A stretch of DNA of 43,842 nucleotides from Oscillospiraceae bacterium (GTDB lineage Bacteria; Bacillota; Clostridia; Oscillospirales; Ruminococcaceae). Position numbers and translations under genes: made by a program. Shown here piece after piece: positions 1 through 43,842 of the stretch. Every line of letters begins with the position of its first letter. The stretch's first letter is position 1. The notes under the pieces are model-generated. The model saw nothing but the letters and a program-made list of their open reading frames with translations, searched no databases and was not told the DNA's origin. Location: assembly GCA_017545185.1 (NCBI GenBank), contig JAFWQJ010000024.1, positions 1-43,842 of the forward strand. Reading direction: 5' to 3'.

Positions 1-1
1 G

Positions 2-175
2 GAAAGCGCAACTAGACTGGAGATCACATTCAAGAGCGGTGACACGATCACCTACCGCGAAGGCGAATGGGATGACTACGGCTATGACGGCAAGGCGATC
101 TGTGTGAAGCTGAAAGGCGCGTGGATCGGCATTTACAACTTTGACCATGTGTTCAGTGTCGAGCTGAAACCGTAA
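2..175 (+). CDS. C-terminal part of a small phage-type hypothetical protein
   Basis: An open frame enters from the left edge and stops with TAA at 173-175, giving about 57 residues and no start in the window. The visible part is rich in aromatic and charged residues (it contains GEWDDYGYDGKAI and ends in FSVELKP). I recognise no enzyme motif. It sits just upstream of a truncated phage HNH gene in the same direction, and short proteins of this kind commonly precede HNH genes in Firmicute prophages, so a phage origin is inferred from context only. Confidence 0.5.
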   Translation, partial: ESATRLEITFKSGDTITYREGEWDDYGYDGKAICVKLKGAWIGIYNFDHVFSVELKP

Positions 176-188
176 CAGAATACACACC

Positions 189-216
189 AAGCACTCTGCA
201 AAGGGTGCTTTTTTCA
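189..216 (+). terminator. short hairpin followed by T run
   Basis: AAGCAC pairs with GTGCTT across a loop of about ten bases and is followed by TTTTTT. It lies between the phage fragment ending at 175 and the HNH remnant starting at 236. The stem is short, so this is a weak call. Confidence 0.4.
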
Positions 217-235
217 TGCCCGAAAGGAGAACACC

Positions 236-406
236 ATGCCGAACGGAGCAAGAGCCAGACCGAACCTGCGCCCGGATCACAACGGTCCGCAGCGCGCGCA
301 GTTCGAGTCGAACAAGAAGAAAATCTATGCCACGCAGAAGATCTGCGGCATTTGCGGCAAGCCGGTTGACTTCCGGCTGAAATTCCCGCATCCGCTCTCT
401 GCGTGA
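236..406 (+). pseudogene. truncated phage HNH endonuclease (N-terminal part only)
   Basis: ATG at 236 follows a good ribosome site (GAAAGGAG). The 56-residue product has an Asn/Arg-rich N-terminus and then the pattern KICGICGKPVDF, the first CxxC zinc knuckle of phage HNH endonucleases found near terminase genes. In complete relatives the segment reading KFPHPLSA is followed by the catalytic DHI and the HNH core with a second CxxC. Here a TGA occurs straight after PLSA, and I see no catalytic His-Asn-His downstream, so the gene is cut off and inactive. Phage tail remnants also lie near the right end of the window, so both flanks carry phage debris. Confidence 0.75.
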
Positions 407-440
407 TGCGCACATTTCTGCACATATCAATTGTCTGTTA

Positions 441-469
441 TTGCATTTTCCCGCGCCGCGTGATATAAT
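441..469 (+). promoter_or_regulatory. promoter of addBA
   Basis: TTGCAT (441-446) and TATAAT (464-469) are separated by 17 bp, 41 bp upstream of the addB start. This is a near-consensus vegetative promoter. Confidence 0.75.
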
Positions 470-510
470 AGTATTATCATACCGAAACACACGGAAAGGG
501 AGGGAACCTC

Positions 511-3500
511 ATGCTGCATTTGCTGCTGGGCGGCGCAGGCTGCGGAAAATCCGAGGCACTCATCACAGAGATCAGGCGCGCCGCGGACGCCGGTCTGGAT
601 GTCCGCACATTGGTACCGGAGCCGTTTTCCTATACGTATGACAAGCGGCTGTACGACCGGCTCGGCGCGGCGGGCTTCAACCGCATCCGGACGGGAAGCT
701 TCCGCAGCCTGACCGCGGAGATCCTCGGCGCGATCGCCGCTGCCCCGCGGGACGCCGCCGATGACGTCGCAAAGACCGTTGTGCTGCACCGTCTGCTGCG
801 CAGGCTCGGTAAGGGTCATGTGCTGCGATTCTACGGCCGTCAGACCGACAAGCCCGCGTTCCTCGCGGAGATGCAGGCGCAGCTTTCCGAGCTGATGCAG
901 TCCGGCCATACGCCGGAGGAGCTGATGCAGGCCGCGGCCGATACCGCGGAGCAGAACGGCGTGCTCTCGGAAAAGCTTTCGGATATTGCGCGTATTTTCG
1001 CGGATTATCTTTCCGAGCTGGAGACGCTCGGCCTGCGTGATGTGCTGAGCGATCCGCTGACAGCGGCTTCTGCGGCGGACGGCTCGCTGTATCTGCGCGG
1101 CGCACATATTTTTCTGGATGAGTTTGAATCCTTCACCGGCGACCAGTTCCGGATGCTCGAGGTCATGCTCCGCGATGCCGCCGAGGTGTGGATCGCGCTG
1201 CGCACCGACAACATCGACGCGCCGGACTATACCCGCTTTGACGCGGTCAACGAGACGGGCAGAAGGCTCCGCAGACTGGCAAAGGAGCAGAACCTCGAAA
1301 CCGAAACAAAGCTGTTTGAAACGCAGTACCGCTATGCGGACAAGTCGCTGGCGCACCTGAGCCGGTATCTGTTCGATACGCAGGCGCCGGCCTATCCGGG
1401 CGTCCCTGCGGTGACGGTCTGCGAGGCGCGGGACGCGACGCTCGAGGCGGAATACTGCGCCGCACAGATCCGGCAGCTGCTGATGCAGGGGAATGTCCGC
1501 TGCGCCGATATCATGGTCGTGATGCACGATCTGGCGGGCTACGGCTCTTTGCTGGAGGCGGCGTTTGAACGCTACGAGATCCCGTATTTCATGGACCTGC
1601 GCCGCAGCGTGCTGCATACCGCCGTGATGAAGCTGCCGGAGGCGCTGCTCGGGCTGATGCACCGGACGAATACCGAACACATCCTGCTGCTGCTGAAAAC
1701 GCAGCTGAGCCCGCTGCATCCCGCGGAGGCGGCAGATCTTGAAAATTACGCATATACATGGGATATCGAGGGCTTCCAGTGGGAAAAGCCCTTCCGCACG
1801 GAGGACGACCCGGACGGCCGTTATGAGGCGATCCGGCAGAAGCTGATCCCGCCGATCCTGCACGCACGGCGGATCGCGAAGCAGTCTGACGGCGAGCCGG
1901 TCTCCGGCGCAAAGCTCTGCGAGGCGCTCTACCGCTGCATGGAGGACATGGGGATCCCAGCCCGCGTCGGCGGACTGGCTTCGCATCTGTATGACAGCGG
2001 CGATGTTGCGGGCGGACGCGCACTCCGGCGGCTCTGGAACCGCTTTACCGAGCTGCTTGACGCGATGCATGACGCACTCGGCGAGACCCCGCTGACCCCG
2101 CCGCAGCTCTCCGAGCTGATGACCGCGGTGCTGCGGAACAATCAGATCCCCGTGCCGCCGCAGACGCTCGATGCGGTCACGGTGCAGAGTGCCGCCGCCG
2201 CCCGCTACGACGCGCCGAAGATCGTGTTCGTGCTTGGCGTGAATGAAGGCGTATTCCCGGCGGATATCAGCGCGGACGGCTTCTTCTCCGAGCAGGAGCG
2301 TGCGCTGCTGAAAACGCATAATGTCGAGCTTTCGCGTTCCGTGCGCGACCTTTGCGCCGATGAACGCCTGATCGTATATAAAACGCTGTCGGCACCCTCG
2401 GAGCGGCTCTGGCTCTGCTATCCGACCGCGAGTGAGAGCGGCAGCAGACTGGTGCCGTCCGCGCTGCTCGAAGAAGTGCGCAAGCTGCTGCCCGCAACGG
2501 CAGTCCCGCCGTATTTTCAGCATGCGGATAAAATGGGCGCGGGCTTTTATGTCTCCACAAAAGCGGCGGCCTATTACAGCTTCGTGCAGGACTATTCCGT
2601 CACCCCGACCGAGCGCGAGACCGTCCGCAGCCTGCTGGCTTCGATGCCGGAGGAGGCTGCAAGACTGGAACGTCTCCGCAGGACGGCCGACCCCGGACGT
2701 CTGCGCGTGAACGACCGCCGTCTGATGAAGCAGCTCACCGGCAGCGAGCTGCGCGTCTCCGCAACACAGATCGAGAACACGATCAAATGCCCGTTCATGG
2801 GCTTCTGCGCGAACGGCCTGCGGCTGTATCAGCGGCGGAAGAATAACCTGAACCCGCTGTCTGCGGGCAATCTGGTGCATTACTGCATGGAGCGGCTGTT
2901 CCGGGAGCACCCGGAGCGGGACGACTTCCTTGCGATGACGCAGGCCGATCTGCGGGCGCACGCAAAGCACTGTGCGGAGGATTATCTGACGCAGGAGCTG
3001 GGCGGCAGAGAGGGCAGGCCGCACCGGATGATGCAGCAGTATGACCGGATGACGAACCGCATGACTGCGCTGCTGCTGCATACGCAGGAGGAAATGCGGC
3101 AGTCACAGTTTGTGCCGGACGCCTGCGAGCTGGTCATCGGCCGGGTGCAGGATGAAGCGGGCATCTCCCCGTTCCGCCTGACGCTGCCGGACGGCACTGT
3201 GCTCTGTCTGAACGGCAAGATCGACCGCGTGGATATCACGGAGCAGGACGGCAGACGCTATCTGCGCATCGTGGATTATAAGACCGGCAAAAAGCAGTTC
3301 TTCCTCGGGGATATCTACTACGGGCTGAATCTGCAGATGCTGCTGTATCTGTTTGCGCTGCTGGACGATCCGGCGGAGTATCCGGATGCGGCACCGGCGG
3401 GCGTGCTGTATATGCCCTCCGGAACGCCGGAGGCGCAGAAGCGCGAGGAAATGAAGCCGGTCGCGGAATATTTCAGTCAGTATTTCCGCATGAGCGGCAC

Positions 3501-3912
3501 GGTGCTGCTTGACCGCGGCATCCTGACGAAAATGGAGGAAACGCTCGCAGGTGTGTATATTCCGGTGAAGGCTTCCGGCGAGGACGACGGCACCGGAACA
3601 CCGAAGCTGACGAAGGACTCGCAGGTCTTTACGGCGGAGCAGCTGAAACGGCTCCGCGGCTATGCGGAGGAAGTCGTGCGGGAATGCGCCGCGAAGTACG
3701 CGGAGGGCGACGTCGCCCCCAGCCCGATGCGCGGCGGCACGGCGGAGTATTACGCGGATGCCTGCGCCTACTGTCCGTACCGGAGTCTCTGCGGCGTGAC
3801 CGAGGACGACACGGAGCGGATGCGCAAAGCGATCCCGAAAAAGGAAGCGGAGGCTGCCATGCTGGCGGTCATGAACGGAGAGGAGGGCGAAGGCGATGGC
3901 ATGGACACCTGA
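511..3912 (+). CDS. addB: AddB, ATP-dependent helicase/deoxyribonuclease subunit B
   Basis: This is the B subunit of the AddAB double-strand-break repair nuclease (the RecBCD counterpart of Firmicutes), which resects DNA ends for RecA loading. The 1133-residue length fits the family. The Walker A motif GGAGCGKS is at residues 7-14. The C-terminal RecB-like nuclease domain carries IDRVD and the DYK motif (D922, K924). Four cysteines, C760 and then C1085, C1088 and C1094 (CX2CX5C), match the iron-sulfur staple that closes the AddB nuclease domain. The start at 511 follows GGAGGG. The 3' end overlaps addA by 17 bases, indicating translational coupling. All expected nuclease residues that I checked are present. 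Confidence 0.95.
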   Translation: MLHLLLGGAGCGKSEALITEIRRAADAGLDVRTLVPEPFSYTYDKRLYDRLGAAGFNRIRTGSFRSLTAEILGAIAAAPRDAADDVAKTVVLHRLLRRLGKGHVLRFYGRQTDKPAFLAEMQAQLSELMQSGHTPEELMQAAADTAEQNGVLSEKLSDIARIFADYLSELETLGLRDVLSDPLTAASAADGSLYLRGAHIFLDEFESFTGDQFRMLEVMLRDAAEVWIALRTDNIDAPDYTRFDAVNETGRRLRRLAKEQNLETETKLFETQYRYADKSLAHLSRYLFDTQAPAYPGVPAVTVCEARDATLEAEYCAAQIRQLLMQGNVRCADIMVVMHDLAGYGSLLEAAFERYEIPYFMDLRRSVLHTAVMKLPEALLGLMHRTNTEHILLLLKTQLSPLHPAEAADLENYAYTWDIEGFQWEKPFRTEDDPDGRYEAIRQKLIPPILHARRIAKQSDGEPVSGAKLCEALYRCMEDMGIPARVGGLASHLYDSGDVAGGRALRRLWNRFTELLDAMHDALGETPLTPPQLSELMTAVLRNNQIPVPPQTLDAVTVQSAAAARYDAPKIVFVLGVNEGVFPADISADGFFSEQERALLKTHNVELSRSVRDLCADERLIVYKTLSAPSERLWLCYPTASESGSRLVPSALLEEVRKLLPATAVPPYFQHADKMGAGFYVSTKAAAYYSFVQDYSVTPTERETVRSLLASMPEEAARLERLRRTADPGRLRVNDRRLMKQLTGSELRVSATQIENTIKCPFMGFCANGLRLYQRRKNNLNPLSAGNLVHYCMERLFREHPERDDFLAMTQADLRAHAKHCAEDYLTQELGGREGRPHRMMQQYDRMTNRMTALLLHTQEEMRQSQFVPDACELVIGRVQDEAGISPFRLTLPDGTVLCLNGKIDRVDITEQDGRRYLRIVDYKTGKKQFFLGDIYYGLNLQMLLYLFALLDDPAEYPDAAPAGVLYMPSGTPEAQKREEMKPVAEYFSQYFRMSGTVLLDRGILTKMEETLAGVYIPVKASGEDDGTGTPKLTKDSQVFTAEQLKRLRGYAEEVVRECAAKYAEGDVAPSPMRGGTAEYYADACAYCPYRSLCGVTEDDTERMRKAIPKKEAEAAMLAVMNGEEGEGDGMDT

Positions 3913-6900
3913 ACAGTCTGCCGCGATCACGGCGCGGGGCGCGTCGGTCGTCGTCAGTGCGGCGGCGGGCAGCGGCAAGACCTCTGTCCTGACCGAGCGC
4001 ATCGCGGAGCTGCTTTCCGATCCCGCATATCCCGCGGAAAAAATGGTCGTCGTGACCTTCACGCGCGATGCCGCCGGTGAGGTGCGCACCCGCCTGAACA
4101 GAAAGCTCACCGAGCGCATTCTCGCCGACCCCGAAAACGCGTGGCTCCGCCGTCAGCATACGATGCTGCAGAGCGCGCATATCTCGACGATCCACAGCTT
4201 CTGCTTCTCGCTGATGCGCGAGCAGTTTGCCGCACTCGATATCTCCGCGGGCTTCCGGCAGATGGACGAGACCGAGGAACCCGATGTCCGGGCGGCGGCA
4301 GTAAAGCAGATCCTTGAGGATTTCAGCACCCGCGCGGAAACGGACGAAGCCGCAAAGGCGGAGCAGAGGCTGCTGCTCGATGCATTCTGCACCGGCAGCG
4401 ATCAGCCGCTGGAGGAGCTGATCCTCTCGCTGTTCGAGCTTTCCGACCAGACACCGTTCGGGGAATATCTGCTGGACGATGCGGCGGCGGCCTGCGAATC
4501 CGGCGCGATCCGGGAGCAGGTCTGTGCGGCACTGACAGAGCAGCTTGACGAGAGCCTTTCGCTCTATGCAAAGGCGATAGAATATGCGCAGCAGATCGAA
4601 GCGGAAAAGGTCATTGCGACGCTGCAGGACGAGATCACGCAGATCGAAGCGGTCCGGAATGCGGTGCCGGACGGCGATCTCGCACGGCTCGGGACGCTGA
4701 TGCTGCAGGTAAAGGGCGGGCGTCTGACGCTCCCGAAAAAGGCTCCGCAGACCGGTGCCTGCATCAAGGCGCTGCGGAAACATGCGCTGGACAGCTTCAA
4801 AGCCCTGCGGGATGACTGGGCGGTGCCGCTGCAGTTTGCGGAAAGCGATCTGCCGCGCCATGCAAAGATCCTGCGGGCACTTTCCGGACTGGTCAGCGCG
4901 TTCTCCGATGAGCTGATGCGCCGCAAAAAGGAGCGCAATGCGTTCGGCTTCGGGGATGCGATGACGATGACGCTCTCCCTTCTTGCAAAGCGTGAGCCGG
5001 ACGGCAGCATCACGAAAACGCCGCTCGCGGAGCAGCTTTCGCAGCAGTATGCCTGCATCATGATCGACGAGTTCCAGGATTCGGACGACCAGCAGGATCT
5101 CATTTTCCGGATGCTCTCCCGCGGCGGGGACGCGTCAAGATACGGCGACAATCTGTTCGTCGTCGGCGACAGCAAGCAGTGCATTTACCGTTTCCGCAAT
5201 GCGAATCCCGAAAATTTTTACCGTGCGATGCGCGAGGGCGCGGCCTATCAGAGCCCGCAGCTGACCGAAAACACCTGCATTCTCCTGAACAAGAATTTCC
5301 GGAGCGCGCAGGAGGTCGTGGACGTCGTCAATCATGTGTTCCGGCAGCTCATGACCGAGCAGGTCGGCGAGATCCGCTACGACGAAACGCAGGAGCTGGT
5401 GCGCGGCGCGGAATACCCGGAGGCGCGGCGGCCTGCGGAGATCGTCATGATCCCGCAGAGCGGAACGTCTGCGCGGGAAGCGCCTGCGTACATCGCGGAG
5501 CGCATTGCGCAGCACCTTGCAAACGGGACGCCCGTCCGCTGCGAGGACGGCAGTCTGCGCCCGTGCGAGCCGCGGGACTTCCTGATCCTGATGCGCAACG
5601 GCACGCATTTTGCGGACTATGCCGCGGCACTGACCGCACGCAGCGTGCCGGTATGTTCGCTGGAGCAGAAGGGCTATCTGCAGTCGCCGGAGATCATGCT
5701 GCTGCTGGATATCCTGCGGGCGGTCGATAACCCGCTGCTGGAGATCCCGGTCGCGGCGGCGATGCTTTCCCCGATGATCGGCTTTACGCTGGACGAGCTG
5801 GTCGAAGTGCGGCTCTATGACAGAAAGAACAACCTGTTCCGCGCCATGACGAAAATGCGGCAGGATGCGGAAAGCGGCGAACTGCAGCCGGACGCTGAAC
5901 TGCTCGGCAAGATCACGGCGTTCCTTGAGTTTCTCGAATCCATGCGGCTCTGCTCGGCAATGGACACGCCGGAGCAGCTGATCCGGCGCATTTACCGGCA
6001 GACCGATTTTCTCGGGCTGATGCAGATGTCCGCGGGCGGCGCACAGAAAAAGGCGAATCTCCGTGCGCTGATCTCTTATGCACGCAGCTTTGAGGAAAAC
6101 CGCGGCGGCGGGCTCTCGGCATTTCTGCGGTATCTGGACGGCTTCCTTGAGCGCAAAAGCGATCTGAAGGGCGGCGGCGTCCCGGCGGGAACGGAGAACG
6201 TCGTCCGGCTGATGACCGTGCACGGCTCGAAGGGTCTGGAAGCGCCGTTCGTGATCCTTGCGGACACCGGACATGCCTTCTCCGCGGAGGACGCGCGCAG
6301 GCTGTTCCAGTATCACCGGAGCAGCGGCATCGGGTTCCGGCTGCATGACCCCGAAACGCACAGCGTCGGCCGGTCGCTGCCGTGGGTGCTGATCTATGCG
6401 CGGAACCGCAGGGAGACCGTCAGCGAGGAGCTGCGCCTGCTCTATGTCGCAATGACGAGAGCGCGGGAATATCTGATCATCGGCCTGCCGTATACGAACA
6501 AGACCGGCGAAAAGCTTGCGGCGATCGCAGCGGAGCAGCTTGCCTTCGGCGGGCAGACCGATACCCTGACGAAAACGGCAAACAGCTTTTCCGCGTGGCT
6601 TTATATGGCACTGGTGCGGAATCCCGCCTGCGAGCCGCTCCGGCGGATGTTCGGGCTGGAATGCGGCTCCGATGAAAAGCAGCCGTTCCTGCCGGTTGTG
6701 ATCTGTGCAGATGAGCTGCCGGAAACAGAAGAAGAAACGCTCCCGCAGGCGGCTGCCGCGGCACAGGCAGACGCTGAACTGCTCGCGCAGCTGGAACGTC
6801 AGTGCAGCTGGCGGTATGAGAGCCGGCTTGCCTCGCTGACCGCGAAATACGGCGTTTCGGAGCTTGCAAAGGCGGAGGATTTCTCTGCGCCGCTCAGAAG

Positions 6901-7453
6901 GCCGCAGTTTGTCCGTGAGCAGCACGGGCTTTCCGGCGCAGAGCGCGGCACCGCGGTGCATACCTTTATGCAGTATGCGGATTTTGCAGCAGCAGCGGAC
7001 GATCTGGCAGCGGAGATCGACCGGCTGGAAGCAAACGGCAGACTGACCGCCCGTCAGGCGCAGGCTGTCCGGAAAAGCAGCATCGGGCGTTTCTTTGCAT
7101 CGGAGCTGTATCAGCGGATCGCGAACGCGGAAAAGGTCTGGCGGGAGCAGAAATTCACGGTGCGCCTGCGCGATCTGACGCTGACGGGGCCGCTGGAACA
7201 GCTCGGCAGAGATTATGCCGGGACAGACGGTATGCTGATCGGCATTATGGACTTGGTCTTTGCGGAATCTGACGGCATCGTGCTGGTCGATTACAAGACT
7301 GACCGCGCTGCAAATGCGGAGGCACTGCTCGAACAGTACACCGAGCAGATCCGGCTTTATGCGGAGGCACTGCATCTGCTGTTTTCCAAGCCCGTCAAGG
7401 CATGTTATCTTTATTCGGTCACGCTGAACAGGACCGTTCCTGTTACATTATGA
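3896..7453 (+). CDS. addA: AddA, ATP-dependent helicase/nuclease subunit A
   Basis: This is the UvrD-like (SF1) helicase-nuclease partner of AddB. Its 1185 residues show a Q motif (TPEQSAAI, residues 4-11), Walker A AAAGSGKT (22-29), Walker B IDEFQD (390-395), motif V MTVHGSKGLE, motif VI LLYVAMTRARE and a C-terminal RecB-family nuclease with VDYKTD (D1132, K1134). The ATG at 3896 lies inside the end of addB behind GGAGGGCG, so the two subunits are coupled. The SIR2 gene begins 25 bp after the stop, and I see no terminator between them, so the three probably share a transcript. Confidence 0.95.
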   Translation: MAWTPEQSAAITARGASVVVSAAAGSGKTSVLTERIAELLSDPAYPAEKMVVVTFTRDAAGEVRTRLNRKLTERILADPENAWLRRQHTMLQSAHISTIHSFCFSLMREQFAALDISAGFRQMDETEEPDVRAAAVKQILEDFSTRAETDEAAKAEQRLLLDAFCTGSDQPLEELILSLFELSDQTPFGEYLLDDAAAACESGAIREQVCAALTEQLDESLSLYAKAIEYAQQIEAEKVIATLQDEITQIEAVRNAVPDGDLARLGTLMLQVKGGRLTLPKKAPQTGACIKALRKHALDSFKALRDDWAVPLQFAESDLPRHAKILRALSGLVSAFSDELMRRKKERNAFGFGDAMTMTLSLLAKREPDGSITKTPLAEQLSQQYACIMIDEFQDSDDQQDLIFRMLSRGGDASRYGDNLFVVGDSKQCIYRFRNANPENFYRAMREGAAYQSPQLTENTCILLNKNFRSAQEVVDVVNHVFRQLMTEQVGEIRYDETQELVRGAEYPEARRPAEIVMIPQSGTSAREAPAYIAERIAQHLANGTPVRCEDGSLRPCEPRDFLILMRNGTHFADYAAALTARSVPVCSLEQKGYLQSPEIMLLLDILRAVDNPLLEIPVAAAMLSPMIGFTLDELVEVRLYDRKNNLFRAMTKMRQDAESGELQPDAELLGKITAFLEFLESMRLCSAMDTPEQLIRRIYRQTDFLGLMQMSAGGAQKKANLRALISYARSFEENRGGGLSAFLRYLDGFLERKSDLKGGGVPAGTENVVRLMTVHGSKGLEAPFVILADTGHAFSAEDARRLFQYHRSSGIGFRLHDPETHSVGRSLPWVLIYARNRRETVSEELRLLYVAMTRAREYLIIGLPYTNKTGEKLAAIAAEQLAFGGQTDTLTKTANSFSAWLYMALVRNPACEPLRRMFGLECGSDEKQPFLPVVICADELPETEEETLPQAAAAAQADAELLAQLERQCSWRYESRLASLTAKYGVSELAKAEDFSAPLRRPQFVREQHGLSGAERGTAVHTFMQYADFAAAADDLAAEIDRLEANGRLTARQAQAVRKSSIGRFFASELYQRIANAEKVWREQKFTVRLRDLTLTGPLEQLGRDYAGTDGMLIGIMDLVFAESDGIVLVDYKTDRAANAEALLEQYTEQIRLYAEALHLLFSKPVKACYLYSVTLNRTVPVTL

Positions 7454-7478
7454 TGATACACAGAAGGAGGTTTTATTC

Positions 7479-8198
7479 ATGACAGCGACCATTGAACAGC
7501 TGCGCGAGGCAGTACAGAAGGCAAAGACCGTCGTATTCTTCGGCGGCGCGGGCGTTTCGACCGAAAGCGGCATCCCGGATTTCCGGAGCGTGGACGGCCT
7601 GTACAATCAGAAGTATGACTATCCGCCGGAGACGATCCTCAGCCACACATTCTTTATGCGGCATCCGGAGGAGTTCTACCGCTTCTATCACGACAAGCTC
7701 CTCTCCCATGACGCGCAGCCGAATGCGGCACATAAAAAGCTGGCGGAATGGGAGCAGCAGGGCAAGCTGAATGCGGTCATCACGCAGAACATTGACGGGC
7801 TGCATCAGGCGGCGGGCAGCAAAAAGGTGCTCGAGCTGCACGGCAGCGTCCTGCGCAATCACTGTATGCAGTGCAACCGTTTCTATGATGTGGAAACGGT
7901 CAAGGCGGCAAAATGCGTGCCGTACTGCGAGCACTGCGGCGGCATTATCAAGCCGGACGTCGTGCTTTATGAGGAATCGCTCGACAATGACGTCATGGAC
8001 GAGGCCGTGCGCTGCATCCGCGAGGCCGACATGATGATCATCGGCGGCACCTCGCTCGCGGTGTATCCGGCGGCGGGACTGATCCACTATTTCCGCGGCG
8101 ATACGCTGGCGCTGGTCAACCGTGACCCCACGCCGATGGACGCCCGCGCAGACCTTGTGCTCCATGAAAAGATCGGTGCGGTATTCTCCGCGCTTTGA
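7479..8198 (+). CDS. cobB: SIR2-family NAD-dependent protein deacylase
   Basis: Sirtuins remove acyl groups from lysine using NAD. The 239-residue protein has the NAD-binding GAGVSTESGIPDFR motif (residues 23-36), the TQNIDGLH motif (QNID at 103-106), the catalytic histidine H121 in LELHGS, and a zinc module with C129, C132, C150 and C153. The late GTSLAVYPAAGL and LVNRD segments are also typical. The ribosome site AAGGAGG lies 8 bp before the ATG. The gene follows addA by 25 bp. The location gives no clue to its substrate; in gut Firmicutes such genes are often lone members of unrelated operons. Confidence 0.93.
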   Translation: MTATIEQLREAVQKAKTVVFFGGAGVSTESGIPDFRSVDGLYNQKYDYPPETILSHTFFMRHPEEFYRFYHDKLLSHDAQPNAAHKKLAEWEQQGKLNAVITQNIDGLHQAAGSKKVLELHGSVLRNHCMQCNRFYDVETVKAAKCVPYCEHCGGIIKPDVVLYEESLDNDVMDEAVRCIREADMMIIGGTSLAVYPAAGLIHYFRGDTLALVNRDPTPMDARADLVLHEKIGAVFSAL

Positions 8199-8216
8199 CG
8201 GCAGAAGCGGCTTTTT
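8188..8216 (+). terminator. possible terminator after the SIR2 gene
   Basis: An imperfect stem formed by CCGCGCTT and AAGCGG is followed by CTTTTTCC. It overlaps the last codons of the SIR2 gene and precedes a new strong promoter at 8273. Confidence 0.45.
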
Positions 8217-8272
8217 CCGTATGAACAGCATTCTGTAACACAGCTGATACCGGACTGTCACCAGAATTTCAC

Positions 8273-8301
8273 TTGACTTTTTCGGCGTAATTGTGTATAA
8301 T
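8273..8301 (+). promoter_or_regulatory. promoter of the cohesin-like lipoprotein gene
   Basis: TTGACT (8273-8278) and TATAAT (8296-8301) are separated by 17 bp. The match to a vegetative promoter is close to consensus, and the transcript would have a leader of about 70 bases. Confidence 0.85.
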
Positions 8302-8375
8302 GGGACAGAGGGCGGGGCGTAGCCCTGATCGTCCCGAGGCGGACGGAATGGAAAAACGGAAAGGAGCCTTTGGCT

Positions 8376-9308
8376 ATGAACAAAATGAAAAGACTGACTG
8401 CAGCACTGCTTGCTGCAATGGTCATCCTGCCGATGTCTGCGTGCGGAGAGAAGATCACGAACAACAGCACGGCGGATAATTCTGCAGGCGACAATCAGAC
8501 CCCCGGCGATAATAACAACGCTGCCGATCCGAACGGCGGAAACGGCGGCGAAGCAAACGGCAACGACGGCGGAAATGCGGAAGCAAATCCGGACGTGCAG
8601 ATGTTTGACAAGAACGTCGTCGTCGGTGACGACGGCAGCCAGAACCAGGCACTGTCCTTCAGCCAGAATTTCAATGACAACTCTGCGGTCAACGTACCGT
8701 TCCGCGGTGAGGACGGCAACTACTATGTCGCAAAGACCGATATCAACGGCAACGCGGCTGTTGACGGCAACGGCGAGACCCAGACCGATGTCTACAAGGA
8801 CACGGGTAAGATGGAATACCAGCTCAACTATACGCCGTCGATCAAGAGCTATCAGGCACTGTGGCTGGATATCTCCCAGAAGGCAGACTTTGTCTTTGAC
8901 GGCAATCTGCTCGAATATGAGGTAAAGGTCGCGGACGACGCACCGGACGGCATCTATCCGGTCGAGGTCTACTACACCGACTTCTCCAATTACAGCGCAA
9001 ATACCGATGACAACGCTGCAAAGCTGCGCGATGTCGATATGATCAAGGGTTATATCTGTGTCAACAAGGACGCGCCGGAGGCAGAAAAGCCCGGCGACAA
9101 GATGACCATTTCCGCGGAGTCGATCTCCGTGAAGCCCGGCGATACCGCCCGCTTCAATGTACGTCTGGACAACAACCCCGGCATCGTTGCATTTGTTGTG
9201 CGTCTGCATTATGACAGCAACATCATCACGGTCAACAAGGCCGCTGCGGGCAGCGAGCTCGGCAAGCGCGCAAGACTGACCACGAATATGCTCGACGACG
9301 AGGAGTAA
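8376..9308 (+). CDS. secreted lipoprotein with cohesin-like half modules
   Basis: The ATG at 8376, 9 bp after AAGGAG, is preferred over a TTG two codons upstream. The 310-residue product has a lipoprotein signal ending in LPMSAC with lipidated C23, then a long Asn/Gly/Asp linker up to about residue 70. Residues 161-229 (ALWLDIS, LLEYEVKVADDAPDG, YPVEVYYTDFSN, IKGYICV) resemble the second half of a type I cohesin. Residues 245-290 (ESISVKPGDTARFNVRL, NNPGIVAFVVRLHYDS) resemble the first half of a cohesin. The halves are thus in reversed order relative to a normal cohesin. A role as a surface anchor for dockerin proteins or other ligands is inferred. The domain match is by eye, and the protein could be a degenerate adhesin. 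Confidence 0.65.
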   Translation: MNKMKRLTAALLAAMVILPMSACGEKITNNSTADNSAGDNQTPGDNNNAADPNGGNGGEANGNDGGNAEANPDVQMFDKNVVVGDDGSQNQALSFSQNFNDNSAVNVPFRGEDGNYYVAKTDINGNAAVDGNGETQTDVYKDTGKMEYQLNYTPSIKSYQALWLDISQKADFVFDGNLLEYEVKVADDAPDGIYPVEVYYTDFSNYSANTDDNAAKLRDVDMIKGYICVNKDAPEAEKPGDKMTISAESISVKPGDTARFNVRLDNNPGIVAFVVRLHYDSNIITVNKAAAGSELGKRARLTTNMLDDEE

Positions 9309-9367
9309 TCTCTCACCATTGTTCAATTACCTGCATTGCAGGTGTGAAACCTCCAATTATAGAGAAG

Positions 9368-9405
9368 GGCCGGAAGCAGCATTGCTGTATCCGGTCTTTT
9401 TCTGT
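9368..9405 (+). terminator. intrinsic terminator after the lipoprotein gene
   Basis: GGCCGGAAGCAGC pairs with GCTGTATCCGGTC around a short loop and is followed by TTTTTCTGTTTT. It lies about 60 bp after the stop at 9308. Confidence 0.75.
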
Positions 9406-9439
9406 TTTCAGGGGAGCTCTTGTGCAATACGGCAAAAAC

Positions 9440-9567
9440 AAAACCTATAAATCCGATATGATTTGTGACAGAAAGCGAAAATCGGCTGACACCGAAATTC
9501 ATACTTGACAAATAGGAAATTGTGTGCTATAATACGGACAACAGCAAAACCTACTTAACCGATAGGA
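9440..9567 (+). promoter_or_regulatory. pair of operator-like direct repeats flanking the metY promoter
   Basis: Two near-identical blocks bracket the promoter. The first (9440-9461) reads AAAACCTA, five bases, CCGATA and then TGA. The second (9546-9567) reads AAAACCTA, five bases, CCGATA and then GGA. The second is partly palindromic (CCTA against TAGG). Spacing and symmetry suggest a transcription factor site, and the form recalls Rrf2-family (CymR/IscR-like) operators that control sulfur genes in Firmicutes. The regulator identity is inferred. The second copy also contains the ribosome site of the leader ORF at 9576. Confidence 0.6.
9505..9533 (+). promoter_or_regulatory. promoter of the metY transcript
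   Basis: A consensus TTGACA (9505-9510) and TATAAT (9528-9533) are separated by 17 bp. Such a perfect promoter usually needs repression, which fits the flanking operator-like repeats. Confidence 0.9.
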
Positions 9568-9575
9568 GTGATACC

Positions 9576-9650
9576 ATGAGCATCCGATTCCCGGATCTGA
9601 ACAGAGGCAATTACCGCTTCGGACGAATGTACCGATGTTTTCATATCTGA
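9576..9650 (+). CDS. 24-codon leader peptide upstream of metY
   Basis: The ATG at 9576 is preceded by AGGAGT at an ideal distance of 7 bp, and the frame runs 24 codons to TGA at 9648. The peptide is Arg-rich and aromatic and ends in YRCFHI, with a single cysteine four residues from the end. It begins about 35 bp after the promoter, and the metY start is 68 bp after its stop. Downstream, GCCGGA pairs with TCCGGC (about 9666-9679). A regulatory upstream ORF acting through translation (attenuation or coupling) is inferred from position. It could also be a functional small protein. Confidence 0.6.
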   Translation: MSIRFPDLNRGNYRFGRMYRCFHI

Positions 9651-9718
9651 AATTCTGATATCCGCGCCGGACATCCGGCATCCAAAATCAAAATCAAATG
9701 AAAAAGAGGTACATGAAA

Positions 9719-10999
9719 ATGAGTAATTATAAATTTGAGACCCTTCAGCTGCACGTCGGTCAGGAACAGCCTGATTCCGCTTCGGACGCAAGAGCCGTCC
9801 CGATCTACGCAACCACTTCCTATGTGTTCCGCGATTCCGCACATGCGGCAGCCCGCTTCGGACTGGCGGACGCAGGCAACATTTACGGCAGACTGACCAA
9901 CTCCACGCAGGATGTGCTGGAAAAGCGCATCGCGGCGCTGGAGGGCGGCGTCGCTGCACTGGCACTTGCTTCCGGTGCTGCTGCGATCACCTACACGATC
10001 CAGGCGCTGGCACAGGCCGGCGACCACATCGTCGCACAGAAGACAATCTACGGCGGCAGCTACAATCTGCTTGCGCACACCCTGCCGCAGTACGGCATTG
10101 AGACGACCTTCGTCGATGCGCACAACCTCGCAGAGCTCGAGGGCGCGATCAAAGAGAACACCAAGGCGATCTATCTGGAAACACTCGGCAACCCGAATTC
10201 CGATATCCCGGATATTGACGCGGTCGCAGCGATTGCAAAGAAGCACGGCCTTCCGCTGGTCGTGGACAACACCTTCGGTACGCCGTTCTTCATCCGTCCG
10301 ATCGAGCACGGCGCGGATATCGTGATCCATTCCGCGACGAAGTTCATCGGCGGCCACGGCACGACGCTCGGCGGCATCATCGTCGATTCCGGCAAGTTTG
10401 ACTGGAAGGCAAGCGGCAAGTATGCGCCGATCGCGGCACCGAACCCGAGCTATCACGGTATTTCTTTTGCGGACGCAGTCGGTCCGGCTGCCTTCGTAAC
10501 CTATATCCGCGCGATTCTGCTGCGTGATGAGGGTGCGACGATTTCGCCGTTTGCGGCATTCCTGCTGCTGCAGGGCACCGAGACGCTTTCCCTGCGTCTG
10601 GAGCGCCATGCGGAGAACACGAAGAAGGTCATTGACTTCCTGAAGAATCATCCGAAGGTCGCGAAGGTCAATCATCCGTCTCTGCCGGAGCATCCGGATC
10701 ATGCGATCTATGAGCGGTACTTCCCGAACGGCGGCGGCAGCATCTTCACGTTTGAGATCAAGGGCGGACAGAAGGAAGCCCATGCGTTCATCGACCATCT
10801 TGAGATCTTCTCGCTGCTTGCGAATGTTGCGGATGTGAAGTCTCTGGTCATTCACCCGGCGACGACCACGCATTCCCAGCTGACCGAGGAAGAACTGCTG
10901 GATCAGGGCATTACGCAGGCGACGATCCGTCTGTCAATCGGCACGGAGCATATCGACGACATCATCGCCGACCTCGAAAAAGGCTTCGCAGCGGTATGA
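9719..10999 (+). CDS. metY: O-acetylhomoserine sulfhydrylase (aminocarboxypropyltransferase)
   Basis: This PLP enzyme of the Cys/Met metabolism family makes homocysteine from O-acetylhomoserine and sulfide. The 426-residue product starts MSNYKFETLQLHVGQE, as in many MetY proteins. It has AIYLETLGNPNSDIPD, VVDNTFGTPF and the PLP-lysine region HSATKFIGGHGT, and ends with the THSQLTEEE and TIRLSIGTEHIDD segments typical of the family. The start at 9719 is chosen because AAGAGGT lies 9 bp upstream; an ATG at 9698 would add seven unusual residues. The gene stands alone behind its own promoter, operator-like repeats and leader ORF. Confidence 0.93.
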   Translation: MSNYKFETLQLHVGQEQPDSASDARAVPIYATTSYVFRDSAHAAARFGLADAGNIYGRLTNSTQDVLEKRIAALEGGVAALALASGAAAITYTIQALAQAGDHIVAQKTIYGGSYNLLAHTLPQYGIETTFVDAHNLAELEGAIKENTKAIYLETLGNPNSDIPDIDAVAAIAKKHGLPLVVDNTFGTPFFIRPIEHGADIVIHSATKFIGGHGTTLGGIIVDSGKFDWKASGKYAPIAAPNPSYHGISFADAVGPAAFVTYIRAILLRDEGATISPFAAFLLLQGTETLSLRLERHAENTKKVIDFLKNHPKVAKVNHPSLPEHPDHAIYERYFPNGGGSIFTFEIKGGQKEAHAFIDHLEIFSLLANVADVKSLVIHPATTTHSQLTEEELLDQGITQATIRLSIGTEHIDDIIADLEKGFAAV

Positions 11000-11002
11000 G
11001 GT

Positions 11003-11102
11003 ATCGCTTCGCGATGATTTGAAATGGGGCTCCGCCCCTAAACATGAAGAAACTTGTTTCTTCATGTTGGCCCCTGCTGGGGACATTGTCCCCAGACCCC
11101 AT
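11003..11102 (+). repeat. hairpin-module intergenic repeat, copy A
   Basis: This stretch after metY contains a chain of perfect stem-loops: ATCGC/GCGAT (11003-11015), GGGGC/GCCCC (11026-11038), a 13 bp stem AACATGAAGAAAC with its complement (11041-11068), and CTGGGGAC/GTCCCCAG (11077-11095), then ACCCCATTAT. The same chain without the 13 bp module occurs in reverse orientation at 25931-26004. The loops are only 2-3 bases. It is non-coding by appearance; function is unknown. Confidence 0.8.
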
Positions 11103-11114
11103 TATGTGTAATAC

Positions 11115-11147
11115 AAAAGGACGCTGAAAGAATCGGCGTCCTTTTTG
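11115..11147 (+). terminator. intrinsic terminator of metY (GGACGC family)
   Basis: AAAAGGACGC pairs with GCGTCCTTTTT around an 11-base loop. The same GGACGC stem recurs as terminator at 29210 and 35130. Confidence 0.85.
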
Positions 11148-11150
11148 CAT

Positions 11151-11196
11151 CCGGTCAAGTGGTAGGCTGAATGTTTGCAGCCTCACAAAAGTTTCG
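11151..11196 (+). repeat. 46-bp dispersed repeat, copy 1
   Basis: These 46 bases are matched by 34761-34806 in the same orientation with about five differences. Both contain GTGGTAGGCT, GTTTGCAGCCTCA and AAAAGTTTCG, with AGGCT able to pair with AGCCT. Both copies lie next to hairpin arrays and GGACGC terminators. No reading frame of note is conserved. Confidence 0.75.
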
Positions 11197-11237
11197 CTCC
11201 GCAGCGCGCAGCAAAGACATTTAACCCCAAACACAAC

Positions 11238-11277
11238 AAACAGCCTGCACTGAAATTCAAATCAGTGCAGGCTGTTT
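11238..11277 (-). terminator. terminator of the minus-strand GNAT-DHHW-PPIase operon
   Basis: AACAGCCTGCACTGA pairs perfectly with TCAGTGCAGGCTGTT around an 8-base loop, 13 bp past the stop of the isomerase gene. Short T runs exist on both strands, so it may work in both directions. Confidence 0.85.
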
Positions 11278-11289
11278 TCACGGTAAACT

Positions 11290-12792
11290 TTATTTGATGT
11301 ACTTGTAATTCTCCTCATACACCTGAACGTCAACGCCCTTGTACCGCTCATTGAATTTGGAGATCGCCTGATCGTACAGATCCTCACGCACGAGATTCTC
11401 CCAGCCGCTCTGTGCATTGCCGCCCTCGAAGAACACGAGGATCGCGGAGCCTGTCCGCTCGGAGATCATCATGTCGCCGGGCTGACGCTCGCGGTCAAAC
11501 GCCCATGCGGAGACCTCGTCACCGTAGGTCGTGCGCGATGCGGAATAGCCGCTGACCAGTCCGCCGTCCGGATAGGTCCCGGCATCCTCGGAGTATTCAT
11601 ACGCCAGCGATGCGAATTCCGCGGATTTGTCCTCCGCTTCCTCGACCATGCCCTTCAGCTCAGTTGCGAATGAGACTGCATTCTCAATGCCGTCGTAGTC
11701 CGCAGCGGTCAGATACAGAATGCGGATGTCAACGGTCTTGGATTCGTCTGCCGCAGGCTGCTCGCGCAGGAAGTAGACCTGTGCGCTGCAGGATTCCTCA
11801 TGCAGAAGCAGCGTGCAGGTGTTGCGCTGTGCGCCGCTTAATACCCACTGCTGCAGATCCTCGGGGTATTCGCTGATGTTTTTCGTGATCGTCAGGTCGC
11901 CCGCGATCTGCTCCGCATCGGCGCGCCCGACGCCCTTGCGCTCTGTCAGATATTTGAACACGTACTCGGAATATTCCTGCTGGGTCGTGCACTTCGCAAG
12001 CTCCTCCGCTGCTTTGACAGCCGCGTCGTGCTCTGCGTAGTCGCCCTCGACGATGCCCGCCGGATCCCATGTGAAGGTATAGCCGAGCGTGCTGACATTC
12101 AGATATTCGTTGCGGTGTGCATCGTAATAATCCCGGATCTGCTCATCGGTGATCTCGATGCTGTCCCTGACGCTCTGCTGATAATCCGCGGCAAGAATGT
12201 TGATCTCGGCAGTTTTCTGCACATCCTCCTTGGTGACGCCCTTCTGATAGCGTCCCTCCTCCATCTGCTCGCCGATCTCGACACAGCGCGCCTGATCCTC
12301 CGCACTGAGCGAATAGCCCGCCTGATGTGCGGCCTCGCAGAGCTGCAGATTCGTTTTCACGGTATTGATCGTGTTTTCCATGAGCATGTCGAACCATGTC
12401 TGCGTTTCGCTGTACTGCTGCTCGCGCAGGGGCTTTTTCTCATCGAATACCGCGATGCCGCTGTCTCCGGCTGCGTATGCAAGATAGCTTTCCTCGCACT
12501 GCTTGAAATAGCAGGCGAGCATGGATGCCGTGACCTGATAATGCTCGGTCTCAGCGACGACCTTCTTCTGCATGGCACCGGTGCTGTTCAGCATCGCGTG
12601 CCGGATGCCGAATATCGCAAGAATCACGGCTGCCGCTGCACCCGCGCCGAGTGCTGCCTTGAGAATCTTTTTTTGGCGCTTTGCCTTTTCGGCGGCTGCC
12701 TTCTGCTGCTTCTTCTCGGCGTCCCGCTTTTTGACGGCATCAAACGCAGCCTGACGCCGCGCCTCCGTCTGATCCTGATGCTTTTTGCTCAT
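11290..12792 (-). CDS. membrane-anchored parvulin-type peptidyl-prolyl isomerase (SurA/PrsA-like)
   Basis: The 500-residue protein begins with a very Lys/Gln/Ala-rich cytoplasmic tail (residues 1-42), has one membrane helix at about 43-63, and a large outer domain. Residues 78-250 look like the helical SurA-N/PrsA chaperone segment (HYQVTASMLACYFKQ). Residues 350-460 look like a PpiC rotamase (DIRILYL, FASLAYEYSEDAGTYPDGG, VSAWAFDRERQPGD, SAILVFFEG). It is anchored by a signal anchor, unlike the lipid-anchored PrsA. It would help fold exported proteins. It is the last gene of a minus-strand operon, 38 bp after the DHHW-like gene, and ends before a strong terminator. The rotamase active site is divergent, so chaperone activity without catalysis is possible. 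Confidence 0.8.
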   Translation of the reverse strand: MSKKHQDQTEARRQAAFDAVKKRDAEKKQQKAAAEKAKRQKKILKAALGAGAAAAVILAIFGIRHAMLNSTGAMQKKVVAETEHYQVTASMLACYFKQCEESYLAYAAGDSGIAVFDEKKPLREQQYSETQTWFDMLMENTINTVKTNLQLCEAAHQAGYSLSAEDQARCVEIGEQMEEGRYQKGVTKEDVQKTAEINILAADYQQSVRDSIEITDEQIRDYYDAHRNEYLNVSTLGYTFTWDPAGIVEGDYAEHDAAVKAAEELAKCTTQQEYSEYVFKYLTERKGVGRADAEQIAGDLTITKNISEYPEDLQQWVLSGAQRNTCTLLLHEESCSAQVYFLREQPAADESKTVDIRILYLTAADYDGIENAVSFATELKGMVEEAEDKSAEFASLAYEYSEDAGTYPDGGLVSGYSASRTTYGDEVSAWAFDRERQPGDMMISERTGSAILVFFEGGNAQSGWENLVREDLYDQAISKFNERYKGVDVQVYEENYKYIK

Positions 12793-12830
12793 TTTGTAAA
12801 GGGTTCCTTTCTGTTCTGTATTTGACCGTA

Positions 12831-13919
12831 TTACGGCGCGGGCTCTGTCTGCGCCGGAGCCGTGCTGAGCATCGCTGCAAGCCCGTCCGGCGCGGTGACG
12901 GTATCCGCCCCGCAGAGAATGAGAATCTGGGAATAGGTGCCGTGGGTCATGCTGCGCCAGTCCGTATCACCCGCAAGCTCCAGATTGACCGAATCTATAA
13001 TATGGTAGTGCTGGAGCAGGAACGGGATCATCGCAGCGCCGAAGCGGTCGGTCAGCAGCAGCAGATCCTTGCTGTTCTGATGCGCCGTCTCGATCCGGAG
13101 AAGCGGCTCGGCCGCGGCGAAAAACACCTTTGTCGGATCGTCCTGCAGATCGTCCGCGCCCGTGCGGTAATAAGAATCGAACTGCTCTCTGCCGTCGCTG
13201 CGGCGCACTGTGACGGTCACATCTTCCGGCTCATCGGTGACGGTATAGAGGTCGATCAGATCGGGCACGATCTCGCTGTAATGACTTTGCCGGACGAGGC
13301 TGCCGCGGTAGTCGTCGCGGAAATGCCGCACGGAGAACTGATCGTAGCCGACGGCGGCAAACCCGAGCCTGCGGATCGCGGAGCGGTATGCGCAGTACGC
13401 GCCGTAGCTCGTCCAGCAGGGGTCTGTCCGGTAGTAGATATACTGCTCCTTTTCCGCTGCCAGCCAGCTTTCCGCCTCGATCCAGACGACCTGTTCACTG
13501 AGCTGCGCGGAAAGGTCATGCAGCACCGTATGCTCACTGACGGAGGACGCGGCACCTGCCAGCGATTCGCCGTAAATGCCTGCAGAGGTCGGCACGGCCA
13601 GCAGATAGACCGAAACATCGGATTCCGCCGCAAACCGGTTGACGGCATCCGCAGCACCGGAAACGGCTTCCGCAGCGGGCGGCGCTGCCTTCCGGAGCAT
13701 CCGTCCGTCCTTGGTGATGTACACATCTCCGATCGTGTCGCCGCCGATCGACAGCGAAATGCGGTCATGCGCGCGGAGCAGCGGCTTCCAGAACGGATTG
13801 TCGGAAGCGTTCGTTCCGGCGCCGCCGATCAGAGAACCGACTGCCAGCACCGCCGTCACCGAAAAGAGGATCACCGCAGAGGCGATGCTGCCCTGCGGCT
13901 TGTGTTCATCCTTAGCCAT
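12831..13919 (-). CDS. DHHW-family (AlgX/SGNH-like) membrane protein with altered signature
   Basis: The 362-residue protein has one N-terminal membrane helix (about residues 11-33) and an outer domain. Segments such as DVYITKDGRML, VYLLAVPTSAGIYGE and YYRTD-PCWTSYGAY match the DHHW protein family, which is related to AlgX/AlgJ SGNH hydrolases that handle O-acetyl groups on exported polysaccharide. The family signature RTDHHWT reads RTDPCWT here (D166, P167, C168, W169), so the histidine pair is lost. Later, DLLLLTDRFGAAMIPFL and NLELAGDTDWR fit the family's C-terminal part. The gene overlaps the GNAT gene by 8 bases and precedes the isomerase gene by 38 bp. Activity is doubtful given the lost histidines. 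Confidence 0.7.
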   Translation of the reverse strand: MAKDEHKPQGSIASAVILFSVTAVLAVGSLIGGAGTNASDNPFWKPLLRAHDRISLSIGGDTIGDVYITKDGRMLRKAAPPAAEAVSGAADAVNRFAAESDVSVYLLAVPTSAGIYGESLAGAASSVSEHTVLHDLSAQLSEQVVWIEAESWLAAEKEQYIYYRTDPCWTSYGAYCAYRSAIRRLGFAAVGYDQFSVRHFRDDYRGSLVRQSHYSEIVPDLIDLYTVTDEPEDVTVTVRRSDGREQFDSYYRTGADDLQDDPTKVFFAAAEPLLRIETAHQNSKDLLLLTDRFGAAMIPFLLQHYHIIDSVNLELAGDTDWRSMTHGTYSQILILCGADTVTAPDGLAAMLSTAPAQTEPAP

Positions 13920-14355
13920 GCCGCAGCCCCTCTACATCGGAAAGGTCCAGCAGCACACGGCCGCCGAAGCGGTCATCCGGCCGCAGGTGGATCGCCTCCG
14001 CAAAGGCAGCGGCTTCTTCTGTGTCCGGGATATCGCCGGTGAGGAACCACAGCTTTCGTTCGGCGGCTTCTCCGGCGGCAAGTGCCATGAGCATCCTGCC
14101 GAGCCCGTGCCGCCGCAGCTCCGGCAGGATCAGCACGCGGCTGACCCATGCACAGGGCGGTTTGTCTCCGGCGGGCTCTGCGGCCATTTCCAGCAGGCCG
14201 AGCGGCTTTTCACCGTCGAAGATCACCAGCAGCATATCGCCTCTTGCCAGCGTCTCTTTATAATAGTCGGGTGAGGGGAGCAGTCCGGTCAGCGCGGCGT
14301 GTTCCAGATCGAATGCCGTCAGATCGCTGTCCCGGAGCTTTCGGAACCGCAGCAT
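13912..14355 (-). CDS. GNAT-family N-acetyltransferase
   Basis: The ATG at 14355 lies 5 bp after GAGGAGGG. The 147-residue product has the GNAT acetyl-CoA motif (VSRVLILPELRRHGLGRML, with RRHGLG as the pyrophosphate loop), an N-terminal MLRFRKLRDSDL and the fold's GEKPLGLLEMA strand. The substrate is unknown. Its end overlaps the start of the DHHW-like gene by 8 bases, so translation is coupled. It is the first gene of a three-gene minus-strand operon. Confidence 0.8.
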   Translation of the reverse strand: MLRFRKLRDSDLTAFDLEHAALTGLLPSPDYYKETLARGDMLLVIFDGEKPLGLLEMAAEPAGDKPPCAWVSRVLILPELRRHGLGRMLMALAAGEAAERKLWFLTGDIPDTEEAAAFAEAIHLRPDDRFGGRVLLDLSDVEGLRHG

Positions 14356-14389
14356 ATCATCCCTCCTCAATATGTTTTTACTCCCCCTT

Positions 14390-14418
14390 ATCATACCATA
14401 AAAGCCGTTCTTTGTAAA
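14390..14418 (-). promoter_or_regulatory. promoter of the GNAT-DHHW-PPIase operon
   Basis: On the minus strand TTTACA (14418-14413) and TATGAT (14395-14390) are separated by 17 bp, 35 bp upstream of the GNAT start. Confidence 0.65.
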
Positions 14419-14550
14419 GTACATGCGGATAAAAATTCCGTTTTGCCTGCTTCTGATACTGCACATCCACGAACAGAGCTGCTGCGGACGGCTGAAAATT
14501 GTGCAAAACTGCAGGAAAATGCGGAAAGGAAAAATATTTTTGAAAACCCC

Positions 14551-14578
14551 TTGATTTTTTCCGAAAATATGATACAAT
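14551..14578 (+). promoter_or_regulatory. promoter of the ferredoxin gene
   Basis: TTGATT (14551-14556) and TACAAT (14573-14578) are separated by 16 bp, about 75 bp upstream of the ferredoxin start. Confidence 0.6.
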
Positions 14579-14651
14579 AGGGATTGGAGAGTCATGGACC
14601 GCTCTCCGGCACACATAACCACATCATCATTTTTACAGGAGGTAACAAATT

Positions 14652-14822
14652 ATGGCATACGTAATCAGCGATGCTTGCATCCAGTGCGGTGCATGTGCAG
14701 ATGCATGTCCGGTCGGCGCGATCTCTGAGGGCGACGGCAAGTATGAGATTGATGCGGACGCATGTCTCGAGTGCGGCGCCTGCGCAGATACATGTCCGGT
14801 CGGTGCTCCGGAGCAGCAGTAA
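14652..14822 (+). CDS. 2[4Fe-4S] clostridial-type ferredoxin
   Basis: The 56-residue protein carries two CxxCxxCxxxCP cluster motifs (CIQCGACADACP near residue 9, CLECGACADTCP near residue 38), the standard layout of the small bacterial ferredoxin that shuttles electrons in anaerobic metabolism (for example pyruvate:ferredoxin oxidoreductase and hydrogenase). AGGAGGT lies 8 bp before the ATG. It has its own promoter and terminator. Nothing is unusual in the motifs. Confidence 0.96.
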   Translation: MAYVISDACIQCGACADACPVGAISEGDGKYEIDADACLECGACADTCPVGAPEQQ

Positions 14823-14835
14823 TCTGAACAAGCTG

Positions 14836-14868
14836 GGCGGCGGTTCCGGTCACGGAGCCGCCGCCTTT
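14836..14868 (+). terminator. terminator of the ferredoxin gene
   Basis: GGCGGCGGTTCCG pairs with CGGAGCCGCCGCC (13 bp including a wobble) around GTCA, followed by a short TTT. Confidence 0.8.
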
Positions 14869-14950
14869 CATGTACCGCCGTATTTTTCCATAAATCCCGC
14901 GGCGGGAACAGGCCGTTTTTGAGCGGATTGAAAAAAATCCTGAAAAACGC

Positions 14951-14979
14951 TTGCTTTTTCGGAAGAACTGTGATATAAT
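14951..14979 (+). promoter_or_regulatory. promoter of rplS
   Basis: TTGCTT (14951-14956) and TATAAT (14974-14979) are separated by 17 bp. It lies about 230 bp upstream of rplS, implying a long 5' leader. Confidence 0.8.
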
Positions 14980-14984
14980 AATAC

Positions 14985-15190
14985 AGCATTTGAATATCCG
15001 CCGGTCCTTGACCGGCGAGGTCAAGATGCCATGTATACGCAAAAGCACGGGTTTCCGTTCATTTTGCGGTATGCACCATTCTGACGATTGGGTGGTCCGC
15101 TGCATTTGCCCTCCGCATTCATGAAAGATGAGGGATTCTGTCCGGCGCTTGCGTGCCGTCAGCGATGTATGAACATCCGTAAACAATTCA
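14985..15190 (+). ncRNA. structured 5' leader of rplS, possible L19 autoregulatory element
   Basis: About 220 bases lie between the promoter and rplS without a convincing gene. It folds by eye into a perfect 8 bp stem CGCCGGTC/GACCGGCG with a 3-base loop (14999-15017), a stem pairing ATACGCAAAA with TTTTGCGGTAT (15035-15084), and a CACC/GGTGG pairing near 15085-15110. Leaders that bind L19 are known in Firmicutes, so autoregulation is plausible. I cannot confirm a match to the known L19 leader model by eye. Confidence 0.5.
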
Positions 15191-15205
15191 AGGAGGAATC
15201 CCAAA

Positions 15206-15550
15206 ATGAATGCACTTGAGCAAATCAGCAAGTCCAGCATGAAGGAAAACGTCCCGGAGCTGAACGTCGGCGACACCGTTAAGGTGCATGTCCGCATTCA
15301 GGAAGGCGACAAGAGCCGTATCCAGGTCTTCGAGGGCACGATCATCGCCAAGAAGCACGGCGGCATCAGCGAGACCTTCACCGTCCGCAGAGTTGCGCAC
15401 GGCGTCGGCATTGAGCGCGTGTTCCCGGTTCATTCCCCTGCTGTTGACAAGGTCGAGATCGTCCGCAGAGGCGTCGTTCGCAGAGCGAAGCTCTACTATC
15501 TGCGCGGCAGAGTCGGTAAGGCGGCAAAGGTCAAGGGACTGGTTCGTTGA
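15206..15550 (+). CDS. rplS: 50S ribosomal protein L19
   Basis: L19 sits at the 30S-50S interface. The 114-residue protein has the typical [50 protein letters not shown] and [11 protein letters not shown] blocks. AAGGAGGA precedes the ATG. It heads the usual Firmicute block rplS-lepB-rbgA-rnhB and is followed by a hairpin that may reduce read-through to the peptidase genes. Confidence 0.98.
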
Positions 15551-15563
15551 TTGCAAAAAAGCG

Positions 15564-15595
15564 AAAGGGGACTGGCGCAGTCCCCTTTTGTTTTT
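15564..15595 (+). terminator. terminator or attenuator after rplS
   Basis: AAAGGGGACTG pairs with CAGTCCCCTTTT around GCG, followed by GTTTTT. It is 13 bp after the rplS stop and 34 bp before the first signal peptidase gene, so it may allow partial read-through. Confidence 0.85.
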
Positions 15596-15628
15596 ATCCG
15601 GAATAAAAAAGGAAAAGAGGAATCAATC

Positions 15629-16291
15629 ATGCAGACAGAACTGCAGACAGAGCTGAATACGGAGCAGCAGGAAAAATCCGGCGGCGGCCTCAAGGGCTTT
15701 CTGTTTGATATCATGGATATCATCGAGGCCGGACTGATGACGGTGTTTCTCTTTATTCTGATTTTTGCATATCTGGTGCGCCCGGTGACGGTGGACGGCG
15801 GCTCCATGAACCCGACGTTGCTGAATCAGGATCAGATCCTGATCGTGACTGCGCTCCATGAGCCGAGAAACGGTCAGATCGTCGTGATCGACGATCAGGA
15901 ATCCGGCCTGTTTGAGGATGAGGCGCAGCAGCAGGTCGTCCGGACGGGCGGCGCAGGCATGGTGCTTGTCAAGCGGCTGATCGCAAAGGGCGGTCAGGAG
16001 CTCAACATCAATTTTGAGACCGGCGAGGTGCAGGTGGACGGCGTGACGCTGGATGAACCGTATATCGCCGATCCGACACACCGCGATGAATATGCGTTCC
16101 GGTATCCGTTCAAGGTTCCGGAGGGCTATCTGTTTGTCATGGGCGACAACCGGGAGCACAGTATGGACAGCCGCAGCCCGCAGGTCGCGCTGATCCCCGA
16201 GGACGAGGTCCTCGGCACGGCGCTGTTCCGCTATGACCGCGACAATGAAAACCGCAGCAAGTGGACAGAGCGCTTCGATTACTTATTCTGA
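15629..16291 (+). CDS. lepB: signal peptidase I, tandem copy 1
   Basis: Type I signal peptidases cut signal peptides from exported proteins at the membrane. The ATG at 15629 follows AAAAGAGGA. The 220-residue protein has one membrane helix (TVFLFILIFAYLV, near residue 40), the catalytic serine S59 in GGSMNPTL, the catalytic lysine K115 in VLVKRLIAKGG, and the GDNR box near the C-terminus. It is the first of three adjacent paralogs and is very close to copy 2, sharing SMNPTLL, VQVDGVTLDEPYIADPT and the same C-terminal WTERFDYLF. Confidence 0.93.
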   Translation: MQTELQTELNTEQQEKSGGGLKGFLFDIMDIIEAGLMTVFLFILIFAYLVRPVTVDGGSMNPTLLNQDQILIVTALHEPRNGQIVVIDDQESGLFEDEAQQQVVRTGGAGMVLVKRLIAKGGQELNINFETGEVQVDGVTLDEPYIADPTHRDEYAFRYPFKVPEGYLFVMGDNREHSMDSRSPQVALIPEDEVLGTALFRYDRDNENRSKWTERFDYLF

Positions 16292-16312
16292 TACGGAACG
16301 GAGGGAAACCGC

Positions 16313-16957
16313 GTGGAGCCCGAAGAAAAGCAGACAGTTTCTGCAGAGAAGGAAAACGACGGCTTTTTCAGTGATCTGATGGATATTGCCGAATCCGGCT
16401 TCCTGACTGTTTTTATCATTATGATGATCTTCATTTATCTGATCCGCCGCGTGACGGTGGACGGCGGTTCCATGAACCCGACGCTGCTGCATCAGGATCA
16501 GATCTTTATCGTGACCTCGGTCTATGAGCCGAAGAACGGCCAGATCGTCGTGATCGACGACAAGGAGTCCGGACGGTTTGTGGACGAGGCACAGCAGGAG
16601 GTCAGCCGTTCGTCCGGCGCAGGCATCATCCTGATCAAGCGGCTGATCGCAAAGGGCGGTCAGGAGCTCAGCATCAATTTTGAGAACGGCGATGTGCAGG
16701 TGGACGGCGTGACGCTGGATGAGCCGTATATCGCAGACCCGACCACACTGGACGAATATGCATTTCAGTATCCGTTTACGGTCCCGGAGGGCTATGTCTT
16801 TGTCATGGGCGACAACCGGCTGAACAGCATGGACAGCCGCAGCCCGCAGGTCGCGCTGATCCCCGAGGATGAGATCATCGGCACGGCGCTGGTGCGCTAT
16901 GACCGCAGCCCGGAGAACCGCAGCAAGTGGACGGAACGGTTCGATTACTTATTCTGA
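16313..16957 (+). CDS. lepB: signal peptidase I, tandem copy 2
   Basis: The frame opens with GTG at 16313 after GGAGGG, 21 bp past copy 1. The 214-residue enzyme has one membrane helix (TVFIIMMIFIYLI), catalytic S53 in GGSMNPTL and K109 in ILIKRLIAKGG, and the GDNR box. Protein and DNA sequence are much closer to copy 1 than to copy 3, and the DNA around both 3' ends (CGATTACTTATTCTGATACG) is shared, so copies 1 and 2 arose by a fairly recent tandem duplication. Confidence 0.93.
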   Translation: MEPEEKQTVSAEKENDGFFSDLMDIAESGFLTVFIIMMIFIYLIRRVTVDGGSMNPTLLHQDQIFIVTSVYEPKNGQIVVIDDKESGRFVDEAQQEVSRSSGAGIILIKRLIAKGGQELSINFENGDVQVDGVTLDEPYIADPTTLDEYAFQYPFTVPEGYVFVMGDNRLNSMDSRSPQVALIPEDEIIGTALVRYDRSPENRSKWTERFDYLF

Positions 16958-16978
16958 TACGAAACGGAGGAATCCCGT

Positions 16979-17761
16979 ATGGAGCCCTTTGATGAAACTA
17001 TCCCGCAGGCAGAGCCGGAGCTGAACGCACAGATCCCGGAGGCTGCGGAAGTGCCGCAGGAGATTCCGTCTGCGGAGACACCGGCCGCACTCCCGGAGGC
17101 CGCAGCACCGCAGGATATCCCTGCCGGGGAAGCTGTGCCGCAGCCGGAGCCTGCACAGGAGAATGCCGGGCAGGAAAAGCAGAAGAATGAAGGCAGCTTC
17201 TTCAATGACCTGATGGATCTGCTGGAATCCGTGATCGTTTCGATCTTCGTCGTGATGCTGGTCTTTACGTTTCTGTTCTGCACGGCGGATGTGGAGGGTA
17301 CCTCCATGGTGCCGACGCTTGAGGATCATGACCGCCTGCTGGTCAACCGCATCGACAAGGATTACGAGCGCGGCGATATCCTCATCATTGACAGCGACAA
17401 GGCAAGACTGCTCGATGAATCCGGCAATGTCTACGAGCGTGACGGCCTGAAAAAGCGCATCGTCAAGCGGCTGATCGCAAAGGGCGGCCAGCAGGTCGAT
17501 ATCGACTTTACGCAGGGCATCGTCTATGTGGACGGCGAGGCGCTGACGGAGCCTTACATCAACAATCTGACCACGCGCGACAACTTCGCGTTCACCTATC
17601 CGGTCACGGTGCCGGAGGGCTACATTTTTGTGCTGGGCGATAACCGCTCCGTTTCCAGAGACAGCCGCGATGAAATGGTCGGGCTGATCCCGGAGGAGAA
17701 TATCGTCGGCAAGGTGATCCTGCGGATCTCGCCGTTCAGCAGCTTCGGAAAGGTGCGGTGA
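16979..17761 (+). CDS. lepB: signal peptidase I, tandem copy 3, with long acidic N-terminal tail
   Basis: The 260-residue enzyme has S109 in EGTSMVPTL, K163 in RIVKRLIAKGG and the GDNR box (VLGDNRSVSRDSRDEM). Before its membrane helix (about residues 82-101, SVIVSIFVVMLVFTFLF) it carries roughly 75 residues rich in Pro, Glu, Ala and Gln, absent from copies 1 and 2. The core differs more from copies 1 and 2 than they do from each other. It is 21 bp after copy 2 and 31 bp before rbgA. The tail would be cytoplasmic; its role is unknown. Confidence 0.92.
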   Translation: MEPFDETIPQAEPELNAQIPEAAEVPQEIPSAETPAALPEAAAPQDIPAGEAVPQPEPAQENAGQEKQKNEGSFFNDLMDLLESVIVSIFVVMLVFTFLFCTADVEGTSMVPTLEDHDRLLVNRIDKDYERGDILIIDSDKARLLDESGNVYERDGLKKRIVKRLIAKGGQQVDIDFTQGIVYVDGEALTEPYINNLTTRDNFAFTYPVTVPEGYIFVLGDNRSVSRDSRDEMVGLIPEENIVGKVILRISPFSSFGKVR

Positions 17762-17792
17762 ACGGTCTGTAACAGAAAGTGGGGAGCAGCAA

Positions 17793-18650
17793 ATGGAGGA
17801 TATGAAGGATATTCAGTGGTTTCCCGGCCACATGGCAAAGACGCGGCGGATGATCGCCAAGAGCCTGCCGCTGGTCGATGCTGCAGCAGAGCTGCTGGAC
17901 GCAAGACTGCCGATGAGCAGCCGCAATCCCGAGCTGCGTTCCCTGACCGGAAAAAAGCCGCGGCTCATCATCATGAACAAGGCAGACATGGCAGACCCTG
18001 CTGTCACGCAGCAGTGGATGCAGTATTATAAAAAGCAGGGATTTGCTGTCATCACGGCGGATTCCAAATCCGGAAAAGGCGTGAAGCAGTTTGCGCCCGC
18101 GCTCCGGGAACTGCTGAAAGATCAGCTTGAAAAATATGCCGCAAAGGGCATGAAGGGCAGGCCGATCCGCGTGATGATCCTCGGCATTCCGAATGTCGGG
18201 AAGTCCTCGCTGATCAACCGTCTGGCCGGCGGCAAACGCGCCAAGGCCGAGGACAGAGCCGGCGTGACGCGCACCCAGCAGTGGATCAAGACCGCAGACG
18301 GCGTTGAGCTGCTCGATACGCCGGGCGTGCTCTGGCCGAAGCTGGACGATCAGGATGTGGCGGTACGGCTCGCGATGACCGGCGCCGTCCGCGACGATAT
18401 CCTGGATAAAGAAGCACTGGCGGCGCGCCTGATGACGCTGCTGCATACCGAATATCCGCAGGCTCTCGAACAGCGCTACAAGATCCCGCCGGAGCTGGAG
18501 GCAGAGGGCTTTGCATACCTTGAACTCATGGCGAAGAACCGCGGGATGCTGCTTTCGGGCGGCGTGCCGAATACCGAGCGTGCAGCGATCACGCTGCTGG
18601 ATGAGTTCCGCGGCACGAAATTAGGGCGGATCTCACTGGAAAAGCCGTAG
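17793..18650 (+). CDS. rbgA: RbgA (YlqF), ribosome biogenesis GTPase
   Basis: RbgA is needed for late assembly of the 50S subunit in Firmicutes. The 285-residue protein shows the circularly permuted GTPase order: NKAD (G4, residues 62-65) comes before GIPNVGKS (G1, 131-138) and DTPGV (G3). The N-terminal IQWFPGHMAKTRR motif and the C-terminal ANTAR-like helical domain fit the family. Its position between lepB and rnhB is the standard one, next to rplS, whose product is also part of the 50S subunit. Confidence 0.96.
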   Translation: MEDMKDIQWFPGHMAKTRRMIAKSLPLVDAAAELLDARLPMSSRNPELRSLTGKKPRLIIMNKADMADPAVTQQWMQYYKKQGFAVITADSKSGKGVKQFAPALRELLKDQLEKYAAKGMKGRPIRVMILGIPNVGKSSLINRLAGGKRAKAEDRAGVTRTQQWIKTADGVELLDTPGVLWPKLDDQDVAVRLAMTGAVRDDILDKEALAARLMTLLHTEYPQALEQRYKIPPELEAEGFAYLELMAKNRGMLLSGGVPNTERAAITLLDEFRGTKLGRISLEKP

Positions 18651-18660
18651 GGAGACTGAT

Positions 18661-19293
18661 ATGGCAAGAGCATTGAAGGTCTATCAGGAATTGTTTGATT
18701 TTGACGCCGAGGTGCGGACGCATTTTCCGGTATTCTGCGGCGTGGACGAGGCAGGCCGCGGACCGCTCGCAGGCGATGTGTACGCGGCGGCGGTGATCCT
18801 GAAGCCGGATTCGGTCATTGCGGGGCTGAACGACAGCAAGAAGCTCTCCGAAGCGCGCCGCGAGGATTTGGCACCGATCATCAAATCGGAGGCGGCTGCA
18901 TGGTGCGTGGCTTCCGCGACGGTCGAGGAGATCGAGCGGCTGAATATTCTGCAGGCAGCGCTCCTTGCGATGCGCAGAGCGGTCGAGGGTCTGGAAATCC
19001 CGGCGGAATACGCGCTGACGGACGGCAACCAGAAGCCGCTGCTGACGATCCCGGTCGGGACGGTCGTGCACGGCGATGCGAAATCCGCGAGCATTGCGGC
19101 GGCGTCCGTGCTGGCGAAAACCGCAAGAGATGCGTCGCTCCGCGAGCTGGACGAGCTGTATCCGGAATACGGCTTTGCGGCACACAAGGGCTACGGCACG
19201 AAGGCACATTACGAGGCGATCGCGCAGTACGGACCCTGTCCGGCGCACCGACCCTCGTTCCTGAAAAAGTTTTATGAGCGCGGCGGCAAATAA
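18661..19293 (+). CDS. rnhB: ribonuclease HII
   Basis: RNase HII removes ribonucleotides and RNA from RNA-DNA hybrids. The 210-residue protein has the GVDEAGRGPLAG motif with metal ligands D29 and E30, LNDSKKLSE, the TDG segment, and HGDAKSASIAAASVLAKTARD. It starts 10 bp after rbgA and overlaps yraN by 20 bases, so the three genes are closely coupled. Confidence 0.97.
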   Translation: MARALKVYQELFDFDAEVRTHFPVFCGVDEAGRGPLAGDVYAAAVILKPDSVIAGLNDSKKLSEARREDLAPIIKSEAAAWCVASATVEEIERLNILQAALLAMRRAVEGLEIPAEYALTDGNQKPLLTIPVGTVVHGDAKSASIAAASVLAKTARDASLRELDELYPEYGFAAHKGYGTKAHYEAIAQYGPCPAHRPSFLKKFYERGGK

Positions 19294-19651
19294 GCGGCAG
19301 ACCGGCAATCTCGGTGAGGATGCGGTCTGTGCATATCTGGAACGGCAGGGCGCAGAGATCCTCTGCCGGAACTTTACCGTCCGCGGCGGAGAGATCGACA
19401 TTATCGCGCAGCAGGGGGAATATCTGCTGTTCGTTGAGGTCAAGACGCGGCGGCCGGGCTCGCTGGTATCCGGCGCGGCGGCGGTCGATGCGAGAAAGCA
19501 GCGGCTCATTATCCGCACGGCGGAGCAGTATCTGCTGAAATATCCGAGCGATCTGCAGCCGCGGTTCGATGTCGCGGAAACAGAGTGCTCCGGCGGGATG
19601 ATCCGCCATATCACGTATCTGGAGGGCGCGTTTGACGCGACCGGTGTATAA
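19274..19651 (+). CDS. yraN: YraN/UPF0102 family endonuclease-like protein
   Basis: The 125-residue protein has the family signature: RQTGNLGEDAVCAYL, NFTVRGGEIDIIAQ and LLFVEVKTRR, which is a PD-(D/E)xK nuclease-like fold (E, D and E-V-K residues visible). The function is not settled. It overlaps rnhB by 20 bases, the usual arrangement in Firmicutes. The length is normal for the family. Confidence 0.93.
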   Translation: MSAAANKRQTGNLGEDAVCAYLERQGAEILCRNFTVRGGEIDIIAQQGEYLLFVEVKTRRPGSLVSGAAAVDARKQRLIIRTAEQYLLKYPSDLQPRFDVAETECSGGMIRHITYLEGAFDATGV

Positions 19652-19672
19652 CAGCCGGAAGGAGGATGCTGC

Positions 19673-19870
19673 ATGCAAAAAAGAGTGATCGTGAAGGAAT
19701 GCCCGTTCTGCGGCGGCACCGAGTTCGTCAAGGGCTGGCAGTACGGCAGTGCAAAGCTTTATGCGGATGACTGTCTCGTGCAGGGCGGTCAGGAGATCAA
19801 GCATGTCGTCTGCAAGGCCTGCGGCAGCATTGTCCGCAGCTATGTGCATTATCCGGAGAAGCTGAAATAA
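19673..19870 (+). CDS. small zinc-ribbon protein of unknown function
   Basis: The 65-residue protein has two CxxC pairs, CPFCGG near residue 10 and CKACGS near residue 49, consistent with a zinc ribbon. GGAGGA lies before the ATG. It follows yraN by 21 bp and is probably co-transcribed with it. No catalytic residues are evident. It could bind nucleic acid or a partner protein, but nothing in the sequence shows which. Confidence 0.8.
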   Translation: MQKRVIVKECPFCGGTEFVKGWQYGSAKLYADDCLVQGGQEIKHVVCKACGSIVRSYVHYPEKLK

Positions 19871-19930
19871 CGCGAAAATAACGGCGCAGACTTACGGGAT
19901 GCGTCTGAAAATCATAAGGAGGAATTGGGT

Positions 19931-21427
19931 ATGGTATACCACAGCACACGAAACAGCGCGCTGGCAGTCAGCAGCGCAGAGGCGATCGCGCAGGGCATTG
20001 CGGCAGACGGCGGACTGTTTGTTCCGGCGTTCATCCCGGAGCTTTCCGCGGCGGATTTTGACGCGCTCAAGGGACTTTCCTATGCAGAGCGCGCGGCACG
20101 GCTGTTCAAGCTGTATCTGACGGATTTCACCGACGAGGAACTGCGTGAATGCACGCATAATGCTTATGAGACCGGCAGCTTTGAGACGCCGGAGGTACAG
20201 GAGATCACGACGCTGGCTGACGGCTCGATGCTGCTGGAGCTCTGGCACGGCCCGACCTGTGCGTTCAAGGACATGGCGCTGCAGATCCTGCCGCATTTCC
20301 TGACCCGTGCGATCAAAAAGACCGGCACGGACAAGGAGGTCGTCATCCTGACGGCAACGTCCGGCGATACCGGCAAGGCGGCACTGGCAGGCTTCCAGGA
20401 TGTGCCGGGCACCAAGATCATGGTGTTCTATCCGGAGGACGGCGTCAGCTCCATGCAGAAGCGTCAGATGCAGACGCAGGAGGGCGCGAATGTCCGCGTC
20501 TGCGCAGTCAAGGGCAACTTTGACGACTGCCAGAACGGCGTGAAGGCGATCTTCACCGACCCGGACATGGAGAAGGCACTCGCGGAGAACGGAATGCAGT
20601 TTTCCAGCGCGAACAGTATCAACTGGGGACGCCTTGTCCCGCAGATCGTGTACTATGTTTCCGCTTATGTCACGATGCTGGAAAAGGGCATCCTGAAAAA
20701 CGGCGAGCGGTTCAGCATCACCGTTCCGACCGGAAACTTCGGCAACATTCTGGCTGCATGGTATGCAAAGCAGATGGGCGTGCCGGTCGGGCATCTGATT
20801 TGCGCTTCCAATATCAACAATGTGCTGACCGATTTCATCAATACCGGCGTCTACGACCGCAGCCGCACCTTCCATGCAACGGTCTCGCCGTCCATGGATA
20901 TCCTGATCTCGAGCAATCTGGAGCGTCTGCTCTATCACATGACCGGTGAGAACGATGCGCAGATCCGTGAGTGGTTCACGGCACTGAAAACCGACGGCAA
21001 ATACGACATCGGCACGGAGCTTAAAAACCGCATCCGCGCCGAGTTCTCCGGCAGCTTCTGGGACGATGACCAGACCAAGGCGATGATCGGCAAGGTCTTT
21101 GCGGAGAACGGCTATCTGAGCGATACGCATACGGCAGTCGGCATCTGCGCGGCAAGAGATTTCATCGCGAAGGCTGCGGACAGAGAGCCGATGCTGATCG
21201 CATCGACCGCAAACCCGTATAAGTTCGGCGCGGCGGTTTACAGCGCGATCGGCGGCAATGCGGACGGCGCGGACGAATACGCCGTGCTCGACCTGCTGCA
21301 GGAGAAGTCCGGTATGCCGATCCCGGCAGCACTGGCTGCGCTGAAAAAGAAGGCCGTCCGCTTCACGGATGTCGTGGCACAGGATGCAATGCCCGCTTAC
21401 GTAAAGGAAAAGCTGGGGATCCGATGA
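19931..21427 (+). CDS. thrC: threonine synthase
   Basis: ThrC converts O-phosphohomoserine to threonine with PLP. The 498-residue enzyme has the N-terminal YHSTRNS block, the PLP lysine K113 in CAFKDMALQ, TATSGDTGKAALAGF, and the SVPTGNFGNILAA-like segment (TVPTGNFGNIL). ATG 19931 follows AAGGAGGA; a TTG two codons earlier is less likely. The stop overlaps the next start in ATGA. The partner genes hom and thrB are not in the window. Confidence 0.96.
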   Translation: MVYHSTRNSALAVSSAEAIAQGIAADGGLFVPAFIPELSAADFDALKGLSYAERAARLFKLYLTDFTDEELRECTHNAYETGSFETPEVQEITTLADGSMLLELWHGPTCAFKDMALQILPHFLTRAIKKTGTDKEVVILTATSGDTGKAALAGFQDVPGTKIMVFYPEDGVSSMQKRQMQTQEGANVRVCAVKGNFDDCQNGVKAIFTDPDMEKALAENGMQFSSANSINWGRLVPQIVYYVSAYVTMLEKGILKNGERFSITVPTGNFGNILAAWYAKQMGVPVGHLICASNINNVLTDFINTGVYDRSRTFHATVSPSMDILISSNLERLLYHMTGENDAQIREWFTALKTDGKYDIGTELKNRIRAEFSGSFWDDDQTKAMIGKVFAENGYLSDTHTAVGICAARDFIAKAADREPMLIASTANPYKFGAAVYSAIGGNADGADEYAVLDLLQEKSGMPIPAALAALKKKAVRFTDVVAQDAMPAYVKEKLGIR

Positions 21428-22125
21428 GCCTGTTCGTCATCGGGGATACACACCTGTCCTTCGGCGTGCAGAAGCCGATGGATATTTTCGCCGGCTGGGA
21501 GAATCACACGGAGCTGCTGCGTGATGCGTGGTGCCGCCTGATCCGGCCGGAGGATACCGTCGTGCTGGCGGGGGATATCTCATGGGGCATGAACATGGAG
21601 GAGGCACTGCCGGACTTTCAGTGGCTGGATGCGCTCCCCGGAAAAGAAAAGATCATCTTAAAGGGCAACCACGATTACTGGTGGGTGACGATGAAGAAGA
21701 TGTGCGATTTCTTCGCGGCGCATCAGCTTTCCACGCTGAAGATCCTGCACAACAACTGCTATGCATACGGCGAATACGGCATCTGCGGGACGCGCGGCTG
21801 GGTCAACATGGAGCCGGACAGCGCGGCGCCGGATGACGAAAAGGTCAGCGCCAGAGAGGCGCAGCGGCTTGCTGTTTCCCTGAATGCCGCGGAGCAGCAG
21901 GGGTTAAAGCCGATCGCGTTCCTGCATTATCCGCCGATCTACGGCTGCAGCTGCAATTATCCGATGCTGGAGGTCCTGTGGCAGCATCCGGTCACGGACT
22001 GTTGGTACGGGCATGTGCACGGACGCTCCCAGCACCGCTATGCGGTGAACGGCGAGCGCGACGGGATCTGCTACCATTTGATCGCAGGGGATTATGTACA
22101 GTTTATTCCGCAAAAGGTGCTGTAA
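21424..22125 (+). CDS. metallophosphoesterase
   Basis: The 233-residue protein has all five blocks of calcineurin-like phosphoesterases: GDTHLS (residues 7-12), LAGDISWG, LKGNHDYWW, FLHYPP and YGHVHGR. These bind two metal ions. Its substrate is unknown. It starts within the thrC stop (ATGA overlap), so it is translationally coupled to thrC although a metabolic link is not evident. Confidence 0.93.
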   Translation: MSLFVIGDTHLSFGVQKPMDIFAGWENHTELLRDAWCRLIRPEDTVVLAGDISWGMNMEEALPDFQWLDALPGKEKIILKGNHDYWWVTMKKMCDFFAAHQLSTLKILHNNCYAYGEYGICGTRGWVNMEPDSAAPDDEKVSAREAQRLAVSLNAAEQQGLKPIAFLHYPPIYGCSCNYPMLEVLWQHPVTDCWYGHVHGRSQHRYAVNGERDGICYHLIAGDYVQFIPQKVL

Positions 22126-22177
22126 ACTGTGAGAACCGAAGAAAGCGGCGAAACCGCTGGAAAAATTCTCCTGTTTG

Positions 22178-22186
22178 TGCTATAAT
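22178..22186 (+). promoter_or_regulatory. extended -10 promoter of tig
   Basis: TGCTATAAT (TGn plus TATAAT) lies about 85 bp upstream of the trigger factor start. The -35 region is poor, which an extended -10 can tolerate. A small GCGG/CCGC hairpin upstream (about 22145-22157) may end the thrC transcript. Confidence 0.6.
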
Positions 22187-22270
22187 AAAGTGTATCTGTC
22201 AATACGCAATATGACGCGGCGCAGCGCAGTGCCGCGGCAAAGAAATAACGAAATGCTGGAGGAACAACCG

Positions 22271-23632
22271 ATGAGCTTAGTGTCTGATGTGAAAACCGAT
22301 GTCAATATGAGAGAAGTGACCTTCTCGATCTCCGCTGAGGATCTTGAGGCGGCCTGCGAGCGCGTCTATCAGCGCCAGAAGAAGGATATCGCTGTCAAGG
22401 GCTTCCGCAAGGGCAAGGTCCCGCGCAAAATGGTGGAAAAGCTCTACGGTGAGGATGCTTTCTTCGAGGAAGCAGTCAACATGATCATCCCGGGCGAGCT
22501 GGATGCGATCCTGCGCGAGAAGGAGATCACGATCATTGACCGTCCGTCCGTTGAGCTGGTTTCCTGCTCGAAGGAGGAGGGCGCTGTCTGCAAGGCAGTG
22601 CTCGTCACCAAGCCGGAGGTCACGGTCGGTGAGTACAAGGGCATCCATGCACCGATGCAGGTGCGTGAGGTCTCCGATGCAGATGTCGATCAGCAGGTCG
22701 AGATGCTGCGTCAGCGTCAGGCGCGTGTCGTCGATGTCGATGACCGTGCGGCGCAGAAGGGCGATGAGGTCAAGATCAACTTCGAGGGCTTCATCGACGA
22801 TGTCGCATTTGAGGGCGGCAAGGGCGAGAATTATCCGCTCCGTCTCGGCAGCGGCCAGTTCATTCCGGGCTTTGAGGATCAGATCGTCGGCAAGAACATC
22901 GGCGACAAGTTCGAGGTCAGTGTCACCTTCCCGGAGGAGTACGGCGATGAGCGCTATGCAGGCAAGCCTGCTGTGTTCAAGACCGAGCTGCTCGGCATCA
23001 CCATGCAGGAGCTGCCGGAGGTCGATGACGAGTTCGCAAAGGATGTCTCCGAGTTTGATACGATCGCAGAGCTGCGTGAGGATATCAAGTCCAAGCTGAC
23101 CGAGTCTGCGGAGCAGCAGGCACAGGTCGCATTCGAGAACGCTGTGTTCGATACGCTTGTCGAGCGCACCGAGGCGATCGTTCCGCAGGTGCTCTTTGAC
23201 CGCCGCATCGACCAGCGCATCCGCGAGTTTGAGAACCAGCTGCAGCAGCAGTACGGCGATCTGAAGCTTGACGAGTATCTCCAGCTGACCGGCATGACGA
23301 TGGAGCAGCTGCGCGATGAGTACGAGCCGCAGTCCAAGAAGGAGGTCATGCTCCGTCTGGCACTCGAGAAGATCGCGGATACCGAGGACATTCAGGTCTC
23401 CGATGAGGAGCTCGATGAGGAGCTCACGAACTTCGCTGCCCAGATGAAGGCACCGGTCGAGTTCGTCAAGGCACGCATCCCGCTGGATGACTATCGCACC
23501 GATCTGCGCGTGCAGAAGGTCGTCGAGCTGGTCAAGAACAATGCCGTTGTCGATAACGACATGGTGAAGGCAGAGGAAGCACCGGCAGAGGAAGCAAAGA
23601 CCGAGGAAGCTCCGGCTGCAGACGCTGAGTAA
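22271..23632 (+). CDS. tig: trigger factor
   Basis: Trigger factor is the ribosome-bound chaperone and prolyl isomerase. The ATG at 22271 follows GGAGGA, which rejects an upstream start at 22175 in the same frame. The 453-residue protein has the ribosome-binding signature GFRKGKVPRKM, the FKBP-type isomerase domain (GDEVKINFEGF, LGSGQFIPGFEDQIVG) and a helical C-terminal chaperone domain. It ends with an acidic Glu/Ala-rich tail. Codon use is biased toward a small set, as in highly expressed genes. It is followed by clpP and clpX in the classical order. Confidence 0.97.
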   Translation: MSLVSDVKTDVNMREVTFSISAEDLEAACERVYQRQKKDIAVKGFRKGKVPRKMVEKLYGEDAFFEEAVNMIIPGELDAILREKEITIIDRPSVELVSCSKEEGAVCKAVLVTKPEVTVGEYKGIHAPMQVREVSDADVDQQVEMLRQRQARVVDVDDRAAQKGDEVKINFEGFIDDVAFEGGKGENYPLRLGSGQFIPGFEDQIVGKNIGDKFEVSVTFPEEYGDERYAGKPAVFKTELLGITMQELPEVDDEFAKDVSEFDTIAELREDIKSKLTESAEQQAQVAFENAVFDTLVERTEAIVPQVLFDRRIDQRIREFENQLQQQYGDLKLDEYLQLTGMTMEQLRDEYEPQSKKEVMLRLALEKIADTEDIQVSDEELDEELTNFAAQMKAPVEFVKARIPLDDYRTDLRVQKVVELVKNNAVVDNDMVKAEEAPAEEAKTEEAPAADAE

Positions 23633-23644
23633 TCAGGATGTAAA

Positions 23645-23713
23645 CAGATCAGAAACCGGCTTTTTGCCCCGCGGATGCGTTCTGCGGGGCAGAAGCCGGA
23701 AATCTGCTTTTTT
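23645..23713 (+). terminator. strong terminator or attenuator between tig and clpP
   Basis: A long interrupted stem pairs CAGAT, CCGGCTT and GCCCCGC with GCGGGGC, AAGCCGG and ATCTG, followed by CTTTTTTG. I see no clear promoter between it and clpP at 23768, so it may act as a partial terminator that lowers clpP expression relative to tig. Confidence 0.8.
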
Positions 23714-23767
23714 GCGGTGCTGCCGGAAAACGGCGGCAATGCTGATTTTTCCGAAAGGATGACAACG

Positions 23768-24373
23768 ATGAACCAGAGCTATATGAGCCTTGTCCCGACG
23801 GTCATTGAACAGACCAACCGCGGCGAACGGGCATACGATATCTACTCCCGCCTGCTGAACGACCGCATCATCATGCTGTCGGAGGACGTCAACGATGTGA
23901 CGGCGAGCCTTGTCGTCGCGCAGCTGCTGTTCCTCGAAAGCCAGGATCCGGAGAAGGACATTTCGCTGTATATCAACAGCCCCGGCGGCTCCGTGACGGC
24001 CGGCATGGCGATCTACGATACGATGCAGTATATCAAGTGCGATGTCGCGACGATCTGTATCGGCCTTGCCGCATCCATGGGTGCGCTGCTGCTCTCGTCC
24101 GGCGCAAAGGGCAAGAGAATGGCGCTGCCGAACAGCGAGATCATGATCCACCAGCCGCTGATCATGGGCGGCGGACTTTCCGGTCAGGCGACCGATATCA
24201 AGATCCGTACCGATAACCTGCTCCGCACCAAGGGCAACCTGAACCGCATTCTCTCCGAGAATACCGGCAAGCCGCTGGAGGAGATCGAGCGCGATGTCGA
24301 GCGCGATTACTTCATGACCGCGCAGGAGGCTATGAACTACGGGCTGATCGACAAGGTCGTTGACAAGCGCTGA
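23768..24373 (+). CDS. clpP: ATP-dependent Clp protease proteolytic subunit
   Basis: ClpP forms the protease chamber used by ClpX. The start at 23768 has AAAGGA 8 bp upstream. The 201-residue protein has catalytic S103 in [12 protein letters not shown]128 in EIMIHQPL and the acidic IERDVERD stretch that holds the third catalytic residue. The [17 protein letters not shown] block is typical. The short N-terminal leader (before [10 protein letters not shown]) is probably removed by self-processing. clpX follows after 37 bp. Confidence 0.97.
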
Positions 24374-24410
24374 ACTGCGCACTGCGATCCCATGAACAGG
24401 AGAAAAGGAT

Positions 24411-25676
24411 ATGCCGGATAAAAATGTAAGAACCTGCAATTTCTGCGGCAAGCCCGAAAGCAAGGTGCAGAGCATGTTCTCTGCGGGGCCGAGCAACATC
24501 TGCGATGAGTGCGTGACCTATTGCTATGAGCTGCTGTACGGCGACCTTGATGTCAAGCCGAAGAGCAGCAAGGGCAGCAAGCCGAAATCCGCCAAGGAGA
24601 TCAACCTGCTGAAGCCCGCGGAGATCAAGAAGGTTCTGGACGAATATGTCATCGGGCAGGACAGGGCGAAGATCTCGCTCGCTGTTTCTGTGTATAACCA
24701 CTACAAGCGCATCCTCAGTCAGGATGACGGCGGCGATGTGGAGATCCAGAAAAGCAATGTGCTCCTGCTCGGTCCGACCGGTGTCGGAAAAACCTATCTT
24801 GCACAGACACTCGCAAAGATTCTGGATGTGCCGTTTGCCATTGCCGATGCGACCACCATTACGGAGGCCGGTTATGTCGGCGACGACGTCGAGAATGTGC
24901 TGCTGCGCCTGATTCAGGCGGCAAACTTCGATGTCGAGGCGGCAGAGCGCGGCATCATCTATATTGATGAGATCGACAAGATTGCCAGAAAATCTGAAAA
25001 TACTTCCCTGACCAGAGACGTCAGCGGCGAAGGCGTGCAGCAGTCCCTGCTGAAGATCATTGAGGGCACGGTCTCCAATGTTCCCCCGCAGGGCGGCAGA
25101 AAGCACCCGAATCAGGAGTTCATCCACATCAACACGAAGAACATCCTGTTTATCTGCGGCGGCGCGTTCGACGGACTGGAAAAGCATATTGTCAGCCGCA
25201 CCGAATCCTCAGGACTCGGCTTCGGCGCACAGGTGCTCTCCAAGAAGGAGAAATCCGAAAATATTTTCCGGAAGGTCATTCCGCAGGATCTGGTCAAATA
25301 CGGCATCGTGCCGGAGCTGGTCGGCAGACTGCCGATCATCACCACGCTCGACGAAATGGACGAGGAATCGCTGATCCGCATTCTGACCGAGCCGAAAAAC
25401 GCGCTCGTGCGGCAGTATGCAAAGCTGTTCCGCTATGACGACATTGCGCTGGAGGTCGAACAGGAGGCACTTGCGGAGATCGCAAAGCGGGCCATTGAGC
25501 AGAAAACCGGAGCCCGCGGTCTGCGCGCCATTCTGGAGGGCATCCTGATGCAGACGATGTTCGATGCGCCGTCCATGGGGAATGTCAAAAAGGTGCTCGT
25601 CACGGCAGACTGCGTGCAGAATCAGACTGCACCGAAGCTGCTGACCGGCGAGGGCAAGGAAGTTTCAGCTGCGTAA
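24411..25676 (+). CDS. clpX: ClpX, ATPase subunit of ClpXP
   Basis: ClpX unfolds substrates and feeds them to ClpP. The 421-residue protein has the N-terminal zinc domain (C9, C12, C31, C34), Walker A GPTGVGKT (121-128), Walker [14 protein letters not shown], the pore motif GYVGDDVE, and the ClpP-binding loop region typical of the family, plus sensor [23 protein letters not shown] precedes the start. It is co-directional with clpP and ends at a hairpin. Confidence 0.97.
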
Positions 25677-25694
25677 GGCAAAAACAGTCACTTC

Positions 25695-25736
25695 AGAATC
25701 TCCTGCGGTTTCAGAGACTGCGGGAGATTCTCTGTC
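25695..25736 (+). terminator. hairpin after clpX
   Basis: GAATCTCCTGC pairs with GCGGGAGATTC around a 13-base loop. The downstream T content is modest (TCTCTGTCATT). It precedes the lon promoter at 25789. Confidence 0.6.
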
Positions 25737-25788
25737 ATTCTGTGATCGAATTTTCATAAAGATATCACAGTCTGGCTGAGTTTTCCGC

Positions 25789-25817
25789 TTGCTTTTTGCA
25801 TGGGAATCATGTATAAT
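25789..25817 (+). promoter_or_regulatory. promoter of lon
   Basis: TTGCTT (25789-25794) and TATAAT (25812-25817) are separated by 17 bp. The lon start is about 250 bp downstream, and the 5' leader contains hairpin repeat copy B. Confidence 0.8.
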
Positions 25818-25930
25818 GAATACAACAGGCGGACGGCAAAGTCCGCAGCGATTATCGGATAAAACGATCTGTCTGGTGAATCCTCTGAATGAAGTTGAGT
25901 ATTCCCGAGACTGAACACTTTTTATTATAT

Positions 25931-26004
25931 ATAATGGGGTCTGGGGACAATGTCCCCAGCGGGAAATGGGGCGTAGCCCCATTTCGGATACATCGCGTAG
26001 CGAT
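25931..26004 (-). repeat. hairpin-module intergenic repeat, copy B, in the lon leader
   Basis: Read on the minus strand this matches 11003-11102: ATCGC/GCGAT (26004-25992), AAATGGGGC/GCCCCATTT (25984-25964), CTGGGGAC/GTCCCCAG (25959-25941), then ACCCCATTAT. The loop bases differ (TAC instead of TTC and TCC) but the stems are kept. It lacks the 13 bp module of copy A. It sits inside the transcribed leader of lon and happens to stay open in the lon frame. Confidence 0.8.
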
Positions 26005-26068
26005 ACTTTTATTACCCTTCCCGGCTGCGCACGGGGACGGGGCTTGCCACGGTGCCGCGCAGGGCAGA

Positions 26069-28540
26069 ATGGAACAGAATATGCAGGAGAAAAAACGCAC
26101 GGATGACATCAATGAGCAGGCAGCACCGGAGCAGAACCTGATCCCGGTCGTTGCACTGCGCGGACTGGTCGCGTTCCCGCACATGGTCATTGATTTTGAG
26201 GTGGGACGCACCGAGTCCCGCAAGGCGGTGGATGCCGCATTAAAGGGAGACCGCCGCATCTTTCTGCTCGCGCAGAGAGATGCTTCGGTCACGGAGCCGA
26301 AGGTACGCGACCTTTACCGCGTCGGCGTGATTTGTGAGATCCGTCAGGTCATGCGCGGCCGCGACGGCACCAGAGTGCTCGTCGAGGGACTGGCACGCGC
26401 CAAGGCTGTGAAGCTGTCGCCGCCCGAGGAACGCGAATACTGGGAGGCGGAGTATAAGCCGCTGCCGAATTACGGCAAGAACCGCTCCACGCCGATCGAG
26501 ATGCAGGCGATCGTCAACTCCGTCAAGGAGGAATACGCCGCACACTGCCGGCTCTCCCGCAGGATCCCGCGGGAATTTGCCGAAATGGTGCTGACCGAGG
26601 AAAACGCGCCGCAGCTCTTTGAGGCGATCTGGTCGAATCTCGATTTCGACTATCACGACCGCCAGATCATGCTGGAGGAGGGGAGCCTCTTTCTGCGCCT
26701 GACGCTGCTTTATGCGGTGCTTGTGCGCGAAAATGAGGTGCTCAAGGTCGAGACGGAGCTGCAGTCCGGCGTCCAGATGCGCATTGACCAGAGCCAGCGT
26801 GAGATGTATCTCCGCGAGCAGATGCGCCTGATCTCCGAGGAACTCGGCGACGGCGATACGACCGAGCCGCAGCAGTATCTCGATAAGATCGACAAGCTGA
26901 ACGCCTCCGACGAGGTCAAGGAGAAGCTCCGGAAAGAGGCGAATCAGCTGACAAAAATGCCGTCCGGTTCGCAGGAGGCGTATGTCATCCACAATTATCT
27001 GGATACGGCGCTGTCGCTGCCGTGGGGCGTGACGACAAAGGAAAAGCTCGATATCAACAAGGCTGCTGAACAGCTTGACAAGGATCACTACGGACTGAAG
27101 CGCGTCAAGGAGCGCGTGCTCGAGGCGATGAGCGTTCATGCGATCCAGCCGAAGCTGACGGGACAGATCATCTGTCTGGTCGGCCCGCCCGGCGTCGGCA
27201 AGACGTCCATTGCGCAGTCCGTGGCGAAGTCGCTGGGCAGAAACTATGTCCGCGTGTCGCTCGGCGGCGTGCGCGACGAAGCCGAGATCCGCGGTCACCG
27301 CAAGACCTACGTTGCGGCGATGCCCGGCCGTATCATCGAAGCGATGCGGCAGGCCAAGAGCATGAACCCGCTGATCCTGCTGGACGAGATCGACAAGCTC
27401 TCCGGCGATTTCAAGGGCGATCCGGCAGCCGCGCTGCTGGAAGTGCTCGACAGTGCCCAGAACCATGCGTTCCGCGACCATTTCCTCGAGGTGCCGTTCG
27501 ATCTGTCGCAGGTCATGTTCCTGACGACCGCGAACAATGCCTCGCTGATCCCGGAGCCGCTGTTTGACCGCATGGACGTCATCGAGATCAACTCCTATAC
27601 CCGCGAGGAAAAATTCCGCATCGCGAAGGAGCATCTCATCAAGAAGCAGATCAAGGCGAACGGCCTGAAAGCCGCGCAGATCAAAATTACCGATGCCGCG
27701 CTGTATGATCTGATCGACTACTATACCAAGGAAGCGGGCGTCCGCACACTGGAACGCCGGATCGCGTCGCTCTGCCGGAAATGCGCCAAGACCATTCTCA
27801 GCGAGAACGTCAAGAAGGTGCAGTATACGCCGGAGACGCTGGAAAAGGCACTCGGCCCGCATAAGTATACCGAGGATTACCACACCAAGACCGACGAGGT
27901 CGGCATTGTCAACGGCCTTGCATGGACAAGCGTCGGCGGCGTGCTGATGCCGCTCGAGGTGCTGACCATGGACGGCAAGGGTGAGATCCAGGTGACCGGC
28001 TCGCTCGGCGACGTCATGAAGGAGAGCGCGAAGCTCGCGGTTTCCTATGCGCGTTCCGTCGCGAAGCAGCATGACATCAATCCGGAGCTGTTCAAGACCA
28101 AGGATATCCACATTCATGCACCGGAGGGCGCAGTCCCGAAGGACGGCCCCAGCGCAGGCGTCACGATGCTGACGGCGCTGGTCTCCGCACTGAGCGGCAT
28201 TCCCGTCCGGCACGATATCGCCATGACCGGTGAGATCACGCTGCACGGCAAGGTGCTGCCAATCGGCGGGCTTGTGGAAAAGTCCATGGCTGCGTATAAA
28301 AACGGCATTTTTACCGTGCTGATCCCTGCGGGCAATGTGCCGGATCTGGCAGAGCTGGACGAGACCGTGCGGGAGGCGATCCGCTTCATTCCGTGTGAAA
28401 CGGTCGAGACGGTGCTGGAGACTGCGCTGATCCCGCCGCATTACGATACCAAGCTGGAGCCGCTGCTCGAGGACGAGGCGCAGAAGCTGGCGCTCTCCCC
28501 GATCGCGATGCCCAGAAAGCGCAATACCGTCAAGGTGTAA
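26069..28540 (+). CDS. lon: Lon ATP-dependent protease
   Basis: The 823-residue protein has the Lon substrate-binding domain (LIPVVALRGLVAFPHMVIDF), Walker A GPPGVGKT (K378), Walker B LILLDEIDK, and the C-terminal serine-lysine protease domain with S695 in DGPSAGVTM and K738 in GGLVEKSMAAYK. The start is uncertain: ATG at 26069 and at 26081 both give normal Lon N-termini with weak ribosome sites, while the frame is open back to 25889 through the hairpin repeat. It belongs to the tig-clpP-clpX-lon-engB block. Overall length and motifs are normal. Confidence 0.96.
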   Translation: MEQNMQEKKRTDDINEQAAPEQNLIPVVALRGLVAFPHMVIDFEVGRTESRKAVDAALKGDRRIFLLAQRDASVTEPKVRDLYRVGVICEIRQVMRGRDGTRVLVEGLARAKAVKLSPPEEREYWEAEYKPLPNYGKNRSTPIEMQAIVNSVKEEYAAHCRLSRRIPREFAEMVLTEENAPQLFEAIWSNLDFDYHDRQIMLEEGSLFLRLTLLYAVLVRENEVLKVETELQSGVQMRIDQSQREMYLREQMRLISEELGDGDTTEPQQYLDKIDKLNASDEVKEKLRKEANQLTKMPSGSQEAYVIHNYLDTALSLPWGVTTKEKLDINKAAEQLDKDHYGLKRVKERVLEAMSVHAIQPKLTGQIICLVGPPGVGKTSIAQSVAKSLGRNYVRVSLGGVRDEAEIRGHRKTYVAAMPGRIIEAMRQAKSMNPLILLDEIDKLSGDFKGDPAAALLEVLDSAQNHAFRDHFLEVPFDLSQVMFLTTANNASLIPEPLFDRMDVIEINSYTREEKFRIAKEHLIKKQIKANGLKAAQIKITDAALYDLIDYYTKEAGVRTLERRIASLCRKCAKTILSENVKKVQYTPETLEKALGPHKYTEDYHTKTDEVGIVNGLAWTSVGGVLMPLEVLTMDGKGEIQVTGSLGDVMKESAKLAVSYARSVAKQHDINPELFKTKDIHIHAPEGAVPKDGPSAGVTMLTALVSALSGIPVRHDIAMTGEITLHGKVLPIGGLVEKSMAAYKNGIFTVLIPAGNVPDLAELDETVREAIRFIPCETVETVLETALIPPHYDTKLEPLLEDEAQKLALSPIAMPRKRNTVKV

Positions 28541-28559
28541 GACAGGGAGGTGAACGGTC

Positions 28560-29165
28560 TTGAACTGGAATACCGCGGAATTTACCGCAGCCTACGGTCT
28601 GGCGAGCCAGCTCCCGAAGTGCAGATGCCCGGAGGTTGCCTTTGCGGGACGCTCCAATGTCGGCAAATCCACGCTGATCAACAAGCTGTTCCAGCGGAAG
28701 AATCTCGCGCGGGTCAGTTCGGTGCCGGGCAAGACCGCCACGATCAATTTTTATCAGTGCGGGCATGTGACCTTTGCGGACCTGCCGGGCTACGGCTATG
28801 CGAAGCGGTCGAAGTCCGAGCTGAAACGCTGGCAGGAGCTCATCAATGCGTATTTGCAGGACGAGCGCGACCTGAGAGCCGTGCTGCTGCTGATCGACAT
28901 GCGGCATCCGCCGACTGCGAATGATCTGCAGATGGTCGATTTCCTGATCGACACGGAAATGCCGTTCGCGATCGTGCTGACGAAGGCCGACAAGCTCAAC
29001 AAGACAGAGCGTGCGGCGCGTCTGGCTGCGCTGCCGGACGAGCTGCCGCAGTATGATGACCTGAACGTGACAGTGTTTTCCTCTGTGACCGGGGAGGGCG
29101 TCGAGCCGCTCCGTGCGCTGATCGAGGAGATCACGGAGGAAGTGCCGCCGGATGATCCGGAATGA
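28560..29165 (+). CDS. engB: EngB (YsxC/YihA) ribosome biogenesis GTPase
   Basis: EngB is required for 50S subunit assembly. The 201-residue protein has G1 GRSNVGKS (residues 30-37), the T-rich G2 region KTATINFY, G3 DLPGYGYAK and G4 TKAD. The likely start is TTG at 28560, 7 bp after GGGAGGTGA; no ATG is available near the expected N-terminus. It follows lon by 19 bp, the usual neighbour in Firmicutes. Confidence 0.95.
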   Translation: MNWNTAEFTAAYGLASQLPKCRCPEVAFAGRSNVGKSTLINKLFQRKNLARVSSVPGKTATINFYQCGHVTFADLPGYGYAKRSKSELKRWQELINAYLQDERDLRAVLLLIDMRHPPTANDLQMVDFLIDTEMPFAIVLTKADKLNKTERAARLAALPDELPQYDDLNVTVFSSVTGEGVEPLRALIEEITEEVPPDDPE

Positions 29166-29209
29166 GGGCTCTGTGCTCAGACGCCCGCCGGATTCCCGTT
29201 ATGTGTATG

Positions 29210-29247
29210 AAAAAGGACGCTGATGCGATGCATTCAGCGTCCTTTTG
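29210..29247. terminator. bidirectional terminator between engB and nadC (GGACGC family)
   Basis: AAAAGGACGCTGA pairs perfectly with TCAGCGTCCTTTT (13 bp) around a 10-base loop. It lies between convergent genes and has T runs on both strands. It shares the GGACGC stem with terminators at 11115 and 35130. Confidence 0.88.
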
Positions 29248-29346
29248 TGTTTGTCGTTATATTGCCGGCGGTTCTCATAATTGGGAGAAGAAATGCCAAA
29301 GAAGCCGCTCCGCGGCGTGTACCGCGAAAAATGGGAGTGCTCCGCT

Positions 29347-30216
29347 TCAGGTCTCCGGAGGGATTTGCCTGCAGACGCTGTCTGCCCACTTCATGGAGAT
29401 GTCGAAGGCTTTGACGCTGTGGGTCAGGGCACCGATCGAAATGATATCCACGCCGGTTTCCGCAACGCCGCGCAGCGTGTCATGCGTAATGCCGCCCGAT
29501 GCTTCCAGCATTGCACGGCCGTCCGTGATGCGCACAGCCTCGCGCATGGTGTCGTTGTCCATGTTATCAAGCATGATGATATCCGCCTTTGCTTCGAGCG
29601 CCTCGCGGAGCTCGTCCAGCGTGCGTACTTCGACCTCAATGCGGACCATGTGCCCGATATGCTGCCGGAGCTGCGTGATCGCCGGGAGAATGCCGCCGCA
29701 GGCGTCAATGTGATTGTCTTTCAGCATCGCGCCGTCGGAGAGATTGAACCGGTGATTCTTGCCGCCGCCGCAGCGTACCGCATATTTCTGCATGGCGCGG
29801 ATGCCGACCATGCACTTGCGCGTGTCTGCGATCGACGCATTCGTGCCCGCAACGATATCCACGCATCTGCGCGTTTCCGTTGCAATGCCGGAGAGATGCT
29901 GCAGCAGATTCAGCGCGGTGCGTTCACCTTTCAGGAGCGTTCGGGTTCTGCCGTGCATCGTCGCGAGAATGTCGCCGTATTTCACTCTGTCGCCGTCCTT
30001 TGCCTGCGCCGTGAAGCTGACGCCCTCACCGGCCAGCGCAAAGACCCGCTCCGCGATCTCCATGCCGCAGAGCACGCCCTCGTCCTTTGCCATGAGATAG
30101 GCGTCGGATTCATGCGCTTCGTCCAGCAGAAAATCGCTCGTGATATCCATTCCGGTGATGTCCTCGTGCAGCGCACGGAGGATCACCTCGTCAACATAAG
30201 AACGCAGCAGCTCCAT
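29347..30216 (-). CDS. nadC: nicotinate-nucleotide diphosphorylase (quinolinate phosphoribosyltransferase)
   Basis: NadC converts quinolinate and PRPP to nicotinate mononucleotide. The 289-residue protein begins MELLRSYVDEVILRALHEDI and has LKGERTALNLLQHLSGIAT, ADTRKCMVGIRAMQKYAV, RCGGGKNHRFNLSDGAMLKDNHI and the late ISIGALTHS segment, all family hallmarks. Its ATG overlaps the nadB stop by one base (TAATG), so the two are coupled. Start 30216 is set by GGAGC upstream and that overlap. Confidence 0.96.
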   Translation of the reverse strand: MELLRSYVDEVILRALHEDITGMDITSDFLLDEAHESDAYLMAKDEGVLCGMEIAERVFALAGEGVSFTAQAKDGDRVKYGDILATMHGRTRTLLKGERTALNLLQHLSGIATETRRCVDIVAGTNASIADTRKCMVGIRAMQKYAVRCGGGKNHRFNLSDGAMLKDNHIDACGGILPAITQLRQHIGHMVRIEVEVRTLDELREALEAKADIIMLDNMDNDTMREAVRITDGRAMLEASGGITHDTLRGVAETGVDIISIGALTHSVKAFDISMKWADSVCRQIPPET

Positions 30217-31676
30217 TACAGTTGCTCCTCCAGAATCAGGTATGCGCAGGTCGCCTGCGACTTGGCTTCGAGATAATCGAGATCCATTTTCCAGTCCTCG
30301 CACGCGATGAGCTGGATCAGCTCGGTGACGCGCTCGTAGGCCTTATGCATATTTTCGGTATTCGGGATGACGAAATAGTTTTCCTGCAGAATTTTCCGCA
30401 ACTCCGTGCGGATGCCGTGCGGGATCGGCTCGGTCGCTGTGACCGGCTTGAATTCGCCGTGTACAAAGCGCGGGTTGATATCCGCGGCCTCTCTTGCGAT
30501 CTCCTGTGCGGCGCGGCGGGAAAAGACCAGTGCCTCCAGCAGACTGTTGCTTGCCAGACGGTTGTTGCCGTGCACGCCGGTATGCGCACATTCGCCGCAG
30601 GCATAGAGCCGGTCTACGCGGGTCTGCGCATTGGAGTTGACGTCGATGCCGCCCATTAAGTAATGCTGGCAGGGGTAGATCGGCACAGGTTCCTTTGTCA
30701 GGTCATAGCCCTGTTCCAGCAGCTTGTTATAGATCTTCGGGAATCGCGCCTTGACGACCTCCGGATCCTCATGCGAGATATCGAGCCAGAAATCCTTGGA
30801 GCCGGTGCGCTGGCTCTCGAGAATGATCGCATGGGAAACGACGTCACGCGGGGCAAGCTCCAGACGGTCGTCGTACCGCTGCATGAAGCGCTCCATGTTG
30901 CAGTTGCGCAGATAGGCACCCTCGCCGCGGACGGCCTCGGAGATGAGGAAGCATTCGCGGGTGTGCTTGTTGTTGAACGCCGTCGGGTGGAACTGGATCA
31001 GGCTGAGATTCTTGATGCGCGCACCCAGCTCATAGGCGATGCGGATGCCGTCGCCGGTCGCGATCGCGGAATTTGTTGTGTACTCATACACGCGCCCGAT
31101 GCCGCCGGTCGCCATGATGAGGAAGTGGCAGTCCACGGATGTGAGCGCCCCGTCGCGCAGCAGCTCCACGGAGAAGCCGGTCTCGGTCTGCACGGCGCGG
31201 CTCATGACGGTAAACTCGGAGATCGTCACATTCGGCAGATTGCGCGTCTGTGCGAGCAGTCCGCGGAGGATCTCCGCGCCGGTGGAATCGCGGTAATGGA
31301 AGATGCGTCTGCGGCAGTGACCGCCCTCAAGCGTGCGGTCGTAGTCGCCGTCCGCGCCGCGGTCAAATTCCACGCCGTATTCGACGAGCTGTTCAATATC
31401 CTGTGCAGCCTCGGAAACGAGGATCTGCAGCGTCTTGGGGTTGTTCGTGAATGCACCTGCAATGCGGGTATCATTCGCGTGCAGCTCAATGTTGTCGCCG
31501 GGAGAGTTCCACACACCGGCGATGCCGCCCTGTGCCAGTGCCGAGTTGCAGAGGGTTGCCTCCCGCTTGGCCAGCAGCAGAACGCGCAGGTTGGAAGGCA
31601 GGTGCAGTGCGGCATAGCAGCCCGCTGCTCCGGCGCCCGCAATGACAACGTCATAGTTTTGTTCGAGATTCACCAT
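30216..31676 (-). CDS. nadB: L-aspartate oxidase
   Basis: NadB oxidises aspartate to iminoaspartate using FAD, the first step of de novo NAD synthesis. The 486-residue protein has the FAD-binding GAGAAG motif (residues 14-19), SALAQGGIAG, the HYRDSTGAEILRGL segment, IQFHPTAF, SEAVRGEGAYLRN and the FAD-binding GECAHTGVHGNNRLASNSLLE region (GVHGNNRLASNS is diagnostic). In anaerobes fumarate is the likely electron acceptor. AAAGGAGC precedes the ATG. The usual partner nadA is not present in this window. Confidence 0.95.
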   Translation of the reverse strand: MVNLEQNYDVVIAGAGAAGCYAALHLPSNLRVLLLAKREATLCNSALAQGGIAGVWNSPGDNIELHANDTRIAGAFTNNPKTLQILVSEAAQDIEQLVEYGVEFDRGADGDYDRTLEGGHCRRRIFHYRDSTGAEILRGLLAQTRNLPNVTISEFTVMSRAVQTETGFSVELLRDGALTSVDCHFLIMATGGIGRVYEYTTNSAIATGDGIRIAYELGARIKNLSLIQFHPTAFNNKHTRECFLISEAVRGEGAYLRNCNMERFMQRYDDRLELAPRDVVSHAIILESQRTGSKDFWLDISHEDPEVVKARFPKIYNKLLEQGYDLTKEPVPIYPCQHYLMGGIDVNSNAQTRVDRLYACGECAHTGVHGNNRLASNSLLEALVFSRRAAQEIAREAADINPRFVHGEFKPVTATEPIPHGIRTELRKILQENYFVIPNTENMHKAYERVTELIQLIACEDWKMDLDYLEAKSQATCAYLILEEQL

Positions 31677-31709
31677 AGGAATGGCTCCTTTGACTTCAAA
31701 AGTACCTAT

Positions 31710-31738
31710 ATTATATCATATTACAGGCAAAATTTCAA
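31710..31738 (-). promoter_or_regulatory. promoter of nadB-nadC
   Basis: On the minus strand TTGAAA (31738-31733) and TATAAT (31715-31710) are separated by 17 bp, 34 bp upstream of the nadB start. I do not recognise a specific NAD repressor site in the short interval. Confidence 0.75.
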
Positions 31739-31891
31739 TGGAGCAGGGCGAAAAAATAAAAGATTTGCTGCATGGGAGAAAAAATGCGGCGGAGCTGTAA
31801 CCTTTTTGTCCGTTTCCTGTTCTGATAGACAGAGGACACTGCATTGTGCGCAATTTGAACCGGCGATCAAACAGGAAAAGGAGAATGCGCG

Positions 31892-32923
31892 ATGAAAAAG
31901 ATCATGAAACGAATCACGGCTTTACTGACCTGTGCAGCGATGCTCAGTTCCGCTGCTGCTCTGCAGGCAAATGCGTGGGGACTGCGAAAAACAGGATTTG
32001 ATCCGCAGGACGCATGCGACGATAAGGGGATGCTCGGGTTTACCGGAGATTATTTTGTAGCATGCGGCGGAAACCGGAACGACGTGCCCGGTACTGAATA
32101 CGATTATGATTATGACAATACATATAATATTGATGTGTACAAGCCGCGCAGAGACTGCATTTCATTTGTGCTGCGTCCCGGTCTGAACACAGAGGAAGCC
32201 GAGGCAAGCGCACGGAAGATCGTACAGAAATACTATCCGGATGCGGCGACGAAGAAGCTTGTCAGATCTGACGGCTGTTCCGAACGGTGTACGCGTACCA
32301 TGCATCTTTTTGACTTAACGGAAAATGCGGGATCCGCCGAACTGGCAGATTCGCTCATGCGCGATCTTGCCGCGGAAGGACTCATCTGCGAATACTATAC
32401 ATGGGGAGAGAATGCACGCCGTTTTTACGGAAAGCTCGGCTTTACGCGCTTTGATGGACAGTATGCATGTAAGTACACGCTTGAAGATGATGATGATCTT
32501 GATGCAGTGGAACAGTTCCTGACAGAGCATGATCTGAACTGTACAATAAAAGCGTACCCCAGAGAAAATGCGATCGGATCATTCTATGTCATTCTGAACG
32601 GAAAGCGGACATTCCGCGAACTGTTTGATGTCGCGGCGGCACTTTATGAAGCGTTCGGATACATGATGTGGTTTATTCAGCCGCAGGATATGTGGGAGCC
32701 GTATGAATACTTCCAGAACTCGCTTGCACTGCTCGGCGACGTCAATCTGGATTGCTCCGTAGATGTTTCGGATGCTGTCCTCACAGCACGGTATATTTCG
32801 GAGGACAGCGAGGCAGCACTCACGGAATGCGGCCTCGGCAATGCGGACACAAATGAAGACGGAACGGTCACGCTCGATGACGTTATGCTGCTGCTTCAAT
32901 ATCTTGCCAAGAAAATCTCATAA
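31892..32923 (+). CDS. secreted dockerin protein with unknown N-terminal domain
   Basis: The 343-residue protein has a signal peptide (Lys/Arg start, hydrophobic core, cleavage near ANA at residue 28), an unrecognised region (about 30-275), and a C-terminal type I dockerin (about 282-341). The dockerin shows two calcium-loop repeats: GDVNLDCSVDVSDAVLTARY and GNADTNEDGTVTLDDVMLLL. The unknown region holds two stretches of similar helix/strand pattern and several cysteines. AGGAGAATGCGCG precedes the ATG. Base composition is lower in GC than neighbouring housekeeping genes. A role in a cellulosome or on the cell surface follows from the dockerin; catalytic activity is not evident. Confidence 0.85.
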   Translation: MKKIMKRITALLTCAAMLSSAAALQANAWGLRKTGFDPQDACDDKGMLGFTGDYFVACGGNRNDVPGTEYDYDYDNTYNIDVYKPRRDCISFVLRPGLNTEEAEASARKIVQKYYPDAATKKLVRSDGCSERCTRTMHLFDLTENAGSAELADSLMRDLAAEGLICEYYTWGENARRFYGKLGFTRFDGQYACKYTLEDDDDLDAVEQFLTEHDLNCTIKAYPRENAIGSFYVILNGKRTFRELFDVAAALYEAFGYMMWFIQPQDMWEPYEYFQNSLALLGDVNLDCSVDVSDAVLTARYISEDSEAALTECGLGNADTNEDGTVTLDDVMLLLQYLAKKIS

Positions 32924-32932
32924 CATCCTTCG

Positions 32933-32975
32933 CAAAACGCCTCCCGCTCTGCCTGACGGAACGGGGGGCGTTTTG
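32933..32975 (+). terminator. terminator after the dockerin gene
   Basis: AAAACGCCTCCCG pairs with CGGGGGGCGTTTT around about 17 bases. It follows the stop at 32923 closely. Confidence 0.8.
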
Positions 32976-33004
32976 TCGAAATAATACGCTTAAATTTCTC
33001 CTGC

Positions 33005-33033
33005 TTGACACCCCTGACAGAGTATGCTATACT
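33005..33033 (+). promoter_or_regulatory. promoter of the first esterase gene
   Basis: TTGACA (33005-33010) and TATACT (33028-33033) are separated by 17 bp, 77 bp upstream of the start at 33111. Confidence 0.85.
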
Positions 33034-33110
33034 GAAAATGTATCAACACCCCCCTCTCTCCGGATGTGTCAGCAGACATGTCCGTACAACAAAGTTCAGG
33101 AGAAAATGCG

Positions 33111-34667
33111 ATGAAAAAACGAACGGCGATTCTGACGGCGCTGCTGCTTGCTGCGGGCAGCGCGATGCCCGTCCGTGCGGCAGATACCGAGCTGCTGCGG
33201 GCAGATTTTGAGAGCGGACTTTCCGGCTGGGAATCCCGCGGCGGCGCAAGCGTTGCAGTCTCCGCGGATGCAGCCGCAGAGGGTTCCGCATCCGCAGCCG
33301 TGACGGACCGCTCGGCGGCATGGAACGGGATTTCGTATGCAGTCGGCAGCAAATGTCCGGCGGGTACCTGCATCAGCGTGCAGGCACAGGTCATGCAACG
33401 CTCCGGCGAAAGCGTGCATTTCAAAATGACGATGCAGTATCAGAGCGGCGGGCAGGCGGTCTACGACACCTTTGCCGAGGGCGATGCCGCATCCGGCGAA
33501 TGGACAAAGCTTTCTGCGGAGAGCTACACGGTGCCGCAGGGAACTGACCCCGTGCTGTATTTTGAGACCGACACCGCGACCTGTGATTTTTATCTGGACG
33601 ACGTTGTCATCACGCGGATCGGCGCGGCCGTTCTGCCGTCGGGCAATTTCAGAAAGGGCGACGCAGACCACAGCGGAAAGGTCGAAAAAGCGGATGCCGA
33701 AGCGCTCCGTGATTATCTGCTCGGCAAAGACAGCGCCGTCGGCAAGGACGCTGCCGATCTGGACGGCGACGGCGTGCTGACCGCGAAGGATCTCTCCGGA
33801 TTAAAGGATCTGCTGCTGAATCCGCCTGCGGAGCCGGAGCATGATACGGATTATATGTCCAAGGTGCGCGACCAGATCAGCACGAATGTGCCGCAGTCGA
33901 TCCAGCGGAATGCAGGCGGCAAGCTGGAGCACATCACCTATTTCTCCCAGACGGCGAACCGCAATAAGGGCGCGAATGTCTGGATGCCGCCGGGGTATGA
34001 CACATCCGAGCAGTATCCGGTGCTCTATGTCAACCACGGCTACGGCGGCGACGAAAACACGATGGCCAACAGCAGCGCGATCCGGGAAATGGCGACGAAT
34101 CTGATCCAGAGCGGCGACGCGGTGCCGATGATCATTGTGTTCACGGATCAGTATTCCGACCCGGCGCACCAGAAGCAGACCGGCAACGGTCAGGCGGACG
34201 TTCCGGGCTATGACTTATTTGTCGAGGATATGCCGGGCAGCCTGATGCCGTATATCGAATCACATTATCCGGTCAAGACTGGCCGTGAATACACCGCGAT
34301 CTCGGGCTTTTCGATGGGCGGCAGAGAATCGCTGTATATCGGCATGAAGTGCTGCGACAAGATCGGCTATATCGGCGCGGCGGCACCGGCACCGGGCATC
34401 TTCCGGACAAAGGATCAGTTCATGGATCACCCGGGCGTCATGACCAAGGACGAGATCCGGATCGACCCGCCGTATTCGCCGTATCTGCTGCTGATCGCGG
34501 GCGGCACGAGCGACAACATGGTCAACGATTTCCCGGAGCAGTATCACAAGCTGTTCACGGAGCACGGCACGGAGAATATCTTTATGCCGGTACCGGGCGG
34601 CGGTCATGACGACAGCACGGTCATTCCGCTGATGTACAATTTCATCCGCCTGATCTTCAAAGCCTAG
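33111..34667 (+). CDS. secreted CBM-dockerin-CE1 esterase (feruloyl/acetyl esterase type), copy 1
   Basis: The ATG at 33111 follows AGGAGA. The 518-residue product has a signal peptide (about residues 1-23), a beta-sandwich carbohydrate-binding region of CBM4/9 or CBM22 type (FESGLSGWESRGG, then DFYLDDVVI near 165), an internal type I dockerin (183-241, GDADHSGKVEKADAEAL and DLDGDGVLTAKDLSGL), and a CE1 alpha/beta-hydrolase (about 250-518). The nucleophile is S401 in GFSMGG and the likely histidine is H499 in GGGHDDS. It would cleave ester side chains from xylan while docked on a scaffold. Domain order matches its neighbour at 35492, so the two are paralogs. Confidence 0.9.
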   Translation: MKKRTAILTALLLAAGSAMPVRAADTELLRADFESGLSGWESRGGASVAVSADAAAEGSASAAVTDRSAAWNGISYAVGSKCPAGTCISVQAQVMQRSGESVHFKMTMQYQSGGQAVYDTFAEGDAASGEWTKLSAESYTVPQGTDPVLYFETDTATCDFYLDDVVITRIGAAVLPSGNFRKGDADHSGKVEKADAEALRDYLLGKDSAVGKDAADLDGDGVLTAKDLSGLKDLLLNPPAEPEHDTDYMSKVRDQISTNVPQSIQRNAGGKLEHITYFSQTANRNKGANVWMPPGYDTSEQYPVLYVNHGYGGDENTMANSSAIREMATNLIQSGDAVPMIIVFTDQYSDPAHQKQTGNGQADVPGYDLFVEDMPGSLMPYIESHYPVKTGREYTAISGFSMGGRESLYIGMKCCDKIGYIGAAAPAPGIFRTKDQFMDHPGVMTKDEIRIDPPYSPYLLLIAGGTSDNMVNDFPEQYHKLFTEHGTENIFMPVPGGGHDDSTVIPLMYNFIRLIFKA

Positions 34668-34760
34668 CGCGGAGCCCGCGCTGGCGTTTCCCTTCGGAGA
34701 CGGTGAGCGGAGAACTCCCAACATTCGCAACGCACGCCGCGGGTGTTGCTGTGAATACTG

Positions 34761-34806
34761 CCGGTCAGGTGGTAGGCTAACCGTTTGCAGCCTCATAAAA
34801 GTTTCG
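34761..34806 (+). repeat. 46-bp dispersed repeat, copy 2
   Basis: This block matches 11151-11196 at about 41 of 46 positions in the same orientation. It lies just before the hairpin array, whereas copy 1 lies just after a GGACGC terminator. Confidence 0.75.
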
Positions 34807-35129
34807 GCCAAGCCTTTTTAAAGGCTTGCAGAGTCCAGAGGCAGAGCCTCTGGTCGCCGTCCGCAGACGGCGAAACTCCCCAGCGTCAGGCGCACCGCAA
34901 GGGTGAATTTCAAAAACGCTCCGGGGGAGCGTTTTTGAAAGAGGGACGCCCTGTAAGAGAGGGCGTCCCTAGGCGGATTGCAGAGCAATCCGCGACGCCT
35001 GTTCCGCGCATGAGCAACATCAGTTGCGATGAGCGAAACAGGCAGGTTTCCAAAGGGCGGGAGCCCTTGGGGTGCGTGCGGGCAGTGCCCGCCTCTGCCG
35101 GTGCGGAAGCTTGACGGAACTGAACATGC

Positions 35130-35165
35130 AAAGGACGCTGATGACAGGATCGGCGTCCTTTTTTG
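35130..35165 (+). terminator. terminator closing the hairpin array (GGACGC family)
   Basis: AAAGGACGC pairs with GCGTCCTTTTTT around a loop of about 15 bases. Its stem matches the terminators at 11115 and 29210. Confidence 0.8.
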
Positions 35166-35207
35166 CGTGCGCTTCCGGATACCGCGCAGAACATGATGCG
35201 TTCCGGA

Positions 35208-35236
35208 ATGACGGCAAATCCGATTTTACTTATAAT
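35208..35236 (+). promoter_or_regulatory. possible promoter and leader of the second esterase gene
   Basis: ATGACG (35208-35213) and TATAAT (35231-35236) are 17 bp apart. The -35 is poor and the gene starts 256 bp downstream. The 35237-35491 interval holds one small hairpin (AACCGGA/TCCGGTT, about 35290-35309) and AT-rich DNA; I see no gene or known riboswitch in it. Confidence 0.4.
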
Positions 35237-35491
35237 ATACTGCATTTTCCCGAATGCCTGCACGCGCCCGCCGGACTGAACCGTATTATAACCGGAAACA
35301 AATCCGGTTTCGGCGTAAAACCGCGCCGGAATCTGAAAAAAACATAAATAATTCATCCTTTTTCATAAAAATACCCCCTATCATTCCGCCCGAAAATCAA
35401 GTAAAATAAAAATGTATAGCCCTTTGCACATCCGGTGCAGACAGGCTGTGCACAGAAAGAAACATATTATATGATTCAGGGGGAATTTAAA

Positions 35492-37114
35492 ATGCAGAAG
35501 AAAAAGCGCAAACTGTTTGCCGCTTCGGCGGCGTGTGCGCTGCTGATGCAGACCGCGGCGATGCTGCCGGTCTCTGCAGCGGACGACTACATCTTCAGTG
35601 ACGGGTTTGAATCCGGCGAAGGCGGCTGGGAGGGACGCGGCGGCGCGACCGTCAAAACGACCTCATCCGAACCGTATGCGGGCTCCGGCGCACTGTCCGT
35701 CACAGGCCGTTCGGATTCGTGGCACGGCGCACAGAAGGACATCTCGTCGGTCTGCACGGCAGGGGAGACCTACTGCTTCAGCGTCTGCGCCCGCTATGAC
35801 AGCGGTCCGTCGTCGGTGACGTTCATGCTGTCGCTTGTGTACAAGGACAGCGCCGGCGAAACGACATACGCGCATCTCGCGGAAGCGGAGACAATGAGCG
35901 GCTTCTATGTGCAGCTGGTCAACGATTCGTACACGCTGCCCGCCGGTGCGACCGATCCGATCCTTTATGTGGAGACGAAGTCCGGCAGCACCTCGTTTAC
36001 GATCGACGAAGCGATCTGCGCACCGAAGGGGACACAGATCGACGGGCCGAAGCCGGTGAAGTTCAATCTCGGTGATGTCAATTATGACGGCTGCATCAAT
36101 GCCGCAGACTTCACCCTTGCAAAGCGCTATGCGGGCAAGGATTTCCCGAGCAAGACGATGCTCCGCGCTGCGGACGTCGATCAGAGTGGGACGGTCGATT
36201 CCGCGGATACCGGCTGGTATCAGAAGTTCCTGACGGCGCAGGAAACGGCATATCCGGAGCCTGTCAAGCCGCCGGTCGAGCCTTACAACTATCAGCCGCT
36301 GAAATACCACAGCTTTGACGAGCGCGTGTATCTGAGCCAGTCCTCGCATCCGGGCAAGGTCATCGAGGAGCATTATCAAGGGCCGAAGGGCACCAACACC
36401 TGCTATGTCTATCTCCCGCCCGATTACGACGAGAATCAGAAGTACAACATCTTCTATCTGATGCACGGCGGCGGCGAGAACGAGCGGACGCTTTTCTTCC
36501 AGGATGACACGATGATGCAGAACATCTTTGACCACATGATCGAAAACGGCGATATGGATCCGCTGATCGTGGTCACGCCGACATGGAACCAGACCGGTGC
36601 CGATCAGTTCTATTCCGAGCTGCGCGACCGCCTGATCCCGTATGTCGAGGGCAAATACTCCACCTATGCGGAATCGACCGCAATCGAGGACATTCAGGCA
36701 TCGCGTTATCACCGCGCATACGGCGGCTTCTCGATGGGCTCTGTCTCCACATGGGGCGTGTTCCTGAACGAGCTCGATATCATCGCGTACTATATGCCGC
36801 TTTCCGGCGAGTACAAGGTCAGCAACCTGTCGATCCAGACGCAGGCGCAGATGATCACCGGCGCGATCGACAAGGCCGGCCTGCAGAAGAACGAATACTT
36901 CATCATGGGCGCGACCGGCTCGAACGATATGGCGCAGCCGCAGATGACGCCGCTGATGAACGAGCTGCGGAAGTACGACCACTTCATTGAGACCTCTGAC
37001 CTTTCGCAGGGCAATTTCTTCTATATGGTTGTGGACGGCAAGGAGCACTGGTGGGGACATGTCCGCCACTATATCTACGATATGCTGCCGTATTTCTTCC
37101 ACGAGGAGCACTGA
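35492..37114 (+). CDS. secreted CBM-dockerin-CE1 esterase, copy 2
   Basis: The ATG at 35492 follows GGGGGA; an upstream in-frame ATG at 35435 would place extra residues before the signal peptide. The 540-residue product has a signal peptide (about 1-29), a CBM4/9 or CBM22-like region (FESGEGGWEGRGG), an internal dockerin (about 193-250, GDVNYDGCINAADFTLAKRY and ADVDQSGTVDSADTGWYQ), and a CE1 esterase. Catalytic S414 lies in GGFSMGS; H519 in GKEHWW is the likely catalytic histidine, as in feruloyl esterases where this His precedes aromatic residues. It is closer to feruloyl esterase/XynZ-type domains than copy 1. Same domain order as copy 1, but clearly diverged. Confidence 0.9.
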   Translation: MQKKKRKLFAASAACALLMQTAAMLPVSAADDYIFSDGFESGEGGWEGRGGATVKTTSSEPYAGSGALSVTGRSDSWHGAQKDISSVCTAGETYCFSVCARYDSGPSSVTFMLSLVYKDSAGETTYAHLAEAETMSGFYVQLVNDSYTLPAGATDPILYVETKSGSTSFTIDEAICAPKGTQIDGPKPVKFNLGDVNYDGCINAADFTLAKRYAGKDFPSKTMLRAADVDQSGTVDSADTGWYQKFLTAQETAYPEPVKPPVEPYNYQPLKYHSFDERVYLSQSSHPGKVIEEHYQGPKGTNTCYVYLPPDYDENQKYNIFYLMHGGGENERTLFFQDDTMMQNIFDHMIENGDMDPLIVVTPTWNQTGADQFYSELRDRLIPYVEGKYSTYAESTAIEDIQASRYHRAYGGFSMGSVSTWGVFLNELDIIAYYMPLSGEYKVSNLSIQTQAQMITGAIDKAGLQKNEYFIMGATGSNDMAQPQMTPLMNELRKYDHFIETSDLSQGNFFYMVVDGKEHWWGHVRHYIYDMLPYFFHEEH

Positions 37115-37123
37115 ACGCATTAC

Positions 37124-37162
37124 AAAACACCCGTCTGTCAGACCGGCAGGCGGGTGTTTTTG
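37124..37162 (+). terminator. terminator of the second esterase gene
   Basis: AAAACACCCGTCTG pairs with CAGGCGGGTGTTTT, followed by further T, 10 bp after the stop. Confidence 0.88.
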
Positions 37163-37278
37163 ATCCGGCTCGCTTTTGTATTATCTTGATACGACAGCAA
37201 AAATATACAATCATTGCTAACAATTTAAACCAAAAATGCAATATTTCACGAAAAATTATTAAGAAAATCTTTATGTTC

Positions 37279-37307
37279 TTGATATTAACACGAGAATGTG
37301 ATAGGAT
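37279..37307 (+). promoter_or_regulatory. promoter of the M4 protease gene
   Basis: TTGATA (37279-37284) and TAGGAT (37302-37307) are separated by 17 bp in an AT-rich stretch 57 bp upstream of the start. Confidence 0.6.
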
Positions 37308-37363
37308 GTATGCAAGGCAGAGATGCCTAAACATAAATCTTTTTCAGTAAGGGGGATTTTCCT

Positions 37364-39337
37364 ATGTCAAAACACTTGAAATCCGTCATTGTATCGGCAC
37401 TGTTGCTTTCCATGACTGCAACAGCAGTTACACCGGTTTGTAATGCATCCGCGCTGAACGCTGCGGATACTGCCATTGCAGTTGATGCCTTAAACCTGAC
37501 ATATCAGGAGGACGGCAAGACGGTTCGCACGATCGGCGGCGAAATTTCTGCCGCAAAAATCAGCTCTGAATCGGATGCAAAGACGATTCTGACCGGCCTT
37601 GCAGATCAGCTCGGCGTAACTGATTTTGATGCACAGCTTCGTTTCCTCGTCAAGGAAGAAAGCGAGATCAATGACAGCTATGTTTATCAGCAGTATGTCG
37701 GCAATATTCCGCTGGACAGCGGTTTTGTCACGCTCGTTGTAAACAAGGAGTCCAAGAATGCTGTTTATCTGACCAGCAGCTTTGCAGCGGATCTTGAGAT
37801 CAGCACCACACCGGTTGTTGCTGCGTTCCAGGCACGCACGATCGTCAAGAAGGAGCTCGGCACTGAGCCGGACGGCATCGCAGATCTGACTATCGCGAAA
37901 ACGCGGAACGGCTATCAGCTCGCATGGCTGATCACGAACGGCCAGATGGATGCGTTTTATGTTGACGCACAGACCGGTGAGATCATCAAGTCCATGAACA
38001 ACAATAACTACACGTATCAGAAGACCCTTCGCGTTACACAGTATAACAATATTGCGCGCAGAAGCAATTTTTCGATTCCGTTTGAGGTAGAGGATTCGCA
38101 GGGCAAGCATTTCTTCAAGCTCCATGATGCGAGCCGCGGACTGTATATCGTCACCAGCCCGTTCAGTGCTGTGAACAGCAGTATGGGGCAGCTCTGGGGC
38201 ACAAGCTACGACGGAAAAACCTACAGCAACGAAGCGTATATGCGTTCTTTCCCTTGGGTCTTTGATGCTCACGAATTCGGCAAGCAAGTAATTGCAAACA
38301 TGGTTCCGAGTGATTCCACTTCCAACGACGTTTACAATGGAAAACCGGAAGCAACCGGTGCACTGTTCCGTGTCGGTCAGGTTTATGACTTCTACAAGAG
38401 CTATTTCTCCTGGTACGGCATTGATAACTGCGGAACGAACATCTACATTACGCCGTATGAGAGAAACAAGACCTCTGCACAAGTCAATGCATATTCCAGC
38501 ACGTTCGGAAATCTGATTGGCTTTGGTACCAACTCCAACGGCCTGAGCCTGATGGCTGACCTTGATATTGTTGCGCATGAGTATCAGCACAGCGTCAGCA
38601 ACCGTAAGGTAAAGTGGGGCTTCAGCGGATTTACCGGTTATACCGGTGAGACGCTGATTCTGGACGAAGGTTATGCAGATGTTCTCGGTGAATACTGCGA
38701 TATCCTGAAGGACGGTGCGTCTTCCAGCGAGTGGCTGGGCGGCAAAGATGCGCTCTACAGCGGCAGTACGAACGATCAAGCTCTCATCAAGGACTTCAAG
38801 GCTGAGCTGCCTTCCAACCTCAATTATCTGAACTATTCGTCCAATTTCTATAACCGGATTGAGGGACATGAAGGCTCAAAGGTGGTCTCCCACGCTGCAT
38901 ATCTGATGCACAAATACGGCGTTCCGGATAAATACGCTGCAAAGATCTGGTTCTATTCCATGGATTATCTGCCGAAGGGTGCGGATGCCGCAACATTCTA
39001 TGATTGGAGAAGCGCAATCGAGCAGGCAGCGAACGACATCCTGAACAGCGCTTACAGCAATGTCCACACACGCAATCTGATGAAGGCAAGAATCATGATG
39101 GCGTTCAATGCGGTTCACCTCCCGGCACGTACCTCCAAACTCGGTGATGCAAACGGCAATATGCAGCTGGACAACGGCGACCTGAACTATCTGAATCAGT
39201 ATCTCAAAGGTACCCGCGAACTTGACGCGTTTGCCCTGTCTCTCTGCGATGTGAACCTGGACGGCAAGGTCAACAACACGGACGCTACCTGGATTAGTCA
39301 GGCACTGCAGTACAACTGGCCGTTAAGATGGACCTGA
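37364..39337 (+). CDS. secreted M4 (thermolysin-like) metalloprotease with C-terminal dockerin
   Basis: The 657-residue preproprotein has a signal peptide (about residues 1-29), an FTP/PepSY-type propeptide (about 45-220, ending near VDAQTGEIIKS), and an M4 catalytic domain with the zinc motif HEYQH (H405, E406, H409) and third ligand E435 in LDEGYAD, then a His-containing HEGSKVVSHAAYLM segment. The C-terminus is a type I dockerin (about 594-657, GDANGNMQLDNGDLNYLNQY and CDVNLDGKVNNTDATW). AAGGGGG precedes the ATG. Codon use is more AT-rich than neighbours. A dockerin on an M4 protease suggests cellulosome-bound protein degradation or processing of scaffold partners. Confidence 0.92.
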   Translation: MSKHLKSVIVSALLLSMTATAVTPVCNASALNAADTAIAVDALNLTYQEDGKTVRTIGGEISAAKISSESDAKTILTGLADQLGVTDFDAQLRFLVKEESEINDSYVYQQYVGNIPLDSGFVTLVVNKESKNAVYLTSSFAADLEISTTPVVAAFQARTIVKKELGTEPDGIADLTIAKTRNGYQLAWLITNGQMDAFYVDAQTGEIIKSMNNNNYTYQKTLRVTQYNNIARRSNFSIPFEVEDSQGKHFFKLHDASRGLYIVTSPFSAVNSSMGQLWGTSYDGKTYSNEAYMRSFPWVFDAHEFGKQVIANMVPSDSTSNDVYNGKPEATGALFRVGQVYDFYKSYFSWYGIDNCGTNIYITPYERNKTSAQVNAYSSTFGNLIGFGTNSNGLSLMADLDIVAHEYQHSVSNRKVKWGFSGFTGYTGETLILDEGYADVLGEYCDILKDGASSSEWLGGKDALYSGSTNDQALIKDFKAELPSNLNYLNYSSNFYNRIEGHEGSKVVSHAAYLMHKYGVPDKYAAKIWFYSMDYLPKGADAATFYDWRSAIEQAANDILNSAYSNVHTRNLMKARIMMAFNAVHLPARTSKLGDANGNMQLDNGDLNYLNQYLKGTRELDAFALSLCDVNLDGKVNNTDATWISQALQYNWPLRWT

Positions 39338-39461
39338 TTGATTCGGCGCTGCGCGGCTTTCCTGTGAACAGATAATGAACCATTTTCTCATCACACTGCA
39401 GAAAAGCAATGGAAAACGCCCGTCATGAATCGGACAGGGCAAAAGAAGAATCAATCTGATG

Positions 39462-39497
39462 CAACAGCGGCTCACTTCGGTGAGCCGCTGTTTTTTT
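39462..39497 (+). terminator. strong intrinsic terminator downstream of the M4 gene
   Basis: AACAGCGGCTCAC pairs perfectly with GTGAGCCGCTGTT around TTCG, followed by TTTTT. The 39338-39461 interval holds nothing recognisable. This hairpin marks the border between the dockerin cluster and phage-derived DNA. Confidence 0.9.
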
Positions 39498-39607
39498 GCC
39501 CGTTTGTCTTGATGAAACGGAGGGATTGTGGTATATGGTATGGTATCCGTCTTTCACTGATGAATACCGGGCACGGAGGATCAACTGAAAACCTGGCCGG
39601 ATACAGC

Positions 39608-39640
39608 AAAAGCATCGCCCCCGCACGGGGACGATGCTTT
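39608..39640 (+). terminator. hairpin in phage-derived DNA
   Basis: AAAGCATCG and CCCC pair with GGGG and CGATGCTTT around GCAC. It lies in 39498-39696, where the only other signal is the possible tail end of a phage gene reading LLESLITKELT and stopping at 39700, overlapping the next start. Confidence 0.65.
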
Positions 39641-39696
39641 CTGCAATGTAATAACGGTGCTGCGCTGCTGGAATCGCTCATCACAAAGGAGCTGAC

Positions 39697-40014
39697 ATGA
39701 CCTACGAAGAAATCAATGAAATGTTGGTGGAGACGGGCTTTCCGTTTGCCTACCACCACTTTGCCGAGGGCGAGTCTCCGAAACCGCCCTTTGTTATTTT
39801 TCTCTCACCCGGCGAGGACACCTTCGGCGCAGATAATCTGATGTATCACAGCTTCAAGCAGATTGATATTGAACTGTATACGGATGAAAAGTCGCCCGAC
39901 ACGGAAAGCCGTGTGGAGGAAGTGCTGACGCAGCACAATATCTATTACACGAAAACTGAAAGCTGGATCGAGAGTGAAAAGCTCTACGAGGTGCTTTACG
40001 AAATGGAGGTATAA
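39697..40014 (+). CDS. phage tail-completion type protein
   Basis: The 105-residue protein starts MTYEEINEMLVETGFPFAYHH, and reads PPFVIFLSPG, IELYTDEKSPDTESRVEEVL and WIESEKLYEVLYEMEV. Proteins of this length and pattern sit just before the major tail protein in Firmicute siphophages (tail terminator position), and the gene is followed at 4 bp by a broken major tail gene. AAAGGAG precedes the ATG. The gene itself looks intact, but its neighbours are broken, so it is a remnant. Confidence 0.7.
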   Translation: MTYEEINEMLVETGFPFAYHHFAEGESPKPPFVIFLSPGEDTFGADNLMYHSFKQIDIELYTDEKSPDTESRVEEVLTQHNIYYTKTESWIESEKLYEVLYEMEV

Positions 40015-40017
40015 CCT

Positions 40018-40385
40018 ATGGCACTGCAGAAAAATAAGGTGAAGTTCGGTCTGAACAAGGTTCCTGGGCAAAAATCACGGCATGGTCTGATGAAGGCGTT
40101 CCGACATTTGCAACGCCTGTGCGCCTGCCCGGTGCTGTATCCCTGAGCATTGATGCGAACGGCGAAAACGAGAATTTCTACGCTGACAACAGCGTGTATT
40201 ATGTCATCAACAACAACGCAGGCTATGACGGCGATCTGGAGGTCGCACTCATCACGACCGACTTTGCAACGGCGATTCTCGGCGAACAGCTTGATGCAAA
40301 GGGCGTTCTGGTGGAGCGCAATGATGCGGAAACATCGCAGTTCGCACTCATGTTCGAGTTTGACGGAGACAAGAACCACATCCGT
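40018..40385 (+). pseudogene. major tail protein, frameshifted and 3'-truncated
   Basis: The start MALQKNKVKFGLNKV is in one frame; the continuation WAKITAWSDEGVPTFATP and then SIDANGENENFYADN, YDGDLEVALITTDFA and MFEFDGDKN is in another. A single missing base near 40063 (expected GTTCACTGG, seen GTTCCTGG) explains the switch. After about 40385 the tail homology stops and tape-measure sequence begins, so the C-terminal third and the small genes that normally follow are deleted. Identity is by family resemblance to phi13-type major tail proteins. Confidence 0.75.
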
Positions 40386-42283
40386 CATCGCTGCCACAAA
40401 TCAGGAAGGCTCGATGCGTGAACTGAATGACATTCTTGCAGACTGCCGTGTGGCTTTTGCACAGATGTCGGAATCGGAACAGGCATCGGCGGCGCAGGCT
40501 CTGGTCGGCAAGAATGCTATGTCCGGCTTCCTTGCGCTGATGAATGCTGCGCCTGCGGATATTCAGAAGCTGGAAGGTGCGATCAGCACCTGTTCCGATG
40601 AGATTGACGGCTACAACGGTGTCACTGAAAAGATGGCTGCCCTGATGCAGGATAACCTTGCAGGTCAGCTTACCATTCTAAAATCACAGCTTCAGGAGCT
40701 TGCCATTTCCTTCGGTGAAATCCTGATGCCTGCAATCCGTGCAATCGTCAGCAAGATTCAGGGGCTTATCGATAAATTCAACGGACTGTCGCCTGCGACA
40801 AAGGAAACCATTGTCAAGGTCGCACTTGTGGCGGCGGCACTCGGACCTCTCCTTGTGGTGGTCGGAAAAACAATGGTCGGTGTCGGTAAGCTGATGCAGC
40901 TTGTGGCAAACCTGCCGTCTATCATCGCAGGCGCAAAGGCAGCGTTCACTTCCTTCGGTGCTGCCATCGGCGGCATCAGTGCGCCTGTGGTCGCTGTCAT
41001 TGCAGTTGTCGCTGCACTGGTGGCGGCTTTTGTGCATCTCTGGCGTACCAATGAGGACTTCCGAAATAAGATCACGGCAATCTGGGAGCAGATCAAGAGT
41101 ATCTTTTCCGGCTTCTGTCAGGGTATCGTTGACCGAATCAACGCGCTGGGCTTCGATTTCAAAAACATCACCGAGGTCATCAAGGCTGTATGGGACGGAC
41201 TCTGCAAGTTCCTGAAGCCGATCTTTGAGGGACAGTTCCAGCAGATCGCAAATATCTTCAAAGCCGTGACGGACATTATCCTGAGTATTCTGGATATTTT
41301 CGTCGGCATCTTTACCGGCGACTGGAGCAGAGTGTGGGACGGCATCAAGGGTATCTTTTCTGCTGTATGGAATTTCATCAAGGATACGCTGAAAAATGCG
41401 CTGAATATGATCTGCGGTATTTTTGGCACCGATCTTGGTGAAGTGAAGGAATTCTGGGTAGGCGTCTGGACGAGCATCAAGAACTTTTTCGTCAACATCT
41501 GGAACGGTATAAAGAACTTCGTAAGCACCGTCCTAAACGCGATCAAGAACTTTTTCACAACTATCTGGACGGGTATCAAGAACTATTTTGTCGGTATCTG
41601 GACGGCGATTTATAACTCTGTATCAGAAAAAATCAACCTCATCAAAACGGTTATCACGGCCGTATGGAATGCCATTCACACAGCGATCAGCACGGTGCTG
41701 AATGCGATCTGGTCTGTTATCACAACTGTATGGCAGACCATCTACGACTTTATCTCTCCGCTGCTGGAGGCATTCAGATATCTATTTGAAACGATTTTTG
41801 AGGCTATCCATGTAATTATTAGTCGCGTCATGGACTGGATTCATGAGAAGATCACGACGGCATGGGAAAACATCAAGGCTGTTGTAACGATCGTGCTTGA
41901 GGCGATCAAGACCGTTATTGAAACTGTATGGAACGCGATTCATACGGCAATCACTACGGTGATGGACGCGATCAGCAATGTCATTTCTACAGTATGGAAC
42001 GCGATCTCCGGCTTTATCTCCGGTGTGGTCAATACGATGAGATGCCGGATATCGTCCGGAATCCGATGAATCAGGTGAAGGATGCTGTGCTGTCGATCTG
42101 GGATAACATCAAAAATGGCATCGGCGACAGGCTCGGCGGTGTTCGTGATGCGGTCACCAACGCCATGAACGCTGTGTACAGTGCAGTCATGGATAAGGTC
42201 AACAGCTCGTGGTCTTGGGGACGTGACCTCATGCAGAACCTCATTAACGGCATCACCTATATGCTCGGCAGCCTCATCAAGCC
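40384..42283 (+). pseudogene. phage tape measure protein, N-terminally deleted and frameshifted
   Basis: From about 40384 the frame reads VIAATNQEGSMRELNDIL, QALVGKNAMSGFLALMNAAP and TCSDEIDGYNG, the conserved core of tape measure proteins, then a hydrophobic segment (VKVALVAAALGPLLVVVGK) and many Trp-rich repeats such as FFVNIWNGIKNFVSTV and TVWNAIHTAI. The N-terminus is missing; the start is fused to the broken major tail gene. Around 42040-42070 the frame changes: one frame stops at 42069 while another continues with NPMNQVKDAVLSIWDNIKNG to NLINGITYMLGSL. After about 42283 it runs into a recombinase fragment. Confidence 0.8.
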
Positions 42284-42389
42284 TATGACGGCATTCACGG
42301 AGTTTTCATGCACGATAATGCAGACGGCGGAAAATATGTCAAGGTCGGTTATCATGAGGGACTGGTTTCCTCGGAACTGTGGCTGAGAG
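42284..42389 (+). pseudogene. fragment of a large serine recombinase
   Basis: About 35 codons read YDGIHGVFMHDNADGG, then KYVKVGYHEGLVSSELWL. This resembles the recombinase-domain segment of large serine recombinases of Clostridia, which precedes the zinc-ribbon region. Both ends are lost: upstream is tape-measure sequence in another frame, and downstream homology stops near 42389. The match is by eye over a short piece. Confidence 0.5.
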
Positions 42390-42467
42390 TTGTAAACCAT
42401 ACGAATAGTAACCACGATATTAGCAGCCATATTCGACACATTCTAAGTACTACGGAGGTATCTCACA

Positions 42468-42884
42468 ATGAGCAGATTCGAAAGCGAACAAGTTGCATTT
42501 AGCCCACTGAAAAAGAAAAATGTGCCGATATGGAAAATCGACACAAGTTCAATGACAGTCACACACTTCAATACCGATACTCAGACCGAGGAGAACACGA
42601 CCTACCATACCGACTTCATCAGGTATCATCTTCATTATTCAGACAGCCATTGTCCCGACAGGCTTCGCAGGCTCGTCAATGAAGGTAAAATCATACAGTA
42701 CCTCGATGATATGGAACGGAAAGTCAGCGATGCTATCTCCCGTCAGGTCGAACTTTGGAAGCAAACCGACAGCTGCTACCAGAAAGCTGTCCTCAGCGGT
42801 GATGCTGAGAAGATGCTCGGTCTGGAGAACTGCTTCGTCTATATGGCGAGGGAAGCAGTGTTTAAGTGTATGGTTTATATTTAA
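42468..42884 (+). CDS. TnpV-like mobile-element protein
   Basis: A good ribosome site (CGGAGG) precedes the ATG at 42468. The 138-residue product has an N-terminal part I do not recognise and a C-terminal half (LRRLVNEGKIIQYLDDMERK, then ARE-VFKCMVYI) whose layout resembles TnpV, a small accessory protein of Firmicute transposons. The match is loose. It stands among mobile debris and ends at a hairpin, and its frame is intact. It could be another small transposon cargo protein. Confidence 0.45.
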   Translation: MSRFESEQVAFSPLKKKNVPIWKIDTSSMTVTHFNTDTQTEENTTYHTDFIRYHLHYSDSHCPDRLRRLVNEGKIIQYLDDMERKVSDAISRQVELWKQTDSCYQKAVLSGDAEKMLGLENCFVYMAREAVFKCMVYI

Positions 42885-42890
42885 TCGTTT

Positions 42891-42916
42891 ACGGCTGTGC
42901 CTTCGGGTGCAGCCGT
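42891..42916 (+). terminator. hairpin after the TnpV-like gene
   Basis: ACGGCTG and TGCC pair with GGTG and CAGCCGT around TTCG, with wobbles. A short AT stretch follows. Confidence 0.65.
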
Positions 42917-42992
42917 TATCATATTATGGATGAAAAACAATATTCAGATTTGTATATCCACATTTTATAGTTTAACTATCAGTAAACATAAG

Positions 42993-43262
42993 TTAGTTAT
43001 CAAAGAATTCATATACTATTGCATTTAATTGTTCTTTGATCTCTGTAAATTCTTTGTTCAGATCAAGTGTACGGACGCTGATTTTATTGCCACTCATGTG
43101 ATATGTATTATCAGGCTGGATAACTTCATCGGTCGCTGCATATAAAAGCATTCCAGATACCTTGTGAGGTTTATCGCCGAACTCGATATCTTTATTTTTT
43201 ACATAGGTGAATATCTGATACAGGTTTGATGAATGAAGAGTATGGATGTCATACTGTGTCTG
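42993..43262 (-). pseudogene. C-terminal fragment of a McrC-type restriction protein
   Basis: On the minus strand an open frame of about 90 codons ends at TAA (42995-42993). It reads QYDIHTLHSSNLYQIFTYVK, then EFGDKPHKVSGMLLYAATDE, VIQPDNTYHMSG and LNKEFTEIKEQLNAIVYEFF. This is the C-terminal end of 5-methylcytosine restriction McrC (LlaJI/McrBC partner) proteins, including the NLYQ and GMLLYA nuclease-domain blocks. The N-terminal part and mcrB are missing: upstream of about 43262 the DNA is an integrase in the opposite strand. The segment is distinctly AT-rich against its surroundings, a sign of transfer. Confidence 0.75.
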
Positions 43263-43264
43263 AG

Positions 43265-43842
43265 TACTACGAAGCAGTGTTCATCCTGTTTCATACGGGG
43301 ATGCGTATCTCAGAATTCTGCGGGCTGACGCTGAAAGACATTGACCTGAAGAACCGTATCGTCAATATCGACCATCAGCTTCAGCGCACTTCCGACATGG
43401 AGTATGTGATTCAGACCACCAAGACGAATGCAGGTAAGCGGCAGATCCCGATCACCGAGGAGGTTGCCCGGTGCTTTCAGGCGATCATCGAGGACAGAGG
43501 CAAACCAAAAAAGGAGAAGTTTGTTGACGGATACTGCGGTTTCCTGTACTTCGACGATGAAGGGATGCCGCTGGTAGCGCTGCATTGGGAACATCGCTTC
43601 AACCGCATGGTCAGCAAGTACAACGAGATTTATCGGGTGCAGATGCCGAATATTACTCCTCACGTCTGCCGCCATACCTACTGCAGCAATCAGGCGAAGG
43701 CAGGCATGAACCCGAAAACACTGCAATATCTGATGGGACACAGCGAAATCGGCGTCACGCTTGACGTTTATACGCATCTGGGGCTGGAGGACGCTGCTGC
43801 GGAGCTTCACCGCATGGAGGAAGTCCAGAACGCCCGTCAGGA
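43265..43842 (+). pseudogene. tyrosine recombinase (Tn916/phage integrase type), N-terminally truncated, open at the window end
   Basis: From 43265 the frame reads YYEAVFILFHTGMRISEFCG, TLKDIDLKNRIVNIDHQ, TPHVCRHTYCSNQAKAGMNP and LMGHSEIGVTLDVYTHLG. The catalytic set is present: Arg in GMRISE, His-x-x-Arg in HVCRH, His in MGHS and Tyr in DVYTHL. The N-terminal arm-binding and SAM-like domains are missing; homology begins abruptly at the junction with the McrC fragment. The frame is open back to 43211 and an ATG at 43229 could start it, but those codons come from the antisense of mcrC. The 3' end lies beyond the window. Confidence 0.8.

What the first reader, a model, noticed from the sequence alone, without database searches (positions are those of the whole stretch)
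34666..35165. Dense back-to-back hairpin array of about 500 bp
Seen: ten or so stems, most perfect (15, 11, 9 and 8 bp), with tiny loops, two of which share the loop AGA, packed with almost no spacers and capped by a GGACGC terminator. It is not CRISPR (units differ in sequence) and holds no gene. It shares the 46-bp element with the metY locus. Inference: an assembly of hairpin cassettes inserted one after another, which may be a previously undescribed repeat system of this lineage.
Basis: partly seen in the sequence, partly recalled or inferred. Interest (0 to 1): 0.75.

Follow-up and report, generated by a model that had tools for sequence, protein, structure and literature searches.

The report
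Recombining hairpin-array repeats behind Ruminococcus genes
This 500-base cluster of hairpins is one copy of a long repeat found many times behind gene ends in this gut bacterium and its relatives, and its hairpins seem to be swapped between copies with both arms together, which may show how palindromes spread and stay perfect in bacterial genomes.

Summary
The hairpin array at 34664-35163 is real and far above chance. It is not a unique pile of stray cassettes but one copy of a composite repeat (order P-R/S-T-B-C-D-E-F-G-H-I-J-K-L, with M-N before or after); a covariance model of its core gives 60 matches in this genome and matches in 28 of 30 genus genomes. Module order is nearly fixed (274 of 290 adjacent pairs), so free shuffling is not supported. 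Within that order hairpins do behave like cassettes. Stem alleles C, D and E show no detectable linkage among 27 copies, while F-G-H are linked. Against a sister species, 20 of 550 scorable orthologous stem pairs changed on both sides and still pair; fewer than two double changes are expected. One stem type occupies two slots; a 26-base palindrome in or beside array hairpins has 14 versus 35 sites in the sisters. Copies lie behind gene ends, oriented with the upstream gene (47 of 55), often beyond a terminator, rarely between divergent genes. One 466-bp copy is present/absent between sisters, flanked by CAG/CAG. No Y1 transposase was found. Best reading: a non-autonomous interspersed palindromic repeat, akin to BOX/BIME, whose hairpins reassort by recombination between copies.

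The parts
33066..34667 (+). upstream gene, 533 aa, homologues in 30 of 30 genus genomes; the array begins at its stop codon
34664..34689 (+). first hairpin, overlaps the stop codon; the sister species has an extra, different hairpin unit at this point
34690..34743 (+). module M, also matched without the core at other places in the genome; tandemly repeated at the orthologous locus of the sister species
34761..34806 (+). module B, the 46-bp element shared with 11151-11196
34809..34828 (+). hairpin C, 9-bp stem; stem alleles differ between copies
34835..34853 (+). hairpin D, 8-bp stem, loop AGA; alleles differ between copies; site of the nested palindrome in some other copies
34854..34873 (+). 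hairpin E, 8-bp stem; alleles differ between copies
34876..34907 (+). linker F, linked with G and H
34908..34940 (+). hairpin G, 15-bp perfect stem whose arms carry A5/T5, terminator-like on both strands by my loose test
34942..34970 (+). hairpin H, 11-bp stem with a conserved loop; most conserved part
34973..34993 (+). hairpin I, 9-bp stem, loop AGA
34997..35043 (+). hairpin J, long imperfect stem; a different stem stands here in one sister orthologue (L010/L217)
35050..35072 (+). hairpin K
   Evidence: sequence; slots
35078..35092 (+). hairpin L (GCGGGCAGTGCCCGC)
   Evidence: sequence; order
35130..35163 (+). module T, GGACGC-type hairpin with T run; in many other copies a T module precedes B
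11000..11196 (+). truncated copy of the same order at the metY locus: P, Q with nested 26-base palindrome (11042-11067), R, T (11116-11146), B (11151-11196)
29212..29363 (-). T and M matches; synteny with the sister contig begins at 29300

Best explanation
The array is one copy of a non-autonomous, interspersed, composite palindromic repeat family of Ruminococcus and relatives. SHOWN by sequence comparison: many copies per genome, nearly fixed module order, position behind gene ends in the sense of the upstream gene, stems that vary but keep Watson-Crick pairing, presence/absence of one whole copy between sister species, stems that differ on both arms at orthologous loci. INFERRED: whole arrays and sub-blocks are copied as DNA into the space between a stop codon and the next promoter, where they are tolerated, often beyond the gene's own terminator; the many dispersed copies then recombine (gene conversion through conserved linkers and loops, possibly helped by template switching within hairpins at the replication fork), so that both arms of a hairpin change together and C, D and E reassort while F-G-H move as a block. 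Hairpin G, with A5 and T5 in its arms, may act as a two-way transcription barrier, a plausible side benefit. What copies the element is unknown.
For: 60 model matches in this genome and 2-79 in each of the 28 of 30 genus genomes with any (lower bounds, 91 candidates scored per genome). Order: 274 of 290 adjacent module pairs in canonical order, 51 of 60 core loci. Covariation on 62 rows: 95.0% of cells paired vs 81.5% shuffled; 33 of 49 pairs with double changes; 400 double-change cells vs 114 shuffled and 41-71 when slid. Few wobble pairs: 18 G-T, 11 A-C, 28 other internal mismatches to 7191 Watson-Crick pairs in 141 arrays, against 36, 17 and 13 to 516 in 59 terminators, which favours a DNA-level process over selection on an RNA. 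Orthologous stems with the sister at 5.5% flank divergence, 12 locus pairs: 515 same, 20 both sides changed and paired, 1 both changed and broken, 14 one side; 206 skipped, 2 gapped. Linkage: F-G-H linked (p 0.005 or less), C, D, E not with each other (p 0.17-0.94). Upstream gene in the same sense in 47 of 55 and 51 of 65; divergent 1 of 55, 4 of 65 vs 54 of 227 background gaps. Terminator-like hairpin between a same-sense gene and the core in 26 of 47. Empty site of L002 in the sister, 466 bp, CAG/CAG.
Against: The one clean present/absent copy cannot be polarised: CAG/CAG may be a target duplication or a 3-base deletion scar, and in nine further genus genomes the two flanks are not adjacent. 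No mobilising enzyme was identified. Linkage tests rest on 11-21 copies each, some of them orthologues of each other. The G-T test favours near-perfect stems by design, and the terminator pattern itself permits a wobble. In the two sister genomes G-T exceeds A-C, 10 to 2, as an RNA would show. Order over many genera with conserved loops would also suit a functional RNA.
Confidence: 0.6

Rival explanations
1. A conserved structured RNA element (3' UTR element or small RNA) with several hairpins, present in many copies; covariation reflects selection on RNA folding.
For: Core order and loops conserved across genera, strong covariation, strand bias with the upstream gene; G-T over A-C 10 to 2 in the two sisters.
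Against: Few wobble pairs overall, and in the named genomes G-T and A-C are equal, 8 and 9; more than half of the same-sense copies lie beyond a terminator-like hairpin (26 of 47); alleles of adjacent hairpins C, D, E unlinked; hairpin G changes length and type between genomes; no Rfam family.
Confidence: 0.15
2. A transcription or supercoiling insulator kept by selection behind gene ends (works like E. coli BIMEs or a bidirectional terminator cluster), spread by recombination only.
For: Position behind gene ends and rarity in divergent gaps; terminator-like hairpin in the core on the + strand in 36 and the - strand in 37 of 55 copies (loose definition).
Against: Insertion into promoters would be selected against anyway, so position alone does not show function; one orthologous locus lives without it; 2 of 30 genus genomes, neither complete, show no match.
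Confidence: 0.15
3. True hairpin-cassette insertion: single hairpins are mobile units recognised as folded DNA by an unknown enzyme, each inserted separately.
For: 26-base palindrome in or beside array hairpins at all 16 sites read, 14 vs 35 sites in the sisters, 1 in a third species; the stem TTCTTAGGGC/GCCCTAAG in slot D in 4 and slot K in 3 of 44 copies; extra hairpin units at the orthologous locus.
Against: Order is nearly fixed; no Y1 transposase match; no hairpin-specific recombinase identified.
Confidence: 0.1

Closest known systems
BOX elements of Streptococcus pneumoniae (PMC3049150, passages seen)
   Same: interspersed, 125 elements in one genome, built of modules that can be absent or repeated, predicted to fold, taken by the authors for parasitic elements that move rarely
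   Different: three module types in pneumococcus against a dozen or more here; no sequence relation tested; here hairpin stems differ on both arms between orthologous copies, and the core spans several genera
REP/BIME and REPINs of Enterobacteria and Pseudomonas (recalled)
   Same: palindromic, behind gene ends, many copies
   Different: typical REP units are 20-40 bp with a linked Y1 (RAYT) transposase (recalled); no Y1 match in this genome; arrays here are about 470-500 bp with a fixed order
MITEs / Correia, ERIC, RUP (PMC2229807, abstract and section list only)
   Same: short interspersed non-autonomous repeats with secondary structure
   Different: no clear terminal inverted repeat found; only one possible 3-base target duplication
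Repetitive hairpin-forming elements of sponge mitochondria (PMC2800124, abstract and section list only)
   Same: recurrent invasion of intergenic regions by hairpin elements that differ between close relatives
   Different: animal organelle DNA; no relation tested

Membership tests
REP/BIME (RAYT-associated) | Y1 transposase of the RAYT type in the genome | tested here: not met
   no match to PF01797 in the genome (95% complete); control positive in 5 of 14 known genomes
REP/BIME (RAYT-associated) | many palindromic intergenic copies behind gene ends | tested here: met
MITE | terminal inverted repeats | tested here: inconclusive
   read by eye: the ends of the L002 copy share only CGGGCAG, offset by nine bases (sequence)
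MITE | target-site duplication at an empty site | tested here: inconclusive
   one site, CAG/CAG, not polarised
BOX-like modular repeat | separable modules with internal copy-number change | tested here: met
   tandem M units at the orthologous locus, modules lost or alone
BOX-like modular repeat | sequence homology to BOX | not tested
   no BOX sequence was compared
CRISPR array | identical direct repeats with unique spacers | tested here: not met
   longest direct repeat 12 nt, two copies, outside the array (copies at most 100 nt apart)
Known structured RNA family | match to an Rfam model at its gathering score | tested here: not met
   whole window; permissive; lowest E-value 0.11, score below cut-off
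Integron attC cassette array | integron integrase nearby or in genome | not tested
   not searched

The most novel reading that the evidence does not exclude
A hairpin-exchange system in Ruminococcus and relatives: hairpins are discrete, heritable units that are swapped, nested and multiplied within ordered arrays by a process that acts on folded single-stranded DNA (a dedicated enzyme or replication-fork template switching), keeping the arms complementary genome-wide.
Probability: 0.2. Interest if true: 0.85.

Novelty: new variant of a known kind. Interest (0 to 1): 0.57.

Why it matters
Covariation is the usual evidence for an RNA structure. Here strong covariation comes with few wobble pairs, unlinked neighbouring stems and stems that differ on both arms between sister species, so arrays like this could mimic RNA families while evolving by DNA exchange. 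The family is common in gut and rumen Ruminococcus and relatives, sits at some contig ends and synteny breaks, and gives a natural record of how palindromes spread and stay perfect.

Tried and rejected
CRISPR, a gene, and an Rfam RNA were tested and rejected. A Y1 transposase was sought and not found. Free shuffling of cassettes was rejected on order: 16 of 290 adjacent pairs are out of order, 8 of them a T hairpin after K or I, 4 a K-type stem in slot D, the other 4 of kinds that include misreadings of my loose patterns. Phage origin: one unannotated phage record of 50,697 matches C-E at 84%, not followed. A wobble-asymmetry test for RNA on one strand was inconclusive: 18 vs 11 in all, 10 vs 2 in the sisters, 8 vs 9 elsewhere. 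Polarising the empty site with nine relatives failed. For L006 the two flanks lie on different contigs of the sister, so it gave no empty site.

Rows dropped: of 70 extracted cores 8 were left out of alignment A1 (three odd, five with nested insertions). The 70 were those H copies with a recognisable C start 125-190 nt before H, so order C-H in other genera was judged on these, not on every H copy; of 60 loci, L027 and L236 had no core match and 3 had no called upstream gene; 55 were counted; of 13 orthologous loci, L018/L227 was left out. One search counts a few gaps twice, since loci overlap, and shows 0 of 43 divergent where one search shows 1 of 55.

Full report
WHAT IS THERE. The stretch 34664-35163 of the window is packed with about a dozen hairpins, six of them perfect stems of 8-15 bp. 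Against dinucleotide shuffles this is far from chance (6 vs 0.08 hairpins; energy z -8.8). It begins on the stop codon of a 533-aa gene and ends with a GGACGC hairpin and T run about 270 nt before the next called gene. The 46-bp element shared with the metY locus is module B; there too the order is P, Q, R, T, B, starting directly behind a stop codon.

IT IS A DISPERSED REPEAT. A search of the whole genome with the array gave 101 pieces (40 of 226 candidates scored); the next 17 after the array itself each span at least 182 query bases at 74-91% identity. A covariance model of the core C-H (62 sequences, 49 pairs) gives 60 matches in this genome and matches in 28 of 30 genomes of the genus (at most 91 candidates scored per genome). 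In the family, the DNA search finds the core or part of it in 22 of 148 genomes; in the class, the model with stricter filters finds it in 14 of 291; both counts include this genome. The sister genome G149 has the contig lengths of Ruminococcus sp. Phil11. A second block, M-N, has 60 matched pieces of its own.

ORDER. Regular expressions for 17 modules were run over 90 loci. A count restricted to the 60 core loci of the two sister genomes and to 12 modules (E, L, M, N, Q left out as too permissive or variable) found 274 of 290 adjacent pairs in the order P, R or S, T, B, C, F, G, H, I, J, K, in 51 loci with two or more modules; for F-K alone 170 of 174. The exceptions are mostly T after K or I (8) and a K-type stem in slot D (4). 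M-N stands before T-B or after L. The expressions miss divergent modules. In other genera the core C-H keeps its order in the copies extracted with a recognisable C start.

STEMS. On the alignment 95.0% of cells pair, 33 of 49 pairs show double changes, and 400 cells carry them (shuffled 114, slid 41-71). Wobble pairs are scarce: 18 G-T, 11 A-C and 28 other internal mismatches to 7191 Watson-Crick pairs in 736 hairpins of 141 arrays. In 59 terminator hairpins from loci of the two sister genomes the figures are 36, 17 and 13 to 516. Both measures are biased, the first towards perfect stems, the second by the search pattern, but the contrast is large. Split by source, G-T to A-C is 10 to 2 in the sisters and 8 to 9 elsewhere, so a weak RNA signal in this lineage is not excluded.

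SISTER SPECIES. Of 30 core loci here, 13 have an orthologous locus among 30 fetched from G149. The window's own array is there, with flanks 94-97% identical, tandem extra M units, and hairpin G changed on both arms (TTTC/GAAA to TCAT/ATGA, ACGC/GCGT to ATGC/GCAT); part of C-E is an N gap in G149. Over 12 aligned pairs of loci 550 stem pairs could be scored: 515 same, 20 changed on both sides and paired, 1 changed on both and broken, 14 changed on one side; 206 were skipped for poor alignment and 2 were gapped. With 5.5% flank divergence fewer than two double changes would be expected if sides changed independently. At L017/L212 stems C, D and E all differ while F, G and H are identical. In 27 copies F-G-H are linked (p 0.005 or less) and C, D and E are not linked with each other (p 0.17 to 0.94) (11-21 copies per test, so weak linkage could be missed).

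CASSETTE-LIKE BEHAVIOUR. The stem TTCTTAGGGC/GCCCTAAG sits in slot D in 4 and in slot K in 3 of 44 copies of H in the 60 loci. A 26-base palindrome (up to 2 mismatches) occurs at 14 sites here, 35 in G149, 1 in G153 and 0 in G063, with a reversed-pattern control of 0; all 16 sites that I read lie in or beside array hairpins.

WHERE IT SITS. The core points the same way as the upstream gene in 23 of 27 copies here and 24 of 28 in G149, and in 51 of 65 copies of the named set. It lies between divergent genes in 1 of these 55 and in 4 of 65, against 54 of 227 background gaps; in another count, gaps holding H are divergent in 0 of 43 cases and gaps without it in 15 of 58. Genes were called by my own codon-score method, not by a standard caller. 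A terminator-like hairpin lies between a same-sense upstream gene and the core in 26 of 47 copies; a terminator-like hairpin lies in the core on the + strand in 36 and on the - strand in 37 of 55 (loose definition).

MOVEMENT. At L002 the sister lacks the array exactly: 466 bp flanked by CAG/CAG, between a stop codon and a promoter-like sequence read by eye. The event cannot be polarised: in nine other genus genomes both flanks are found but are not neighbours, two on one contig and seven on different contigs. At the window locus three further relatives (76-78% identical protein) show no core behind the gene, but their downstream genes differ. No Y1 transposase match is in the genome. Repeats coincide with a synteny break at window 29300 and with flanks on different sister contigs at L006.

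READING. The simplest account is a non-autonomous composite palindromic repeat that accumulates behind gene ends and whose hairpins are exchanged between copies. It resembles BOX in modularity (PMC3049150, passages) and BIMEs in position (recalled), but exchange of hairpins as units inside fixed slots, over several genera, is not something I saw described in the listings of nine library searches. The driver of copying and any benefit to the host are unknown.

Noticed in passing
window 29212-29363: Synteny with the sister contig G149:C44 starts at 29300, at a T/M repeat; the sister also has M matches at that point (C44:44127-44479). Suggests rearrangement through repeats.
   Followed up: partly
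window 11042-11067: 26-base palindrome ACATGAAGAAACTTGTTTCTTCATGT, 14 sites in this genome, 35 in the sister, 1 in G153: perhaps a recently multiplying micro-palindrome.
   Followed up: partly
G174:C273:1-175, G155:C112:1-168, G165:C24:5-168, G170:C95:8-175, G166:C29:7-162: Several core matches lie within a few bases of contig ends, so these arrays may break short-read assemblies of Ruminococcus.
   Followed up: no
L160 4844, L174 2307: Hairpin H close behind a gene end without a recognisable C-G; possible origin or remnant of the array.
   Followed up: no
G000:C91:10167-10478 and G000:C2:20275-20566: Tandem pieces of the M-N block, 31 or 62 and 106 bases apart.
   Followed up: no
phage record MT836235.1:1494-1575: C-E hairpins at 84% in an unannotated 13.8-kb record from human faeces labelled as phage.
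   Followed up: no
window 33066-34667 and 35435-37114: Two neighbouring distant paralogues (about 32% identity) of a family with 9-44 matches per genus genome.
   Followed up: no
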